The translations under genes and the position numbers were made by a program. From Lachnospiraceae oral taxon 107 str. F0167 (lineage in GTDB: Bacteria > Bacillota > Clostridia > Lachnospirales > Lachnospiraceae): a DNA stretch of 64,000 nucleotides. The notes beneath the pieces are model-generated. The model saw nothing but the letters and a program-made list of their open reading frames with translations. It did no database searches and was not told where the DNA came from. Shown here one piece after another: positions 1 to 64,000 of this stretch (positions are counted from its first letter, which is position 1; every line of letters starts with the position of its first letter). The stretch spans positions 75,058 to 139,057 of the forward strand of contig GL890586.1 in assembly GCA_000209465.1 (NCBI GenBank). The letters run 5' to 3'.

Positions 1-270
1 AGTAGAATCTATGACGCAGAGAAGAATTTTAGTCAGACTTTTGATAGTAGAATCTATGACGCAGAGAAGAATTTAAGCCAGACTTTTGATAGTAGAATCT
101 ATGACGCAGAGAAGAATTTAAGCCAGACTTTTGATAGTAGAATCTATGATGCAGAGAAGAATTTGAGCCAGACTTTTGATAGTAGAATCTATGATGCAGA
201 GAAGAATTTAAGCCAGACTTTTGATAGTAGAATCTATGACGCAGAGAAGAATTTAAGCCAATCTTTTGAC
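1..270 (+). repeat. 45-bp in-frame tandem repeat, at least six units
   Basis: Units begin at 1, 46, 91, 136, 181 and 226. Units 2 and 3 are identical and the others differ by a few mostly synonymous bases. Each unit encodes 15 residues, so gain or loss of units keeps the frame. The array runs off the left edge, so total copy number is unknown. Hydrophobic positions I3, A6, L10 and F14 recur with 3-4-4-4 spacing, a pentadecad pattern. Confidence 0.95.
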
Positions 271-954
271 AATAGAGTTTGGAAAGCGGAATTATACTTA
301 AAGAAAGAAATTTTAGCAAGAATTTGGTTGTTAAATAGAATGCTGGCTAATATTGAAAACTCTCAAAACCATAAAGATAAACTTTCCACCACATCTATAT
401 ATGGAGCAAATTTTTATGAAGATAATCAATATGGTTCGTTCATGTCTGCAATTGAAGTTTTAAAGTATTTGATACCCATATATAATCCGAGCAGTATAGT
501 AGATTTCGGATGTGGAACCGGGACATGGTTGGCAGCAGCTAAACAGATTAATAGGGATATACAGGTTACAGGAGTAGATGGTGATTATGTAGACCGAAAT
601 ATGTTAATGGTAAAAAAAGAGGAATTTTTAGCAAGAGATTTGACAGAAAATCTGGATTTACATAAGAAATTCGACATGGTAATTTCATTAGAGGTGGCTG
701 AGCATTTAAATGAAAAGTACGCAGATACTTTTATAGATACATTGTGCAGGCACTCAGATATCGTTTTGTTTTCTGCAGCTCATGTAGGTCAGGGAGGAGA
801 TGGCCATGTGAATGAGCAACCTATAAGTTATTGGGTAGAAAAGTTTGAAAAAAGAGGCTATATTTGGAATGATATAAGAAATGAATTTAAAGATAATTAC
901 AATATTGAACAATGGTATAAAGATAATATATCTATTTTTATAAAGAACCGGTAA
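1..954 (+). CDS. Repeat-coil SAM-dependent methyltransferase (5' partial)
   Basis: The reading frame is open from the first base, so the true start lies upstream. The first 270 bases are six near-identical 15-codon units (SRIYDAEKNLSQTFD type). A degenerate seventh unit (NRVWKAELYLKKEIL) keeps the same hydrophobic spacing, which predicts a long helical coil. After a linker comes a class I methyltransferase fold: motif I IVDFGCGTGTWLAAAKQ, the acidic motif II VTGVDGD, and FDMVISLEVAEHL. The C-terminus is intact. The substrate is not shown by the sequence. The neighbours are glycan genes, so a sugar or polysaccharide end is likely (inference). Internal TTG or ATG codons could be called as starts by software, but the repeats continue upstream of them. 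Confidence 0.85.
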   Translation, partial: SRIYDAEKNFSQTFDSRIYDAEKNLSQTFDSRIYDAEKNLSQTFDSRIYDAEKNLSQTFDSRIYDAEKNLSQTFDSRIYDAEKNLSQSFDNRVWKAELYLKKEILARIWLLNRMLANIENSQNHKDKLSTTSIYGANFYEDNQYGSFMSAIEVLKYLIPIYNPSSIVDFGCGTGTWLAAAKQINRDIQVTGVDGDYVDRNMLMVKKEEFLARDLTENLDLHKKFDMVISLEVAEHLNEKYADTFIDTLCRHSDIVLFSAAHVGQGGDGHVNEQPISYWVEKFEKRGYIWNDIRNEFKDNYNIEQWYKDNISIFIKNR

Positions 955-967
955 TAATGAGAAATAG

Positions 968-1148
968 ATATGGAAAAAAGTTGTAATTTTTGAAAAACCC
1001 ACAGATGGAAATTATAAATGTCAATATATAATGAGTTCATATGTTAATCATTATACTACTATAGAGTTTTGTTGTGGAGAAGGGTTCAGTATTTAAACTT
1101 GGAGATGTTTTGGTAGTAAAGTTTGTAAACCGTAATGAAAAGGAATAA
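968..1148 (+). pseudogene. Possible decayed coding fragment
   Basis: One frame reads WKKVVIFEKPTDGNYK and on to YTTIEFCCGEGFS, then stops. A shift at about 1089 continues as FKLGDVLVVKFVNRNEKE before a second stop. There is no usable start. The composition looks protein-like but I do not recognise a family. The rest of the 955-1391 gap is AT-rich with one hairpin and no gene. Confidence 0.3.
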
Positions 1149-1187
1149 ATACTGTACAGAATATGTGTTATTGTTATAGTAAAACTG

Positions 1188-1215
1188 AGCTAAAGTAACA
1201 GAGTTTACTTTAGCT
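1188..1215 (+). terminator. Hairpin, possible weak terminator
   Basis: A perfect 11-bp stem (arms 1188-1198 and 1205-1215, AGCTAAAGTAA) has a 6-base loop. Only a broken T-rich stretch follows. It lies between the methyltransferase and the next gene and could end the upstream transcript; with no clean T tract this stays tentative. Confidence 0.4.
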
Positions 1216-1391
1216 GGATTTAATAATTATTGCTAGCAACAGATTTTAGATTAGAATAGTAGTTTTGAAAAAATAAGTAAGGGGACTAAGTATTATTTAT
1301 GTATTGAAGTATTAAGATAATATTAAATATTATGAGTAATACTTTATATTCCATAAATATGTAATTTTTATTGAACATGAGAGGTAATTAA

Positions 1392-3470
1392 ATGACTTTT
1401 ATTTATAGTTTATTATTTGTTGTATTTACCTTCTTATATCTTTTTTTGATAAAAAAAGATATAAGAAGGTGGATCTATGCACCAATAATGGGAGGGGCCA
1501 CTGTAATATTTGTAATAATATTGAACCTATTTATTGTTTTTCCGGCAGATACTGTTACCATTAGAGCTTTGGATGAAAAAGATTCGTCTTCAGCTGCAAC
1601 ATATATTACTATGCAGAATATAACAGATAATAATGATACTGTTTTAAAGTATAGTGTTGTAGACGGGAAATGGTTAGATACCAATGGTGGACAGCGTTGG
1701 GGGGGAGTATCTGTTACAGGACTTACAGATACCATTACTATAAAATTACGAAAAGGCAATGATAGAAGTATAAACTTCCATGCCACAAGATGGGGAGGAA
1801 AGGCTGCCCTTAGTTTTAACGGTTCATCTGAAAAGGTACTATCTTCTTATGTTGATTCTGATAATGACAGTGTATCTATTCCTTTGCCCAATACAGGTGG
1901 AATTATAGGTTTTGGCATAATAAATATATTTGCTATTGTTTTGGAATGTATTATTTTAGGAATAGTTATATTTTGTCTATATATACACAGGATAAAGATT
2001 TTAAATTTAATTACAGAACACCAATATGAGTTGGTAGCAATAGTAATAGCATTAGTCGGATTCACAATTATGATTTCTTTGGGAAATTATAAATCAACAT
2101 GGATGGACGATTCGGCAACTATGGGGATAGCGGCAAAAAACAGAAGCCTGGGAGAAGTGATAGAGCTTATCCTTAGGGAGGAGTCAACAACACCACCTTT
2201 ATACACTGTTGCATGGCACTATTTTTCAAAGCTTATTCCTGTTGGAACAGGAGCTTTGGCATTGTGGGCCAGAATGTTGTCAATTATAGCAAATACTATC
2301 GGATTTTATGTTGGTGCTATGGTAGTAAGAAGAGGATGGAATAAATATGTTGGAATAATATTTGAGCTTTTTTTGATAACATCAAATGCTTTGATAGTAA
2401 ATTCGGGTTTTGCAGTTAGGTCATATGGTTTTATGATATTGATGCCTTTATTTTTGCTCTATGCTATTATTCTTCGCCTGGAAGATGGAAAAGAAAACAA
2501 AACTAAAACAACAGTAGTTCATATATCAGCAATTTTAGCCATATGTTATACACATTACTTTGGAATTCTCACTTGTTTTGGATTATTTTTGTATGAATGT
2601 TATTTGTTTATAAAGAAAAGATATTCATATAAATTTATATTTTCATATATGGTAGCAGGTGCCGTTTATTTGCCATGGCTTATTATAAATTATTTAATAA
2701 CAAGAGAACAGTGGGGTAATGCATTTTGGATTAGTCCACCCACCTTCGGAAGTATTATAGATATACTGAATTGGCTTGTATCATCTCAAGAATTTGCGAT
2801 TTTATGCGTAATGATTGGTTTTTTTGTTACAATTTATAGAGTCAGAGAAGCAAAGCTGTGTATTGATTTGAATTTAGCAATGATTATAACAATTATTGTT
2901 GAGATATTCATTGTGTTCTTTTACTCTAAGTATCTTAATCCAAAGTCATCTGTATGGACTAATAGATACTTCCTCAATTTATTGCCATATATGCTCATTA
3001 TAGCAAGTTTTGGTTTGGAAGAAATTATATCTTTCTTTACAAATGGAAGGATAAAAAGAATTGGATTTGTATATTTGGTAATGTCCTGCTTTATTTTTAT
3101 AAACAGTAATGTTACTTTATATACAAAAAGAGATATGGAATCAAGTTTTTATCAGCCATACAGAGAGGCTGCAGAATATCTGATAAATCAACCTGATGCA
3201 AACAGTCCGGATACATTAGTATTAATTAGTTCAACATATTCTATAGGGTGGGACTACTATTTGACACACAATGGTAAGTTTGAGCCTATAAAATATCAGA
3301 AAACATTTCAGGGGGATTTTGATAGAGAAAATATAAAGAAATATAAGAAGATATATTTGTTGGATATACATATACTGTTGAATGATGCAGATAGAATGGC
3401 TTTAGAGGAAAACTTTCATCAAATATATAAAGATGAAAAATCTACGGTCACAACATATATTCGTAACTAA
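1392..3470 (+). CDS. GT-C fold membrane glycosyltransferase (GT39/PMT_2-like)
   Basis: A 692-residue polytopic membrane protein. It has an N-terminal helix, an extracytoplasmic insert at roughly residues 50-170, then about ten hydrophobic segments. The first luminal loop has STWMDDSATMGIAAKNRSLG followed by ESTTPPLYTVAWHYF. This resembles the acidic motif and H/TPPLY stretch of lipid-sugar-dependent GT-C transferases (ArnT, PMT, RgtA-like). It probably moves a sugar from a polyprenyl-phosphate donor onto an acceptor outside the membrane. The GT2 and GtrA genes downstream could supply and flip that donor, as in GtrABC systems (inference). An AGAGG site precedes the ATG. A 20-bp inverted repeat lies inside codons 13-26. 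Confidence 0.7.
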   Translation: MTFIYSLLFVVFTFLYLFLIKKDIRRWIYAPIMGGATVIFVIILNLFIVFPADTVTIRALDEKDSSSAATYITMQNITDNNDTVLKYSVVDGKWLDTNGGQRWGGVSVTGLTDTITIKLRKGNDRSINFHATRWGGKAALSFNGSSEKVLSSYVDSDNDSVSIPLPNTGGIIGFGIINIFAIVLECIILGIVIFCLYIHRIKILNLITEHQYELVAIVIALVGFTIMISLGNYKSTWMDDSATMGIAAKNRSLGEVIELILREESTTPPLYTVAWHYFSKLIPVGTGALALWARMLSIIANTIGFYVGAMVVRRGWNKYVGIIFELFLITSNALIVNSGFAVRSYGFMILMPLFLLYAIILRLEDGKENKTKTTVVHISAILAICYTHYFGILTCFGLFLYECYLFIKKRYSYKFIFSYMVAGAVYLPWLIINYLITREQWGNAFWISPPTFGSIIDILNWLVSSQEFAILCVMIGFFVTIYRVREAKLCIDLNLAMIITIIVEIFIVFFYSKYLNPKSSVWTNRYFLNLLPYMLIIASFGLEEIISFFTNGRIKRIGFVYLVMSCFIFINSNVTLYTKRDMESSFYQPYREAAEYLINQPDANSPDTLVLISSTYSIGWDYYLTHNGKFEPIKYQKTFQGDFDRENIKKYKKIYLLDIHILLNDADRMALEENFHQIYKDEKSTVTTYIRN
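1428..1470 (+). repeat. Perfect 20-bp inverted repeat inside a coding start
   Basis: Arms 1428-1447 and 1451-1470 are exact reverse complements separated by GAT. The mRNA would form a very stable hairpin 36 bases after the start codon. Both arms are fully coding, and each includes a run of seven T or A. Confidence 0.9.
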
Positions 3471-3540
3471 TAAAACTTACAATTCTCAATTATTTATTTG
3501 CTAAACTTGATTATTATTGCTTTTTATGATAGTTTATTGT

Positions 3541-3549
3541 TGATATAAT
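3541..3549 (+). promoter_or_regulatory. Extended -10 promoter upstream of hddA
   Basis: TGATATAAT matches the extended -10 form (TGnTATAAT). No good -35 is present at 17 bases. It sits about 40 bases before the ribosome binding site used for the hddA region. Confidence 0.4.
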
Positions 3550-3599
3550 GTAACATGAGAATATAGAGTTTTTAAAATAAAAAAAGGAGTGCATATTTT

Positions 3600-3617
3600 A
3601 TGCAAAAAGATTTATGA
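3600..3617 (+). CDS. Five-codon leader reading frame (MQKDL)
   Basis: An ATG ten bases after GGAG opens a five-codon frame. Its TGA overlaps the hddA ATG as ATGA. It may couple ribosomes onto hddA, or it may simply be chance or a lost base. No function for the peptide is claimed. Confidence 0.3.
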   Translation: MQKDL

Positions 3618-4627
3618 TTATTGCACAGACACCATTTAGAATGTCATTTTTTGGCGGAGGGACAGATTATGAGGGATTTTATAAAGAACATGGAGGTGCT
3701 GTCATTTCAACTACTTTTGATAAGTATTGTTATACAACAGTGCGTCATCTCCCTAGATTCTTTGACTATTCCAATCAGATCACTTATGGGATAATTGAAA
3801 GAACAAAGACTATTGATGAGATACAGCACCCTGCTGTTAGGAATATCATGAAGTATTTAGATATGCATGAGCTCAGGGTAGTTTATGAAGCGGACCTTCC
3901 GGCAAGATCAGGGCTTGGTACCAGTTCTTCATTTGCAGTAGGTTTGTTAAATGCCTGTTATGCATTGAAGGGTAAATATGCAGATAAAAGAAGACTGGCA
4001 GATGATGCCATTTATGTTGAAAGAGTACTTTGTAATGAAGCAGGTGGTATTCAAGACCAAATAGCAGCTTCATTTGGAGGATTTAATAGAATTGATTTCA
4101 GAGATGATGGATATACGGTAAAACCGTTGGTATTTTCTACTGATAGAAAAAAAGACTTGAATGATAGGCTGATGCTGTTTTTTACAGGTTTTTCAAGATT
4201 TTCAAGTGATATTGCAAAAAATCAAGTAAAGGCGACAAAGGATAAGACTGCCGAGTTGCTGGAAATGAAGGCACTTGTGGATGAAGTACAGAAACTGCTT
4301 GTTTCGAAGGCTGATTTGAGAGAGTTTGGAAAGCTTCTTGATTATACTTGGAAATTAAAAAGAGGTATTACATCAGACATTAGTAATAACGACATAGATT
4401 TGTTATATAAAAAAGCAATAGATTCCGGAGCAACCGGAGGCAAGTTACTTGGTGCCGGTGGTGGTGGTTTCTTGTTGTTTTATGTAGAGCCTGAGTATCA
4501 AGAGAATGTAAAGAAAGCTCTTGAGGATCTGGTGTATGTTCCTTTTGAGTTTGAAAATGAGGGAACAAGAATTATGTATTTCAGACCTGAGTATTTTGAC
4601 TTGGAATCTGTTAAGGAAGGTTCATAG
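3614..4627 (+). CDS. hddA: GHMP kinase, D-glycero-D-manno-heptose 7-phosphate kinase
   Basis: 337 residues. The N-terminus MIIAQTPFRMSFFGGGTDY is typical of HddA. The phosphate-binding loop is LPARSGLGTSSSFAVG, and the C-terminal GHMP motif is GATGGKLLGAGGGGFLLFY. HddA phosphorylates D-glycero-alpha-D-manno-heptose 7-phosphate at C1 on the way to GDP-heptose. GmhA, which makes its substrate, is encoded at 9853. The GmhB phosphatase and HddC guanylyltransferase are not in the window. The best ribosome binding site (GGAG, 3586) is spaced for an ATG at 3600 that opens a five-codon reading frame overlapping this start, so translational coupling is possible. Confidence 0.85.
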   Translation: MIIAQTPFRMSFFGGGTDYEGFYKEHGGAVISTTFDKYCYTTVRHLPRFFDYSNQITYGIIERTKTIDEIQHPAVRNIMKYLDMHELRVVYEADLPARSGLGTSSSFAVGLLNACYALKGKYADKRRLADDAIYVERVLCNEAGGIQDQIAASFGGFNRIDFRDDGYTVKPLVFSTDRKKDLNDRLMLFFTGFSRFSSDIAKNQVKATKDKTAELLEMKALVDEVQKLLVSKADLREFGKLLDYTWKLKRGITSDISNNDIDLLYKKAIDSGATGGKLLGAGGGGFLLFYVEPEYQENVKKALEDLVYVPFEFENEGTRIMYFRPEYFDLESVKEGS

Positions 4628-4639
4628 GAAAGGAGTAGT

Positions 4640-5677
4640 ATGGCTACAAAAGCGTTAATTACAGGAATTACAGGAATGGTAGGTTCTCATTTGGCTGATT
4701 TTCTGCTGGAGGAGACAGATTGGGAAATTTATGGTGTGTGTAGATGGAGAAGTCCTCTTGATAATGTTGACCACCTTTTAGAAAGAGTAAATAGAAAAGA
4801 CAGGGTTTTCTTTGAGTATGCTGATTTAAATGATCAGATGTCTTTATATCGCGTTGTGTCAGAGATTAAGCCTGAGTACATATTTCATTTAGCTGCGCAA
4901 AGTTATCCACAGACAAGCTTTACAGCACCTATAGATACTTTGAACACTAATATATTGGGAACATGCAGATTACTTGAGGCCGTACATGTTGCAATGAAAG
5001 CGGATGATAAGTATAAGCCGGTGATTCATGTTTGTGCTTCTTCTGAGGTGTTCGGAAAGATTCCGGCAGATAAAAAGCCTGAGGATGGAATTAATGAGGA
5101 TTGTCCATTTCATCCAGCATCCCCATATGCTATTTCAAAGGTTGGAACAGATCTTGTCGGAAGATATTATGCAGAAGCATTTGGCATGGTTGTAATGACT
5201 ACAAGAATGTTTACACATACAGGTCCAAGAAGGGGAGACGTATTCCATGAGTCTACATTTGCAAAGCAGATTGCTATGATTGAAGCAGGTATGCTTCCTC
5301 CTGTTGTAAAGGTTGGAAATCTCAAGTCTCTGCGTACTTATGCAGATGTAAGAGATGCGGTTAGAGCATACTATATACTTGTAACAAAGAATCCTGTTGC
5401 GGGAGAATATTATAATATTGGTGGTAGGTACACTTGTGAGGTTGGAGATACTTTAGAGGCTCTTATCAATATGTCACCAATGAAAGATCAGATTAAAGTC
5501 GAGGAAGATCCGGAAAGACTTCGTCCTATTGATGCAGATTTACAGGTTCCAGATTGTAGAAAGTTTACTGCACATACAGGATGGGAGCCGGTGATTCCAT
5601 TCGAACAGACTATGGAAGATCTTTTGAATTATTGGAGAGATAGAGTAAAAGGTGGACATGAGTTCTTAACAAGATAA
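4640..5677 (+). CDS. GDP-mannose 4,6-dehydratase-like SDR
   Basis: 345 residues, extended short-chain dehydrogenase. The NAD(P)-binding motif is GITGMVGSHLADFLL, followed by FHLAAQSYPQTSF, the CASSEVFG stretch, and the YAISK catalytic pair. The overall layout matches GDP-mannose 4,6-dehydratase. It directly follows hddA, so the substrate could be a GDP-D-manno-heptose, as for DmhA of 6-deoxyheptose pathways. That is inference from context; GDP-mannose remains possible. An AAGGAG site lies nine bases before the ATG. A strong terminator follows. Confidence 0.8.
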   Translation: MATKALITGITGMVGSHLADFLLEETDWEIYGVCRWRSPLDNVDHLLERVNRKDRVFFEYADLNDQMSLYRVVSEIKPEYIFHLAAQSYPQTSFTAPIDTLNTNILGTCRLLEAVHVAMKADDKYKPVIHVCASSEVFGKIPADKKPEDGINEDCPFHPASPYAISKVGTDLVGRYYAEAFGMVVMTTRMFTHTGPRRGDVFHESTFAKQIAMIEAGMLPPVVKVGNLKSLRTYADVRDAVRAYYILVTKNPVAGEYYNIGGRYTCEVGDTLEALINMSPMKDQIKVEEDPERLRPIDADLQVPDCRKFTAHTGWEPVIPFEQTMEDLLNYWRDRVKGGHEFLTR

Positions 5678-5684
5678 AATATGT

Positions 5685-5724
5685 GGAAATGTATTGGTCA
5701 TGGACCGATACATTTCCTTTGTTT
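5685..5724 (+). terminator. Intrinsic terminator after the SDR gene
   Basis: A 15-bp stem with one G-T pair (arms 5685-5699 and 5703-5717) has a three-base loop and is followed by TTTGTTT. It closes the hddA-SDR unit. Confidence 0.8.
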
Positions 5725-5786
5725 GCATAAAGAAGGATGTATTAAGTATTGATTTTATATAATATTAGTTTTAGATAGGAGCGATA

Positions 5787-7028
5787 ATGAAAATAGCTGT
5801 TTTAGGTGCCGGTGTATCAGGATTAAGTGCTGCAAGAATATTAAAAGATAAGGGACATGAGGTGGTAGTATATGAGAAGAATCCTACTATCGGAGGTTTG
5901 GCAAGAAGCCGTTATGTAGATGGAATGCTTTATGATCCTCATGGTGGTCATATTTTAAATTCAAAACATAAAGAAGTTATGGATTGGGTTTTTTCCATCT
6001 ATCCAAAGGAGAACTGGAAGTATACTGATCGTAACGCTAAAATTTTCTTTTCGGGCAAATATGTTTCATATCCTTTTGAACTTTCTCTTTGTGAGTTGGA
6101 TGCAGATGATGCCGTAGATTGTGTACATGATTTTGTGCTTTCACAGATGGGACCGGAACCCGACAATTTCAAGGACTGGCTTACATGGAATTTTGGAAAG
6201 AGCATAGCAGATTTCTATATGATTCCATATAATGAGAAAATTTGGGCTTATCCGTTGGAAGACATGGGAACAGGATGGATGAGAGGAAAGATGCCGCTTC
6301 CGACTAAAAAAGAAATAATCCGATCAGTTATTCTGAAAGACCCTAAGGAAAGAAAGATGCCACATTCATCATTCTATTATCCACTTCATGGTGGTATACA
6401 GTCTATGGTTAATGCTATTGGCGAGGGATTAAATATACATACCGACTTTACAATTAAATCACTAGAAAAGATAAATGATAAGTGGAATGTGAATGGTGAA
6501 GGTGAGTATGATAAGATAATCAGTACAATTCCACTTCCAGAGTTGCCAAATGTAATGGAGCTTCCTGAAAAGGTAGTAAACTTGATTAAGGGACTAAAAT
6601 ACAACAGCTTGACAACGGTATTGTTTGATTGCCCAAAAACTGATATCACTTGGTTATATATACCGTCTCATGATTATAAGTGCCATCGTGTAGGATATCA
6701 AAGTGCTTTAACACCATATGCCAATCCTGATACTACAAGAGGATGTGGAGCACTTGAAGTTATCGGTACAAGCTTTAAAGTAACAGACGATATTGTGAAT
6801 GATAATACACTTCCAAAAGAACTTGGTTTTGAGAAAATTTTAGATCAACAGTTTTCAGAGTATGCTTATGTTATTCATGATAAAGCCTATGATACAAATG
6901 TTAATGGAATTAAGGAGTATTTTAGGGGGGATCCTACATTTAATCTTCTTGGTAGATGGGCTACATGGAATTATAAGAATATGGATTTATGTATGCTCGA
7001 CGCAATGGAACTTACAAAAGATCTGTAG
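5787..7028 (+). CDS. FAD-dependent oxidoreductase, UDP-galactopyranose mutase-like
   Basis: 413 residues. The N-terminal dinucleotide-binding fold is VLGAGVSGLSAARILKDKGH, then VVVYEKNPTIGGLARS and a HGGHI stretch, as in UDP-galactopyranose mutase and related NAD(P)/FAD amine-oxidase-fold proteins. In glycan loci such proteins often rearrange or oxidise nucleotide sugars. I cannot tell from sequence whether this is a true mutase. An AGGAG site precedes the ATG. The next gene starts eight bases after the stop. Confidence 0.65.
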   Translation: MKIAVLGAGVSGLSAARILKDKGHEVVVYEKNPTIGGLARSRYVDGMLYDPHGGHILNSKHKEVMDWVFSIYPKENWKYTDRNAKIFFSGKYVSYPFELSLCELDADDAVDCVHDFVLSQMGPEPDNFKDWLTWNFGKSIADFYMIPYNEKIWAYPLEDMGTGWMRGKMPLPTKKEIIRSVILKDPKERKMPHSSFYYPLHGGIQSMVNAIGEGLNIHTDFTIKSLEKINDKWNVNGEGEYDKIISTIPLPELPNVMELPEKVVNLIKGLKYNSLTTVLFDCPKTDITWLYIPSHDYKCHRVGYQSALTPYANPDTTRGCGALEVIGTSFKVTDDIVNDNTLPKELGFEKILDQQFSEYAYVIHDKAYDTNVNGIKEYFRGDPTFNLLGRWATWNYKNMDLCMLDAMELTKDL

Positions 7029-7036
7029 GTGTTAGT

Positions 7037-7920
7037 ATGTATTGTATTATCGGTGCAAATGGTTTTTTAGGATCATATATTATAAAATCTATTTTAAAAA
7101 AACGAACGAAAATATAGTTGCCTGTTGTAGGGATATATCATTAGTTGGAGATTCTCTAAAGGATGAAAGGACAACTTGGAAAAGTTTGGATATTTGCGAT
7201 TTTAAGGCGGTGAGCAGTTTTTGTAAAGAATATAATAGGGAAAACAAAAAGGTTGTCTATCTCGCCGCTTACCATAATCCTGACCTGGTTGAGAAGAATC
7301 CGAAGACAGCTTGGAATACAAATATAATATCTTTGTCTTTTTTCATCAATGAAATGGATAATGTAAGTGCATTTTATTATCCATCATCAGACAGTGTATA
7401 TGGAAATAGTATAGATGGTAAGGTTTTTGAGGAAGATGATGATACGAATCCTGTAAATACATATGGAAAACAGAAGGCTTTGGCAGAAAGAATTGTTACT
7501 ACATATGGATATCAGGTGGTGAGGTATCCGTTTTTGATAGGGACAAGCCTTCTGTCCAGTAAAAAACATTTTTATGACCATATTGTGGAAAGTTTAAAAT
7601 CAAAGGTGGGGATGGATATGTTTAGCGATTCATATCGTTCTACGATATCGTTTAAGCAGGCTGCAGACTATATTGTAGAATTGATAGAAATGAATGATAA
7701 ACATCCAATAGTAAATATATCTTCTGATAAAGCATTATCAAAGTATGAAGTTGGTTTAATAATTGCAAAAAAACTGGGATTGGATGAGAGTCTTGTCAGA
7801 CCTGTCAAGGTGGAGGATTCAGAGGGGATTTTTGTTGCAAAGAGAGCAAGTTCCACTATGATGGACAATAAGCTTTTAAAATCTATTTTTGATGTGGATG
7901 AGATTCGCTTGGAGATTTAG
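7037..7920 (+). pseudogene. NAD-dependent epimerase/dehydratase with -1 frameshift
   Basis: The start at 7037 gives MYCIIGANGFLGSYIIKSIL, the expected Rossmann GxxGFLG N-terminus, but that frame stops at 7115-7117. Past the A-run at 7096-7102 the -1 frame continues as KKTNENIVACCRD to a normal C-terminus. It includes YPSSDSVYG and NTYGKQKALAE (the YxxxK pair). The run is read A AAA AAA in the zero frame, a classic slippery heptamer. One missing A, a phase-variable tract, or programmed slippage would each explain it. A start downstream of the Rossmann motif would not give a functional SDR. Likely a nucleotide-sugar epimerase or reductase. Confidence 0.75.
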
Positions 7921-7928
7921 GAGGGATT

Positions 7929-8675
7929 GTGAAAGTTAAAGAATTTAAAAATGTATCAATTATTCTTCCAACCTTAAATGAATCTTTTTCATTTAATCAG
8001 ACGATTGATATTATCTTGGAAGAATGTAATCATGAGGATATCAAAGAGTTTATTGCAGTAGTATGTAATCGTACGTTGCCTGAAAGTATAGAAGCTATAA
8101 AAAAATCAAAATCGGTATGTGAAGAGGCCGGAATTCCATTACATATACTTTATCAAAAAAGACCATTTGCAGGAGGAGCTGTAGCAGACGGATTTTTGGA
8201 GGCAACAGGAAGTCACCTGCTTATGATGGCACCTGATTTGGAAACAGATCCACATAATGTAAAAGATTTTATTACTATGGGAAAGAAGTATCCAAGTGAT
8301 ATGATAACAGCTTCCAGATGGCTTAATAAGGGTAGTTTTGCAGGATATAGTAAAATAAAACTTGTTCTCAACTTTTTCTTTCAAAAAATGTTTGCTGTTT
8401 TTTATGGAGTAAAACTTACAGATATCACTTTTGGATATAGACTTGCACCTACTGAGTTGATGCAAAAAATTAAATGGGAAGAGTTAAAGCATCCGTTCTT
8501 TTTGGAAACAGCACTAAAGCCTATTCGTTTAAAGGTAAAGATACATGAAATACCTTCTAATTGGGCTGCCAGAGTAGAAGGAGAGTCACAGAATTCTTTA
8601 CTTCAAACTTTTAAATATTTAAAAATTGCTTTTAAAGTAAAATTTGAGAAGAAAAGTGAGTTGCTTAATGGTTAA
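7929..8675 (+). CDS. Family 2 glycosyltransferase (GtrB/DPM1-like)
   Basis: 248 residues with a GTG start and a GGAGG site. The GT-A fold begins VSIILPTLNES. The usual DxD position reads APDLETDP. No obvious C-terminal membrane pair is present. DPM1/GtrB-type enzymes load a hexose onto polyprenyl phosphate. The next gene is a GtrA flippase overlapping by eight bases, and a GT-C enzyme lies upstream, so the three could form a GtrABC-like lipid-linked sugar pathway (inference). Confidence 0.75.
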   Translation: MKVKEFKNVSIILPTLNESFSFNQTIDIILEECNHEDIKEFIAVVCNRTLPESIEAIKKSKSVCEEAGIPLHILYQKRPFAGGAVADGFLEATGSHLLMMAPDLETDPHNVKDFITMGKKYPSDMITASRWLNKGSFAGYSKIKLVLNFFFQKMFAVFYGVKLTDITFGYRLAPTELMQKIKWEELKHPFFLETALKPIRLKVKIHEIPSNWAARVEGESQNSLLQTFKYLKIAFKVKFEKKSELLNG

Positions 8676-9075
8676 GAATCTGTGGGAGAAATATAAAGAA
8701 TTATTCTTTTATGGTGTTTTTGGGGTGGGGGCTACGGTTATAAACGTAGCATCCTACCATATTTTGGAAAGAACAGTCGGTTTGCCATACTTAGTAGCTA
8801 ATATTATTGCTTGGATATTAGCTTTTATTTTTGCATTTATTACAAACAAACTGTTTGTATTTGAAAGCAGGAGCTGGGATAGAGCAGTAGCCATAAAAGA
8901 GTTTAGCGGTTTTTTGTCAGCCAGACTTTTAACAGGTGTATTAGATACTTTTTTAATGTGGTTTTTTGTAAGTATAATAAGATTGGATGATACATTATCT
9001 AAGATAATTATTAATATATTAGTGATAATAATAAACTATATTGCAAGTAAGTTTTTTATTTTCAAGAAGAAATAG
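8668..9075 (+). CDS. gtrA: GtrA family membrane protein
   Basis: About 135 residues with four hydrophobic segments. It has the N-terminal KYKELFFYGVFGVGATVIN and the Asn-Lys motif FAFITNKLFVFES of GtrA/DPMS flippases, and ends NYIASKFFIFKKK. I chose the ATG overlapping the previous stop over an in-frame TTG 24 bases upstream because it gives the usual family length. GtrA is thought to flip polyprenyl-phosphate sugars made by the adjacent GT2 enzyme. Confidence 0.85.
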   Translation: MVKNLWEKYKELFFYGVFGVGATVINVASYHILERTVGLPYLVANIIAWILAFIFAFITNKLFVFESRSWDRAVAIKEFSGFLSARLLTGVLDTFLMWFFVSIIRLDDTLSKIIINILVIIINYIASKFFIFKKK

Positions 9076-9133
9076 TAAATATAGGTGTGTTCTTATAAAG
9101 AGAGAACCTATATACTTTACTGAGAGAGGATAT

Positions 9134-9493
9134 ATGTTGATTAATATTTTAAAACCCGACTTTACCTTTAACGATGAAAGGGGAACTTTGGTTCAGCTTG
9201 TACATGAGGGTTATAGTCAGATGAATGTGGTGACATCAAAAAAAGGAGTATTTCGCGGAGGTCATTATCATAAAGTAAACAGGGAAGTCTTTTATGTCAT
9301 ATCAGGACATTTTAAGTTCACAGCAGAAAAAGACGGTGTAGTAGAGGAGTATGATTTTAAAGATGGTGATATGTTTGAGGTCCTCCCATATGTAATGCAT
9401 AGCTTTGATTATTTAGAAGATACTACACTTGTAGCTATGTATGATAAAGGTGTGGAATTATCGGACGGAGGTATGGATAGTTATATATCCTAG
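9134..9493 (+). CDS. Cupin, sugar-epimerase-like (WxcM/CapF C-terminal type)
   Basis: 119 residues, single cupin barrel. Metal-type motif 1 is RGGHYHKVNREVFYVISG and motif 2 ends VLPYVMHSF. This resembles WxcM-like and CapF C-terminal domains, which act on keto-deoxy nucleotide sugars. Start chosen at ATG after GAGAGGA; the open frame runs further upstream but without a ribosome binding site. The exact substrate is unknown. Confidence 0.65.
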   Translation: MLINILKPDFTFNDERGTLVQLVHEGYSQMNVVTSKKGVFRGGHYHKVNREVFYVISGHFKFTAEKDGVVEEYDFKDGDMFEVLPYVMHSFDYLEDTTLVAMYDKGVELSDGGMDSYIS

Positions 9494-9499
9494 AATAGA

Positions 9500-9875
9500 A
9501 TGAAGTCTAAATATTATGCAGTAAAGGGTATGTTTGCTATTTGCATAGCATGTATATATCATATTGCGACAATAGACTTTTTGTATACATTGACACCTCC
9601 TTTTGAGAATGTATGGTGAATTAAATATTTTTTTTCATTAAAACCATTACATTGTTTATGTGAAATTTTGTTTTATATTTACCTTATGAATTACAAAATA
9701 GAAGCGGCATTTTATTTATAGAATGAACATAATGCCATTTTATATTTTATATATTGTGATTCATATTTTTGTAGCATATGCTGTAAAAGTGGTTTTAAAT
9801 ATTATGGTGAAAAATATAAAAATATATAATAAGGTTGAATATATAGAGGAATATGATGATAGAGAGTATAATTAG
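9500..9875 (+). pseudogene. Decayed acyltransferase-like membrane protein
   Basis: Two fragments remain in the 359-base gap before gmhA. The first is a 39-codon frame containing AVKGMFAICIACIYHI, which resembles the N-terminal kGiaillVvlgHi stretch of membrane acyltransferases. The second (9732-9875) reads MPFYILYIVIHIFVAYAVKV and looks like a last membrane helix plus tail. The middle of the gene is missing. The second fragment overlaps the gmhA start by 23 bases. Family assignment is tentative. Confidence 0.4.
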
Positions 9876-10497
9876 AATATTAGATGAATTATTAGATAGA
9901 TATCCAAGTCTGGTTGAGCAAAGAGAAAGTATTATTGGAGTCTATAATGTTTTAGAGGAGTCCTATGCTAATGGTGGGAAATTGCTGGTTGCCGGAAACG
10001 GTGGTAGTGCAGCCGACTCTGAGCATATAGTTGGAGAGTTGATGAAAGCTTTTATTAAGCCAAGAAAACTTGATGAGAGTTTACAAAACAAACTTAAATC
10101 TATAGATGACAAGTTGGGACAAGTTTTAGCGGACAATTTGCAAGGTGCATTGCCGGCAATTGCCGTTACAGGTCATATTGGTCTTTCTACTGCATACTTG
10201 AATGACTGCAATCCGCTACTTTCATTTGCACAGCAGGTAAATGGATTTGGTAATGAAGGTGATGTGTTTCTTGGAATATCAACTTCAGGAAATTCCGAGA
10301 ACATACTATATGCTTTGGTGACAGCCAAGGCTAAGGGTATGAAAACGGTCGGATTATCCGGTAGAGATGGAGGAAAGATGCGAGAACTTTGTGATGCAAT
10401 TATTATAGCTCCCGAAACAGAGACATTTAAAATACAGGAACTTCATTTACCGATATATCATGCACTATGTTTGATGCTTGAGGCAAGATTTTTTTAG
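9853..10497 (+). CDS. gmhA: Phosphoheptose isomerase (SIS domain)
   Basis: 214 residues. SIS-domain motifs LLVAGNGGSAADSEHIVGEL and LGISTSGNSENILYAL are clear, with C-terminal TFKIQELHLPIYHALC as in GmhA. It converts sedoheptulose 7-phosphate to D-glycero-D-manno-heptose 7-phosphate, the HddA substrate. The AGAGGA site lies in the remnant of the previous gene. A terminator follows within 12 bases. Confidence 0.88.
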   Translation: MMIESIIRILDELLDRYPSLVEQRESIIGVYNVLEESYANGGKLLVAGNGGSAADSEHIVGELMKAFIKPRKLDESLQNKLKSIDDKLGQVLADNLQGALPAIAVTGHIGLSTAYLNDCNPLLSFAQQVNGFGNEGDVFLGISTSGNSENILYALVTAKAKGMKTVGLSGRDGGKMRELCDAIIIAPETETFKIQELHLPIYHALCLMLEARFF

Positions 10498-10508
10498 AAA
10501 AATTTGAT

Positions 10509-10540
10509 GGCGTTACACTTATTTAGTGGACGCCTTTTTT
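10509..10540 (+). terminator. Intrinsic terminator after gmhA
   Basis: The stem pairs GGCGT/ACGCC and CACT/AGTG with a small internal mismatch and a five-base loop, followed by six T. Confidence 0.85.
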
Positions 10541-10652
10541 ATTAATCTTTCAGATGAGTCTCTTTTTATTGACGCACACATATTTATGTACTAACATATA
10601 AAAATATACAGGTTTTAATATGGGAGTCTTTATCATAGTAATATGAAGATAA

Positions 10653-10813
10653 AAGGTGTTAAAACGTATTAATGATTTACTCAAAGATATTCATAGAAAT
10701 GGATTTATAGCAAGTACGGGAAAACCTGAACAAATGAAGAGTAAGAAGGCATACAGCCGCGTATAGATAAAAAGTTTTATGGATTGGTGATTAAAACCGA
10801 GATGAGCCTATAA
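10653..10813 (+). pseudogene. YoeB-type toxin remnant
   Basis: The first frame reads KVLKRINDLLKDIHRNGF then STGKPEQMK and KKAYSR. After a shift near 10760 it continues RIDKKFYGLVIKT. These match the order of YoeB (KINELIKDIxRNPF, GKPEPLK, YSRRIDxxHRLVY). The start, the central segment and the C-terminal residues are lost, and no YefM antitoxin lies upstream. It fills most of the gap between gmhA and rfbF. Confidence 0.55.
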
Positions 10814-10849
10814 TGTCATTACGATGATTGATAGAATATGGAGAGCAAG

Positions 10850-11629
10850 ATGAAAACAGTTATATTAGCAGGCGGACTTGGAACCAGAATTTCCGAGGAA
10901 AGCCATTTGAAACCGAAGCCGATGATTGAAATCGGCAGTCAGCCTATATTATGGCATATTATGAAATACTATTCGACATTCGGAATAAATGAGTTCGTTA
11001 TACTTGCAGGTTATAAGCAGAATAAGATAAAAGAGTATTTTGCAAACTACTTTGTATACAATTCCGATGTAACTTTTGATATGAAAAATAATAAGATGGA
11101 AGTTCACAGAAGGAATGCGGAAGACTGGAAGGTAACAGTGCTTGATACAGGACTTAATACTATGACGGGTGGAAGAATACTGAGAGCAAAAGAGCATTTA
11201 CAGGATGAGCCTTTTATGCTTACATATGGTGACGGTGTATCGGATGTTGATGTAGACGGATTATTAAAATTTCACAAACAGCATGGGAAAACCGCTACAA
11301 TAACTACTGTAAGTCTTGCACAGCAAAAAGGTGTACTTCAAAAAGATGAGTCGGGACTTATCACATCATTCAGGGAAAAGAGTGAGGATGATTCAGCTAT
11401 TATAAATGGCGGTTTTATGGTGTTAAATCCTAATATTTTTGACTATATAACGGAGGGTGATGCCACTATATTTGAGCAAAGTCCTATGCTTAAACTTGCC
11501 GGTGACAAAGAGCTTATGGGCTTTGAACATGACGGCTTTTGGCAATGTATGGATACTCAAAGAGAGAAAGAAAAACTTGAGAGTCTTTGGGCAAGCGGCA
11601 AGGCTCCTTGGATGAGGTGGAATGAATAA
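10850..11629 (+). CDS. rfbF: Glucose-1-phosphate cytidylyltransferase
   Basis: 259 residues. The nucleotidyltransferase signature is MKTVILAGGLGTRISEES, then KPKPMIEIG, as in RfbF. The ATG here follows GGAG by eight bases and matches the family N-terminus; an ATG 12 bases upstream is in frame but overlaps that site. It makes CDP-glucose from CTP and glucose 1-phosphate, the first step toward CDP-3,6-dideoxyhexoses. The stop abuts the rfbG start (TAAATG). Confidence 0.92.
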   Translation: MKTVILAGGLGTRISEESHLKPKPMIEIGSQPILWHIMKYYSTFGINEFVILAGYKQNKIKEYFANYFVYNSDVTFDMKNNKMEVHRRNAEDWKVTVLDTGLNTMTGGRILRAKEHLQDEPFMLTYGDGVSDVDVDGLLKFHKQHGKTATITTVSLAQQKGVLQKDESGLITSFREKSEDDSAIINGGFMVLNPNIFDYITEGDATIFEQSPMLKLAGDKELMGFEHDGFWQCMDTQREKEKLESLWASGKAPWMRWNE

Positions 11630-12688
11630 ATGAATTTTGAGGAATTAAAAAAGTTTTATAGCGGTAAAAAGGTTCTTCTTACCGGACATACGGGCTTTAA
11701 GGGTACATGGCTTTCAAAAATACTTATAATGTGCGGTGCCAAATTGACAGGTTATGCTCTGAATCCTCCGACAGATACAAATATTTTTGATATTTTGGGT
11801 TTGGATGGAGAAATGAATTCCATCATAGGTGATATAAGAGATCTTAAATATTTGAAAAAAGTTTTTGATAAAGTTGAGCCTGAGTATGTTATTCATATGG
11901 CGGCACAGCCAATAGTAAGAGAATCCTATGAAAGACCTGTTTATACATATGAAACCAATGTTATGGGCACTGTAAATATAATGGAATGTGTGCGACTCTC
12001 AAAAAGTGTAAGAAGTTTTTTGAATGTCACAACAGATAAGGTTTATGATAATAAAGAACAGGCTGAGGGATATGTTGAAACGGATTTTTTAGATGGATAT
12101 GATCCATATTCAAACTCCAAGTCATGCTCGGAACTTGTTACCCACAGCTATAAAAAAAGCTTTTTGACTGATTTGCCGGTATCCTGTGCAAGAGCCGGAA
12201 ATGTAATAGGAGGCGGTGATTTTGCAAAGGACAGAATAGTTCCGGATTGTGTAAGAGCGGCAATATCAAAAAATTCTGTAATAATAAGAAACCCTAATTC
12301 TATAAGACCTTTCCAGCATGTTTTGGAACCGCTCTTTATTTATCTTGATATCATTATGAGGCAGGAAAAAGACAGGGGAAAATATGAGGGCTATTTTAAT
12401 GTGGGACCTGATGACAGTGATTGTGTAAATGCAAAAACACTGGTGGAGAGTTTTAAGAGAGCATGGGGAGACGGCTTTGAATTTAAGATTCAATCTGATG
12501 GAGGACCTCATGAAGCAGGATTTTTAAAGCTAAACTGCAATAAATTAAAATCGATATACGGCTGGAAACCGGGACTTAATGTACATGGAGCCATTGATTT
12601 GAGTGTTGAATGGTATAGAGCCTGGTATATGGGTGAAGATATGAATGAAATCACTGAAAAACAGATAAAATTTTATTTGGATAAATAA
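11630..12688 (+). CDS. rfbG: CDP-glucose 4,6-dehydratase
   Basis: 352 residues, extended SDR. The N-terminal motif is LLTGHTGFKGTWLSKIL, followed by VIHMAAQPIVRESYERP, the NVTTDKVYDN catalytic threonine stretch and YDPYSNSKSCSE (YxxxK). All are characteristic of RfbG. It converts CDP-glucose to CDP-4-dehydro-6-deoxyglucose. It sits between rfbF and rfbH with no gap upstream and 27 bases downstream. Confidence 0.93.
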   Translation: MNFEELKKFYSGKKVLLTGHTGFKGTWLSKILIMCGAKLTGYALNPPTDTNIFDILGLDGEMNSIIGDIRDLKYLKKVFDKVEPEYVIHMAAQPIVRESYERPVYTYETNVMGTVNIMECVRLSKSVRSFLNVTTDKVYDNKEQAEGYVETDFLDGYDPYSNSKSCSELVTHSYKKSFLTDLPVSCARAGNVIGGGDFAKDRIVPDCVRAAISKNSVIIRNPNSIRPFQHVLEPLFIYLDIIMRQEKDRGKYEGYFNVGPDDSDCVNAKTLVESFKRAWGDGFEFKIQSDGGPHEAGFLKLNCNKLKSIYGWKPGLNVHGAIDLSVEWYRAWYMGEDMNEITEKQIKFYLDK

Positions 12689-12715
12689 GATTAAACAGAT
12701 AAATTTGGAGGAAAT

Positions 12716-14053
12716 ATGTTCGAAAATAAAACAGAACAAGAGGCTCGTAAAGAAATATTGGAGCTCGTAAAGGCATATCATGATGCCTATCATAATAAAC
12801 ATAAGGAATTTAAAGAGGGAGACAGGATAACCTATGCGTCCAGAGTCTATGATTCACAGGAAATGGTAAATCTGGTGGATGCCTCATTGGAATTCTGGCT
12901 TACAGCAGGAAAATATTTTGATGAATTTGAAAGAGAGTTTGCAAAACAGTTCGGAACAAAGTTTGTATCGCTTGTAAATTCAGGCTCAAGTGCCAATCTG
13001 CTTGCCTTTATGACTTTAACTTCACCTCTTTTGGGTGAAAGACAGGTAAAAAGGGGAGATGAGGTGATAACTGTTGCATGCGGCTTCCCGACAACCGTGA
13101 CTCCTATGATTCAATATGGTGCAATACCTGTATTTGTTGATGTAACAATACCGCAGTATAATATAGATGTTAATATGCTTGAAGAGGCATTATCTCCAAA
13201 AACAAAGGCGGTAATGATAGCACATACTCTTGGCAACCCTTTTGATCTTGAATCGGTTGTGGAATTTTGTAAAAAACATAATTTATGGTTGATTGAGGAC
13301 AATTGTGATGCACTTGGAAGTACCTATACCATAAAAGGAGAGAAAAAATTTACAGGTACAATAGGAGATATCGGAACATCAAGTTTTTATCCTCCTCATC
13401 ATATGACCATGGGAGAGGGCGGTGCAGTATATACATCCAATCCTTTACTAAGCAGGATAATGAAGTCAATAAGAGACTGGGGAAGAGACTGTATTTGTCA
13501 TTCAGGACAGGATAATCTGTGTGGACATAGATTTGACAGACAATATGGAGAACTTCCGGTTGGATATGATCATAAATATGTGTATTCACATTTCGGGTAC
13601 AATTTGAAACCTACAGATTTGCAGGCGGCAGTCGGAGTGGCACAGTTAAAAAAGTTCCCGGACTTTGTGCAAAAGAGAAAAGAAAATTATAAGAGATTGT
13701 ATGAGGCATTAAAGCCTGTAGAGGATAAGCTTATACTTCCTATACCTGAAAAAAACTCGGATCCAAGCTGGTTCGGTTTCCTTATTACCTGTAAGGAAGG
13801 GGTTGACAGATCTAAGCTTGTAAGCAAATTGGAGTCAAACGGAATTCAAACAAGAATGCTTTTTGCAGGAAATCTTACAAAGCATCCTTGCTTTGATCAG
13901 ATGAGAGAGAAAAATGAGGGCTATAGAATTGTCGGAGAACTTAAAAATACGGATCGTATTATGAATGATACTTTCTGGGTTGGAGTTTACCCGGGAATGA
14001 CAGATGCTAAAATTGATTTTATGGCTAAAATGATAATAGAAGGCGTAAAATAA
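12716..14053 (+). CDS. rfbH: CDP-4-dehydro-6-deoxyglucose-3-dehydrase (E1)
   Basis: 445 residues, PLP fold. The internal-aldimine lysine of aminotransferases is replaced by histidine in SSFYPPHHMTMGEGGAV, the hallmark of E1/ColD-type dehydrases. The cysteines in CICHSGQDNLCGH fit the [2Fe-2S] ligand region of RfbH. It removes the C3 hydroxyl of CDP-4-keto-6-deoxyglucose. Its reductase partner and the final reductases or epimerases (paratose, abequose, tyvelose, ascarylose) are not in the window. A GGAGG site precedes the ATG and a terminator closes the unit. Confidence 0.93.
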   Translation: MFENKTEQEARKEILELVKAYHDAYHNKHKEFKEGDRITYASRVYDSQEMVNLVDASLEFWLTAGKYFDEFEREFAKQFGTKFVSLVNSGSSANLLAFMTLTSPLLGERQVKRGDEVITVACGFPTTVTPMIQYGAIPVFVDVTIPQYNIDVNMLEEALSPKTKAVMIAHTLGNPFDLESVVEFCKKHNLWLIEDNCDALGSTYTIKGEKKFTGTIGDIGTSSFYPPHHMTMGEGGAVYTSNPLLSRIMKSIRDWGRDCICHSGQDNLCGHRFDRQYGELPVGYDHKYVYSHFGYNLKPTDLQAAVGVAQLKKFPDFVQKRKENYKRLYEALKPVEDKLILPIPEKNSDPSWFGFLITCKEGVDRSKLVSKLESNGIQTRMLFAGNLTKHPCFDQMREKNEGYRIVGELKNTDRIMNDTFWVGVYPGMTDAKIDFMAKMIIEGVK

Positions 14054-14063
14054 TAAAATTTAA

Positions 14064-14106
14064 GGGCTGAATACCGCTGTTTTTAATACGGTATCCGGTC
14101 CTTTTT
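14064..14106 (+). terminator. Intrinsic terminator after rfbH
   Basis: A long imperfect stem (core ATACCG/CGGTAT extended by GG/CC pairs) is followed by five T. It marks the right end of the glycan locus. Confidence 0.8.
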
Positions 14107-14139
14107 ATTGTGAATATAGTGCCAATTTTTTTCCTTTAT

Positions 14140-14168
14140 TTGCTATGCAAGAACAGATATGATATAAT
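14140..14168 (+). promoter_or_regulatory. Sigma-A type promoter of the cda operon
   Basis: TTGCTA, a 17-base spacer, and a perfect TATAAT lie about 40 bases before the first gene of the operon and directly after the rfbH terminator. Confidence 0.65.
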
Positions 14169-14208
14169 GATAAAAAATGTTGCGAAAAGTTTTTTGGTAG
14201 GAGAAGGT

Positions 14209-14616
14209 ATGCTAAACGAAGAGAAAATAAGGCAGATGACCGAATTAGCATTATTAAAAAAGAGGAAGGGCGAGCAGATGTTTGAAATTGATAATTATTT
14301 CAAAGAGGATTATGTGGGTAAACAAATGCTTAAGTCCTTTTTTGTTTATACTTTTTGCTTTATCCTTATAATTGTTTTGGCTGTTCTTTATAATTTGGAA
14401 GATTTGGTAATAAGTGTAAATACTGTTGGAATGTATTCCGTTTTTTACATTGTTATATATATATTGGGATTGATTGCATTTGAAATGATAACATATAGAT
14501 TTTTTTCAAAAAAATATGATGAGACACAGAGGAGTCTTAAGATGTACAATGACAGGCTGAATTATTTTGAAAAAAAGTTTGATAACAAAGATAAATTGCA
14601 AAATAACGGAGGTTAG
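14209..14616 (+). CDS. Uncharacterised two-helix membrane protein
   Basis: 135 residues. A charged N-terminus (MLNEEKIRQMTELALLKKRK) is followed by two membrane segments at roughly residues 45-65 and 75-100 and a charged C-terminal helix ending FEKKFDNKDKLQNNGG. The start follows AGGAGAAGG. An upstream in-frame extension exists but lies across the promoter. No family recognised. It leads the operon containing cdaA, two bases from the next gene, so a link to envelope or c-di-AMP homeostasis is possible only by context. Confidence 0.7.
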   Translation: MLNEEKIRQMTELALLKKRKGEQMFEIDNYFKEDYVGKQMLKSFFVYTFCFILIIVLAVLYNLEDLVISVNTVGMYSVFYIVIYILGLIAFEMITYRFFSKKYDETQRSLKMYNDRLNYFEKKFDNKDKLQNNGG

Positions 14617-14617
14617 A

Positions 14618-15580
14618 ATGCTACAGCTATATGTGTTTAGAAACAGTTTAAAGAGTTTCTATGCAAAATATTATTCTATCATAGATAAAGGAATTAAATA
14701 TATAATATTATTTACAGCAATGATGCTTATAAATATCAACCTGGGGTATGAGTCTAAACTAGTTGCAATACAGACTCCTATAGTATTGTCTGTAATAGGT
14801 GCATTTTTGCCATATATGGCAGGTGTTCTTATGGTGGCGGTCTTTTTAATGATTCATCTTTTTACGGCATCATTTGAACTTGCTTTGCTTGTGGGAATTA
14901 TACTGATATTAACATTTTTTTTGTACTATAGTTTCGGTAAAAAGGACAGTGTACTTTTAATAATTGTGCCTGTACTTTTTGTGCTTAAGATACCTTATGT
15001 GGTGCCTCTGGTTGTGGGACTTATGGGAAGTGCTGTCAGCATAGTGCCTATTTTGGCGGGAGTAATTATATATTTTACCTGTTTGTTTGCAAAACAGAAT
15101 ATAGGAGTACTTACAAGTACCCAGTCTGTGGATATTGCGCAGAGATTTTCACAGGCAATAAATGGGATATTCTCAAACAATACCATGCTTTTATTTATTA
15201 TTGCATTTGCATTGACCACATTTATAGTATATATGGTTCATAAGCAGAATATGGATTATGCCTGGCAAATAGCTATTGCGGCAGGAGCTATTACTATTTT
15301 GGTCAGTATATTTGTGGGAGATTTTGTATTTGATATATCTACTCCTCTTTTAGATTTTATAATAGGTCTTGCGATATCTGTGATTATAGCTTATGTGTAT
15401 GATTTCTTTGTATTCTCGGTGGATTATACGAGATCGGAATATGCACAATTTGAAGATGATGATTATTATTATTTTGTTAAGGCTGTGCCGAAGATTACTA
15501 TCACAGCGGCGGATAAAAAAATACAATCATTCAGTACAAATGGAAAAAAGAAGAACAAGAATAATGGGGGTAATGAATGA
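14618..15580 (+). CDS. Uncharacterised polytopic membrane protein
   Basis: 320 residues with about nine or ten hydrophobic segments and a short cytoplasmic C-terminus rich in Lys and Asn (GKKKNKNNGGNE). An acidic-aromatic patch (FEDDDYYYF) precedes the tail. Start taken at the ATG after CGGAGG; an upstream in-frame extension overlaps the previous gene. It overlaps cdaA by four bases (ATGA), showing tight coupling to the cyclase gene. No function assigned. Confidence 0.75.
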   Translation: MLQLYVFRNSLKSFYAKYYSIIDKGIKYIILFTAMMLININLGYESKLVAIQTPIVLSVIGAFLPYMAGVLMVAVFLMIHLFTASFELALLVGIILILTFFLYYSFGKKDSVLLIIVPVLFVLKIPYVVPLVVGLMGSAVSIVPILAGVIIYFTCLFAKQNIGVLTSTQSVDIAQRFSQAINGIFSNNTMLLFIIAFALTTFIVYMVHKQNMDYAWQIAIAAGAITILVSIFVGDFVFDISTPLLDFIIGLAISVIIAYVYDFFVFSVDYTRSEYAQFEDDDYYYFVKAVPKITITAADKKIQSFSTNGKKKNKNNGGNE

Positions 15581-16449
15581 ACATAGTCACGAGATTGCTG
15601 CGTGATGGGCTTTCATATTTTCCACGAATCGGTATACTCAATATATTTGAGATACTTATTATTGCATATATTGTGTATGAAATAATGACATGGATTACAA
15701 AGACCAGAGCATGGACTTTATTAAAGGGACTGCTTATTATATTGGGCTTTACCATAATGGCATATATACTGCATTTTGATGTCATATTATGGATTCTTGG
15801 CAGAATTGCAACCATTGCGGTGACTGCACTTATAATAATATTTGCACCTGAGCTTAGAAAGGCTCTTGAGCAGCTTGGCAATAAGAATATAATGAAATTC
15901 TTTGCCTTTGACAATAAAATCAGCAATGACGGTATTACTGAAGCTACTATAGAGGAACTTGTAAATGCGGCATTTACCATGTCAAAGCCCAAAACAGGAG
16001 CTTTGATGGTAATAGAAAGAAATGAGAATTTGTCAAATATAGAGGGAACGGGTATCTTGATAAATGGTATTGTTTCAAGTCAGCTTCTTATAAATATCTT
16101 TGAACATAATACACCTTTACATGACGGTGCAGTGCTTATAAGGGGTAATACCATTGTATCCGCAACCTGTTATCTGCCATTGTCTGAAAATATGAGAATC
16201 AGTAAGGATCTGGGAACAAGACATAGAGCCGCTATAGGTATCAGTGAGGTTTCAGATTCTATTACCATTGTCGTTTCTGAGGAGACGGGAAGAGTCTCAG
16301 TGGCAATTGCAGGTAATTTGATAAAAGTAAATGACAGTGAAGGACTGAGAAAGGAACTTTCTGTTCTGCTTGAGGATAGGGTAGAAGAAAAGAACAGTTC
16401 TTTATTTTCAAAGTTTTTGAAAGGAAGAGGTAATGATAAAGACAAATAA
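15577..16449 (+). CDS. cdaA: Diadenylate cyclase
   Basis: 290 residues. Three N-terminal membrane helices are followed by a DisA_N/DAC domain with LHDGAVLIRG (DGA, residues 183-185) and GTRHRAAIG (RHR, 215-217), the catalytic motifs. It condenses two ATP to c-di-AMP. The downstream gene is its regulator cdaR, overlapping by 17 bases, as in other Firmicutes. glmM, the usual third gene, is absent here; ptsH and ptsI follow instead. Confidence 0.93.
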   Translation: MNIVTRLLRDGLSYFPRIGILNIFEILIIAYIVYEIMTWITKTRAWTLLKGLLIILGFTIMAYILHFDVILWILGRIATIAVTALIIIFAPELRKALEQLGNKNIMKFFAFDNKISNDGITEATIEELVNAAFTMSKPKTGALMVIERNENLSNIEGTGILINGIVSSQLLINIFEHNTPLHDGAVLIRGNTIVSATCYLPLSENMRISKDLGTRHRAAIGISEVSDSITIVVSEETGRVSVAIAGNLIKVNDSEGLRKELSVLLEDRVEEKNSSLFSKFLKGRGNDKDK

Positions 16450-17707
16450 TCTTGTTTTGAAAATTAGCTCTTTGGCTATAGCTTTTTTTGTATGGATCAT
16501 AGTAATTAATATATCAAATCCGATAGTTACAAGAAGCCAAATGGTACCACTTGAAGTGGTAAATTCGGATATAATTGCAGATGCGGGTAAGACATATTCA
16601 TTGACAAGTGCAAATACCGTGACTGTAAGTTATGAGGTGCGAACAAGGGATGAGGGAAAAATCTCCGCATCGGATTTTAAAGTGTCTGTAGATCTTGGGG
16701 ATATGTATGATATAACAGGTGCCATACCTATATCGGTGGAGGTAGTAAATAATAAGGATCTTATAATGGGTGCGGTGATTACAAAGCCGAGTATTGTAAG
16801 AGTAAGCATAGAAGATTTGCAAAGAAAGGAGTTTACACTTACAACAAAAATAAAGGGTACTCCATCAGACGGTTATTCTGTCGGAGAGATAAGACTTGAG
16901 CGAACCGGTGTGGCTGTTACGGGACCTGTATCGGTTATAGGTCAAATAAGTCAGGTAGGTGTGGAGATAGATGTTACGGGGCTTGACAGTAATGACAGCG
17001 GAAATGCCAAGTTGCAGTACTTTGATGCCAATGGGAATGCCTTTATAATATCCGACAGCAGGGTAAGTAAAAGCTTTGATAATGTGGATTATGATATAGT
17101 AATGCTCAATGGAAGAACTCTTGCACTCAACTTTGATGTGGGAGGAAAGGCTGCTGAAGGTTATGTATTTACCGGCGCCGAGAGCAGTACAAAATCCATA
17201 CAGGTCAGAGGTATGCCGGAGGCGCTTGAAAGTCTTGACTCTATTACTATTCCGGCTACGGCACTCAGTGTTGAGGGTGCTACAAGTGATATTATCACCA
17301 CTGTAGATATTAAAGATTTCCTGCCTGAAAATGTGGAAGCGGTAGGAGAAACAAAAATTGCGGTTACTTTAAAGGTTGAGGCGCTTGATCATAAAACACT
17401 TACTTTGACAATAAGTGATTTTGAGGTAAAGGGTGCCAGACCGGGAGTAACTACAAATATTGTACCTGAAAGAATAATGGTAGTGGTTTCGGGATTGACT
17501 GCAAATCTTGAGTCAATAACAGGTGCCGATCTTCAGGCAACACTGGATATAGGCAATATGGTTTCAGGCGGAAATACCGGAAGTCTTACATTTAATCTGC
17601 CGGAAGGTTTGCATGTGGATTCATATACACCTTTTGAGGTGCTGATAGGAAATCATGCAAGTGAAACAACTTCGGCAGAACAAAACAGTACTACTATAGG
17701 GAACTAA
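16433..17707 (+). CDS. cdaR: CdaA regulatory protein, YbbR domains
   Basis: 424 residues. One N-terminal membrane anchor (LKISSLAIAFFVWIIVINIS) is followed by about four extracellular beta-rich YbbR-type repeats, each ending in segments like ITKPSIVRVSIEDL and VPERIMVVVSGL. It ends in a Ser/Thr-rich tail. CdaR binds and modulates CdaA at the membrane. Confidence 0.9.
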   Translation: MIKTNNLVLKISSLAIAFFVWIIVINISNPIVTRSQMVPLEVVNSDIIADAGKTYSLTSANTVTVSYEVRTRDEGKISASDFKVSVDLGDMYDITGAIPISVEVVNNKDLIMGAVITKPSIVRVSIEDLQRKEFTLTTKIKGTPSDGYSVGEIRLERTGVAVTGPVSVIGQISQVGVEIDVTGLDSNDSGNAKLQYFDANGNAFIISDSRVSKSFDNVDYDIVMLNGRTLALNFDVGGKAAEGYVFTGAESSTKSIQVRGMPEALESLDSITIPATALSVEGATSDIITTVDIKDFLPENVEAVGETKIAVTLKVEALDHKTLTLTISDFEVKGARPGVTTNIVPERIMVVVSGLTANLESITGADLQATLDIGNMVSGGNTGSLTFNLPEGLHVDSYTPFEVLIGNHASETTSAEQNSTTIGN

Positions 17708-17719
17708 GGGAGGTTTTTG

Positions 17720-17989
17720 ATGGTTTCGGAAGAGATAAAGGTGATAAACCCAAGCGGATTACATCTGCGGCCTGCAGGTAATTTATGTAAGGAAGCATTA
17801 AGATATGATTCCAAAATAAATATTATTTTTGGAGATGCTACGGCAAATGCAAAGAGTGTTCTTAGTGTACTTGCTACATGTGTAAAATGTGGTGATATCA
17901 TAAAAATAACCTGTGACGGAAGAGATGAAAATGAAGCTTTGGAGGCTTTAAAAAATTTGATAAATTCAGGTTTTGGTGAGTTAAAGTAA
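17720..17989 (+). CDS. ptsH: Phosphocarrier protein HPr
   Basis: 89 residues. SGLHLRPAG places the phosphorylated histidine exactly at position 15. NAKSVLSVLA places the HPr-kinase serine at position 46. The ATG follows GGGAGG at good spacing; an in-frame TTG sits one codon upstream. It carries phosphate from enzyme I to sugar-specific PTS components. It is followed by ptsI 13 bases later. Confidence 0.92.
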   Translation: MVSEEIKVINPSGLHLRPAGNLCKEALRYDSKINIIFGDATANAKSVLSVLATCVKCGDIIKITCDGRDENEALEALKNLINSGFGELK

Positions 17990-18002
17990 GTAGAGGTTTA
18001 TA

Positions 18003-19720
18003 ATGAAAATTTATGGTGTAGGGGCAGCCGAGGGTATAGGCATCGGTGTTGCAAAGGTAGTCAGAGAACAAAGTGTGGAAGTAATAAAAAAAATATTCCT
18101 GATATTGAAACGGAAGTAAAAAACTTCATGGAAATTTTGGAAATTACTAAAGCCGAGACTGAAGAAATGTCACAGACATTGGAAAAAAACGCTTCGGCGA
18201 AGGAAGCGGAGATTTTGTTCGGACATATTATGCTTATGTCGGATCCTATGCTTGTGGATGAAATAGTAAACCGTATCAAAAACGACATGGTCTGTGCAGA
18301 ATATGCTATAGACGAGGTTTGTAATCAGTATTCATCAGTATTTGCTTCAATGGATGATGAGCTTATGCAGCAAAGGGCGACCGATATGCATGATATAAAG
18401 CTGAGACTTATAAAAAAGATCCTGGGTATTGAAAGTACGGATCTTTCAAAACTTCCCTATGGAAGCATTTTAGTTGCAAAGGATCTTACACCTTCTATGA
18501 CCGCAGGGCTAAATCCGGAGAATGTGCTGGGTATTGTTACCGAGTTTGGCGGAAAGACTTCACATTCGGCAATTCTTGCAAGAGCTCTTGAGATACCGGC
18601 TGTAGTCGGTCTTTCGGATTTACCTGACGATATAAAAGATGATACCGATATACTTATTGACGGTGAGAACGGAGAGGTTATTATACTTCCAAATGAGGAA
18701 GAAAAGGCGGAATATGAAAAGAAAAGAAATGAATTTGCCTCGAATAAAGAACTTTTAAAGAAATACAGGGAATTATCAAGTATTTCAAAGGACGGTAAAA
18801 GGGTAGAGATAGCAGGAAATATAGGAAGTCCTGAAGATGTAAATAAAGTAATTGAAAATGGCGGAGAGGGTATAGGACTTTTCAGAACAGAATTCCTCTT
18901 TATGGACAGAGATTCTATGCCAAGTGAAGAAGAGCAGTTTGAAAGTTATAAGAAGGTCGCTGTGGCAATGGATGGAAAGCCTGTAATCATCAGAACTTTG
19001 GATATAGGTGGAGATAAGGAAATTCCATATATGGGTATACAAAAAGATGAAAACCCGTTCTTGGGATATCGTGCTATAAGACTTTGCCTTGACAGAAAAG
19101 AAGATATATATATACCACAGCTAAGAGCATTGCTTCGTGCAAGTGCATTTGGTAACATAAAGATTATGCTGCCTCTTATTACATCAATGGATGAAATAAG
19201 AGAGGCTAAGGCTCTTATAGAAACTATAAAGGCTGAATTTGATTCTAAGAATATTGCTTACAACAAGGACATAGAGGTGGGAATTATGATAGAGACCGCC
19301 GCGGCATCACTTCTTGCGGATATATTTGCAAAAGAGGTGGATTTTTTCAGTATCGGCACAAATGATTTAATACAATACACTATGTCTGTGGACAGAGGTA
19401 ATGTAAAAATAGCCGGTCTGTATTCACCATTTTCACCTGCGGTACTCAGAAGTATTCACAGAATTATAACTGAGGGTAAGAAGGCAGGTATAATGGTAGG
19501 TATGTGCGGTGAGGCTGCTGCCGATCCTCTGCTTATCCCTGTGCTTTTGTCATGGGGAATGGATGAGTTTTCAATGTCGGCTTCAAGCATATTAAAGTCA
19601 AGACAGATAATTTCTCTTTGTGACAGTGAGGCTTTGCGTACCAAGGTAGATAAAGTACTTGAACTTGCCACAGAGAGTGAAATCACGAACTATTTAAAGA
19701 AATTAACAGAGGAGCTTTAA
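18003..19720 (+). pseudogene. ptsI: PTS enzyme I with -1 frameshift near the N-terminus
   Basis: The start gives MKIYGVGAAEGIGIGVAKVV, the normal enzyme I N-terminus, but the frame stops at 18117-18119. After the A-run at 18086-18093 the -1 frame reads NIPDIETEVKNF and on to the C-terminus. It keeps GGKTSHSAILARALEIPAVVG (active histidine), FRTEFLFMDR and GMCGEAAADP (active cysteine). In the zero frame the run is read A AAA AAA, as at 7096. A sequencing loss of one A is the simplest explanation because ptsI is a core gene; true disruption or programmed slippage remain possible. Enzyme I transfers phosphate from PEP to HPr. Confidence 0.85.
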
Positions 19721-21012
19721 TGTTAATATATCTTATTTGTAGTTTATCAGCGTATTTATTTTCCCGGATAGAGCAGTATGCCCTATCTGGGTTTGTTCTG
19801 ATTTTGGCGGCAGTATATCTGTATATAAAAGAATACGGATACTCAAAATCACTTGTAAACTTGAGAGGAATCTTTTCTCTGGCATTTGTAGGAGGAGAGG
19901 GGCTTTCCGCTATGAAACTTTCATATCTTGCAAAGCCTTGGAATATTATTACCTGGCTATGTATAAGCTTGGCTTTTATATGTTTTTATGCCGTATTTAA
20001 TATATTAAAAGAATATGGAGGAAATCCATATATTAATAGTGAGAGAGTACTTGAAAAGAGTAATGAAAACAGGATGTATGCATGTGTTATAATAATTGCT
20101 TTAGTATCCGCTGTTGCATTTAATATAGAGGCGATCATACTTGGATTTATTCCTTTTTTTGAAAGAGGTGTTCCTCATGCGTATTCATATTTCCACATTT
20201 CGGGAGTACATTATTTTACGGTAAGCTGTGTTTTAATACCTGCTCTGAGTATTATATATCTACATGAGGAAGGTAAATTGGATGCTGTTAAGCTGGTATT
20301 TTTAAGCTTGGCAAATATTATAGCTATAATTATACCGATACTATGTGTATCCAGATTTCAATTTATGTTTGCTGTGCTTTTAGCCTTTATTACATTCCTT
20401 ATTTTAAAAAGAGAAAAAATAAAACCGATATACTCTATTATGCTGATTGTGGTAATAGTGCCTGTGTATTTATTGCTTTCTGTTTTAAGAAGCCATGATG
20501 TGGAGTATCTGAACGGAATTTTTGAGATGAAATATAAGTTCCCTATTTACATCAGTCAGCCATATATTTATATCGCAAACAATTATGATAATTTGGATAC
20601 CTTGATTAATGAACTGCCAAATCATAGCTTAGGAATGAAGGGATTATTTCCTTTATGGGCACTTACAGGGCTTAAATTTGTATATCCTAAGCTCGTTGAT
20701 TTCCCTATATTTGTAAATAAAACCGAGCTGACAACGGTTACATTGTTCTATGATGCCTTTTATGATTTCGGAATCATAGGTGTGGGGGTATTTTCAGCAA
20801 TACTCGGTGCTGTAAGTTATATGTTTGAAAAATGGATAAGGAGTACAAAGCATGCCGCATTTTATATGATATATGCTCAATTCTTTATATATATGGCGCT
20901 ATCATTTTTCACCACATGGTTTTCAAATCCTGCGACATGGTTTTATTTTATAGTTACGGTAGCTATATTCTTTATATGTGAACAAAAGGGAAAGCAGGTT
21001 TTTAGAAAATAA
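19720..21012 (+). CDS. Polytopic membrane protein, Wzy-like polymerase candidate
   Basis: 430 residues with about ten or eleven hydrophobic segments and a large loop near the middle to late part (QPYIYIANNYDNLDTLIN and onward). The pattern resembles oligosaccharide repeat-unit polymerases (O-antigen polymerase family). Sequence conservation in these proteins is low, so the call rests on topology and is moderate. The ATG overlaps the ptsI stop by one base, so it is cotranscribed with ptsHI. Confidence 0.5.
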   Translation: MLIYLICSLSAYLFSRIEQYALSGFVLILAAVYLYIKEYGYSKSLVNLRGIFSLAFVGGEGLSAMKLSYLAKPWNIITWLCISLAFICFYAVFNILKEYGGNPYINSERVLEKSNENRMYACVIIIALVSAVAFNIEAIILGFIPFFERGVPHAYSYFHISGVHYFTVSCVLIPALSIIYLHEEGKLDAVKLVFLSLANIIAIIIPILCVSRFQFMFAVLLAFITFLILKREKIKPIYSIMLIVVIVPVYLLLSVLRSHDVEYLNGIFEMKYKFPIYISQPYIYIANNYDNLDTLINELPNHSLGMKGLFPLWALTGLKFVYPKLVDFPIFVNKTELTTVTLFYDAFYDFGIIGVGVFSAILGAVSYMFEKWIRSTKHAAFYMIYAQFFIYMALSFFTTWFSNPATWFYFIVTVAIFFICEQKGKQVFRK

Positions 21013-21036
21013 ATGCATAAATTTAAATAGTAAATA

Positions 21037-21065
21037 TTGACAAATTTTAGATTTTAAAGTATAAA
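21037..21065 (+). promoter_or_regulatory. Strong sigma-A promoter of the T-box transcript
   Basis: TTGACA, 17 bases, TATAAA. The leader RNA would begin about 25 bases before stem I of the T-box. Confidence 0.8.
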
Positions 21066-21096
21066 ATAATAAAACCGTTGATTGGGAGAAAAGAAA

Positions 21097-21317
21097 TTAG
21101 TTACTCACAGAGAGTCGGAGGTGCTGAGAACCGATAGGGATGACGATTTTAATATGGACCCAAGAGGGCAAGGTGAAAGGAAACGAGTAGCTAAGACGGG
21201 CGCTCCCGTTACAGAGCAGAAAATGTGTCGGCATTTTTTTAGAGAGAGTATTTTTACTAATGAAGGTGGTACCGCAGGCTATGCTTGTCCTTTGGATAAG
21301 CGTATCCTGCGTTTTTT
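21097..21317 (+). promoter_or_regulatory. T-box riboswitch, Trp (UGG) specifier
   Basis: Stem I closes by pairing TTAGTTACTC (21097-21106) with GAGTAGCTAA (21185-21194). AGAGAGT (21109-21115) and the GGTGCTGAGAACCGAT stretch are typical stem I elements. The specifier-loop triplet TGG (21155-21157) followed by A indicates tRNA-Trp. A hairpin ACGGG/CCCGT follows, then the T-box sequence AAGGTGGTACCGC (21263-21275). The terminator stem CGCAGG/CCTGCG (21273-21311) ends in six T. Uncharged tRNA-Trp should favour the antiterminator and turn on the importer. Confidence 0.92.
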
Positions 21318-21484
21318 ATTGCATAAATGTATGGACTGTGATGATATAGGCTGATATGTGAATTTCTGTCGGCATCAAGGGAGTTGCAGCGGCAAAGGAG
21401 TGATGTGTGACTTATGCAGATAACCGGAAAGTATATTCTAATTATATAAATATTCACTACATAAAATGCCATAAGGAGGAGAAA
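21318..21484 (+). other. Leader segment after the T-box terminator
   Basis: About 165 bases of untranslated leader separate the T-box terminator from the trpX start codon. I see no second terminator and no convincing small gene. A clear AAGGAGG site lies at its end. Confidence 0.5.
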
Positions 21485-22549
21485 ATGAAATTAATAAAGA
21501 AACTTGGAATTATTGCAATAGGTGCGGTATTGATGGCAGGATGTACACCTAAGGATGCTACAACAAGAAGCAGTACCGAGAGTACTGCGGCAGAAAGTTC
21601 AGCTACAGAATCCGGCAAGGATGAAAGTAAAGCAGAGAATACAGATAAAGATTTGAAAAAAATCGGTGTAATACAATTGGTTGAACATAAATCACTTGAT
21701 ATAATATATAACTCATTTAAGGATGAACTAAAAAATCTCGGATATATAGACGGTGAGAATGTAAAGATAACCTTTCAAAATGCACAGGGGGATATGTCAA
21801 ATATCACCAGTATAGTACAGGGATTTGAGGGGGATAAGCAGGATGTCGTTGTAGGAATTGCAACACCTGTAGCACAGGGGGCAATGAGTCTTACAAAATC
21901 TACACCGGTGGTATTTTCGGCAGTTACAGATCCTATAGGGGCGGGTATACTGACAGATATGAATGCACCTGATAAGGGGATGACAGGCACAAGTGATGCC
22001 GTACAGATTGATAAGATAATGGATTTGGCGCTTCAGATAAGCCCTGATGTAAAAAAGGTAGGATTTATATATAATCCGGGAGAGGACAATTCCGTAACCA
22101 ACCTTGGTTTACTTGAAAATTATGCAAAGGAAAAGAATCTGGAACTTGAGACTGTAAGTATTTCTACAAGCGCAGATCTTCAAACCGCAGCAGCAACATT
22201 GTTTGAAAAGGTGGATATGATTTTTGTATCAAATGATAATACTGTTGCAGAGGCAATGCCGATACTTACCTCAGAGGCAATCAAGGCTAAAAAGCCTATA
22301 TATGTAGGTGCAGATTCAATGGTTATGGATGGAGGTCTTGCCACTGTAGGTATTGATTATACAGACCTTGGAAAAGAAACCGCAAAGATGGTGGATGAGA
22401 TAATTAAGGGAAAATCTGTAGAAGAGATTCCTGTAAAAGTATTTAAGGATGATTTATTTATATATGTAAATACCGATACTGCAGCCGCACTCGGCATAGA
22501 GATACCTGAGAGTATAAGAACAGATAAGAAATTTGTGGAAATCAAATAA
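21485..22549 (+). CDS. trpX: ABC transporter substrate-binding lipoprotein (TrpX-like)
   Basis: 354 residues. Lipoprotein signal peptide MKLIKKLGIIAIGAVLMAGC with lipobox LMAGC, then a Ser/Thr/Glu linker. The mature domain (KKIGVIQLVEHKSLD, GIATPVAQGAMS, PVVFSAVTDPIGAG) belongs to the ABC_sub_bind family typified by pneumococcal TrpX. The Trp T-box upstream supports tryptophan, or a precursor, as ligand. Start chosen after AAGGAGG; the open frame extends upstream into the leader. Confidence 0.88.
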   Translation: MKLIKKLGIIAIGAVLMAGCTPKDATTRSSTESTAAESSATESGKDESKAENTDKDLKKIGVIQLVEHKSLDIIYNSFKDELKNLGYIDGENVKITFQNAQGDMSNITSIVQGFEGDKQDVVVGIATPVAQGAMSLTKSTPVVFSAVTDPIGAGILTDMNAPDKGMTGTSDAVQIDKIMDLALQISPDVKKVGFIYNPGEDNSVTNLGLLENYAKEKNLELETVSISTSADLQTAAATLFEKVDMIFVSNDNTVAEAMPILTSEAIKAKKPIYVGADSMVMDGGLATVGIDYTDLGKETAKMVDEIIKGKSVEEIPVKVFKDDLFIYVNTDTAAALGIEIPESIRTDKKFVEIK

Positions 22550-22560
22550 TAGGAGCAAAA

Positions 22561-23460
22561 ATGACATTATCAACATTACTGGGAAGTATTGAACTGGGAC
22601 TTATATTCGCAATATTATCATTGGGATTATTTATAGCATTTAGAATACTGGATTTACCGGATCTGACAGTGGATGGAAGCTTTGTGACCGGACTTGCATA
22701 CAGCGCAGTCTGGTCTGTAGCTAAAAATCCATATATGGGAATCTTTATGGGATCCATGGGTGGAATGCTTGCAGGCATTGTGACCGGAATACTTCATACT
22801 AAATTAAAAATACATGCTATATTGGCAGGAATACTCACAATGACAGGATTATATTCCATAAATCTTTTTGTAATGGGTGATAAGCCAAGTGTTTTCTTCT
22901 ATGGCGAAAAGACTGTATTTACTCCGTTTGAAGGTAAATTTTATATAAGCGGGGTAGATATAGGGAAGCTGATTTTACTTTTTATAATAGTTTTAATACT
23001 GACTATACTTCTTAGAATATTCTTAATGACTCAAGTGGGACTATCTTTAAGAGCCACGGGAGATAATGAAGCAATGGTAAGAAGTTCAAGTATTAACACC
23101 GATGCAATGAAAATACTCGGATTTGCCGTTTGCAATCTTATTGTGGCTTTTTCGGGAGCGGTATATGCCCAGTACAATATGACCGCAACTCATGGTATGG
23201 GAACAGGAATGCTGGTACTTGGACTTGCAAGTATCATAATAGGTGAGACAGTCATAGGAAAGAGAGGAATGTTAAGGCATTTGTTTGCAATAGTTATAGG
23301 AGCGATAATATATCGTATAATGCTTACAATAGCCTTCGGACTTGGGCTTCCAGCAATATATTTAAAACTGTTCTCGGCAGTAATAGTGGTGGTTGCAATA
23401 AGTATACCGTTGATAAAACCTACAATTGTCAGATGGAGAAAAATACATGCTGGAAATTAA
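22561..23460 (+). CDS. trpY: ABC transporter permease (TrpY-like)
   Basis: 299 residues with eight or nine membrane segments. The layout resembles branched-chain-amino-acid-type permeases (LDLPDLTVDGSFVTGLAYSA; LRATGDNEAMVRSS). It sits between the binding protein and the ATPase, overlaps the ATPase gene by 14 bases, and is in the T-box transcript. Confidence 0.88.
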   Translation: MTLSTLLGSIELGLIFAILSLGLFIAFRILDLPDLTVDGSFVTGLAYSAVWSVAKNPYMGIFMGSMGGMLAGIVTGILHTKLKIHAILAGILTMTGLYSINLFVMGDKPSVFFYGEKTVFTPFEGKFYISGVDIGKLILLFIIVLILTILLRIFLMTQVGLSLRATGDNEAMVRSSSINTDAMKILGFAVCNLIVAFSGAVYAQYNMTATHGMGTGMLVLGLASIIIGETVIGKRGMLRHLFAIVIGAIIYRIMLTIAFGLGLPAIYLKLFSAVIVVVAISIPLIKPTIVRWRKIHAGN

Positions 23461-24238
23461 AAATGTAAATGTAATCTTTAATAAGGATACTGTAAATGAA
23501 AAAAGAGCGTTAAGGGATCTAAGTCTTATATTAAATGACGGAGATTTTGCTACAGTGATAGGCAGTAACGGAGCCGGGAAGTCCACCATGCTGAATGTTA
23601 TAGCAGGCAATATAGAGGTGGAAAGCGGAAAAATATATAATAACGGGCTTGATATTACCTATATGAAGGAGCATAAAAGAGCAAGATTTATAGGCAGATT
23701 GTATCAGGATCCGTTAAAGGGAACTGCGCCTCATATGACAATAGAAGAAAATATGGGACTTGCATACAGCCGTGGAAAGAGAGTAAGATTCGGGCTGGGT
23801 GTCAGAAGAAGTGATAGGGAGTATTTTAAATCGGTCTGTGCCAAGTTGGGGCTTGGACTTGAACATAGATTAAAAAATGAGGTGGGCGGTCTTAGCGGTG
23901 GGCAAAGGCAGGCTTTGACACTTTTAATGGCTACTATGGAAACACCTGAATTATTATTGCTTGATGAGCATACGGCTGCGCTTGATCCGAAAACAAGTAA
24001 AAAAATAATGGAAATAACCGATAGAATTGTAAGTGAGAATCATATTACAACACTAATGATCACTCATAATATCAGGGATGCACTTGATTATGGAAATAAG
24101 ACCATTGTTATGAACAATGGAGGTATACTTACAATACTGGAAGGCGAAGAAAGAAAATCAATGACTGTTTCAGATGTGATGAAGCTTTATTCAGGAACAG
24201 ATGCAATATTAAGTGATAAAATGATTTTAGGAAATTAA
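23447..24238 (+). CDS. trpZ: ABC transporter ATP-binding protein (TrpZ-like)
   Basis: 263 residues. Walker A GSNGAGKST, signature LSGGQRQALTL, Walker B LLLLDEHTAALDP and the switch histidine in LMITHNIRDAL. The ATG inside the end of the permease gene gives the normal N-terminus (MLEIKNVNVIF). The gene ends in the bidirectional terminator shared with the penicillin-binding protein gene. Confidence 0.9.
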   Translation: MLEIKNVNVIFNKDTVNEKRALRDLSLILNDGDFATVIGSNGAGKSTMLNVIAGNIEVESGKIYNNGLDITYMKEHKRARFIGRLYQDPLKGTAPHMTIEENMGLAYSRGKRVRFGLGVRRSDREYFKSVCAKLGLGLEHRLKNEVGGLSGGQRQALTLLMATMETPELLLLDEHTAALDPKTSKKIMEITDRIVSENHITTLMITHNIRDALDYGNKTIVMNNGGILTILEGEERKSMTVSDVMKLYSGTDAILSDKMILGN

Positions 24239-24283
24239 AAAAGATGTCGCAAAACCAAAAATATGATTTTGCGACATCTTTTT
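24238..24283. terminator. Bidirectional terminator, convergent genes
   Basis: A perfect 17-bp inverted repeat (arms 24238-24254 and 24267-24283, AAAAAGATGTCGCAAAA) has a 12-base loop. It carries an A tract on one side and a T tract on the other, so it serves both strands. It overlaps the stop codons of both flanking genes. Confidence 0.9.
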
Positions 24284-27200
24284 ATTGTCCCGGTCCTATA
24301 AGAACAGGTGATCCCTGGTCACCCGGACCTTCAGTGGATATGGAAGGTCCGGGCCCCGAACGGGGAGTATTATTTTGGGGTTTTGTGACTCCGGGACCGT
24401 TTAAAACATCAGAATCCTCGGTAGACCTCGGAGGTGATGTGGTTTTTATAGATGAAGAAGTAGTGGTTTCAGGAGTGATAATTTCTGAAGGCTGCTTCTT
24501 CGGCTTTGTATTTTTTTGCCCTGATTTAGCTGATGTAGTCGTAGGCTGTGGAACTGTCGTAGGTTGCGTGGCTGCAGTAGGGGCTACCGGTGCAGCTCCG
24601 ACTGTATCACCTCCGGGTGATGCCGCCACTGAAACATTGCTCTTACTCCTTGGGGTAACAACAGGGTGATTACTTGATATAGGTGCCACTCCTATGCCGG
24701 CATCATCGCTTTCATTTGATGTAGGGGCATTGGAATCAAGTATAGGATTTACATTGCCATGTAAATTACAAGTGGCGGACGGTGCAAGATATTTTGAATC
24801 ATCCGTACTTGATTGTCCGGGAGGCACTATCATAAATACTCTTGTAGTAGTACTTGGGCAGTTTGGTGTAGGTAAAAGACCGCTTTCACTACAGACTGTG
24901 ACAGCAGTATGGTGGTCACAAAATTCTGTAGGTGCTGTTCCCTTGGCAAAGTATTCTGTATATGTTGCATTGCCGCGAGGATCATGTTCACATACTCCGG
25001 GGATGGCAAGTTTACCGGATTTTCTGCATACTACTGCGGTTTCAACGGAATCAGGTACAGGGAAGCCTACATCCTCGGCACCTTCTGAAACTTTATTCAT
25101 AATCTTTCGCCAGATATCCTTGTGGAAGCTCGTACCTCCATTGTCGGAAAGCGTTTGATTTTCATCACAACCTGCCCATACACCGGCAGTATAATATGGT
25201 GTAAATCCTACAAACCACACATCCACATTTTTTGATGTGGTACCTGATTTACCCGCTACACTCATATGATCAAGATGTGCTCTGGTTGAGGTTGAGTTTA
25301 TATTTACTCCGCTGCTTGCAAATTTTTTGTTATTCTCGGTAGAAGCCGCCATGGCATCTGTGAGAAGGAAGGCTGTGGAATCCTTTATAACTCTATGTGT
25401 TTGAGGATTGCTGTTATCAAGTATAGTTTTGCCGTTGTGGTCCACAATCTTTGTAAAGAAAACAGGCTTTGTATATACACCATGATTTGCAATAGTAGCA
25501 AAGGCGCCTGTAAGCTCAAGATTGGTTACACCCTTTGTAAGACCGCCAAGAGCTAAAGAGCCGTTATAATCCTGGTCTGTAAGAGTGGTAATACCGAAAT
25601 CCATGGCATATTCCACACCGACTCTTGGGGTGACGGTTTCCATAAGTGTTTTTAGGGCAACTATATTCATAGAATATATTATACCGTCACGTATGCTTGA
25701 CCAGCCCATATAACCCTGTTTATCATACCAGTTTTGGAAGGTCTTATCTCCGATAGTATATTCAGCATCATAATATGTTGTAGCCAAAGTATCGCCGCTG
25801 GTATCAAGAGCAGGTGCAAAGGCGGATATTACCTTGAATGTGGAGCCCGGTTGTCTTGTAGTGCCTGTAGCCCTGTTAAGAGAGAGGGATGAGGTTTTTT
25901 CACCTCGACCTCCACTGATGGCTTTTACCGCACCATTTGTTTGATCCATAAGTACAAAGGATACCTGTGGTTCTAAAACAATCTTCACACTCTCACCCAC
26001 TACGGTATCTCCTTCCTTTACTACAGTGGCTTTGTAGCTTTCGGCATCGGCTCTTGCAGCTTCCTCGCTTTGATATAAGCCGTTAAAGCCGTCTGCAAGT
26101 ACTTCCGTATGATATTTATTTATATCTTTTTCCGAATAATTATGTGAGTTCTTTTCACTGTCTGTTACTGTAAGCCTGTATTCCAGTGCAAATTTAGTAT
26201 CAGGATAATTCTCGGGATTGTTTACCTCGCTGTCAACTATCTGCTGCAGAGCGGGATCCTGAGTGGTATATATGGACAATCCTCCGCTGTATAAAAGATT
26301 ATGAGCCTGAGTTTCGGTATATCCGAGTTCATTTATAAAGGCGGATGTTACCTGTGATATCAATGCATCAGTAAAATAGCTGTAGGGGCTGTACTTTTCC
26401 TTTGCAAGTGTATTTATATTCTGTATTCTTGAATATACATCATCCGCAAGTGCCTCTTCCTGTTGCTCTTTTGATATATAGCCCTGCTCATACATATATT
26501 GAAGAATTATTTTTCTTCTTTCGGAATTTGCCTTTTGCCCTGTGATAGGATTGTATTTTGTAGGTCCCTTTGTAATGCCTGCTATTACGGTAGCCTCGGA
26601 AAGAGTCAAATCGGATACTTCTTTGCCGAAATACCTTCTGGCTGCCACCTTTACACCAAGGGAGTTGCTTCCAAGATTTATGGTGTTGAGATAATTTGTA
26701 AGTATAAGTTTCTTATCCATTTGTTTTTCAAGCTTTACAGCCAGATACATCTCCTGGAATTTTCTCTCTACCTTCTCTCCGAAACTTCTCTCACGACCGC
26801 CGTTAAAAACATTGTTTTTTATAAGCTGCTGTGTGATGGTCGAGCCTCCGCCGGAAGAACTTTTATTTGTAAGCACTCCGCTGATTGCTCGAAGGATTGC
26901 CCTTGTATCTATACCGTTATGTTTCCAAAATCTTGAATCTTCTATAGCAACAAAGGCGTCAATAAGAACTTTAGGTAATTCATCATAGGTCACTTCTTCA
27001 CGGTTGGAACCTGCCATTACCAAGGTATCGGTTATTTGACCTGAAGAATTATATACTGTTGTGGCATATCCAAGCGGAACAATACTGTCCACATCCACAT
27101 CCGGAGCATTATCAATAATTCCCTTTATCATGCCGACTACCATGGCACCGCCAAGAACCGATACTACAAGCAGAGAAAGAAAGAATGTCTTTACCACTTT

Positions 27201-27290
27201 AAATATGACTTTATTTATATATTTTCTTTTCTTTGAACCTGAGGACTTAGCGCTTTTTTCAGGAGTTTTAGTGTCATTCTCTTTATTCAT
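24282..27290 (-). CDS. Class A penicillin-binding protein (PBP1A-type)
   Basis: 1002 residues. Cytoplasmic Lys-rich start, one membrane helix at about 30-58, then a GT51 glycosyltransferase domain with IEDSRFWKHNGID (catalytic Glu near 117) and GGGSTITQQL. The transpeptidase has STFK near 483, SMN near 540 and KSGTT near 681. After about residue 740 comes a Cys-containing linker and then roughly 150 residues rich in Pro, Thr, Ser and Gly, probably a disordered wall-spanning tail. It polymerises and crosslinks peptidoglycan. ATG chosen over a GTG one codon upstream. Confidence 0.92.
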   Translation of the reverse strand: MNKENDTKTPEKSAKSSGSKKRKYINKVIFKVVKTFFLSLLVVSVLGGAMVVGMIKGIIDNAPDVDVDSIVPLGYATTVYNSSGQITDTLVMAGSNREEVTYDELPKVLIDAFVAIEDSRFWKHNGIDTRAILRAISGVLTNKSSSGGGSTITQQLIKNNVFNGGRERSFGEKVERKFQEMYLAVKLEKQMDKKLILTNYLNTINLGSNSLGVKVAARRYFGKEVSDLTLSEATVIAGITKGPTKYNPITGQKANSERRKIILQYMYEQGYISKEQQEEALADDVYSRIQNINTLAKEKYSPYSYFTDALISQVTSAFINELGYTETQAHNLLYSGGLSIYTTQDPALQQIVDSEVNNPENYPDTKFALEYRLTVTDSEKNSHNYSEKDINKYHTEVLADGFNGLYQSEEAARADAESYKATVVKEGDTVVGESVKIVLEPQVSFVLMDQTNGAVKAISGGRGEKTSSLSLNRATGTTRQPGSTFKVISAFAPALDTSGDTLATTYYDAEYTIGDKTFQNWYDKQGYMGWSSIRDGIIYSMNIVALKTLMETVTPRVGVEYAMDFGITTLTDQDYNGSLALGGLTKGVTNLELTGAFATIANHGVYTKPVFFTKIVDHNGKTILDNSNPQTHRVIKDSTAFLLTDAMAASTENNKKFASSGVNINSTSTRAHLDHMSVAGKSGTTSKNVDVWFVGFTPYYTAGVWAGCDENQTLSDNGGTSFHKDIWRKIMNKVSEGAEDVGFPVPDSVETAVVCRKSGKLAIPGVCEHDPRGNATYTEYFAKGTAPTEFCDHHTAVTVCSESGLLPTPNCPSTTTRVFMIVPPGQSSTDDSKYLAPSATCNLHGNVNPILDSNAPTSNESDDAGIGVAPISSNHPVVTPRSKSNVSVAASPGGDTVGAAPVAPTAATQPTTVPQPTTTSAKSGQKNTKPKKQPSEIITPETTTSSSIKTTSPPRSTEDSDVLNGPGVTKPQNNTPRSGPGPSISTEGPGDQGSPVLIGPGQ

Positions 27291-27424
27291 CACTTTTCCC
27301 TTTTCAAAATAAATTTACAAAATATTTCAAGCTGTTGCTCTTGCCCTAGATTATACATCATTAATGTAATATAGGCTATCAGCTTTAATCAATCTTCATT
27401 TTTTATAATATATTATTTAAGTAT

Positions 27425-27454
27425 AAAAAAGGTATCCGTTAATCGGATACCTTT
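27425..27454 (-). terminator. Intrinsic terminator of typA/bipA
   Basis: A perfect 11-bp stem (AAAGGTATCCG/CGGATACCTTT) with a five-base loop ends in six T on the minus strand, just after the typA stop. It separates typA from the penicillin-binding protein gene. Confidence 0.85.
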
Positions 27455-27461
27455 ATAAATA

Positions 27462-29297
27462 TTATTGCTTTGACTTTATCATTGAACGTTTTCTAAGTGT
27501 AGGATCAAGGATTTTCTTTCTGATACGAAGATTTTCAGGTGTGACCTCAAGCAGCTCATCCGTATCTATAAATTCAAGTGATTCCTCAAGGCTCATTACC
27601 TTTGGAGTGACAAGTCTGAGTGCCTCATCTGCAGATGAAGATCTGGTATTTGTAAGTTTTTTGGTCTTACATACATTGATTTCCACATCCTCAGCCTTAC
27701 CGTTTTTGCCGATGACCATACCTGCATATACCTTTTCACCGGGGCCGATAAAGAGAGTACCTCTCTCCTGAGCATTAAAAAGACCATAGGTGATGGATTC
27801 ACCGCTCTCAAATGCGATAAGAGAACCGGTTTTTCTGTAGAACATATCACCCTTATATGGTGCATAACCGTCAAACTCCGTATTTAATATACCGTTTCCC
27901 TTGGTATCGGTCATAAATTCACCTCTGTAACCTATAAGACCACGGGATGGAATAAGGAACTGGAGTCTGGTATATCCGCCATGTGTAGGGCTCATTCCCT
28001 GAAGTTCACCCTTTCTTGATGTAAGCTTTTGTATAACGGCGCCTGAGAACTCATCCGGAACATCCACAAAGGCAAGTTCCATAGGTTCCTGCTTTTGATT
28101 TCTTTCATCATATTTATAGATAACCTCAGCCTTGCTTACGGCAAACTCAAAGCCCTCTCTTCTCATATTTTCTATAAGAACGGAAAGGTGAAGTTCACCT
28201 CTACCGGATACCTTAAAGCAGTCAGGAGATTCTGTTTCCTCCACTCTAAGGCTGACATCGGTATTCAACTCTCTAAAGAGTCTTTCACGCAGATGCCTTG
28301 AGGTGATGTATTTGCCTTCCCTACCTGCAAGAGGAGAGTCATTTACCATAAAGTTCATAGAGATGGTAGGCTCGGAAATCTTTTGGAAAGGTATTGCCTC
28401 AGGATTTTCTACTGATGTCAGAGTATCTCCGATATGGATATCGGGTATACCTGAGATAGCTACTATGGATCCGATCCTTGCCTCATTTACCTCTACTCTG
28501 CTTAAGCCCTCATATTCATAAAGCTTACCTATTTTAACTTTTCTCATCTTATCAGGATCATGATGATTTACCAGTGCTATTTCCTGATTAACCTTGATGA
28601 TACCATTATCTACCTTACCTACACCGATTCTTCCAACATACTCATTGTAATCTATAGTACTGATAAGTACCTGGGGATCAGCCTCTTCATCACCTGTAGG
28701 TGCAGGTATATGTTTGATTATAGTTTCAAATAAAGGCTTCATATCATCATTGGTGTCATTTACATTGTATTTTGCCCAGCCGCCTCTTGCACTTGCAAAC
28801 AGGAAAGGACAGTCAAGCTGGCGCTCATTGGCATCAAGGTCAAGTAAAAGTTCCAGTATTTCATCCACAACTTCCTCAGGTCTTGCCTCCTCTCTGTCAC
28901 ATTTATTGACAAGGCAGAGTACTTCAAGATCAAGCTCAAGTGCCTTTCTAAGTACAAACTTGGTCTGAGGCATGGCACCTTCGTAGGCATCCACTACCAG
29001 AACAACACCGTTTACCATTTTTAAAACACGCTCCACTTCACCACCGAAGTCGGCATGTCCCGGTGTATCTATAATATTGATTTTTGTATCACCATAGTGT
29101 ACAGCAGTATTTTTTGAAAGTATGGTGATTCCTCTTTCTCTTTCTATATCATTTGAGTCCATGACTCTTTCTGCCACTTCCTGATTTGCCCTGAAAACAC
29201 CGCTCTGTTTTAGAAGCTGATCAACCAATGTGGTTTTACCATGGTCAACATGGGCGATAATGGCAATATTTCTTATATCTTCTCTTTTTGTTATCAT
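27462..29297 (-). CDS. typA: Ribosome-associated GTPase TypA/BipA
   Basis: 611 residues. G-domain motifs are [26 protein letters not shown] and [10 protein letters not shown], with the BipA-specific C-terminus ([37 protein letters not shown]). It is an EF-G-like GTPase acting in ribosome assembly and stress or cold adaptation. Monocistronic by context, with its own terminator. It is divergent from the GntR operon. Confidence 0.95.
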
Positions 29298-29381
29298 ATA
29301 TACTTCCTTATAAAAATTTACAAATATCTATTATAACACTATTTAAATTGATTTACCATAGAGAAAATTTTGGGTTTGCTA

Positions 29382-29437
29382 TTGAAATAAGCTTATAAAG
29401 ATGCTATATTAACTGTACTATGATAGATAATACAGTT
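29382..29437 (+). promoter_or_regulatory. Promoter and palindromic operator of the GntR-ABC operon
   Basis: TTGAAA (29382-29387), 17 bases, TATATT (29405-29410). Directly downstream, across the likely transcription start, AACTGTACTAT and ATAATACAGTT (29411-29421 and 29427-29437) form an inverted repeat with 10 of 11 matching positions. Its position suggests autorepression by the GntR protein it precedes. Confidence 0.7.
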
Positions 29438-29450
29438 GAAGGAGAAATCA

Positions 29451-29831
29451 ATGATTGTTATTGACAGTAGGGATAAGAGGGCTATCTATGAGCAGGTAGT
29501 GGACAGGCTGTCCGACCTTATGCTTGTTGGAGTATTGGAGCCGGGAGATAAGCTTCCGTCAGTAAGAAGTCTGGCTGTAGATCTCTCTATAAATCCCAAT
29601 ACCATACAGAAGGCGTATATTGAGCTCGAGCGCCTTGGATATGTATATAGTGTGAAAGGTGTGGGAAGCTTTGTGGCGGATATGGATGTCATAAAAGAAA
29701 ACAAGAAAAACATTATATATAAGGAATTGGAAGAGCTTGTGGATAAATCGAAAAAGATAATAAGTAGGGAAGAATTTTGTAAAAAAGCGGAACAGTTCTA
29801 TACAGAACCTAAGGCGAAGGAGAGAGCATGA
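29451..29831 (+). CDS. GntR family regulator, YtrA subfamily
   Basis: 126 residues, the short YtrA form: N-terminal winged helix (RAIYEQVVDRLSDLMLVG, KLPSVRSLAVDLSINPNTIQ, YVYSVKGVGSFV) plus a short helical tail. YtrA regulators usually repress the ABC transporter genes they precede. Start after AAGGAG; a TTG 15 bases upstream overlaps the operator. Its stop overlaps the ATPase start (ATGA). Confidence 0.88.
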   Translation: MIVIDSRDKRAIYEQVVDRLSDLMLVGVLEPGDKLPSVRSLAVDLSINPNTIQKAYIELERLGYVYSVKGVGSFVADMDVIKENKKNIIYKELEELVDKSKKIISREEFCKKAEQFYTEPKAKERA

Positions 29832-30727
29832 TAGAGGCTAAGAATTTGAGCAAAAGCTTTGAGGATATCAAAGCACTTGATAATATCAATGCAAGTATAA
29901 GAGATGGGAATGTATTTGGATTGATAGGTACCAATGGAGCGGGTAAAAGTACTTTCCTAAAGATTCTTGCAGGAATATTAAAGCCCGATACCGGAGAAAT
30001 ACTTATAGATGATGAAAAGGTATTTGAAAATATCCTTGCAAAAGAAAAGTTTTTCTATATTTCGGATGATCAATTTTTCTTTTCAAATACAAATGCCAAG
30101 GAGATGATAAAATTTTACAGATCGGTATATAGAAACTTTGATGTGAAGAAATGTGAAGGCATTTTAAAAGTATTGGATCTGGATATTAACAGAAAGATAA
30201 ATAATTTCTCAAAGGGAATGAAAAAGCAGCTTTGCATAGCAATCGGAGTGTCTGCAAATACAAAGTATTTACTATGTGATGAGACCTTTGACGGATTGGA
30301 TCCGGTGATGAGGCAGACCATAAAGAGCCTTTTTGCAAAGGAGATGGATGATAGAGGACTTACACCTATAATAGCATCACATAATCTGAGGGAACTTGAG
30401 GATATTTGCGACCATGTAGGACTTTTACATAAGGGAGGAATAATTCTTTCAAAAGATGTCTCCGATATGAAGTTGAATATACATAAGGTACAATGTGTAT
30501 TTGAAAAGGACTTTGATATGGAGAGATTAAAGGCACTTGATATTATGCAGATAAAAAACAGCGGACGTGTATATACTGTCACCATAAAGGGAAATGAAAG
30601 TGAAATAAGAGAATGTATAGAAGCTTTAAATCCTGTATTTTATGAGATGATGGGACTTAGCTTGGAAGAGATATTTATAAGCGAAACGGAGGTGCATGGT
30701 TATGACATCAAAAAACTTATTTTTTAA
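29828..30727 (+). CDS. ABC transporter ATP-binding protein (YtrB-like)
   Basis: 299 residues. Walker A GTNGAGKST, signature FSKGMKKQ, Walker B YLLCDETFDGLDP, switch histidine in IIASHNLREL. The arrangement GntR-ATPase-permease matches ytr-type export operons induced by cell-wall-active compounds in Bacillus (family knowledge). It overlaps the permease gene by 26 bases. Confidence 0.88.
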   Translation: MIEAKNLSKSFEDIKALDNINASIRDGNVFGLIGTNGAGKSTFLKILAGILKPDTGEILIDDEKVFENILAKEKFFYISDDQFFFSNTNAKEMIKFYRSVYRNFDVKKCEGILKVLDLDINRKINNFSKGMKKQLCIAIGVSANTKYLLCDETFDGLDPVMRQTIKSLFAKEMDDRGLTPIIASHNLRELEDICDHVGLLHKGGIILSKDVSDMKLNIHKVQCVFEKDFDMERLKALDIMQIKNSGRVYTVTIKGNESEIRECIEALNPVFYEMMGLSLEEIFISETEVHGYDIKKLIF

Positions 30728-32888
30728 ATTGATGAAAGAGGATTTTAAGATAAGGATTTGGTCTCTTGCCATCAGTATTCTTTCATTTTTCTTCTCATTG
30801 ATTGTAGCGACCGCCATGCTGATAAGTTATCATAGAAATATGACTTACAGTTATCTGATTGAGGAAACAGGTGAAATCGTAGACGACTCATATAAGCTGG
30901 TAGAGAGATTTAACTTCTATATGAATATAAAGAGTCCTTTATTTGCATTTGTATTTTTATGTTTATCACTTATAGTTGCCATATCGGGTTTTACATATCT
31001 GTATTCAAAAAAGAAGGTGGATATGTATCACAGCCTTCCTGTAAAAAGAGAGGTATTATTTGCTGTAAAGGTGATAAACGGTATATTGATAGTTATTGTT
31101 CCTTTTATCATTTGTACTATAATTGCAAGTCTTATGATAGCAGTAAATACCTCTGACGGAAGTGTAATTATAAGAAGTATCGGAGTGGCACTTGGCTGGT
31201 GTGTGTTCTTTATATTAAACTATTCAGTAGTGATGCTTGCAATAATGCTGACGGGAAATATGCTTATAGGAATTTTGGCATTTGTATTCTTCAGTTTTTA
31301 TTTTCCTCTGACTGCATTTATGTTGATGGGATTTCAGAGTACATTCTTTGAGACATATTATTATGCAGGAGATATACTGGAAAAGATTTTGCCGAATACC
31401 TCAAGCTTTGTGCTTATGTTTAATCTGGTAGAGATTGATACTGTAAAGAGAATCATTATTTCAGCAGTTGTAAGTATATTATTGATGATACTGAATCTGT
31501 TCCTGTACAAAAAAAGAGCTTCAGAGACTGCGGGAAAGAGCATAAGCTTTAGTATAATAAAACTTCCAATAAAGTTTATGATAGTAATATTTATGAGTAT
31601 GCTGATGTATCTTATGGCATATGAAATGATGATGAGCAGTACCATATGGGGTATATTTGGAGCTGTTATCGGCGGAATCATAACTCATTGTATAATGGAA
31701 ATTATTTACAATCAGGATTTTAAGAAGATTTTTTCCAAGAAAATAGAAATGCTTATATGTATAGTATTGGCACTATTTTTTATAGCATCCTTCCAAATGG
31801 ATTTATTCGGATATGACCGATATGTGCCAAAGGCTTCAGATATAAAGCAGGCGGCTGTAGTATCCAATTTTTTGGAAAGCAATACAGACCAATATCATAG
31901 CAATCCGAAGTTCTCCAACGGATTTTATGGGAATGTTAATTATACAGAGGATGATTATGCGGAAACGAGATTACTGAAAAATCTTAATATAGAAAATAAG
32001 GACATAGCGGTAAAGATTGCAAAACAATGCGTGGATTCAATTAATAATTCCTCGGAAAGGGAAGGTACTTTAGGCTATGTAATAATTTCCTATACATTAA
32101 AATCAGGAAGAGTTGTACAAAGAAAATACAACTATTTTGAATTTGAAAGTGCAATATCCGAGCTTTCGGCAATATATGATGATCCGGTATACAAAAAGAG
32201 TATGTATCCTATACTTTCGGAAAAAAGTGAAAATATATTAAGCATTGATTTTGACGGTGTAGGCTATGATGACAAGCATATAGAAACAAAGGATACCAAA
32301 CTTACAAAAAAGCTTTTGGAGGCATATAAAAAAGAATTGTCAGCTTTAAAGTATGAAACAAGATTAAAGAGTTATCCGTTTGCATCTATAAGATTTAATG
32401 ATGCAATTATGGAAAAGGAACTTAATTCGGATTTTGTGAGTGACTATGCCGCCGTATCGGAGAAAAAAACAGATACCGCATATGTAAAAGAAAGAGACGA
32501 CAAGGGTTATTATCCTGTTTTTCCTGAGTTTAAGGAAACTATAGCGGTATTAAAGGAAATGGGGGTTGATGTTATTGAAAAACTCCCTGCAAAGGATGTG
32601 GACAGGATAGAAATTACTTATTATAATCCTGAAAACGGAGCAGGGAATTATGGTAGTTATACCGAGTCATATGATAGTTATGTAGCTCAAAAGACCTTTA
32701 CAGATACTGCGGATATAGAAAAAATTTTAGATTCATTGGTAGTCTGTGACAGTGCATACCAAGAAAGTTTAAATGAAGATGATAATATAACGGCATTTAT
32801 TTATATGAAAGATGATAAGGAAAATGCTTATGGAGGGTATACTTCATATCGTTTTAAAAAAGGAAATGTGCCTGATATAGTTAAATAA
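30702..32888 (+). CDS. ABC-2 type permease with large soluble domain
   Basis: About 728 residues. The N-terminal half has roughly eight to ten membrane segments, with a YSKKKVDMYHSLPVKRE coupling-helix stretch typical of ABC-2 permeases of YtrB/CcmA-type exporters. From about residue 380 to the end there is no membrane helix. This roughly 350-residue region is Lys/Glu/Tyr rich and probably extracellular. Two ATGs are possible; the second has better spacing to CGGAGG. The substrate is unknown. Confidence 0.8.
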   Translation: MTSKNLFFKLMKEDFKIRIWSLAISILSFFFSLIVATAMLISYHRNMTYSYLIEETGEIVDDSYKLVERFNFYMNIKSPLFAFVFLCLSLIVAISGFTYLYSKKKVDMYHSLPVKREVLFAVKVINGILIVIVPFIICTIIASLMIAVNTSDGSVIIRSIGVALGWCVFFILNYSVVMLAIMLTGNMLIGILAFVFFSFYFPLTAFMLMGFQSTFFETYYYAGDILEKILPNTSSFVLMFNLVEIDTVKRIIISAVVSILLMILNLFLYKKRASETAGKSISFSIIKLPIKFMIVIFMSMLMYLMAYEMMMSSTIWGIFGAVIGGIITHCIMEIIYNQDFKKIFSKKIEMLICIVLALFFIASFQMDLFGYDRYVPKASDIKQAAVVSNFLESNTDQYHSNPKFSNGFYGNVNYTEDDYAETRLLKNLNIENKDIAVKIAKQCVDSINNSSEREGTLGYVIISYTLKSGRVVQRKYNYFEFESAISELSAIYDDPVYKKSMYPILSEKSENILSIDFDGVGYDDKHIETKDTKLTKKLLEAYKKELSALKYETRLKSYPFASIRFNDAIMEKELNSDFVSDYAAVSEKKTDTAYVKERDDKGYYPVFPEFKETIAVLKEMGVDVIEKLPAKDVDRIEITYYNPENGAGNYGSYTESYDSYVAQKTFTDTADIEKILDSLVVCDSAYQESLNEDDNITAFIYMKDDKENAYGGYTSYRFKKGNVPDIVK

Positions 32889-32923
32889 TAAGGGCTGTGA
32901 AAACAGCTCCGGTTTAAAAAGTT

Positions 32924-32961
32924 AAAGGACCTTGGTTTAAAATAAATAAAGGTCCTTTTTT
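32924..32961 (+). terminator. Intrinsic terminator of the ABC operon
   Basis: AAAGGACC pairs with GGTCCTTT around a 19-base loop, followed by a T tract. It ends the GntR-ATPase-permease transcript. Confidence 0.8.
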
Positions 32962-33029
32962 GTATGCCCTGTGGCATATATTTATAAAGGGTGAAATACA
33001 CACCGAAGATAAATAACAGTATGGAATTA

Positions 33030-33092
33030 TCAACATATTGACCTTGAAAAACATTATTATATGTTGACAAATATATATAAATAGCATATATT
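33030..33092 (+). promoter_or_regulatory. Promoter overlapped by a 9-bp inverted repeat
   Basis: TTGACA (33064-33069), 17 bases, TATATT (33087-33092). TCAACATAT (33030-33038) and ATATGTTGA (33059-33067) form a perfect inverted repeat whose right arm overlaps the -35 box, so a repressor or activator site is likely. The remaining 260 bases to the next start codon contain no gene I can support. Confidence 0.6.
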
Positions 33093-33353
33093 GTTCATAA
33101 TTATAAAAAGAATATATTCTTAATTTTCTATACCTTGAGTGTAGTTATAAATTTTTTCTTTGTGAAAGGAGAATATAAAAAGAAATAACAGGATAGAGTT
33201 AGTTTTTAGCTACTGTCTATAATATATTGAAAATAAGTGTGGGTAGATATGAATAAAAAATGAAGACAGTTGAATACTGCAGAACAAAATTATGAAGAAG
33301 ATAAGTTTGGCGAATAACTAAGTATCTAACAGCTGTGAAGGGGTATTAAATAT

Positions 33354-33623
33354 ATGAATAAAAGGCTTAATGTATTAGTAAGTATACTATGGGTTATAAC
33401 TTCTGCTCTTGATATAGTTATATTTTTTGTAAATACATCAAATATCAGAGAAAAGGTGACCATGGCAGTACTGTTCTTGTGTTCTAGTTCTTTTGCTTAT
33501 GAAGGAATACGGTCAATCGTTTTGGGAACAAATATCGGTAAGAATACAGTTATTTTTAGATTAATTGTTGGGATTATAAGTATTATAATACAGAGTATTG
33601 TCCTTATCAGGTATTTTAGGTAA
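33354..33623 (+). CDS. Small three-helix membrane protein, unknown
   Basis: 89 residues with three hydrophobic segments (about 5-28, 35-55, 65-86) joined by short charged loops; it ends VLIRYFR. A weak AAGGGG site lies about 11 bases upstream. No family recognised. It stands alone between a promoter with a long leader and its own terminator, which supports it being a real gene. Confidence 0.55.
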   Translation: MNKRLNVLVSILWVITSALDIVIFFVNTSNIREKVTMAVLFLCSSSFAYEGIRSIVLGTNIGKNTVIFRLIVGIISIIIQSIVLIRYFR

Positions 33624-33679
33624 CATCATTAATTTATACAAATAAGCATTTCTAAAGTAGAGGCGAATGATACTTACTG

Positions 33680-33757
33680 AAGGGACTGCGAGTAAAATTG
33701 GTTATAGCTTTGATATATTGATATATTGAAGCTGTCAGTTTTCCGGCAGTCCCTTTT
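33680..33757 (+). terminator. Branched hairpin terminator
   Basis: AAGGGACTGC (33680-33689) pairs with GCAGTCCCTT (33746-33755) and a T tract follows. Inside, AGCTT/AAGCT (33706-33710, 33729-33733) closes a second stem over a tandem gatatattgatatattga. It separates the small membrane protein from convergent kduD, and on the minus strand could also end kduD. Confidence 0.6.
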
Positions 33758-33762
33758 TATTT

Positions 33763-34566
33763 TTAAGGTTGTTTTCCTATATATGCCAGTATACCGCCGT
33801 CTACATAGAGTATATGTCCGTTTACAAAGTCGGATGCGGAGGATGAGAGGAATACTACAGGACCTGCAAGGTCGGCGGGCTCACCCCATCTGTTTGCAGG
33901 TGTCTTTGCAAGTATAAAGGAATCAAAAGGATGTTTGCTGCCGTCAGGCTGTATCTCACGAAGAGGTGCAGTCTGTGAGGTGGCAATATACCCCGGACCT
34001 ATACCGTTACATTGAATATTGTACTGACCGTATTCCGATGCAATATTTTTTGTAAGCATTTTTAAACCGCCCTTTGCAGCTGCATAGGCGCTTACGGTTT
34101 CTCTGCCAAGCTCACTCATCATGGAGCAGATATTTATAATCTTTCCGCTTCTTCTTTTTACCATACCTGGTAAAACAGCCTTTGCCATAATAAATGGAGC
34201 TATCAAATCTACATCTATAACTGAATTAAAGTCCTCTACATTCATATCGGTCATAGGAATTCTTTTTATGATTCCTGCATTATTTACCAAAATATCTATT
34301 TCACCGATATTTTTCTCGATGTCGGCTACCATATTTTTTACTTCTTCTTCATTGGTTACATCACATACATAGCCGTGAGCGTGGATATTTTCTTTTTTGT
34401 ATGAATCAAGTCCTTTTTCAAGTCCCTCTTTTGAACTGCTGTTAAATATTATTTTTGCACCTGCATCATAAAGTGCCTTTGCCATAGCAAAGCCTATACC
34501 GTGAGATGCACCGGTAACTAGGGCTGTTTTCCCGTCAAGTCTGAAACTTTTTAAAACATTTTCCAT
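33763..34566 (-). CDS. kduD: 2-dehydro-3-deoxy-D-gluconate 5-dehydrogenase (SDR)
   Basis: 267 residues, classical SDR. TGASHGIGFAMAKAL nucleotide-binding motif, NNAG, catalytic Ser in INICSMMSELG and YAAAKGG. The sequence also resembles gluconate 5-dehydrogenase (IdnO). The adjacent kduI gene makes KduD the better call. It reduces 2,5-diketo-3-deoxygluconate to KDG in pectin/uronate breakdown. The kduI stop and kduD start overlap by one base. Confidence 0.85.
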   Translation of the reverse strand: MENVLKSFRLDGKTALVTGASHGIGFAMAKALYDAGAKIIFNSSSKEGLEKGLDSYKKENIHAHGYVCDVTNEEEVKNMVADIEKNIGEIDILVNNAGIIKRIPMTDMNVEDFNSVIDVDLIAPFIMAKAVLPGMVKRRSGKIINICSMMSELGRETVSAYAAAKGGLKMLTKNIASEYGQYNIQCNGIGPGYIATSQTAPLREIQPDGSKHPFDSFILAKTPANRWGEPADLAGPVVFLSSSASDFVNGHILYVDGGILAYIGKQP

Positions 34567-35408
34567 TATCTTAAATCCTCATTTTTAATAACATCCATAT
34601 CATCAAATGCCTGATTTTCGCCACCCATTGCCCATATAAAAGTATAGTTTGAAGTGCCTGCGGCGGAATGTATACTCCATGAAGGAGAGATAATCGCCAT
34701 TTCATTTTTCATTACAACATGTCTTGTTTCATTGGGCTCACCCATAAGATGGAAGATAACATTATCCTTTGGAACCTCAAAATACATATATACTTCCATT
34801 CTTCTCTCATGTGTATGTGCAGGCATTGTATTCCATACATTTCCCTCATCAAGAACAGTCATACCCATGGAAAGCTGTGCTGTTTGTAATACATCAGGAT
34901 GTATAAACTGATTTATAACTCTCTTATTGGAAGTTTTATTATCTCCCAAAGGTTTCTTGGCTGCATCCTGTATTGATATAAATTTGGTCTTATATGAGAT
35001 ATGTGCAGGAGCACTTACCATATAAAACTTAGCCGGATTGCTTTTATCAAGGCTTTTGAAAGTAACATTTTTTGTACCCTTTGTAATATATAGACAATCT
35101 TTATAGTCAAGAGTAAATGTTTCATCATCCGCCACAATTTCGCCTTTGCCTCCGATATTAAAAATACCTATCTCTCTTCTTTCAAGAAAATACTTTGTAC
35201 CGAAATTTGACCATATATCAATATCCTTATCAATAGGCACCACCTCATCAACAGGCATACATCCAAGAGTTACCATCCTGTCAACATGTGAATAAACCGC
35301 AACTACCTTATCGGGCTGATAAAGATTTTCAATAAGAAATTCATCCCTTATTTCATCAGTTGTGTAACGCTTAAAGTCTTTTTGATTTGCTGAATAACGA
35401 ATGTCCAT
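34566..35408 (-). CDS. kduI: 5-keto-4-deoxyuronate isomerase
   Basis: 280 residues, KduI family throughout: MDIRYSANQKDFKRYTTDEI at the start, the metal-binding cupin stretch MPAHTHERRMEVYMYFEV, and IISPSWSIHSAAGTSNYTFI near the C-terminus. It isomerises 5-keto-4-deoxyuronate, released by pectate lyase products, to 2,5-diketo-3-deoxygluconate, the KduD substrate. A GGAGG site precedes the ATG. Confidence 0.93.
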   Translation of the reverse strand: MDIRYSANQKDFKRYTTDEIRDEFLIENLYQPDKVVAVYSHVDRMVTLGCMPVDEVVPIDKDIDIWSNFGTKYFLERREIGIFNIGGKGEIVADDETFTLDYKDCLYITKGTKNVTFKSLDKSNPAKFYMVSAPAHISYKTKFISIQDAAKKPLGDNKTSNKRVINQFIHPDVLQTAQLSMGMTVLDEGNVWNTMPAHTHERRMEVYMYFEVPKDNVIFHLMGEPNETRHVVMKNEMAIISPSWSIHSAAGTSNYTFIWAMGGENQAFDDMDVIKNEDLR

Positions 35409-35419
35409 AAAAACCTCCT

Positions 35420-36043
35420 TTAATATAATATAAACATTTCATCAAATTTATTATTTAAAGCCGCATTGACTCTTTCAATACCGCCATAAAGATGCTTTTT
35501 AACTATTTCCTCTATCTTAGAGGTATCTCTGTTTTTAATAACCTCATACAATTGCTTGTGCTCAAGTATTACATGCTCATAGTTTTCACATTCGAGCATA
35601 TCAAGCATGCAAAATCTTGTGTAATTTGAATCCGATTTTCTTATCTGTTCCCACAGATAGGTATGTCCGGTTTTCTTATACCACAACTCATGCATAGAAA
35701 GGTCAATCTCCTTAAATTTATCGGGCTTGAAGTTTTTTGTATTTTCATAGCTTTTTATCAGGCGACTTACAGTCTTTTCAAGTTTTTTTATATCACTGTC
35801 TGTAGCGATGCGGATATAGTCCTTTAAAACCATACTTTCAAGGGCAAATCTCTCATAGATTATCTGCTTTACTATTTCCATATTTATCATAGACACTCTT
35901 GAGCCGCTTTTTGGAATAATATCTACAAGCCCCGCTCCGGCAAGTCTTGAAAGCACTGCACGTATGGGGGTTCTGGAAACATTGTACTTTGTACATAGGC
36001 TGTTTTCACTTATAAGCCTGCCGGGCTTTAAGTTTAACATCAA
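35420..36043 (-). CDS. GntR family regulator, FCD subfamily; start uncertain
   Basis: Winged helix (LISENSLCTKYNVSRTPIRAVLSRL) followed by an all-helical FCD ligand domain. The coordinates use a TTG next to an ATG. However, the same frame stays open upstream to a stop at 36116-36118. It reads DTSISTIQNIYSEIENDIL, the normal first helix of GntR proteins. No ATG, GTG or TTG exists in that extension. A GAAAGGGG site (minus strand, 36106-36099) lies ten bases before an ATT codon (36088-36086), so an AUU start is possible. It probably senses a uronate intermediate and represses kduID. Confidence 0.8.
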   Translation of the reverse strand: MMLNLKPGRLISENSLCTKYNVSRTPIRAVLSRLAGAGLVDIIPKSGSRVSMINMEIVKQIIYERFALESMVLKDYIRIATDSDIKKLEKTVSRLIKSYENTKNFKPDKFKEIDLSMHELWYKKTGHTYLWEQIRKSDSNYTRFCMLDMLECENYEHVILEHKQLYEVIKNRDTSKIEEIVKKHLYGGIERVNAALNNKFDEMFILY

Positions 36044-36089
36044 TATATCATTTTCTATTTCCGAATATATATTTTGAATGGTAGAAATA

Positions 36090-36242
36090 CTTGTATCACC
36101 CCTTTCAGATATAAATTAATCTTGTATGCAAGCATTATTTTATGCTATGATTAACCCGTATATATATCTATAATATACCAGGGGTTTTAATAAGTCAATC
36201 GAAAACTTGTATCCAAGATTAAAAGAAAAACTTGTATCCAAG
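36090..36242. promoter_or_regulatory. kdu/yesL intergenic operator array
   Basis: CTTGTATGCAAG at 36121-36132 and CTTGTATCCAAG at 36206-36217 and 36231-36242 are near-palindromes of the kind bound by FCD-type GntR regulators. A partial fourth copy (CTTGTATC) starts at 36090, near the regulator's translation start. The array lies between divergent kdu and yesL. Confidence 0.75.
36170..36198 (-). promoter_or_regulatory. Promoter of the kdu regulator operon
   Basis: On the minus strand TTGACT (36198-36193), 17 bases, TATTAT (36175-36170). It is flanked by operator copies upstream and downstream, an arrangement that fits looping repression. Confidence 0.6.
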
Positions 36243-36288
36243 AAAGATTAAAACAACCCTTTAACATAATTTTGACAAGGAGAAAAAT

Positions 36289-36939
36289 ATGGGCGGACTG
36301 TTTAATTATGACAATCCTATATGGAGATTTGTAGGAAGAATATGGGATTTGTTTATACTCAATTTATTATGGATAGTATGTTCATTGCCGGTAATAACAT
36401 TCGGGGCTTCAACCACCGCAATGTATTATTGTACATTAAAAATAGCAAGAGACCGTGACAGCGGCGGTATATTGTCAATGTTTTTTCACAGCTTTAAAGA
36501 TAATCTTTTACAGTCAACCATTATATGGGTGATAATGGCTTTTATAGGAGGAATACTTTTCTTTGATATAAGATTTTTCAGCTTTTATCTGTCTCAGGGA
36601 AATACTTTTTTTAGGATGATTGTATTTACGATTACATGCTTTTTGATCCTTTTATGGCTTTTTATATTTTTATATGTATTTCCAATACAGGCAAAGTTTA
36701 TAAATCCGGTTAAAAAGACCTTTAAACTGGCACTTCTTATGTCGGTAAAGCATCTTATAAGAACCGTAATAATACTTGGAGGAAGTATTTTAATATTGGT
36801 TGCGGTTTATATTTTGATAATGAGATTGCCGGGGGTAATGTCTATGCTTGTACTTTTGCTTGGTTCGGGTATTTCACTGTTTCAGGCAAGCCAGTTTAAT
36901 ATTATATTTGATAAATATATTGATGATAATAATCAATAA
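36289..36939 (+). CDS. yesL: YesL family membrane protein (DUF624)
   Basis: 216 residues with five or six membrane segments. The N-terminus GGLFNYDNPIWRFVGRIWDL and the SLPVITFGASTTAMYY stretch are typical of YesL/DUF624. Such genes accompany pectin and rhamnogalacturonan utilisation genes; the molecular role is unknown. It faces kduD/kduI across the operator array, which suggests shared control. An AAGGAG site precedes the ATG. Confidence 0.85.
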   Translation: MGGLFNYDNPIWRFVGRIWDLFILNLLWIVCSLPVITFGASTTAMYYCTLKIARDRDSGGILSMFFHSFKDNLLQSTIIWVIMAFIGGILFFDIRFFSFYLSQGNTFFRMIVFTITCFLILLWLFIFLYVFPIQAKFINPVKKTFKLALLMSVKHLIRTVIILGGSILILVAVYILIMRLPGVMSMLVLLLGSGISLFQASQFNIIFDKYIDDNNQ

Positions 36940-36992
36940 TAAATTGTACTTGTTTTTAGACATTTTGTTATTTTTTTAACCAATCATAATGC

Positions 36993-37134
36993 TTGTATTG
37001 TAGCTTTTTTTTTACTATACTAGTATATATATGAGCTCTATAGAGCTTTTTATGTGCAAATAAGCACAAATAAAAATAGCAGTCACTTTAAGTCGTATCC
37101 TAAATCGGATACTTGAGAAAAATTGCTATATAAT
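36993..37134 (+). promoter_or_regulatory. pta promoter region with palindromes
   Basis: TTGTAT (36993-36998), 17 bases, TATACT (37016-37021) is a candidate promoter. The leader then carries the palindrome AGCTCTATAGAGCT (37034-37047, followed by TTTT), a TGTGC/GCACA hairpin, and GTATCC/GGATAC (37095-37112). A second TATAAT is at 37129-37134 without a clear -35. Confidence 0.45.
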
Positions 37135-37173
37135 ATTAGCTATATGCTATAGGAATGGGAAGGTATAAGTCAT

Positions 37174-38175
37174 ATGTCAATGATGGATCAACTAAAAAGA
37201 CGTGCAAAAGAGAACAGGAAAACCATAATCTTACCTGAGTCTATGGATAAGAGAATATTCAAGGCGGCAGAGGTAATTTTGAAAGAAGGTTTGGCAGACC
37301 TAATAATTATAGGTACTCCACAGGAAGTGGAAGAAAATTCCAAGGGTTGTGATATTACCGGGGCGACTATAATCGATCCGAATACTTATGAGAAAACAAA
37401 GGAATATGAGGATCTCTTTGTAGAACTTAGAAAGTCAAAAGGGCTTACTCATGAAGATGCAAGAAAGCAGATGTTAAGTGATTACACCACTTATGGATGT
37501 CTTATGCTCAAGGCGGGAGATGCCGACGGACTTGTAAGCGGTGCATGTCATTCAACAGCAAACACATTAAGACCTGCATTACAGATAATCAAGACCAAGC
37601 CGGGTTCAAAGCTTGTTTCAGGATTCTTTGTAGTGGAAGTGCCTAATTGTGAGTTTGGAGAGAATGGAGTATTTGTATTTGCCGATTGTTCCATTGAGCA
37701 AAATCCTGATCCTGAAAAGCTTGCATCTATTGCAATTTCCTCAGCTGAAAGCTTTAAGTTCCTTGTAGGAGGAGAGCCGAGGGTTGCAATGTTAAGTCAC
37801 TCATCAAAGGGAAGTGCAAAACATGATGATGTAACAAAGGTTGTGGAGGCAACAAGAATTGCACAGGAAACAGCACCTGAGCTTTGCCTGGACGGAGAGC
37901 TTCAACTTGATGCGGCTTTGGTACCTGAGATAGGAGCAAGCAAGGCACCGGGTTCAAAGGTGGCAGGACATGCAAATGTACTCGTATTCCCTGATCTTGA
38001 TGCGGCAAATATCGGATATAAGCTTGTGCAAAGACTTGCAAAGGCAAATGCATACGGACCTATGTGTCAGGGAATTGCAAAGCCGGTAAATGACTTATCA
38101 AGAGGTTGTTCTTATGAGGATATAGTAGGTGTAGTAGCAATTACAGCAATACAAGCTGCCGGAGAAGATAAATAA
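37174..38175 (+). CDS. pta: Phosphate acetyltransferase
   Basis: 333 residues, the short PTA_PTB domain form common in Firmicutes. Recognisable stretches are TIILPESMDKRIFKAAE, GLVSGACHSTANTLRPAL and the C-terminal PVNDLSRGCSYEDIVG. It interconverts acetyl-CoA and acetyl phosphate. ackA follows 25 bases later, forming the acetate/ATP pathway of fermentation. Confidence 0.95.
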   Translation: MSMMDQLKRRAKENRKTIILPESMDKRIFKAAEVILKEGLADLIIIGTPQEVEENSKGCDITGATIIDPNTYEKTKEYEDLFVELRKSKGLTHEDARKQMLSDYTTYGCLMLKAGDADGLVSGACHSTANTLRPALQIIKTKPGSKLVSGFFVVEVPNCEFGENGVFVFADCSIEQNPDPEKLASIAISSAESFKFLVGGEPRVAMLSHSSKGSAKHDDVTKVVEATRIAQETAPELCLDGELQLDAALVPEIGASKAPGSKVAGHANVLVFPDLDAANIGYKLVQRLAKANAYGPMCQGIAKPVNDLSRGCSYEDIVGVVAITAIQAAGEDK

Positions 38176-38200
38176 TTAAAGACAAGGAATGGAGTTTCGT

Positions 38201-39403
38201 ATGAAGAATATTTTGGTTATCAATTGTGGTAGTTCATCATTAAAGTATCAGCTTATAAATATGGAGAATGAGGAGCCTTTAGCAAAGGGTATATTTGAGA
38301 GAATCGCAATACCCGGATCAAAGCTTACACATGAGCCTGTCGGAAGAGAGAAGTTCAAAATAGAAAAGAATGTAAAGAACCATACAGAGGCTATTGCCTT
38401 GGTACTTGAGGCACTTACAGATAAGGAACATGGTGTAATAAAGGATGCAAGTGAGATCTATGCTATCGGACATAGAGTTGTACAGGGCGGAGTGGAATAT
38501 CCGGAATCGGTTGTTATTACAGATAAGGTAAAGGAAGATATACAGAAATATTCAGATCTTGCACCACTTCACAATCCTGCAAACCTTATGGGTATTGAGG
38601 CTGTAGAGAAGGCAATGCCTGGGCTTCCGAATGTAGCTGCTTTTGATACATCATTCGGAATGGGTATGCCTGAGAAAGCATATAAGTATGCTATTCCAAA
38701 TGAGTATTATGAGAATTATCATATCAGAAGATATGGATTCCACGGAACAAGCCATATGTATGTATCTCAGGAGGCTATTAAGTTTGCAGGTCTTGATAAG
38801 GATACAGCAAGAGTTATAGTATGTCACCTTGGAAACGGTGCATCAATTTCAGCATCCGTAGGCGGAAAATGTGTGGATTCTTCAATGGGACTTACTCCGC
38901 TTGAGGGACTTATAATGGGTACAAGATCAGGAGATGTGGATCCGGCTATTGTACAGTATATCTGCAATAAAGAGAACAAAAGTGTTGATGAGGTACTTGA
39001 TATACTCAACAAGAAGTCAGGTGTTCTTGGAATGAGCGGCGGAATATCATCAGACTTTAGAGATATCGAGAATGCTGAAGCTGACGGAAATAATCTTGCA
39101 AAAGTTGCACTTGAGGCATTCAGATACAGAATTATAAAGTATGTGGGTGCATATATAGCTGTTATGGGAGGAGTTGACGCTATTTGCTTTACAGCAGGTG
39201 TTGGCGAAAATGACAAGATTACAAGACAGATAGTAGGAGATAATTTTGCATTCCTCGGTGCAAAGGTTGATCCTGAGGTGAATAATGTTCGTGGTAAGAA
39301 GACCATGATTTCAACACCTGATTCAAAAATAAAGATCATGTTATTACCTACAAATGAGGAGTTGGCAATAGCAAGAGATACCTACAGATTGACAAAAAAA
39401 TAA
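38201..39403 (+). CDS. ackA: Acetate kinase
   Basis: 400 residues. ASKHA fold: N-terminal ILVINCGSSSLKYQL, then GHRVVQGG, YGFHGTSHMYVS (catalytic histidine region), VCHLGNGASI and FTAGVGEN. ATG chosen because GGAG lies seven bases upstream; an in-frame ATG 12 bases earlier overlaps that site. It makes acetate and ATP from acetyl phosphate. Confidence 0.95.
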   Translation: MKNILVINCGSSSLKYQLINMENEEPLAKGIFERIAIPGSKLTHEPVGREKFKIEKNVKNHTEAIALVLEALTDKEHGVIKDASEIYAIGHRVVQGGVEYPESVVITDKVKEDIQKYSDLAPLHNPANLMGIEAVEKAMPGLPNVAAFDTSFGMGMPEKAYKYAIPNEYYENYHIRRYGFHGTSHMYVSQEAIKFAGLDKDTARVIVCHLGNGASISASVGGKCVDSSMGLTPLEGLIMGTRSGDVDPAIVQYICNKENKSVDEVLDILNKKSGVLGMSGGISSDFRDIENAEADGNNLAKVALEAFRYRIIKYVGAYIAVMGGVDAICFTAGVGENDKITRQIVGDNFAFLGAKVDPEVNNVRGKKTMISTPDSKIKIMLLPTNEELAIARDTYRLTKK

Positions 39404-39405
39404 TA

Positions 39406-39434
39406 TTGACAAGTAAACCCATTGCCAGTATAAT
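39406..39434 (+). promoter_or_regulatory. Consensus promoter of rpmF
   Basis: TTGACA, exactly 17 bases, TATAAT: both hexamers perfect. It begins two bases after the ackA stop, giving rpmF its own strong promoter. Confidence 0.85.
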
Positions 39435-39472
39435 AAGAAAAGTTTTGTGACTCGCGATAAGGAGGTGAAAGA

Positions 39473-39652
39473 ATGTCAATTTGTCCAAAGAATAAAACAT
39501 CTCGCGGTAGAAGAGATAAGAGAAGAGCTAATTGGAAAATGTCAGCTACAAGTCTTGTAAAATGCTCAAAATGTGGAGAGTTAATGCTTCCTCATAGAGT
39601 TTGTAAGGCATGTGGTTCATATAACAAGCGTGAAATAGTTACAGTAGACTAA
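39473..39652 (+). CDS. rpmF: 50S ribosomal protein L32
   Basis: 59 residues: MSICPKNKTSRGRRDKRRAN start, then the zinc-ribbon cysteines in CSKCGELMLPHRVCKACG, the C+ form of L32. AAGGAGG lies seven bases before the ATG. The yceD (DUF177) gene that often precedes rpmF is absent; ackA is directly upstream. Confidence 0.95.
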   Translation: MSICPKNKTSRGRRDKRRANWKMSATSLVKCSKCGELMLPHRVCKACGSYNKREIVTVD

Positions 39653-39681
39653 TAGTTAGTATCTATAAGTTTTGCTGATTG

Positions 39682-39720
39682 GAATAACAGGGTTGCTACC
39701 AAGTGGCAACCCTGTTATTC
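39682..39720 (+). terminator. rpmF terminator hairpin
   Basis: A perfect 15-bp stem (GAATAACAGGGTTGC and its complement) with a nine-base loop lies 30 bases after rpmF. The following sequence is AT-rich but lacks a pure T tract. Confidence 0.75.
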
Positions 39721-39787
39721 TATTATATATATATGACTATATATGACAAAAATACACAAAAATAGAAAATAATTTAGTAGACGCTTT

Positions 39788-39917
39788 GATTTTACAATCC
39801 TTGTAGCGTTTAGCTGTACGAAAAAGCGAGACAGGATTCAGCTGCCGAGGACTTGTTTGAGTGCAGTTCGCTGCTTTTCAAGCGAACAAACGAGTTGTGC
39901 AGGCTGTGTAAAATCCT
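39788..39917 (+). ncRNA. Structured GC-rich intergenic element
   Basis: GATTTTACA (39788-39796) can pair with TGTAAAATC (39907-39915). Alternatively AGGATT (39833-39838) pairs with AATCCT (39912-39917). Nested inside are CAGCTGC with GCAGGCTG, GACTTGTTTG with CAAACGAGTT, and an apical GCAG-TTCG-CTGC hairpin with a UUCG tetraloop. Base composition is far richer in GC than the flanks. It could be a cis-regulatory RNA for prmA, a small RNA, or a copy of a dispersed palindromic repeat. Strand is a guess. Confidence 0.45.
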
Positions 39918-39988
39918 GCGAAGCTTTCAAGCAGAGCTGCGTTTAGAATTGGAAAATCAAAATTCTACTTATACTAGGGAGTAAGTAT

Positions 39989-40954
39989 ATGAAGTGGGAG
40001 AAGTATACTCTTATTACAAAGACCGATGCGGTGGATATTTTGAGTGCATCGCTTGGGGATATAGGTGTGGAAGGTATTGAAATAGAAGATAATGTACCTT
40101 TAACTGCACAAGAAACAAAGGGAATGTTTATAGATTTTCCACCGGAGTTACCGGAGGATGAAGGCATAGCAAAGGTAAGCTTTTATCTGGATTCGGAAGC
40201 TGACAATACAGCGCTTTTGGAAGATATTAAAAACACTTTAGAAGAATTGAAAGAGTTTTGTGATATCGGTGACGGAGTGCTTAAAAAGTCTGAGACCGAG
40301 GATAAGGATTGGATAAACAACTGGAAACAGTATTTTAAGCCTTTTTTTGTGGGAGATATCCTTATAAAGCCTACTTGGGAAGAGATACCTGAGGATGCCA
40401 AGTATAAGACTTTGATACAGATAGATCCCGGAACTGCATTCGGTACGGGAGCACATGAGACTACAAAGCTTTGTATATTGGCACTTGAAAAGTATCTTAG
40501 GACAAAGCCTGAAGCTAAGGTGCTTGATATAGGAACAGGAAGCGGAATACTTGGAATTGCGGCATTAAAGCTGGGTGCTGAATGTGTATTCGGAACAGAT
40601 TTAGATGATATGGCTATAGATGCAGTTATGGAAAATATGATCAGCAATGAAGTGGGGATGACTGAGTTTGTAGCGGTATGTGGAGATATCCTGACAGATG
40701 AGAATGTAATGGATATGGCAGGTTATGAAAAGTTTGATATAGTAACGGCAAATATTTTAGCCCCTGTTATAATAGAACTTATAAAGAATGTAGCAAAGCA
40801 TATGAGAAAAGGCGGTATATTTATAACATCGGGAATTATAGATACAAAAGAAGCCGATGTAGTGCTTGCTTTTAAAAAGAGTGAGGATTTTGAGATTATT
40901 GAAATAAATCATCTTGGTGAATGGGTAAGCATAGTGGCAAAAAAGAGGGAATAG
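39989..40954 (+). CDS. prmA: Ribosomal protein L11 methyltransferase
   Basis: 321 residues. N-terminal substrate-recognition domain, then the class I methyltransferase with DPGTAFGTGAHETTKLC, VLDIGTGSGILGIAALKLG, and the NILAPVI motif IV. It trimethylates ribosomal protein L11. It is the first of four genes joined almost without gaps (rsmE, iscS, thiI). Confidence 0.93.
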   Translation: MKWEKYTLITKTDAVDILSASLGDIGVEGIEIEDNVPLTAQETKGMFIDFPPELPEDEGIAKVSFYLDSEADNTALLEDIKNTLEELKEFCDIGDGVLKKSETEDKDWINNWKQYFKPFFVGDILIKPTWEEIPEDAKYKTLIQIDPGTAFGTGAHETTKLCILALEKYLRTKPEAKVLDIGTGSGILGIAALKLGAECVFGTDLDDMAIDAVMENMISNEVGMTEFVAVCGDILTDENVMDMAGYEKFDIVTANILAPVIIELIKNVAKHMRKGGIFITSGIIDTKEADVVLAFKKSEDFEIIEINHLGEWVSIVAKKRE

Positions 40955-41692
40955 ATGTATCATTTTTTTGTAGATGAAGATCAGATAAGCGGGGAGTATG
41001 CATATATAAAGGGCAGTGATGTCAATCATATAGTAAATGTTTTGCGCATGAAACCCGGTGAAGAACTTCTTATCAGTGTTAAGGGAGAATGGGATTATCT
41101 TTGTAAAATAGAAGAGATAGAAAATGACAGGGTGAACTTAAAAGTACTTGAGAGTATGGAACAAAGAGAGCTGCCTGTAAATATCACTTTGCTTCAGGGT
41201 ATTCCCAAATCAGACAAGCTGGAAATGATAATACAAAAGGCAATAGAGCTTGGCGTAAGTGAGATAATACCTGTAAAGACTAAAAGAGTCGTGGTAAAGA
41301 TAGAAGAAAAAAAACAGGCTTCAAAGGTTGCCAGATGGAATGCTATTGCGGAAAGTGCAGCCAAGCAATCTAAAAGAAGTATTATACCAAAAGTTTCGGA
41401 GCCGAAATCCATAGATAATGCACTTGAAATAGTAAAGGACTTTGGTGTAAAATTGATACCCTATGAGAATGCAGACGGTATAGAGAAGACCAGAAAAATA
41501 TTAAACGGTATGGACAAAACAAAGAATATAGCTGTATTTATAGGTCCTGAGGGAGGCTTTGAAGAAGAGGAAGTAGAGAAGATAAATAAATCCGGCTTTG
41601 AAGTGATTACACTGGGAAAGAGAATACTAAGGACGGAGACGGCAGGTCTTGCATTGCTCAGTAATATAATGATCAGATTGGAAGATGAATAG
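40955..41692 (+). CDS. rsmE: 16S rRNA m3U1498 methyltransferase
   Basis: 245 residues, SPOUT family: YHFFVDEDQISGEYAYI N-terminal domain, LQGIPKSDKLEMIIQKAIEL, and C-terminal knot motifs FIGPEGGFEEEEV and LGKRILRTETAGLALL. It methylates U1498 of 16S rRNA. It begins right after the prmA stop. Confidence 0.93.
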   Translation: MYHFFVDEDQISGEYAYIKGSDVNHIVNVLRMKPGEELLISVKGEWDYLCKIEEIENDRVNLKVLESMEQRELPVNITLLQGIPKSDKLEMIIQKAIELGVSEIIPVKTKRVVVKIEEKKQASKVARWNAIAESAAKQSKRSIIPKVSEPKSIDNALEIVKDFGVKLIPYENADGIEKTRKILNGMDKTKNIAVFIGPEGGFEEEEVEKINKSGFEVITLGKRILRTETAGLALLSNIMIRLEDE

Positions 41693-42847
41693 ATGGATGT
41701 ATATTTTGACAACTCCGCCTCTACAAGGGTAAGCGAAAAAGCAATAGAAATAATGCTAAAGACCATGAGAGAGGACTATGCAAATACAAGTGCAAAACAT
41801 ATAAAGGGTGTAGATGCCGAAAAATATGTAAAAGATGTGGCAGATATAATAGCAAAGACTCTAAAGGTGAAAAAGAGTGAGATAATCTTTACATCAGGAG
41901 GTACCGAGTCCAATAATCTGGCTATAATAGGTACCGCCATGGCAAGGAAAAGATATGGAAATCATATTATAATATCGGGTATTGAACATCCGGCTGTATA
42001 CAGACCTGCCGAGTTTTTGATGGAGCAGGGCTTTGAAGTAACCATACTTCCCGTAAATGCCGAGGGAGCGGTGGATCTTGAAGTATTAAAATCAAGCTTG
42101 AGAGATGATACTGTTTTAGTTTCCGTGATGTATGTAAATAATGAAATAGGAGCTATAGAACCTGTAGATGAGATTTCAAGGATAATAAAGGCTAAGAATA
42201 AGGATATATTATTTCATGTAGATGCCATACAGGCTTATACCAAGTTTAAAATCACACCGAAGACACAGGGAATTGATATGCTTTCAGCATCAGGTCATAA
42301 ATTTCATGGACCTAAGGGAGTGGGATTTTTATACATTGACAGCAGTGTAAAGATAAATCCTATAATCTTTGGAGGTGGTCATCAAAGAGGAATGAGAAGC
42401 GGAACATTAAATACCACAGGAATTGCCGGAATGGGAGTTGCCGCAAAGGAAGCCTATGATGATTTTGAGAAAAAAATAAAGAATATAGTTGATTTAAAAT
42501 ATTATCTTATGGATAATCTTGAAAAAATAGAAGGTGCCGTATTAAATACAAAAAGAGGTGAAAACTTTGCACCGCAGATAATCAGTGTATCTTTTGAAGA
42601 TATACGTGCGGAGGTTTTATTACATGCCTTGGAGGATAGAGGGATATATGTATCAAGCGGTTCAGCCTGTTCCTCAAATCATCCGGGGATATCAGGCACA
42701 TTAAAGGCTATAGGGTTAAGAGAGGATTTATTGGATTCTACAATAAGGATTTCTTTATCGGAGCTTAACAATAGGGAAGAGGCTGATTATTTTTTAAAGA
42801 ACTTAGTGGAGCTTTTGCCGCTTCTTAGAAAATTTGTGAGGAAATAA
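41693..42847 (+). CDS. iscS: Cysteine desulfurase, IscS/NifS type
   Basis: 384 residues, PLP-dependent. MDVYFDNSASTRVSEKAIEI start, the PLP lysine in SASGHKFHGPKGVGF, and the catalytic cysteine in SSGSACSSNHPGISG. Because thiI follows directly, it likely supplies sulfur for tRNA 4-thiouridine or thiamine. A second desulfurase (sufS) lies at 61783. Confidence 0.92.
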   Translation: MDVYFDNSASTRVSEKAIEIMLKTMREDYANTSAKHIKGVDAEKYVKDVADIIAKTLKVKKSEIIFTSGGTESNNLAIIGTAMARKRYGNHIIISGIEHPAVYRPAEFLMEQGFEVTILPVNAEGAVDLEVLKSSLRDDTVLVSVMYVNNEIGAIEPVDEISRIIKAKNKDILFHVDAIQAYTKFKITPKTQGIDMLSASGHKFHGPKGVGFLYIDSSVKINPIIFGGGHQRGMRSGTLNTTGIAGMGVAAKEAYDDFEKKIKNIVDLKYYLMDNLEKIEGAVLNTKRGENFAPQIISVSFEDIRAEVLLHALEDRGIYVSSGSACSSNHPGISGTLKAIGLREDLLDSTIRISLSELNNREEADYFLKNLVELLPLLRKFVRK

Positions 42848-44031
42848 TGAAATACAAATCATTTTTAATTAAATATGGAGAGATAGGCGTAAAGGGAAAG
42901 AACAGATATATGTTTGAAGACGCCTTGATGAAGCAGATAAGAACCACATTAAAAGAGGTTGAAGGTAAATTTATCGTATCCAAGGAACTGGGAAGAATCT
43001 ATGTGGATATGGAAGGTGAATACGACTATGATGAGGTAATTGACAGGCTTAGTAAGGTCTTTGGCATAGTCGGTATCTGCCCAATGGTAAGAATAGAATC
43101 AAAGGACTATGAAAACCTGAAAAAGCGGGTGGTGGAATATGTGGACGAAGTATACCCGGATAAGAATTTCACCTTCAAAGTGGATACGAGAAGAGCGGAT
43201 AAAAGCTTTCCGGGAACTTCGGAGAGTATAAATGCAGAGCTTGGAGAAGTGATTTTAAATACCTTTCCTGAAATAAAGGTAAATGTCAGAAAACCTGATG
43301 TACTTATAAAGGTGGAAATAAGAACATATATAAATATATATTCTGTGGAAATACCTGGCCCCGGCGGAATGCCTATCGGTACAAACGGCAGAGCTATGCT
43401 CTTACTCTCAGGAGGTATAGACTCGCCTGTAGCAGGTTATATGATTGCTAAAAGAGGTGTAAGGGTGGAGGCTGTATATTTCCATGCTCCGCCATATACA
43501 TCGGAAAGAGCCAAGATAAAAGTAATAGAGCTTGCACAACTGGTTTCAAAGTATACCGGACCTGTGAATCTGCATATAATCAATTTTACAGATATTCAAT
43601 TGGCAATATATGAGAACTGTCCACATGATGAGCTTACCATCATTATGAGAAGATATATGATGAAAATAGCGGAAAAGATAGCTGTAGATAATGGGGATCA
43701 GGCGCTTATTACGGGAGAGAGTATCGGACAGGTGGCATCTCAGACCATTCAATCACTTCTTACTACAGATGCTGCGGCGACATTGCCTGTATTCAGACCT
43801 CTTATAGGATTTGACAAGCAGGAGATAGTGGAAATTTCGGAAAAAATAGGCACTTATGAAACATCCATACAGCCTTATGAGGATTGCTGTACCATATTTG
43901 TGGCAAAACATCCGGTGACCAGACCTGTTTTGGAAGATATAGAAAAGTCTGAAATAAAGCTTGAGGGAATTATAGAAGAACTTATAGAAAAAGCTTTGGA
44001 AACCAAGGAAAGGATTCTGGTAAAAGCATAA
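42847..44031 (+). CDS. thiI: tRNA 4-thiouridine synthase ThiI
   Basis: 394 residues: N-terminal ferredoxin-like and THUMP domain, then the PP-loop LLSGGIDSPVAGYMIAKRG and GESIGQVASQT. It ends soon after the PP-loop domain and has no rhodanese extension, the usual Gram-positive form. Its start overlaps the iscS stop (TAATG). Confidence 0.93.
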   Translation: MKYKSFLIKYGEIGVKGKNRYMFEDALMKQIRTTLKEVEGKFIVSKELGRIYVDMEGEYDYDEVIDRLSKVFGIVGICPMVRIESKDYENLKKRVVEYVDEVYPDKNFTFKVDTRRADKSFPGTSESINAELGEVILNTFPEIKVNVRKPDVLIKVEIRTYINIYSVEIPGPGGMPIGTNGRAMLLLSGGIDSPVAGYMIAKRGVRVEAVYFHAPPYTSERAKIKVIELAQLVSKYTGPVNLHIINFTDIQLAIYENCPHDELTIIMRRYMMKIAEKIAVDNGDQALITGESIGQVASQTIQSLLTTDAAATLPVFRPLIGFDKQEIVEISEKIGTYETSIQPYEDCCTIFVAKHPVTRPVLEDIEKSEIKLEGIIEELIEKALETKERILVKA

Positions 44032-44063
44032 AAAAAGGTCTGGCAGGTTTTCCTGTCAGACTA
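44030..44063 (-). terminator. Terminator of the HPr-like gene
   Basis: Arms around TTTT (GTCTGGCAGG with CCTGTCAGAC) are followed on the minus strand by seven T. It also sits directly after thiI on the other strand, where no T tract follows. Confidence 0.75.
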
Positions 44064-44071
44064 AAAAAATC

Positions 44072-44305
44072 TTATTTGATGATATATGGAGAGAGTGCCT
44101 CAAGTATCTGCTCTACATTATCCTCGGCATGAATATTAAGATCGATAGGCTTTGATAAGTCCAAGCTGAAGATACCCATTATTGATTTTGCATCTATAAC
44201 ATATCTTCCTGAAACTAAGTCAAAGTCCACATCGTACTTAGCTAATTCATTTACAAATGACTTTACTTTGTCAATGGAATTAAGGGAAATTTGAACTGTT
44301 TTCAT
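44072..44305 (-). CDS. HPr-like protein lacking the active histidine
   Basis: 77 residues with the HPr fold pattern: KTVQISLNSIDKVKSFVNEL, then AKSIMGIFSLDLSKPIDL, which matches the Ser46 helix region of HPr. No histidine is present near position 15, so it cannot be phosphorylated as a PTS carrier. It may be regulatory, like Crh, but it differs from Crh too. ATG chosen after GGAGG. Confidence 0.75.
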   Translation of the reverse strand: MKTVQISLNSIDKVKSFVNELAKYDVDFDLVSGRYVIDAKSIMGIFSLDLSKPIDLNIHAEDNVEQILEALSPYIIK

Positions 44306-44438
44306 ATAATCCTCCATGTTAAAAAAATTGTAATAAATGACACAGATACTTTACGTATTTGTACATTTAAAGCTATCTATATCCTATATAAAATTTTTAG
44401 TAAAGTCAATGACATTTGATAATTAGAAAGGATTTTTT

Positions 44439-45812
44439 ATGAAAACGGTTGCTTTTCATACATTAGGCTGTAAGGTAAATACATATGAAACCGAGGCTAT
44501 GCAGCAGCTGATGGAGAACGCAGGATATAAATGCGTTGAGTTTGGTGAAAGAGCAGATGTTTATATAATCAATACTTGTTCGGTAACAAATATCGCAGAC
44601 AGAAAATCAAGACAGATGTTGCACAGAGCCAGAAAAATGAATGAGGATGCTATAGTGGTGGCGGCAGGATGCTATGTGGAGTCTGCAAAAAATAAGATAG
44701 ATGAAGATTTAAGTATTGATATAATAGTCGGAAATAATAATAAAAATGAAATAGTAAATATAATAAATGAGTTTTTACAAAATAAAAGTGAAAATAAATT
44801 TATTATTGATATAAATAAAGAAACCGAATATGAAGAATTTCATATAAGAAAAATAAATGATCATACCAGAGCATTTATAAAGGTGCAAGACGGATGCAAT
44901 CAATTCTGTTCATACTGTATTATTCCTTTTACAAGAGGCAGAGTAAGAAGCAGGAAGATGGAAAATATAATGGAAGAGGTAAGAAATCTTGCGGCTTCAG
45001 GATATAAGGAGATAGTTCTTACAGGAATACATCTCTCATCCTATGGTTTGGATTTTTTGGATGAATCCTATAATAAAAGGATGGAAAAGCTTACAAATAC
45101 CTGTGAGAGTGATGAGGAATTTGTCACAAAAAACGATCTTCTTTGTTTAATAGAAAATATAGCAGGTATAGACGGAGTGGAGAGGGTTCGTATAGGTTCG
45201 CTTGAACCAAGAATTATAAAGGAAAACTTTATTAAAAGCTTAAGTAAAATAGAGAAGTTTTGTCCGCATTTTCATCTGAGTTTGCAGAGCGGATGTGATA
45301 AAACATTAAAGAGTATGAACAGAAAATATACTGCGGATGAATTCTTTGAGGGAGTGAAGCTTATCAGAAAATACTTTGATTCACCGGCTGTTACCACAGA
45401 TATTATTGTAGGTTTCCCCGGAGAAACAAAGAAGGATTTTGAAGAGAGCAAAAAGTTTGTAGAAAAGGTAAAATTTTATGAAACCCATATTTTCCCTTAT
45501 TCCATAAGAGAGGGAACTAAGGCTGCAAATATGCCTCAGGTGGACGGAAATGAAAAGGTAAAGCGGGCAAATATTTTAAATGAAATAAATATAAACAATC
45601 AAAAAGAGTTTAAAAGTTCAAGAATCGGCAAGGAAGATGAGTTGCTTTGTGAGGAGATATTTATAAAAGACGGTGTTGAATATTTCACAGGTTACACAAA
45701 GGAGTATATAAAGGTCGCTGTTTTAAACAGTGATTACAGTACCAATGATATAATAAGAGGCAGGATAACAGGATTTTTGACAGATGAAATATTATTGCTG
45801 GAAAACAGCTGA
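44439..45812 (+). CDS. mtaB: tRNA t6A37 methylthiotransferase
   Basis: 457 residues. N-terminal MTTase domain (FHTLGCKVNTYETEAM, INTCSVTNIADRKSRQ, AAGCYVE), radical SAM motif DGCNQFCSYCIIPFTRGRVR, and a C-terminal TRAM domain. It converts t6A to ms2t6A at tRNA position 37 using two Fe-S clusters. Confidence 0.93.
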   Translation: MKTVAFHTLGCKVNTYETEAMQQLMENAGYKCVEFGERADVYIINTCSVTNIADRKSRQMLHRARKMNEDAIVVAAGCYVESAKNKIDEDLSIDIIVGNNNKNEIVNIINEFLQNKSENKFIIDINKETEYEEFHIRKINDHTRAFIKVQDGCNQFCSYCIIPFTRGRVRSRKMENIMEEVRNLAASGYKEIVLTGIHLSSYGLDFLDESYNKRMEKLTNTCESDEEFVTKNDLLCLIENIAGIDGVERVRIGSLEPRIIKENFIKSLSKIEKFCPHFHLSLQSGCDKTLKSMNRKYTADEFFEGVKLIRKYFDSPAVTTDIIVGFPGETKKDFEESKKFVEKVKFYETHIFPYSIREGTKAANMPQVDGNEKVKRANILNEININNQKEFKSSRIGKEDELLCEEIFIKDGVEYFTGYTKEYIKVAVLNSDYSTNDIIRGRITGFLTDEILLLENS

Positions 45813-45917
45813 TTTTATAGGAACTTAGGAGAGATAAATTTATAATATAAAAATAATATTGCAATATGACCTTAAATCGTATAAAATTAAGTTTATTAGA
45901 AAAGGAAGCGTGATGAT

Positions 45918-46175
45918 ATGGATGTTCAAAATACACAATATTTTAGGGCAGTACAAGAAAATAAGATGGATGTAAATGAAGTATTGAAGCTTGTGTATGA
46001 AGCTTTGACAGAAAAGGGATATAATCCGTTGAATCAGATAGTTGGCTATGTGATGTCAGGAGATCCGACATATATCACGAGCCATAAGAGTGCAAGAAGT
46101 CTTATCATGAAGGTAGAGCGTGATGAGATAGTTGAAGAGTTGTTAAAAACCTATATTGACAAGAATTTCAGTTAA
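45918..46175 (+). CDS. ireB: IreB family regulatory protein (UPF0297)
   Basis: 85 residues; [20 protein letters not shown] and [19 protein letters not shown] are typical of IreB. IreB is a substrate of the PASTA kinase IreK in Enterococcus. It starts the conserved block ireB-ruvX-yrzB. Confidence 0.9.
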
Positions 46176-46329
46176 ACTTTTTTAAGATATTATCTTAACA
46201 AGCCGCGTGATGGACCTTCTGAGGCTGGGTCATACAATAAAACATATTTAGCAGTATGGGATAAAATGTATGAGGAAGTTTGCTTGACGGTGGACTTCTT
46301 TTTACAGTATTGAAAGTTTAGAGGTGAAT

Positions 46330-46761
46330 TTGAAAGAAAGAATCATGGGACTTGATTATGGTTCAAAGACTATAGGTGTTGCTATAAGTGATGCTTTGGG
46401 ACTTACAGCACAGCCTCTTGAGACCATTGAGAGAAGTGGAGAAAACAAGCTTAGAAGATCTTTGGCAAGAATTGCCGAGATAGTAAGAGAAAAGGATATT
46501 AAAAAGATAGTGGTGGGGCTTCCTATAAATATGGACGGAAGAAGCGGAGAGAGAGCCGCTCTTACTTTGGAATTTGTAGAAAAGCTTAAATTAAGAGTGG
46601 ATATACCCATTGTGATGCAGGATGAGAGACTTACAACAGTGGAAGCGGATGAGATACTTGATGAATCGGGAGTAAAAAAGCAGGATAGAAAACAGTTTAT
46701 AGACCAAATAGCAGCAGGTATTATTTTAAAAGAATATATGGAGAAGGAAAATGGAAAATAA
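46330..46761 (+). CDS. ruvX: Holliday junction resolvase-like RuvX/YqgF
   Basis: About 143 residues, RNase H fold: IMGLDYGSKTIGVAISD, IVVGLPINMDGRSGERA, QDERLTTVEAD. TTG chosen as start because GAGG precedes it and the N-terminus then matches the family; GTG two codons upstream and ATG five codons downstream are alternatives. Known to process the 16S rRNA 5' end in Escherichia coli. Overlaps the next gene. Confidence 0.9.
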   Translation: MKERIMGLDYGSKTIGVAISDALGLTAQPLETIERSGENKLRRSLARIAEIVREKDIKKIVVGLPINMDGRSGERAALTLEFVEKLKLRVDIPIVMQDERLTTVEADEILDESGVKKQDRKQFIDQIAAGIILKEYMEKENGK

Positions 46762-47023
46762 CAATATATCTTTCTTATCGGAGGATGGAGAAAATATTGA
46801 ATTAAATATAATTGAAGAAACCAAGTTAAACGGAGTCAGTTATATACTTGTAACAGACAGCATCGAAGATGAGAATGGCGAATGCTATATTATGAAGGAT
46901 ATTTCCGCCAAGGAGGATGAAGAGGCGAATTTTATCTTTGTAGAGGACGACAAAGAGCTCAATGCGGTATTTGAAATATTTGAAAAGATGATGAATGGTG
47001 AAGATGTAGAAATCACAAGATGA
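46751..47023 (+). CDS. yrzB: DUF1292 family protein (YrzB)
   Basis: 90 residues, highly acidic. ISFLSEDGENIELNIIEETK and YILVTDSIEDENGECYIM fit DUF1292. It follows ruvX as in Bacillus, overlapping by 11 bases. Function unknown. Confidence 0.85.
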   Translation: MENNNISFLSEDGENIELNIIEETKLNGVSYILVTDSIEDENGECYIMKDISAKEDEEANFIFVEDDKELNAVFEIFEKMMNGEDVEITR

Positions 47024-47063
47024 TCTATATGTGAATATATTTAAGATTGGAAAGGAATAAGAT

Positions 47064-49178
47064 TTGAACGAGAACGAAAAAAATCCGTTGCTGAATATGC
47101 AAAGGATAAGACAGGAAAGCAAGGAACTTATTGAAGCCGGTGCAAATGAACTGAGTGATATTGTTCCGGAAAAGAAAGTAAAAAAAGAAAAAACGGTAAA
47201 TGCAAGATTAAAGCATGAACAGGGTAATAAAAAGACTACAGGGCAGAAAAAAAGTACCGCTAAGGAAAAGAGCGTTGAAGCTGGTACAAAAGCTGTAGAA
47301 GAGAGTAAAGCGGCTGATACTAAGACAGTAAAAAAGACAGCTGCAAAAAAAACAAAAGTTTCGGATACAAAAAAGGAAACTTTAGAAACAAAGGCTGAGG
47401 CTGAAACAAAAAAGACAAAGGCAAGATATGTAGGACCGGCAGACAAGAATGTACCGTCTTTGGCAGAGCAGGTATCAAGTATTCTCATGGAGAATAAAAA
47501 GAAAAGAGGCAGAACCAAGAAGGCGGCTAAAAAGGTGAAAATCATACCGCTGGGTGGACTTGAGCAGATAGGTATGAATATCACGGCATTTGAATATGAT
47601 GACAGCATAATAGTTGTGGACTGCGGATTGGCATTCCCGAGTGATGACATGCTTGGAATTGATTTGGTAATTCCCGATATCACATATTTGAAGGACAATT
47701 ATCTTAAGGTAAAGGGATTTTGTATAACACATGGTCATGAGGACCATATAGGTGCACTGCCTTATATTTTAAAACAGCTGAATGTACCTGTGTACGGCAC
47801 AAGACTTACCTGTGCGCTTATTGAAAAGAAATTAAAGGAACATCAGATAGAAGACAGTGCAAAGCTTAATATAGTAAAATATGGAGATAATGTAAGTCTG
47901 GGAGATTTTAAGGTTGAGTTTGTAAAGACCAATCACTCTATTGCGGATGCGGCATCTTTAGCTATATTTACACCGGCAGGTACTATATTCCATACCGGAG
48001 ATTTTAAGGTGGACTATACACCTGTATTCGGAGATCCGGCGGACCTTGGAAGGATGGCTGAAATAGGTAAGGCAGGTTGTCTTGCAATGCTCTCAGACTC
48101 CACAAATGCCACAAGACCGGGCTTTACCATGTCTGAAAAGACTGTAGGAAAGACATTTGATCTTATATTTGCGGAGCATAGAGACAGTAGAATTATAGTT
48201 GCCACTTTTGCCTCAAATGTGGACAGAGTGCAACAAATAATAAATACCGCATATAAATATGACAGGAAAGTGGTAGTGGAAGGCAGAAGTATGGTAAATG
48301 TTATCGGAACTGCCGCAGACCTGGGATATATTGATATTCCTGAGGGTACACTTATAGATATTGACCATTTAAAGGATTATCCTCTTGAAAAGACTGTTAT
48401 TATCACCACAGGAAGTCAGGGAGAGTCAATGGCTGCCCTTTCAAGAATGGCTTCATCCATACATAGAAAAGTGGAGATAGTGCCGGAAGATGTTATAATA
48501 ATGAGTTCAACACCGATACCGGGAAATGAGAAGGCGGTTTCAAAGGTTATAAATGAGCTGTCTATGAAGGGTGCTGAGGTAATCTTTCAGGATACCCATG
48601 TATCCGGTCACGCTTGTCAGGAAGAAATAAAGCTTATGTATTCACTTTTAAAGCCGAAATTTGCACTTCCTGTGCATGGAGAGTACAGACATTTGATGGC
48701 AGGAAAGGGGCTTGCTGAGGCTGTAGGCATACCGAGTGAAAATGTACTTATAATGTCAAGCGGTGATGTGGTGGAACTTAGTGAGGATTCCTGTAAGATA
48801 ACAGGTCATGTTGAAGCCGGAGGAGTGTTTGTAGACGGTCTCGGTGTAGGTGATGTAGGAAACATAGTGCTTCGTGACAGACAGAGTTTGTCACAAAATG
48901 GTATAATAATAGTGGCAATGAGCCTTGAACATGGAACCAACAGACTTCTTTCAGGTCCGGATATAGTATCCAGAGGATTTGTATATGTAAGAGAGTCCAC
49001 GGATTTGATGAATGAAGCGAGTGCGGTCGTGAGAGAGGCTGTTGCGGATTGTCTTCATGCAAGAATCACAGACTGGTCAAAAATAAAGAATGTTGTAAGA
49101 GATTCTTTGAGCGAGTTTTTGTGGAAGAGGATGAAGAGAAATCCTGTGATATTGCCGATAATAATGGAGATACATTGA
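47064..49178 (+). CDS. rnj: Ribonuclease J with long Lys-rich N-terminal extension
   Basis: 704 residues, TTG start after AAAGGA. The first 155 residues are rich in Lys, Ala, Thr and Glu and probably disordered. The catalytic core begins VKIIPLGGLEQIGMNI. It has the zinc motif THGHEDHIGALPY, FHTGDFKVDYTP, the beta-CASP domain, and HVSGHACQEEIKLM. RNase J is a 5'-3' exo- and endonuclease in mRNA turnover. Typical length is about 555, so the extension is the unusual part. Confidence 0.92.
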   Translation: MNENEKNPLLNMQRIRQESKELIEAGANELSDIVPEKKVKKEKTVNARLKHEQGNKKTTGQKKSTAKEKSVEAGTKAVEESKAADTKTVKKTAAKKTKVSDTKKETLETKAEAETKKTKARYVGPADKNVPSLAEQVSSILMENKKKRGRTKKAAKKVKIIPLGGLEQIGMNITAFEYDDSIIVVDCGLAFPSDDMLGIDLVIPDITYLKDNYLKVKGFCITHGHEDHIGALPYILKQLNVPVYGTRLTCALIEKKLKEHQIEDSAKLNIVKYGDNVSLGDFKVEFVKTNHSIADAASLAIFTPAGTIFHTGDFKVDYTPVFGDPADLGRMAEIGKAGCLAMLSDSTNATRPGFTMSEKTVGKTFDLIFAEHRDSRIIVATFASNVDRVQQIINTAYKYDRKVVVEGRSMVNVIGTAADLGYIDIPEGTLIDIDHLKDYPLEKTVIITTGSQGESMAALSRMASSIHRKVEIVPEDVIIMSSTPIPGNEKAVSKVINELSMKGAEVIFQDTHVSGHACQEEIKLMYSLLKPKFALPVHGEYRHLMAGKGLAEAVGIPSENVLIMSSGDVVELSEDSCKITGHVEAGGVFVDGLGVGDVGNIVLRDRQSLSQNGIIIVAMSLEHGTNRLLSGPDIVSRGFVYVRESTDLMNEASAVVREAVADCLHARITDWSKIKNVVRDSLSEFLWKRMKRNPVILPIIMEIH

Positions 49179-49181
49179 TAA

Positions 49182-49580
49182 ATGAGCAAAGAAACTACAT
49201 CAAATAAAACCAAAAAGAGAGTTGCTTCTTTTTTTGGAAGAATAGTGGTATATATTCTGGTGCTTGTATTGATTGCCGGTATACCTTTTGCTTATAAATT
49301 CGGGCATAGTGTATTCTATGCTTCGAGTGTCGATTCACCTCCGGGAAGAAATATACAGGTGAATGTAGCAGAGGGAATGAGTTTTGATAAATTGGCAGAC
49401 ACTCTATATGATAAGGGTGTTATAGAAAATAAATTTTCATTTGAAATACAGGCAAGATTTTTTGATATCAGAATGCATACAGGTGAATATACCTTTAATA
49501 CCTCACAAACATCCAGAGAGATACTGGAAATGATTGATGAAGGTGTTTTGGAGAAGAATATAAATGATAACAAATCCTAA
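49182..49580 (+). CDS. Truncated MltG-like protein (N-terminal part only)
   Basis: 132 residues. Cytoplasmic Lys-rich start, one membrane helix, then VNVAEGMSFDKLADTLYDKG and RMHTGEYTFNTSQTSREIL, the LysM-like N-terminal domain of MltG. The catalytic domain with its glutamate is absent and no remnant lies downstream, because trmR overlaps the end. In Bacillus the same position holds full-length yrrL/mltG. It may be a regulatory or wall-binding remnant. Confidence 0.75.
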   Translation: MSKETTSNKTKKRVASFFGRIVVYILVLVLIAGIPFAYKFGHSVFYASSVDSPPGRNIQVNVAEGMSFDKLADTLYDKGVIENKFSFEIQARFFDIRMHTGEYTFNTSQTSREILEMIDEGVLEKNINDNKS

Positions 49581-50211
49581 GATTTTGGAATATCTGGATA
49601 TTATTTCTCCGGTGAATTCAGAGCCTGTAGAAAAAGTAAGAGAAAAAGCGAGGGAAAATTATATCCCGATTATAAAAAGAGATACCGAAAATCTTTTAAA
49701 ATTTGTTTTAAAAATGCAAAAGCCGGAGTCTATTTTAGAGATTGGCTGCGCTACAGGGTATTCAGCTATAGTTATGCTGGAAAATTCCGATGCGAATATA
49801 GTAACTATTGAAAAAATGCCTGAGAGAGTGGAAGAAGCTGTAAAAAATATTAAATATACCAATCTTACAAACAGAGCTAAAGTACTTGAGGGAGATGCAG
49901 GGGATATCCTTGAGAAACTGGTAAAAGAAAATGAAAAGTTTGATTTCATTTTTATGGATGCAGCCAAAGCACAGTATATTAACTGGCTGCCGACGGTAAA
50001 GGCTCTTTTGAAAGATAATGGAATGATTTTCTCAGATAATTGTTTGCAGGAGGGAGACTTATTAGAGTCTTCCTTTGCAATAAGAAAAAGAGATAAGACT
50101 ATACATAAGAGAATGAGAGAATATATTTATCTTCTTTTACATGATGAGACATTGGAATCATGGATATTTTCAATAGGAGATGGAGTTTTACTCAGCAAAA
50201 ACAGGAGGTAA
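49564..50211 (+). CDS. trmR: tRNA 5-hydroxyuridine O-methyltransferase (TrmR-like)
   Basis: 215 residues, class I O-methyltransferase: ILEIGCATGYSAIVML, IVTIEKMPERVEEA, FDFIFMDAAKAQYINWL and the metal-binding FSDNCLQEG. Its place before the U32 peptidase gene matches Bacillus yrrM (trmR), which methylates ho5U34 in tRNA. It overlaps the previous gene by 17 bases. Confidence 0.85.
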   Translation: MITNPKILEYLDIISPVNSEPVEKVREKARENYIPIIKRDTENLLKFVLKMQKPESILEIGCATGYSAIVMLENSDANIVTIEKMPERVEEAVKNIKYTNLTNRAKVLEGDAGDILEKLVKENEKFDFIFMDAAKAQYINWLPTVKALLKDNGMIFSDNCLQEGDLLESSFAIRKRDKTIHKRMREYIYLLLHDETLESWIFSIGDGVLLSKNRR

Positions 50212-50213
50212 GC

Positions 50214-51452
50214 TTGAGAAGTTTGGAACTTTTGATACCCGCAGGCAATCTTGAAAACCTTAAGGTGGCAATAGATTACGGTGCAGATGCGGTATATATA
50301 GGAGGTGAGTTTTTCAGCCTTAGAGCAAAGGCAAAAAACTTTAGTAAAGAGGATATGAAAGCCGGCATAGATTATGCTCATAAAAGAGGGAAAAAGGTCT
50401 ATGTGACGGCAAATATTCTGGGACATAATGAGGATTTGGAAGCGGCAAGAGGTTATTTTGAGGAGCTTAAAAAAATAGGTCCGGATGCTTTGATAATATC
50501 GGATCCCGGTATATTTACCATAGCAAAGGAAGTATGGCCGGAGGTGGAGATTCATATTTCCACACAGGCAAATAATACAAATTACGGAACATATCTTTTT
50601 TGGTGGAAGCTTGGAGCATCAAGAGTGGTTACAGCCAGAGAGCTTTCACTTGAGGAGATAAAAAAGATCAGAGAAAATATTCCTGAAGAGATGGAGATAG
50701 AAACATTTGTACATGGAGCTATGTGTATGTCATATTCGGGAAGATGCTTATTAAGCAATTTCTTTACAGGAAAGGATGCCAATAAGGGTGAATGTACTCA
50801 TTCATGCAGATGGAAGTATTCTGTAGTGGAGGAGAAAAGACCTGGAGAGTATATGCCTGTATATGAAAATGAAAGAGGTACATATATCTTTAATTCCAAA
50901 GATTTATGTATGATTGAATATATTCCCGAACTCATAGAAGCGGGCATCGACAGCTTTAAAATAGAGGGAAGGATGAAGACGGCGCTGTATGTGGCAACCG
51001 TTGCAAGAACATATAGAAAGGCGATAGATGATTATTTAAAATCACCTGAGACTTTTAAAGAAAATCTGGAATGGTATAAATCAGAGATAGGAAAATGCAC
51101 TTACAGAGAGTTTACCACAGGATTTTTCTTCGGTAAGCCGGATAGTGATACACAAATCTATGACAGCAATACCTATGTTAAAAATTATATATACATAGGC
51201 ACCGTTAATGAAGTGGACGAAAAAGGAAGGGCGGTATTTAATCAAAAAAACAGATTCTTTGTAGGAGATAATATAGAGGTTATGAAAAAAAACGGTGAAA
51301 ATATATCTCTATATGTAGAATACATTGAGGATGAAAATGAAGAAAAGATGGATAATGCCCCGCATCCTATGCAACTTTTGAAAGTGACATTTGATAAACA
51401 GGTAGCAGAAGAAGGAGATATATTAAGAGTTTATAATCCCGAAAGAGAATAA
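50214..51452 (+). CDS. trhP: U32 peptidase family tRNA hydroxylation protein
   Basis: About 412 residues from a TTG placed five bases after AGGAGG. LELLIPAGNLENLKVAIDYG, GADAVYIGGEFFSLRA, and the U32 signature region ETFVHGAMCMSYSGRCLLSN with GECTHSCRWKY cysteines. TrhP-type proteins hydroxylate U34 of tRNA, producing the TrmR substrate. Bacillus has two such genes (yrrN, yrrO); only the long form is here. Confidence 0.88.
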   Translation: MRSLELLIPAGNLENLKVAIDYGADAVYIGGEFFSLRAKAKNFSKEDMKAGIDYAHKRGKKVYVTANILGHNEDLEAARGYFEELKKIGPDALIISDPGIFTIAKEVWPEVEIHISTQANNTNYGTYLFWWKLGASRVVTARELSLEEIKKIRENIPEEMEIETFVHGAMCMSYSGRCLLSNFFTGKDANKGECTHSCRWKYSVVEEKRPGEYMPVYENERGTYIFNSKDLCMIEYIPELIEAGIDSFKIEGRMKTALYVATVARTYRKAIDDYLKSPETFKENLEWYKSEIGKCTYREFTTGFFFGKPDSDTQIYDSNTYVKNYIYIGTVNEVDEKGRAVFNQKNRFFVGDNIEVMKKNGENISLYVEYIEDENEEKMDNAPHPMQLLKVTFDKQVAEEGDILRVYNPERE

Positions 51453-51462
51453 TGGAGGTATA

Positions 51463-52269
51463 ATGATTGCATTTATACTTAGTGTATTATGTGGGTTATA
51501 TGGAACAGCGGTTATTATTATGACAGGCTTTTTGGAATTGCAAAATTACATATGGTATGTGTTTGCATTTGTATTTTTTGCCCTGGGTAAACTTATCAAA
51601 TTTTATCTAAATAAGAGAATTCCATTGTGGTCTGTGGTATCTGTCTATACTTTGGCGACTCTTGGAGTTCTTATTTTTATTATAACATCAATAGTAATAG
51701 CTCTGTCATTGCCAAAGGAGGATGAGAGCGGACTGGACTTTTTGATTGTGTTGGGCTCAAAGCCGGATATGGAAAATGAGGGAAGCCAGGCAAAATACCG
51801 ACTGGATAAGGCTATAGATTATATTGATAAAAACCCCGATACAACTATTATAATAAGTGGGGGACTTAGAAAAGAAGAAATAATTGAATCATTGGAAATG
51901 GCGGATTATCTAATAGAAAGAGGTGTAGATGCGAACAATATCCTGGTGGAAACGGAGTCGCATAATACCAGAGAAAATCTGATATATTCCAAGGCTTTGA
52001 TAGATAAATATAATGTGGATATGAAAAGGAATGCCGACATTACAATTGTAAATGATGTAAGGTCAGTTCTTGAGGTGGAGGACAGACCTCAGACAATAGG
52101 TATTTTGACAAATGATTTTCATATTTTCAGAGCAATGCATGTAGCAAAGAAACTGGGTTATACACAGGTTTTCCCTATCAGGGCAGGTTCCAATAATATT
52201 TTATACTTACATATGTTGGTCAGAGAAACATTTGCGATTTTAAAGTACAAGTTTTTAGGTTATATGTAG
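51463..52269 (+). CDS. YdcF/SanA-like DUF218 membrane protein
   Basis: 268 residues. Three or four N-terminal membrane segments precede a DUF218 domain: FLIVLGSKP, AKYRLDKAIDYIDKNPDT, IIISGG, and NTRENLIYSKALI. The family includes ElyC and SanA, linked to envelope integrity in Gram-negatives; the biochemical role here is unknown. It starts ten bases after trhP. Confidence 0.8.
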   Translation: MIAFILSVLCGLYGTAVIIMTGFLELQNYIWYVFAFVFFALGKLIKFYLNKRIPLWSVVSVYTLATLGVLIFIITSIVIALSLPKEDESGLDFLIVLGSKPDMENEGSQAKYRLDKAIDYIDKNPDTTIIISGGLRKEEIIESLEMADYLIERGVDANNILVETESHNTRENLIYSKALIDKYNVDMKRNADITIVNDVRSVLEVEDRPQTIGILTNDFHIFRAMHVAKKLGYTQVFPIRAGSNNILYLHMLVRETFAILKYKFLGYM

Positions 52270-52337
52270 CATTTATAGGATTCTCACAAAGGAGGTCCTA
52301 TATAAAGGTGGATATAATCATATTTAGGAGGAAAATA

Positions 52338-55313
52338 TTGAAAAATTACAATATGGATGAGCAGGTAAAAAATATAAAAGAATTATCTGCGTATGAGATA
52401 AAAACGATATCGGATATAGAGGAATTAAGTGCAAGAGCGGTTATTCTTGAACATAAAAAGACAAAGGCAAGAGTATTTTGTATGTTGGCGGATGATGATA
52501 ATAAGGTCTTTACCATAGGCTTTAGAACGCCGTCAAAGGATTCCACCGGAGTGGCGCATATTCTCGAACATTCGGTGCTTTGCGGTTCAAAGAAGTTTCC
52601 GGCAAAAGATCCTTTTGTAGAGCTTGTAAAGGGCTCACTCAATACATTTTTGAATGCGATAACATATCCGGATAAAACAGTCTACCCTGTGGCATCCTGT
52701 AATGATAAGGATTTTGACAATCTGGTGGATGTTTATCTGGATGCGGTATTGTATCCGAATGTATATACTGAGGAGAAAATATTCAGACAGGAGGGTTGGC
52801 ATTATGAATTGGTGGATGAAAAGGGCAATCCTGATGAAAACGGAGATATTATACTGAACGGTGTAGTATATAATGAAATGAAGGGTGCTTTTTCCTCAGC
52901 CGACAGTGTGCTTGAAAGGGCTATAACAAAGACCTTGTTTAAGGGACATTCCTATGGAGAAGAATCGGGAGGAGATCCTGATTATATCCCTTCATTGACA
53001 TATGAAAAGTTTTTGGATATGCATTCAAAATACTACCATCCTTCAAATTCATATATCTATCTGTATGGAGATATGGATATGGCAAAGAAGCTTGAGCGTA
53101 TAGACAGGGAATACCTTGATAAGTTCGAGTATAGATTTGTGGACTCAAAGATAGAAAATGTAAAAGAACTTGAAAGTATCAGGGAAGAAAACTTCGAGTA
53201 TCCTATCACAGAAGCACAGAGTGAGGAGGATGCAACATATCTTTCATGGAGTACTTTGGTTGGAGGTGAGCTTGATCCTATCCTTTATATGGGCTTTCAG
53301 ATACTTGAATATGTACTCTTAGATGTACCGGGAGCCGCACTCAGACAGGCGCTTATAGATGCAGGTATAGGAGAGGATGTATATGGAGGCTATGCAAACG
53401 GCATATTGGATCCGTATTTCGGAGTAATTGCAAAGAATACAAATCTTGACAGAAAGGCTGAGTTCCTTGCTGTTATAGAGGGAACTCTAAGAAAGCTTGC
53501 GGATGAGGGACTTGATAGGGAAGCTATAAAGGCTGCCATGAATATATTTGAGTTTAAGGCAAGAGAAGCCGATTACGGCTCATATCCTAAGGGACTTATG
53601 TACGGTCTTTCAAGTTTTGACACCTGGCTGTATGATGATGATCCGACAAAGCATCTGAGATTTGAAGGTATCTTTAAAACTTTGAGAGAAGAAACAGACA
53701 ATAATTATTTTGAAAACTTAATAAAGAAATATCTGCTGGATAATAAGAACACCGCAATAGTTACCATGGTACCTAAAAAAGGACTTACCACAAAGAAAGA
53801 TCAGGAGCTGAAGGAAAAGCTGAAAGAATTAAAAGCCACTTTATCAAAGGAAGAGCTTAAAAAGATATATGATGATACAATAGCATTAAAAAAATATCAG
53901 TCGGAGCCGTCAAGCGAGGAGGCATTACTTAAGATACCTATGCTTAGCAGGGACGATATAAGCAGGGAAGTAAAAATGCCTGTATATAAAGAGACGGAGG
54001 TAGAAGCTTCGGGTAAGAAGATACCTGTAATATATTCAAATGTATCCACAACAGGTATCAATTATTTAAAATTTGTTTTTAATATTGATTTTGCAAATGA
54101 AGAGGAAATAAAACATATCGCACTCTTAAGGGAAATACTTGGATATATTGATACAAAAAAGCAGAGCTACTCATCACTGTCAACAAGTGTAAACTTAAAT
54201 TCGGGCGGAATAGCGTATTCAATAGAAACAGTTACTACCAATTCAAATCCTATAGAACATTCATTTCTTTTCTGTGTAAATGCAAAGATTTTGTACGGAA
54301 AAGAGAGTTGGCTTTATTCCACTGTCAGTGAAGTGCTTACAATGTCAAAGCTGGATGATAAAAAGAGGATTAAGGATATAATTGCGGAGGTAAGATCAGG
54401 ACTTAAGGACAGGCTGGTATCATCAGGACATATGACCGCGCTGAACAGAGCAGGTTCCTATATTTCAAAGGAGCTTTTATTTGGCGATTTGACAAAAGGT
54501 ATTTCATATCTGAATTTCCTTGAGTCGATAGATTTGGAAAAAGATTTTGAAAAGATTTATGAGAACCTTTTAAAATTATCAAAAAAGATCTTTAATATAA
54601 ATAATCTTTTATTACATACAATATGTGATGAAGAAGGATATAAAACCGCATTTGACGGAATAGAGGTTTTGGCGGAGAGTCTTGAAAAAGAAGAGGATGC
54701 TCGTGAAAAATATGTTTTGCAAACCGAGGTAAAAAATGAAGGTTTCGGTACAGCTTCAAGAGTAAACTATGTTGCCAGATTTGGGAACTTTGTAAATCAC
54801 GGCTTTAAGTATACCGGTGTACTCAGGGTATTTAAGGTGTTGCTAAGCTATGACTATCTGTGGAATAATATCAGAGTAAAGGGTGGCGCTTACGGTTGCA
54901 GTGCAATCTTTGGAAAAAGCGGAAATTCGGGATTTGTTTCATACAGAGATCCGAATATGGCAAATACCAATAAAATATATGAGGGCATAATTGAATATGC
55001 AAAAAACTTTACCGCCAATGAAAGAGAAATGACAAAGTCCGTTATAGGCGCCATAAGTGAGCTTGATACTCCTTTGACACCTGCCAGAGAGGGTATGAAG
55101 GGACTTAGTGCATACTATTCAAAGGTAAGATATGAGGATATGGTACAGGAAAGGGAAGAAGTGCTAAATACCTGTGAAGAGGATATAAGGGCTTTGGTGC
55201 CACTTCTTGAGTCTGTACTTTCAGATAATCTTATCTGTGCTATAGGAAATGAAGATATGATAGAAAAGAACAGGGAACTGTTCAAAGAGGTAAAGCATCT
55301 TTATAAGGATTGA
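52338..55313 (+). CDS. M16C family metallopeptidase (presequence protease-like)
   Basis: 991 residues. Inverted zinc motif HILEHSVLCGSKKFP (HxxEH) near residue 70, followed by the M16C pattern DPFVELVKGSLNTFLNA and YPDKTVYPVAS. Four-lobed M16C length. TTG start set by AGGAGG six bases upstream; an in-frame ATG lies five codons later. It probably degrades short peptides in the cytosol. No signal peptide is seen. Confidence 0.9.
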   Translation: MKNYNMDEQVKNIKELSAYEIKTISDIEELSARAVILEHKKTKARVFCMLADDDNKVFTIGFRTPSKDSTGVAHILEHSVLCGSKKFPAKDPFVELVKGSLNTFLNAITYPDKTVYPVASCNDKDFDNLVDVYLDAVLYPNVYTEEKIFRQEGWHYELVDEKGNPDENGDIILNGVVYNEMKGAFSSADSVLERAITKTLFKGHSYGEESGGDPDYIPSLTYEKFLDMHSKYYHPSNSYIYLYGDMDMAKKLERIDREYLDKFEYRFVDSKIENVKELESIREENFEYPITEAQSEEDATYLSWSTLVGGELDPILYMGFQILEYVLLDVPGAALRQALIDAGIGEDVYGGYANGILDPYFGVIAKNTNLDRKAEFLAVIEGTLRKLADEGLDREAIKAAMNIFEFKAREADYGSYPKGLMYGLSSFDTWLYDDDPTKHLRFEGIFKTLREETDNNYFENLIKKYLLDNKNTAIVTMVPKKGLTTKKDQELKEKLKELKATLSKEELKKIYDDTIALKKYQSEPSSEEALLKIPMLSRDDISREVKMPVYKETEVEASGKKIPVIYSNVSTTGINYLKFVFNIDFANEEEIKHIALLREILGYIDTKKQSYSSLSTSVNLNSGGIAYSIETVTTNSNPIEHSFLFCVNAKILYGKESWLYSTVSEVLTMSKLDDKKRIKDIIAEVRSGLKDRLVSSGHMTALNRAGSYISKELLFGDLTKGISYLNFLESIDLEKDFEKIYENLLKLSKKIFNINNLLLHTICDEEGYKTAFDGIEVLAESLEKEEDAREKYVLQTEVKNEGFGTASRVNYVARFGNFVNHGFKYTGVLRVFKVLLSYDYLWNNIRVKGGAYGCSAIFGKSGNSGFVSYRDPNMANTNKIYEGIIEYAKNFTANEREMTKSVIGAISELDTPLTPAREGMKGLSAYYSKVRYEDMVQEREEVLNTCEEDIRALVPLLESVLSDNLICAIGNEDMIEKNRELFKEVKHLYKD

Positions 55314-55324
55314 TAGGAGAAAAT

Positions 55325-56221
55325 ATGAAATCAGGTTTTGTCGCTCTTATCGGGAGACCGAATGTAGGAAAATCAACATTGATGAATACGCTTATAGGAC
55401 AGAAGATAGCTATAACATCAAATAAGCCGCAGACTACAAGAAACAGGATACAGACAGTATTTACGGATGAAAGAGGTCAGATAGTATTTCTTGATACTCC
55501 GGGTATACATAAAGCAAAAAATAAGCTTGGAGAGTATATGGTAAAGGTATCTACAAGAACTCTAAGAGATGTGGATATGGTACTCTGGCTTATAGAACCG
55601 AATACCTTTATAGGAGAGGGAGATGAGCATATATTTGAAATCCTGTCAAATTTGGAGGTACCTGTAATACTTGCCATCAATAAGATGGATTCCCTAAAGC
55701 AAAAGGAGGATATGTTGGCTGTAATCGCCAAATATTCTTCTAAAATGAAATTTGCCGAGGTAGTGCCGGTGTCTGCACTGAAGGGAACAAATACGGATAA
55801 ACTTCTTGAAATTATTTTTAAATATCTTTCGGAAGGCCCTATGTATTATGATGAAGATACGGTTACAGACCAGCCTATAAAGCAGATAGCTGCGGAGCTT
55901 ATTAGAGAAAAAGCACTCAGATTTTTGCAGGAGGAGATACCTCATGGTATAGCTGTGGAAATAGATACATTTTCCTACAGAGATTCGGGAGATATGGTCG
56001 ATATAGAGGCAGCCATTGTATGCGAGAAGGATTCTCATAAGGGGATAATTATAGGAAAAGCAGGCAGTATGCTTAAAAGAATCGGGACTGCCGCAAGAAA
56101 GGATATAGAGGGGCTTTTGGAAGCAAGGGTGAATCTGAAACTGTGGGTAAAGGTAAGACCTAAGTGGAGAGATTCGGATGTGCAAATGAAGAATTTCGGC
56201 TATAATCCAAAGGATTTATAA
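55325..56221 (+). CDS. era: GTPase Era
   Basis: 298 residues. G motifs GRPNVGKST, FLDTPGIHKAKNKLGEYM, NKMDS, then the C-terminal KH domain with GIIIGKAGSMLKRIGTAARKDI. Era binds the 16S rRNA 3' end during 30S maturation. ATG after TAGGAGA; an upstream in-frame ATG overlaps the previous gene. Confidence 0.95.
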   Translation: MKSGFVALIGRPNVGKSTLMNTLIGQKIAITSNKPQTTRNRIQTVFTDERGQIVFLDTPGIHKAKNKLGEYMVKVSTRTLRDVDMVLWLIEPNTFIGEGDEHIFEILSNLEVPVILAINKMDSLKQKEDMLAVIAKYSSKMKFAEVVPVSALKGTNTDKLLEIIFKYLSEGPMYYDEDTVTDQPIKQIAAELIREKALRFLQEEIPHGIAVEIDTFSYRDSGDMVDIEAAIVCEKDSHKGIIIGKAGSMLKRIGTAARKDIEGLLEARVNLKLWVKVRPKWRDSDVQMKNFGYNPKDL

Positions 56222-56222
56222 T

Positions 56223-56867
56223 GTGAGAGATTTTGTTGAATTGACGGGCATTGTGATAAAATCAATGCCCATTGGAGATTTTGACAGGAGAGTTACCATC
56301 TTTACAAAGGAGAGGGGCAAGGTATATGCCTTTGCAAGAGGCGCAAGACGAATCAATAACCAAATGATGGGATTTGCAAGGATATTTGCCTATGGCAAGT
56401 TTAAGCTGTTTGAGGGCAGAGATTCCTATAATATAGTAAATGCGGATATAGCCAATTATTTTGAAGAGGTAAATTCCGATATTGAAAGTACCTGCTACGG
56501 CACATATTTTCTTGAGATGCTTGACTATTACATAAAGGAAGCCTTGGTTGATATAGAAAGCTTAAAGCTTATCTATTACACACTTTCGGCTTTAACAAAA
56601 AAGTCCATACCGAACAGACTGGTAAGGCGCATTTTTGAACTGAAGCTGATGACAATAAACGGTGAATATGATTTGCATTCGGGGATGAAGGATAAGACCG
56701 CCCTATATACTTGGGAATATATTATATATTCAAAGCCTGAAAAGCTTTTTAACTTTGTAATAACGGAGGAAGCTTTGACTGAGATTGAAAAGACTGTGGA
56801 TATTATGATAAAAAAATATATCGACAGGCATTTTCATTCGCTTGATATCTTACAGGATATTTTATGA
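56223..56867 (+). CDS. recO: DNA repair protein RecO
   Basis: 214 residues, GTG start one base after era. N-terminal OB-fold LTGIVIKSMPIGDFDRRVTI and KERGKVYAFARGARR, then a helical domain. The zinc-finger cysteines found in many RecO proteins are missing and the C-terminus is somewhat short. era-recO order is common in Clostridia. Confidence 0.88.
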   Translation: MRDFVELTGIVIKSMPIGDFDRRVTIFTKERGKVYAFARGARRINNQMMGFARIFAYGKFKLFEGRDSYNIVNADIANYFEEVNSDIESTCYGTYFLEMLDYYIKEALVDIESLKLIYYTLSALTKKSIPNRLVRRIFELKLMTINGEYDLHSGMKDKTALYTWEYIIYSKPEKLFNFVITEEALTEIEKTVDIMIKKYIDRHFHSLDILQDIL

Positions 56868-56893
56868 TGTTCAGACATTTTTTTGATTCACTA

Positions 56894-56921
56894 TTGACAT
56901 TTAAAATAATTTTGATAAAAT
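56894..56921 (+). promoter_or_regulatory. Promoter upstream of the gdhA leader
   Basis: TTGACA, 16 bases, TAAAAT. The transcription start would fall about ten bases before the terminator hairpin at 56933, so this promoter can reach gdhA only by reading through it. Confidence 0.55.
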
Positions 56922-56932
56922 ATTTTGTATTC

Positions 56933-56969
56933 GGCAAAGACGCCTATATAGGGAGTCTTTGCCTTTTTT
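56933..56969 (+). terminator. Terminator or attenuator between recO and gdhA
   Basis: GGCAAAGAC pairs with GTCTTTGCC around a 13-base loop, followed by six T. It can end the era-recO transcript, but a promoter lies just upstream of it, so attenuation of gdhA is possible. Confidence 0.8.
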
Positions 56970-57053
56970 ATTTTCGCTGATGCAGTATAAGCTATTGTGT
57001 AAAAACACTGCTATACCGGTGTGTAGGGACGATAGAGCCTGGAGGTTAAAATT

Positions 57054-58388
57054 ATGTCATATGTTGAAGAAATTTTAGAAAAAGTTGTAGCCGCAAATCC
57101 TAATGAGCCTGAGTTTCATCAAGCCGTTAAGGAAGTTTTGGAGTCTTTAAAGCTTGTAGTGGATGCTAATGAGGAACTCTACAGAAAAAACGGTATTTTA
57201 GAAAGACTTGTAGAGCCTGAGAGAATAATCTCTTTCAGAGTGCCATGGGTGGATGATAATGGCAATGTGCAGGTAAATAAGGGATACCGTGTACAGTTTA
57301 ATAATGCAATCGGTGCTTACAAGGGAGGACTTCGTTTCCATCCGACAGTAAATCAGTCAATACTTAAATTCCTCGGATTTGAGCAGGTGCTTAAAAACTC
57401 ACTTACAGGTCTTCCGATGGGTGGAGGAAAAGGCGGTTCAAACTTTGATCCTAAGGGAAAATCGGACAGAGAAGTAATGACATTTTGTCAGAGCTTTATG
57501 AATGAGCTTTATAAGCATATCGGAAAAGATACGGATGTACCGGCAGGTGATATCGGTGTCGGTGCAAGAGAAGTAGGATATCTTTTCGGACAATATAAGA
57601 GACTTACAACATTATTTGAGGGTGTTCTTACAGGAAAGGGAATTCCTTTTGGCGGTTCTCTTGCAAGAAAAGAGGCTACAGGCTACGGTCTTGTATATAT
57701 TTTGGATGAAATGCTTAAGGCAAATAATAAGGAACTTTCCGGTAAGACGGTAATTGTTACAGGCTCTGGAAATGTTGCAATCTATGCTATAGAAAAAGCA
57801 CAGCAGCTTGGTGCAAAGGTAGTAGCACTTTGTGATTCAAACGGATATATATATGATGAGAACGGAATACAGCTTGATATTGTTAAGGATATCAAGGAAG
57901 TAAAAAGACAGAGAATTTCAGAGTATGCAAATAGAGTACCTTCTGCCAAATATACACAGGGTAAGGGAATCTGGAATATCAAATGCGATATCTATCTTCC
58001 ATGTGCTACTCAAAACGAGCTTGACCTTGAGGGTGTAAAGGCACTTGTAGCCAATGGTTGCTTTGCTGTGGCGGAGGGCGCAAATATGCCTACAACACTT
58101 GAAGCAACAAAATATCTTCAGGACAACGATGTTTTATTTATGCCGGGTAAGGCTTCAAATGCAGGCGGTGTGTCTGTATCGGGACTTGAGCAGAGCCAGA
58201 ATGCAATGAGAATTTCATGGAGCTTTGAAGAGGTGGATGATAAGTTAAAGACTATTATGAAGGATATTTTTGCCAAGGTGGATGATGCCGCCAAGAGATA
58301 CAATCAGGAAGGCAATTATGTGGCAGGTGCAAATATTGCAGGTTTTGAGAAGGTTGCAAATGCAATGATCGCTCAGGGTATCGTATAA
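57054..58388 (+). CDS. gdhA: NADP-specific glutamate dehydrogenase
   Basis: 444 residues, hexameric GDH family. IISFRVPWVDDNGNVQVNKG, YKGGLRFHPTVNQSILKFLG, the catalytic lysine region LPMGGGKGGSNFDPKG, PAGDIGVGAREVGYLFGQYK, and the Rossmann motif TGSGNVAIYAIEKA. It assimilates ammonium into 2-oxoglutarate. A GGAGG site precedes the ATG; the 85-base leader contains a small GTGT/ACAC hairpin. Confidence 0.95.
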   Translation: MSYVEEILEKVVAANPNEPEFHQAVKEVLESLKLVVDANEELYRKNGILERLVEPERIISFRVPWVDDNGNVQVNKGYRVQFNNAIGAYKGGLRFHPTVNQSILKFLGFEQVLKNSLTGLPMGGGKGGSNFDPKGKSDREVMTFCQSFMNELYKHIGKDTDVPAGDIGVGAREVGYLFGQYKRLTTLFEGVLTGKGIPFGGSLARKEATGYGLVYILDEMLKANNKELSGKTVIVTGSGNVAIYAIEKAQQLGAKVVALCDSNGYIYDENGIQLDIVKDIKEVKRQRISEYANRVPSAKYTQGKGIWNIKCDIYLPCATQNELDLEGVKALVANGCFAVAEGANMPTTLEATKYLQDNDVLFMPGKASNAGGVSVSGLEQSQNAMRISWSFEEVDDKLKTIMKDIFAKVDDAAKRYNQEGNYVAGANIAGFEKVANAMIAQGIV

Positions 58389-58421
58389 TAATATTGTACA
58401 AAATTAAATACATAAGCATTT

Positions 58422-58450
58422 AAAAGCCCTTTTTTGAGGGCTTTTTTTTT
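58422..58450 (+). terminator. gdhA terminator
   Basis: AAAAGCCC pairs with GGGCTTTT and a run of nine T follows. Confidence 0.9.
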
Positions 58451-58487
58451 AAATCCTATTGACTTACTAGGAATTAAGCTTTAAAAT
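58451..58487 (+). promoter_or_regulatory. sufC: suf promoter with overlapping inverted repeat
   Basis: TTGACT (58459-58464), 17 bases, TAAAAT (58482-58487). AAATCCTA (58451-58458) and TAGGAATT (58468-58475) form an inverted repeat (7 of 8 positions) that brackets the -35 box, a plausible site for an Rrf2/IscR-type repressor. Further down the leader CCCCT/AGGGG (58533-58550) forms a hairpin before the ribosome binding site. Confidence 0.6.
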
Positions 58488-58570
58488 CCAATTATGCAAA
58501 TAATAGAACATTATAATACTATTATTATATTACCCCTAAAGCTCAAGGGGATTGGTGAAAGGAAAAATCA

Positions 58571-59329
58571 ATGTCATTATTAAATGTAAATAATTTAACA
58601 GTTTCCATAGAAGATGATGAGAATTTAAAAGAAATTCTTCATGGAGTAAATATAGAGATTAAAAAAGGTGAAATACATGTCCTTATGGGACCAAACGGAG
58701 CAGGTAAGTCAACTCTCGGCTATGCTCTTATGGGAAACCCGAGATATGTTGCAAATAGCGGAGAAATTATATTTGACGGAAAGAATATAGTTGATGAATC
58801 GGCTGATAAACGTGCAAAGGCGGGAATGTTTTTATCATTCCAAAATCCGCTTGAGGTGCCGGGACTTCCACTTGGCAGTTTTATAAGAAATGCAGTGGAG
58901 TCTGTGAGTGGCAAGAGGGTTAAAATGATGCAGTTTAAAAAGGATCTGGCAAAGGATATGGAAGTCTTAAATATGGACAGCGAGTATGCCAACAGAGCCT
59001 TGAATGTAGGATTTTCAGGCGGTGAGAAGAAAAAGGCTGAGATATTACAGCTTCTTATGCTTTCACCGAAGCTTGCAATACTTGATGAGACAGACTCCGG
59101 ACTTGATGTCGATGCTGTAAGAACGGTTTCGGCAGGTATCAAGGAGTATCAAAAGAAAAAAGACGGTGCTCTCCTTATAATCACTCACAGTACAAGAATA
59201 CTTGAGTCATTAAAGGTTGACTATACACATATTATGGTAGAAGGAAAAATCATAAAGACAGGAGATGCTTCTTTGGTTGAGGAAATCAATAAGCATGGAT
59301 TTGAAAAGTATATTCAGGAGAGCAGATAA
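58571..59329 (+). CDS. sufC: Fe-S cluster assembly ATPase SufC
   Basis: 252 residues. Walker A GPNGAGKST, signature FSGGEKKKAEIL, Walker B LAILDETDSGLD. It drives the SufBCD scaffold. First gene of sufCBDSU; its stop overlaps the sufB start (TAATG). Confidence 0.95.
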   Translation: MSLLNVNNLTVSIEDDENLKEILHGVNIEIKKGEIHVLMGPNGAGKSTLGYALMGNPRYVANSGEIIFDGKNIVDESADKRAKAGMFLSFQNPLEVPGLPLGSFIRNAVESVSGKRVKMMQFKKDLAKDMEVLNMDSEYANRALNVGFSGGEKKKAEILQLLMLSPKLAILDETDSGLDVDAVRTVSAGIKEYQKKKDGALLIITHSTRILESLKVDYTHIMVEGKIIKTGDASLVEEINKHGFEKYIQESR

Positions 59330-60735
59330 TGAAGGAAAAGACATATGTAGAAGACATTAACAGGAGTATGTATGACTTTAGAAATGAAGACAAGGACAGC
59401 TTCAAGATAGCTGCAGGTCTTACACCTGAGTTAGTGTCTCAAATTTCTAAGGAAAAAAACGATCCTGCCTGGATGCAGAATTTCAGATTGCAGGCATTAC
59501 AGATATATAATCAGATGGAAGTTCCGCCATGGGGTCCTTCTATAGACGGTCTTGATATTGACAATATTGTTACTTATGTAAGACCTAATACACATATGAA
59601 GACAAAGTGGTCAGAGGTTCCTGAGGATATCAAGGATACCTTTGAAAAACTCGGTATACCACAGGCTGAAAGAAAATCTTTGGCAGGTGTAGGTGCACAG
59701 TATGATTCGGAACTTGTATACCACAATGTAAGAGATGAAGTTTCACAGATGGGAGTTGTATATACAGACCTTGAAAGTGCAATGCATAGTGAATATGCAG
59801 ATATGATTCAGAAGCATTTTATGAAGCTGGTAAAGCCGAATGACCATAAGTTTGCTGCATTACATGGTGCGGTGTGGTCAGGAGGATCATTTGTATATGT
59901 ACCAAAGGGTGTACATCTGGATATTCCCTTGCAATCATATTTCAGACTTAATGCAAAAGGTGCGGGACAGTTTGAGCATACACTTATTATAGTGGATGAG
60001 GGTGCGGACCTTCACTTTATAGAAGGATGTTCGGCGCCTAAGTACAATGTGGCAAATCTTCATGCAGGATGTGTGGAGCTCTTTGTCGGAAAGAATGCAA
60101 GACTAAGATATTCAACTATTGAGAACTGGTCCAAAAATATGTACAACCTCAATACAAAGAGAGCTGTTGTGGAAGAGGGCGGAAGAATCGAGTGGGTTTC
60201 AGGATCATTCGGTTCACATGTATCATATCTTTATCCTATGAGTATTTTAAAGGGTAAGGGCTCAAGAATGGAGTTCACAGGAATTACATTTGCAGGTGCA
60301 GGACAAAATCTTGATACAGGTGCAAAGGTAGTACATTCAGCACCTGATACATCTTCATTTATAAATACTAAGTCGATTTCAAAAGGTGGAGGTACATCCA
60401 CCTTTAGAAGTGCCGTAGTGGTATCTGAAAAGGCAAAACATTCAAAGGCAGCCGTATCTTGTGAGTCTTTGATGCTGGATGATATATCACGTTCGGATAC
60501 AGTACCGGCTATGGATATCAGATGTGCCGATGCCGATATAGGGCATGAGGCAAGAATCGGAAGAATCAGTGATGATGCCGTATTCTATCTGATGAACAGA
60601 GGTATAAGTGAAGAGGATGCAAAGGCAATGATTGTAAGCGGATTTGCCGATAATGTATCTAAGGAGTTGCCGCTTGAATATGCGGTAGAGATGAACAATC
60701 TTATTCAATTAGAAATGAAAGGAAGTATTGGTTAA
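59329..60735 (+). CDS. sufB: Fe-S cluster assembly scaffold SufB
   Basis: 468 residues. WSGGSFVYVPKGVHLDIPLQ, ADLHFIEGCSAP, and the C-terminal RCADADIGHEARIGRISDD are SufB signatures. It forms the cluster-building complex with SufC and SufD. Overlaps sufD by one base. Confidence 0.96.
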   Translation: MKEKTYVEDINRSMYDFRNEDKDSFKIAAGLTPELVSQISKEKNDPAWMQNFRLQALQIYNQMEVPPWGPSIDGLDIDNIVTYVRPNTHMKTKWSEVPEDIKDTFEKLGIPQAERKSLAGVGAQYDSELVYHNVRDEVSQMGVVYTDLESAMHSEYADMIQKHFMKLVKPNDHKFAALHGAVWSGGSFVYVPKGVHLDIPLQSYFRLNAKGAGQFEHTLIIVDEGADLHFIEGCSAPKYNVANLHAGCVELFVGKNARLRYSTIENWSKNMYNLNTKRAVVEEGGRIEWVSGSFGSHVSYLYPMSILKGKGSRMEFTGITFAGAGQNLDTGAKVVHSAPDTSSFINTKSISKGGGTSTFRSAVVVSEKAKHSKAAVSCESLMLDDISRSDTVPAMDIRCADADIGHEARIGRISDDAVFYLMNRGISEEDAKAMIVSGFADNVSKELPLEYAVEMNNLIQLEMKGSIG

Positions 60736-61790
60736 TGAGAGATATTACTTTAAACAAAATACCGGTTCTTACCTGGAGATGGCTAAAGATGAATGAGGGT
60801 GCTGTTTCTATACCGAGCGAAACAGGCAGTGCAAATATAAAAGTTTTAAATGAAAATGCAAATAATGAGCTTTCAAAAGAGAACATTGAAAAGTTAAAGG
60901 CTCTTTCTACAGGAATGGGTGCAAATATGACAGAGCTTTGTGACTCTGAAAGTGAAGAGATTATTATAAATACCCTTGCAGGTGAAAGCTCAAAAAACCA
61001 TATAAATATATGCAGAGATAAGGAAGGTCTTGCAAAGGTGAGAGTATATATCTATGCACAGGAAGGCAGTGAGGTCAATGTGTGGATGGATTACTCTTCA
61101 AATGAGGAAAATGTAGGTGCTCTGGCAGTACAGACCTTTGTATATGCGGAGAAAAATGCAAAAGTGAAACTTTATCAGGTAGGTTTACAGGCGGATAATG
61201 ATATTTCACTCAATGATATAGGTGCAAATGTCGATAAGGATGCTTCATTTGAGTTGACACAGCTCTTACTTGGCGGAGAGAAGATATTTGCGGGCGCAAG
61301 AGCAAGCCTTGTAGGAAAAAGAAGCGAGTTTATATCTGAGCTTGGTTACTATGGTAAGTCTGAGGATCAGATAGATTTAAACTATGTGGCGGATCATATA
61401 GGAAAATCAAGTAATTGCAAGATGATTGCATCAGGAGTATTGAATGATAATTCAAAGAAGCTTCTAAGAGGCACTATTGACTTTAAGCGAGGTGCAAAGG
61501 ATGCTACAGGAGAAGAATCAGAGGATGTACTTTTACTTGGTGAACATATACATAATCAGAGCATACCGGTAATACTTTGTGCCGAAGAAGATGTAGTTGG
61601 AACACATGGTGCATCTATAGGAAATCTTGATAAGGAAATGCTTTTCTATCTTACATCCAGAGGTATGGACAAAGAAAGCGTTACAAAGATGGTAGCCAGA
61701 GCAAGAATAGATGCTGTCAGTAAAAAACTTGAAAACGAAGCACTTGAGGAGAAGATTAATCTTTATTTTGGAGGCAGTGAAGATGAGTAA
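60735..61790 (+). CDS. sufD: Fe-S cluster assembly protein SufD
   Basis: 351 residues. N-terminal TWRWLKMNEG, a beta-helix core, and the C-terminal VVGTHGASIGNLDKEMLFYL typical of SufD. Partner of SufB and SufC. Its end overlaps the sufS start by eight bases. Confidence 0.92.
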   Translation: MRDITLNKIPVLTWRWLKMNEGAVSIPSETGSANIKVLNENANNELSKENIEKLKALSTGMGANMTELCDSESEEIIINTLAGESSKNHINICRDKEGLAKVRVYIYAQEGSEVNVWMDYSSNEENVGALAVQTFVYAEKNAKVKLYQVGLQADNDISLNDIGANVDKDASFELTQLLLGGEKIFAGARASLVGKRSEFISELGYYGKSEDQIDLNYVADHIGKSSNCKMIASGVLNDNSKKLLRGTIDFKRGAKDATGEESEDVLLLGEHIHNQSIPVILCAEEDVVGTHGASIGNLDKEMLFYLTSRGMDKESVTKMVARARIDAVSKKLENEALEEKINLYFGGSEDE

Positions 61791-63000
61791 GAGCATATAC
61801 AGAGATGATTTTCCGCTTTTGGCATCAGATAATGTTATATATATGGATAATGCGGCCACCTCACAAAGACCTCAGACGGTACTTGATGCAATAAATGATT
61901 TTTATAAGCATCACAATGCCAATCCTCTAAGAGGCGTATATAAGCTTAGTGTGGAAGCCACGCAGGATTATGAGAATACCAGAAAAAAAGTTGCAGATTT
62001 TATCAATGCATCAGGAAGTGAAGAGATAATCTTTACCAGAAATGCCTCGGAGAGTTTAAACCTTGTGGCATACAGCTATGGTCTGAATAATATAAAGGCA
62101 GGTGATGAGATAGTGGTAAGTGTACTTGAGCATCACTCAAATATGCTTCCATGGCAGATGGTGGCAAGAGCTACAGGAGCAAAACTTGTATTCCTTGACT
62201 GTGAGGAAGACGGCGAAATTACAAAGGCTGAGATAGATTCTAAAATCAATGAAAACACAAAACTGGTAGCCTGCACACAGATTTCAAATGTACTTGGCAT
62301 ACCCACACCTATAGAGTATATAATAAAAAAAGCTCACAGTGTAGGGGCAGTAGTAGTTATTGACGGCGCACAGAGCATACCTCATAAGAAAATAGATGTA
62401 AGAGAACTGGATGCGGACTTCTTTGCATTTTCAGGGCATAAGCTTTGCGGACCTATGGGTATCGGTGTACTCTATGGAAAGAAGGCTTTGCTAGATGCTA
62501 TGCCGCCATTTCTTAGTGGTGGCGAGATGATAGAATATGTTACAAAGGAAAAAGCAACATATGCGCCATTACCCCATAAATTTGAGGCGGGCACCGTAAA
62601 TGCGGAAGGTGCGGTAGGCCTGGCAGCAGCTATTGACTATATCGAAAGTATAGGATATGAGAAGATAGAGAGTATTGAAAGAGAGCTTAGCGAGTATGCT
62701 ATGGAGGTACTTTCAAAGAATAAGTATATAAGAATACTGGGTTCAAAGGATCCGAAAAAGCATAACGGTATAATCAATTTTATACTGGAGGGTGTGCATC
62801 CGCATGATGTATCAACGATACTTGATTCAAAGGGTATTGCGGTAAGAGCCGGACATCACTGTGCGCAGCCGCTTTTACAACATTTAAAATTAAATTCAAC
62901 TACAAGGGCAAGTCTTTCTTTTTATAATACCAAAGAAGAGATAGATGCACTGGCAGCTGCTCTTTTAGATATAAGAAAGGAAATGGGATACGATGAGTAA
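61783..63000 (+). CDS. sufS: Cysteine desulfurase SufS
   Basis: 405 residues, PLP group II desulfurase. VIYMDNAATSQRPQTVLDAI, TRNASESLNLVAYSYG, PLP lysine in FSGHKLCGPMGIGVLYG, active cysteine in VRAGHHCAQPLL. ATG chosen after GGAGG. It passes sulfur to SufU, encoded next with an eight-base overlap. Confidence 0.95.
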   Translation: MSKSIYRDDFPLLASDNVIYMDNAATSQRPQTVLDAINDFYKHHNANPLRGVYKLSVEATQDYENTRKKVADFINASGSEEIIFTRNASESLNLVAYSYGLNNIKAGDEIVVSVLEHHSNMLPWQMVARATGAKLVFLDCEEDGEITKAEIDSKINENTKLVACTQISNVLGIPTPIEYIIKKAHSVGAVVVIDGAQSIPHKKIDVRELDADFFAFSGHKLCGPMGIGVLYGKKALLDAMPPFLSGGEMIEYVTKEKATYAPLPHKFEAGTVNAEGAVGLAAAIDYIESIGYEKIESIERELSEYAMEVLSKNKYIRILGSKDPKKHNGIINFILEGVHPHDVSTILDSKGIAVRAGHHCAQPLLQHLKLNSTTRASLSFYNTKEEIDALAAALLDIRKEMGYDE

Positions 63001-63415
63001 CAGAGCCTTTTATAATGAAATTCTGACAGAGCATAATTTAAGACCATATCATAAACATGACCTTGAAGATGCCAATCTTATACTTGACGGTATAAATCCA
63101 AGCTGTGGAGATCATATCACTTTAAAGCTGAAAGTGAGTGATGAAGGTATTATAGAGGATGGTGCTTTTGTAGGTGACGGTTGTGCTATATCACAGGCAT
63201 CAGCAGATATAATGCTTGATATGGTAATAGGACTTGAAAAGGATGAGGCTATCAGACTTTCAGATATGTTTTTTCGTATGATAAAGGGAGAGGCGAGTGA
63301 GGAAGAGATAGAAGAACTTGATGAGGCCGGAGCCCTCAGAGATATCTCCCATATGCCTGCACGAGTAAAATGTGCGGTACTTGGCTGGCATACAATGGGA
63401 GAGTTATTAAAATAA
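62993..63415 (+). CDS. sufU: Zinc-dependent sulfurtransferase SufU
   Basis: 140 residues. Metal ligands in NPSCGDH (Cys38, Asp40), GDGCAISQASAD and ARVKCAVLGW fit SufU, which accepts sulfur from SufS. The 19-residue-type insertion distinguishing SufU from IscU is present (FRMIKGEASEEEIEELDEAG). Last gene of the operon. Confidence 0.94.
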   Translation: MSNRAFYNEILTEHNLRPYHKHDLEDANLILDGINPSCGDHITLKLKVSDEGIIEDGAFVGDGCAISQASADIMLDMVIGLEKDEAIRLSDMFFRMIKGEASEEEIEELDEAGALRDISHMPARVKCAVLGWHTMGELLK

Positions 63416-63427
63416 TAAATAAATGAA

Positions 63428-63455
63428 AAACAGGGATGAAAAGTCCCTGTTTTTT
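63428..63455 (+). terminator. suf operon terminator
   Basis: AAACAGGGA pairs with TCCCTGTTT around a seven-base loop, ending in T6. Confidence 0.9.
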
Positions 63456-63757
63456 GTGTGTAAAAAGATACAGGTAAAGGGGAAATCTATAGTTATAAAA
63501 AGAGTAAAATAAAATTATAATAAGTATTTTATGAAAAAAGAAATATTATACTATAGATGTATTGAAATCAAAGATATTTTTTTACTATAATAGGTAATAA
63601 AAAATCTCTCTTACCTTGAAAATGAGCAGTATTTGTGGCATACTTGTTGTCAGTGTCTTAATGTAAAAGACGGATACAGGTTTTATATATTTTGACATAG
63701 TTTACTTGTTACATGCCTCGGGTTGAGGTTTTAAATTTATATAGAAGAGGAGTGCTC
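63456..63757. other. AT-rich gap before the lipoprotein gene
   Basis: About 300 bases with no coding frame I can support. TTGAAA (63616-63621), 17 bases, CATACT is a weak promoter candidate. AGAGGAG lies before the next start. Confidence 0.5.
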
Positions 63758-64000
63758 ATGAAAAAGGGATATCTGATAGCTATTGTGATGCTATTGCTTT
63801 TGTCCGGTTGTAGTGGAAAAGCATATTCGTATAATCCTGATCATAGTTCTATATTTTTAGCTAAGGACGGCACTATAAAGTCGGCTTTGGTAGAAGAGAT
63901 AGACATAAAGGCAAAGAGTGAGGAACTTGAGAGTTTCGCAAATACCGAGGTTGAAGACTTCAATATGCTTAATGCCCAAAATCAGGTAAAACTGGAAAAT
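63758..64000 (+). CDS. Lipoprotein, 3' end outside window
   Basis: 81 codons visible. Signal peptide KKGYLIAIVMLLLLSGC with lipobox LLSGC places it on the outer face of the membrane. The visible mature part (AKDGTIKSALVEEIDI, then a Glu/Lys-rich helix) is not recognised. An AGAGGAG site precedes the ATG. Confidence 0.75.
   Translation, partial: MKKGYLIAIVMLLLLSGCSGKAYSYNPDHSSIFLAKDGTIKSALVEEIDIKAKSEELESFANTEVEDFNMLNAQNQVKLEN

What the first reader, a model, noticed from the sequence alone, without database searches (positions are those of the whole stretch)
1..400. Methyltransferase fused to an expandable 15-residue coiled coil: possible glycan-length ruler
Seen: six near-identical 45-bp in-frame repeats. 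The core residues I3, A6, L10, F14 recur with 3-4-4-4 spacing, and the two following degenerate units keep it (V, A, L, I; I, L, L). That is a pentadecad pattern, expected for a right-handed coiled coil. Established: in Escherichia coli O9a WbdD, a chain-terminating methyltransferase/kinase is spaced from the membrane by a coiled coil whose length sets polysaccharide chain length. Inference: this protein in a glycan locus could work the same way, with repeat copy number tuning chain length. Near-identity of units suggests recent slippage and strain variation.
Basis: partly seen in the sequence, partly recalled or inferred. Interest (0 to 1): 0.82.

Follow-up and report, generated by a model that had tools for sequence, protein, structure and literature searches.

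The report
Sugar-chain ruler with variable repeats
An oral bacterium carries an enzyme that seems to fuse a sugar-chain builder to a chain-capping enzyme by a rod of near-identical 15-residue repeats, whose number differs widely between relatives and could set how long the surface sugar chain grows.

Summary
The repeat is real: six near-identical in-frame 45-bp units at window 1-270, a degenerate seventh, then a methyltransferase. The window starts just after a 354-N assembly gap inside the array. The gene (L004:10891-14012, genus Lachnoanaerobaculum) encodes an N-terminal GT2 glycosyltransferase, a linker, the repeat rod and a C-terminal methyltransferase, downstream of Wzm/Wzt exporter genes and two GT2 genes. 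Unit number is 4, 5, 5 and 16 in four relatives, at least 9 here. L. orale and a sister species share about 90% identical GT2 and rod DNA but carry different caps; identity collapses at the last unit. It resembles fused polymerase-ruler-terminator proteins of Gram-negative O antigens (WbbB, Klebsiella O7 ORF6), but with reversed domain order, in a Firmicute, and with a Wzt lacking the usual carbohydrate-binding domain. Ruler function, terminal methylation and strain variation are untested; AlphaFold made the rod helical at low confidence; the 3.75-residue periodicity was not significant by permutation. New variant of a known kind.

The parts
1..270 (+). six near-identical 45-bp units (SRIYDAEKNLSQTFD), the downstream part of the repeat rod; the array continues upstream of the window across an assembly gap
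271..315 (+). seventh, degenerate unit NRVWKAELYLKKEIL, of a form that precedes this cap type in all three genus members that have it
316..363 (+). continuing stretch (ARIWLLNRMLANIENS) leading into the cap domain; its R-I-W is still in the 15-residue register
   Evidence: helix 92-121 of P0002, low confidence
427..951 (+). class I SAM-dependent methyltransferase domain, the proposed chain cap (VDFGCGTG SAM motif at 499-522, read by eye)
1..954 (+). C-terminal 317 codons plus stop of the GT2-rod-methyltransferase gene; the gene begins outside the window at G000:C4:72890 (L004:10891)
3614..4627 (+). neighbour: sugar kinase closest to D-glycero-D-manno-heptose 7-phosphate kinase HddA, below that model's cut-off
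9853..10497 (+). neighbour: GmhA-like phosphoheptose isomerase, below cut-off
10838..12688 (+). neighbours: glucose-1-phosphate cytidylyltransferase and CDP-glucose 4,6-dehydratase, both above cut-off

Best explanation
The gene encodes one protein that combines chain extension and chain capping. A GT2 glycosyltransferase at the N-terminus helps extend a lipid-linked surface polysaccharide at the cytoplasmic face of the membrane; a conserved amphipathic stretch after it is a candidate membrane contact. A rigid, probably oligomeric helical rod of 15-residue units holds the C-terminal methyltransferase away from the extension site. Only a chain long enough to span the rod can place its non-reducing end in the methyltransferase, where methylation caps it; the chain is then exported by Wzm/Wzt. 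Unit number would set the modal chain length: at 0.15 nm per residue, about 9 nm for 4 units and 36 nm for 16. Shown here: domain architecture, genomic context, 15-residue register, variable unit number, and two cap types on one kind of GT2 and rod. Inferred: membrane contact, oligomeric state, terminal methylation, and length control.
For: The GT2 (PF00535, E 6.4e-28, with a DAD motif read in the sequence) and the methyltransferase (PF13489, E 2.5e-9) lie at opposite ends of the rod. Wzm and Wzt genes lie upstream, followed by two more GT2 genes. The complete gene is read in one frame in L. orale, L. saburreum, G001 and G005 (domains). Successive units are 15 residues apart throughout the arrays (position list), E7 is kept in 45 of 45, and nonpolar residues keep to positions 3, 4, 6, 10, 14, while unit number runs 4, 5, 5, 7, 16 and at least 9. 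38 of 46 units fit a relaxed R-h-x-x-h-E pattern allowing Ala, akin to the trimer motif described in PMC3653964 (passages); WbdD is a trimer (PMC3482155, passages). Two different caps occur on nearly the same GT2 and rod. Published proteins with a coiled coil between extension and termination modules control chain length (PMC11231755, passages).
Against: No chain-length, methylation or glycan-structure data were found for this organism. The Wzt is 247 aa with no carbohydrate-binding domain in Pfam, whereas such terminators typically come with one (PMC11127046, passages). The full-length model was poor (mean pLDDT 38.1) and the window model put the rod in helix only at block-mean pLDDT 33-53. 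The 3.75-residue periodicity is not significant by permutation. By the published strict definition of the trimer motif (Leu, Ile or Val at the second h), almost all units fail because they have Ala, Ser or Thr there. R2 and positions 3-4 are part of the search pattern, so their constancy is partly built in. The gap leaves the window's own gene unread in the middle, with a 1-bp frame break at its edge. The architecture was found in few genomes (5 of 397 with any linker match; 2 of 381 with a rod match). WsaE, a Gram-positive methyltransferase-GT fusion, methylated independently of chain length in vitro (PMC2943079, passages).
Confidence: 0.6

Rival explanations
1. The rod is only an oligomerisation spacer that clusters GT2 and methyltransferase. 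Methylation decorates sugars inside the chain, and unit number drifts by slippage with no effect on chain length.
For: Near-identical 45-bp units expand easily (general knowledge). Within-species unit identity exceeds between-species identity for the window and L. saburreum arrays (0.88 and 0.81 against 0.74 between them), a sign of lineage-specific turnover. Wzt has no carbohydrate-binding domain.
Against: The 15-residue register and E7 are kept in the 45 tandem units compared, so structure is constrained even if length is not. GT2 and cap stay at opposite ends in the four genus members read in one frame and, across the gap, in the window's genome.
Confidence: 0.25
2. The repeats are a membrane- or lipid-binding amphipathic array, like apolipoprotein or perilipin repeats, that attaches the enzyme along the membrane instead of standing off from it.
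For: Repetitive amphipathic helices can bind membranes (general knowledge); a sub-threshold Apolipoprotein match (E 0.0063, 16.7 bits against a cut-off of 90) appears in the L. saburreum protein.
Against: That match covers residues 473-580, mostly before the array, which starts at 572. The nonpolar stripe is narrow (five of 15 positions) with R and E beside it, more typical of a coil core (inference).
Confidence: 0.08
3. The gene is broken in the window's genome or the array is an assembly product: the 1-bp frame break beside the gap is real and the upstream and downstream halves are not one protein.
For: The last full upstream unit is one base short and 354 Ns follow. The last 24 bases before the gap match the first 24 after it with one mismatch.
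Against: The same GT2-rod-methyltransferase order is one open frame in four relatives. The break sits at the edge of an unresolved repeat, where consensus errors are expected (inference).
Confidence: 0.07

Closest known systems
WbbB of Klebsiella pneumoniae O12 (single-protein polymerase and terminator)
   Same: Polymerising GT modules and a terminating enzyme in one polypeptide with a coiled-coil ruler; ABC-transporter pathway (as described in passages of PMC11231755; the original paper is not held).
   Different: The terminator is an N-terminal Kdo transferase and two polymerising GTs are C-terminal; here GT2 is N-terminal and the cap is a C-terminal methyltransferase.
ORF6 of K. pneumoniae O7
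   Same: Methyltransferase, coiled coil and GT2 modules in one protein (PMC11231755, passages).
   Different: Order is methyltransferase-kinase-CBM (predicted)-coil-GT2-GT2, the reverse of this one; Gram-negative; no tandem near-identical rod units are mentioned in the passages seen.
WbdD of Escherichia coli O9a
   Same: Capping methyltransferase at the distal end of a coil whose length determines chain length; trimer (PMC11231755, PMC3482155, passages).
   Different: Polymerase WbdA is a separate recruited protein; WbdD has a kinase; no WbdD chain was listed among sequence matches of the window methyltransferase.
WsaE of Geobacillus stearothermophilus
   Same: Gram-positive fusion of an O-methyltransferase with GT domains, in a Wzm/Wzt cluster, proposed to cap S-layer glycan (PMC2943079, passages).
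   Different: Methyltransferase is N-terminal with two GT domains; the word 'coiled' does not occur in that review; its methylation was chain-length independent in vitro.

Membership tests
Coiled-coil polymerase-terminator systems (WbdD/WbbB/O7 type) | ABC-transporter (Wzm/Wzt) export genes in the same cluster | tested here: met
   L004:7287-8066 (PF01061; best NCBIfam galactan Wzm, below cut-off) and L004:8079-8822 (PF00005; Wzt/TagH-like, below cut-off):
Coiled-coil polymerase-terminator systems (WbdD/WbbB/O7 type) | Terminating enzyme and polymerising GT at opposite ends of the coil | tested here: met
   GT2 at 125-251 of P0001, methyltransferase at 156-238 of P0002, rod between; same in L. 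orale and L. saburreum. That the GT2 polymerises and the methyltransferase terminates is inferred
Coiled-coil polymerase-terminator systems (WbdD/WbbB/O7 type) | Extended coiled coil | tested here: inconclusive
   15-residue register kept; helix predicted at low confidence; periodicity permutation 2272 of 20000
Coiled-coil polymerase-terminator systems (WbdD/WbbB/O7 type) | C-terminal carbohydrate-binding module on Wzt ('typically' present, PMC11127046) | tested here: not met
   Wzt is 247 aa and its Pfam matches are ATPase models only; so it is not filed as a member, only as working like one
Coiled-coil polymerase-terminator systems (WbdD/WbbB/O7 type) | Non-reducing-end modification and coil length controlling chain length | not testable with these tools
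   needs glycan chemistry
Coiled-coil polymerase-terminator systems (WbdD/WbbB/O7 type) | Cap enzyme homologous to WbdD | tested here: inconclusive
   No WbdD chain listed by phmmer or profile search or in the 50 structural rows shown; absence from these lists does not exclude it
WsaE-type S-layer glycan enzyme | N-terminal methyltransferase followed by two GT domains | tested here: not met
   Order here is GT2, rod, methyltransferase
Right-handed pentadecad coiled coils | 15-residue repeats with 3-4-4-4 core spacing | tested here: met
   (spacing and residue classes; the periodicity itself was not significant by permutation)
Right-handed pentadecad coiled coils | Right-handed supercoil in a structure | not testable with these tools
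   no multimer prediction available; monomer models are low confidence

The most novel reading that the evidence does not exclude
In these Firmicutes the ruler is a genetically adjustable dial: a 45-bp minisatellite whose slippage changes surface-glycan length in 15-residue steps, and whose repeats also serve as the crossover site at which different caps are exchanged, so length and end-group evolve independently.
Probability: 0.33. Interest if true: 0.8.

Novelty: new variant of a known kind. Interest (0 to 1): 0.62.

Why it matters
Ruler control of glycan length is established in a few Gram-negative O-antigen systems (PMC11231755, passages), by altering the rod in the laboratory as I recall. 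Here related species already carry natural rods of 4 to 16 units on one kind of enzyme, and two different caps on nearly the same enzyme. Measuring glycan lengths in strains that can be cultured would test the ruler model with natural variants and extend it to a Gram-positive genus. A quantised, slippage-prone ruler would also be a new way for surface sugar length to vary.

Tried and rejected
AlphaFold of the whole L. orale protein with a three-sequence alignment gave mean pLDDT 38.1 and was not used beyond noting helices; no fold search was run on it. The window model's methyltransferase part gave many tied class I methyltransferase matches (best 6uk5_A, CalS10, an amino pentose methyltransferase, Z 13.2, rmsd 2.8, 149 aligned; sugar N-methyltransferases TylM1 and DesVI lie among plant and antibiotic O-methyltransferases). 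This fixes the fold, not the substrate, and WbdD is not among the 50 rows shown. The rod alone has no convincing PDB sequence match (best 4lin tail needle protein, E 0.028).

A hydrophobic-periodicity test of each array looked good as a spectrum (peaks 3.71-3.76 in five of five), but a permutation control within the unit showed 232 to 452 of 2000 permutations as strong and 2272 of 20000 for the six-species mean, so it is not used as proof. A repeated 15-mer can only peak near 15/k.

The family-wide linker search found 5 of 397 genomes with a match: the window's, G001, and G021, G287 and G199; that sample did not list L. orale, L. saburreum or G005, which the genus search covers. The G199 match falls in a helicase-like ORF and looks like chance (by eye). 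G021 has GT2 proteins with one rod-like unit and no cap in the same ORF. The rod search found 2 of 381 class genomes. Methyltransferase searches of 397 family genomes gave 26 and 40 matches. Of all these loci I read ORFs at 11 (nine, two): L063 and L106 returned a wrong-frame ORF and tell nothing; L015 is the G287 gene; L060 and L082 hold a methyltransferase with a coil-like stretch but no GT2 seen by eye; none of the rest showed GT2, rod and methyltransferase together. The other matches were not read. G578, with two GT2-like domains by eye, seven units and the start of this cap, is a 3081-base contig of an 85%-complete bin with 4% contamination, cut off at the contig end, and the other 8 of 9 genomes searched in its family have no match; mis-binning cannot be excluded.

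Literature: 'Eubacterium saburreum' with 'heptose' gave 0 papers; Lachnoanaerobaculum with polysaccharide and ABC transporter gave 5, none on this topic by title and abstract start; two searches for a repeat rod or Firmicute ruler gave 0. The original WbdD-ruler and WbbB papers are not held; they are known here only through other papers. All papers cited were seen as passages only.

Full report
What is there. Window 1-270 holds six tandem 45-bp units in one frame (TRF: 1-276, 6.1 copies, 95% matches; lag-45 identity 216 of 225 against 93 of 225 for the best place after position 400). They encode SRIYDAEKNLSQTFD with few changes, followed by the degenerate unit NRVWKAELYLKKEIL and a class I methyltransferase; the gene ends at 954.

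The window edge hides half of the gene. The window is G000:C4:75058-139057. The stretch before it (L004) shows that the window begins immediately after 354 Ns (L004:12705-13058) that lie inside the array. Before the Ns come two units and part of a third; the second is one base shorter than the others, so the frame breaks at the gap edge. The gene starts at L004:10891, and the part before the frame break encodes a GT2 glycosyltransferase domain (PF00535, residues 125-251, E 6.4e-28), then a linker and the first rod units. I treat the gap as an unresolved repeat and the missing base as a probable edge error, which is inference; four relatives have the same order in one open frame with no X in the protein.

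How many units. Counting R-[IVLMT]-[YWF]-x-x-[E/K] at exact 15-residue spacing: L. orale 5, L. saburreum DSM 3986 16, G001 5, G005 4, and in the window's genome 2 before the gap plus 7 after it, so at least 9. The looser listing (R-[IVT]-[YWF] only) shows the same positions and an eighth in-register R-I-W after the gap. If the nominal gap length were right the array would be about 17 units (arithmetic from the coordinates), but gap sizes are estimates. G578, from another family of the class, has 7 before its contig ends. L. orale and L. saburreum are named through the contigs, whose lengths equal those of G002 and G003. The gene is in 5 of the 6 genomes of the genus searched; G004's best match is a remote 273-aa GT2 frame.

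Unit evolution. In pairwise DNA comparison of 33 units (the last unit of each array, the truncated upstream unit of the window and G578 were left out), mean identity within the window array is 0.88, within L. saburreum 0.81, between these two 0.74. L. saburreum also has 90-bp and 180-bp higher-order repeats. L. orale units are no more alike to each other (0.72) than to those of G001 (0.78), so its array, shared with G001, is older. Arrays have therefore probably expanded separately in at least two lineages. Over 45 units E7 never changes, and neither does R2, which however is required by the search pattern; nonpolar fractions averaged over six species are 0.97, 1.00, 0.85, 1.00 and 0.88 at positions 3, 4, 6, 10 and 14, of which 3 and 4 are also in the pattern.

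Is it a right-handed coiled coil? The 3-4-4-4 spacing (15/4 = 3.75 residues per turn) is what a pentadecad rod needs, and a relaxed R-h-x-x-h-E pattern, a trimer determinant in its strict form (PMC3653964, passages), fits 38 of 46 units when Ala is allowed at the second h; by the strict definition nearly all fail. AlphaFold with three sequences made residues 2-85 and 92-121 of the window protein helical at block-mean pLDDT 33-53. Permutation controls of periodicity were not significant (232 to 452 of 2000 per species; 2272 of 20000 for the mean). So helical rod: likely; right-handed and oligomeric: plausible, unproven.

The cap is swappable. In the window species, L. orale and L. saburreum the methyltransferase is one type (77-80% identical protein). 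G001 and G005 carry another class I methyltransferase, only 27-29% identical over about 150 residues to the first. G001 and L. orale are 91.5% identical in DNA before the rod; in 60-column steps identity is 0.85 at gene nucleotide 1781, 0.48 at 1841 and then 0.18-0.55 to the end of the L. orale gene, and it returns to 0.93 where the downstream sugar kinase gene begins. At this resolution the break falls at the fifth and last unit, which starts at codon 616, nucleotide 1846. The last unit goes with the cap type: RVWK[AS]ELYLK in the three proteins with the first cap, RIWKAE[SNC]N[IL] in G001, G005 and G287 with the second. I read this as module exchange through the repeat, which is inference from one clean pair.

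GT modules also vary. In one search the L. orale query residues 10-512 match G005 from about residue 230 on, that is, after a first GT2 domain at 9-168 (one search finds two GT2 stretches in the 1129-aa G005 protein). The single-GT2 form therefore probably lost one GT2 but kept the region behind it. G287, another genus of the family, has two GT2 domains, single rod-like units, a middle region with a weak sub-cut-off match to a surface carbohydrate protein, and the second cap type (54% identical), in 1466 aa.

Context. Upstream are Wzm (L004:7287-8066) and Wzt (8079-8822), two GT2 genes, an acyltransferase-family membrane protein, and HddA- and GmhA-like genes; downstream are HddA- and GmhA-like genes again, glucose-1-phosphate cytidylyltransferase and CDP-glucose 4,6-dehydratase. 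The last two pass their curated cut-offs; the heptose genes do not. A heptose-containing surface glycan is a reasonable guess. I recall that old chemical work described heptose-rich polysaccharides from Eubacterium saburreum, the former name of L. saburreum, but no call confirmed it (one search found no paper).

Mechanism and comparison. PMC11231755 (passages) describes proteins in which a coiled coil separates polymerising from terminating modules so that only chains of a minimum length are capped: WbdD, WbbB, and ORF6 of Klebsiella O7 (methyltransferase, kinase, predicted CBM, coil, two GT2). The present protein has the same logic with inverted order. A conserved amphipathic stretch (winN residues 459-476, L. 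orale 458-475, G005 687-704) is among the six highest hydrophobic-moment segments listed for each of the five genus proteins and lies between GT2 and rod, where a membrane contact would put the cap at the far end; that is inference. Differences from the known systems are the Firmicute host, the domain order, the tandem near-identical units, and a Wzt without a C-terminal binding module, which PMC11127046 says such terminators typically have (passages). I therefore say it works like them, not that it belongs to them. In Gram-positives the nearest I found is WsaE, an O-methyltransferase-GT fusion proposed to cap S-layer glycan, whose methylation did not depend on length in vitro (PMC2943079, passages).

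Verdict. The key functional step, length control by the rod, is untested. Two paper searches aimed at a repeat-built or Firmicute ruler returned nothing, in an open-access library only.

Noticed in passing
window 1428-1470: A near-perfect inverted repeat (arms of about 19 bases) lies near the start of the next ORF (1392-3470, a membrane protein by eye, without a Pfam match); it showed up as a minus-strand self-match of 43 bases at 93%.
   Followed up: no
L004:8815-9615 (G000:C4:70814-71614): This GT2 gene is 266 aa in the window's genome but 359 aa in L. orale, L. saburreum, G001 and G005; the C-terminal tail seems lost or frame-broken.
   Followed up: no
L025:7450-11850 (G287): A 1466-aa protein of another genus strings two GT2 domains, an uncharacterised middle region and the second cap type together, with single RIWKAE units at the joints.
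   Followed up: partly
L113 (G578:C348): A 3081-base contig from another family carries two GT2-like domains, seven RIW[QK]AE units and the start of the window-type cap (by eye); either a wider spread or a mis-binned contig.
   Followed up: partly
window 1392-3470 and L004:5603-7276: Two membrane proteins of different type carry similar-looking N-terminal extracytoplasmic segments by eye; no call compared them. Possibly a shared surface-glycan domain.
   Followed up: no
L004:12597-12704: The second unit before the N gap is one base shorter than the other units, so the frame breaks at the gap edge.
   Followed up: partly
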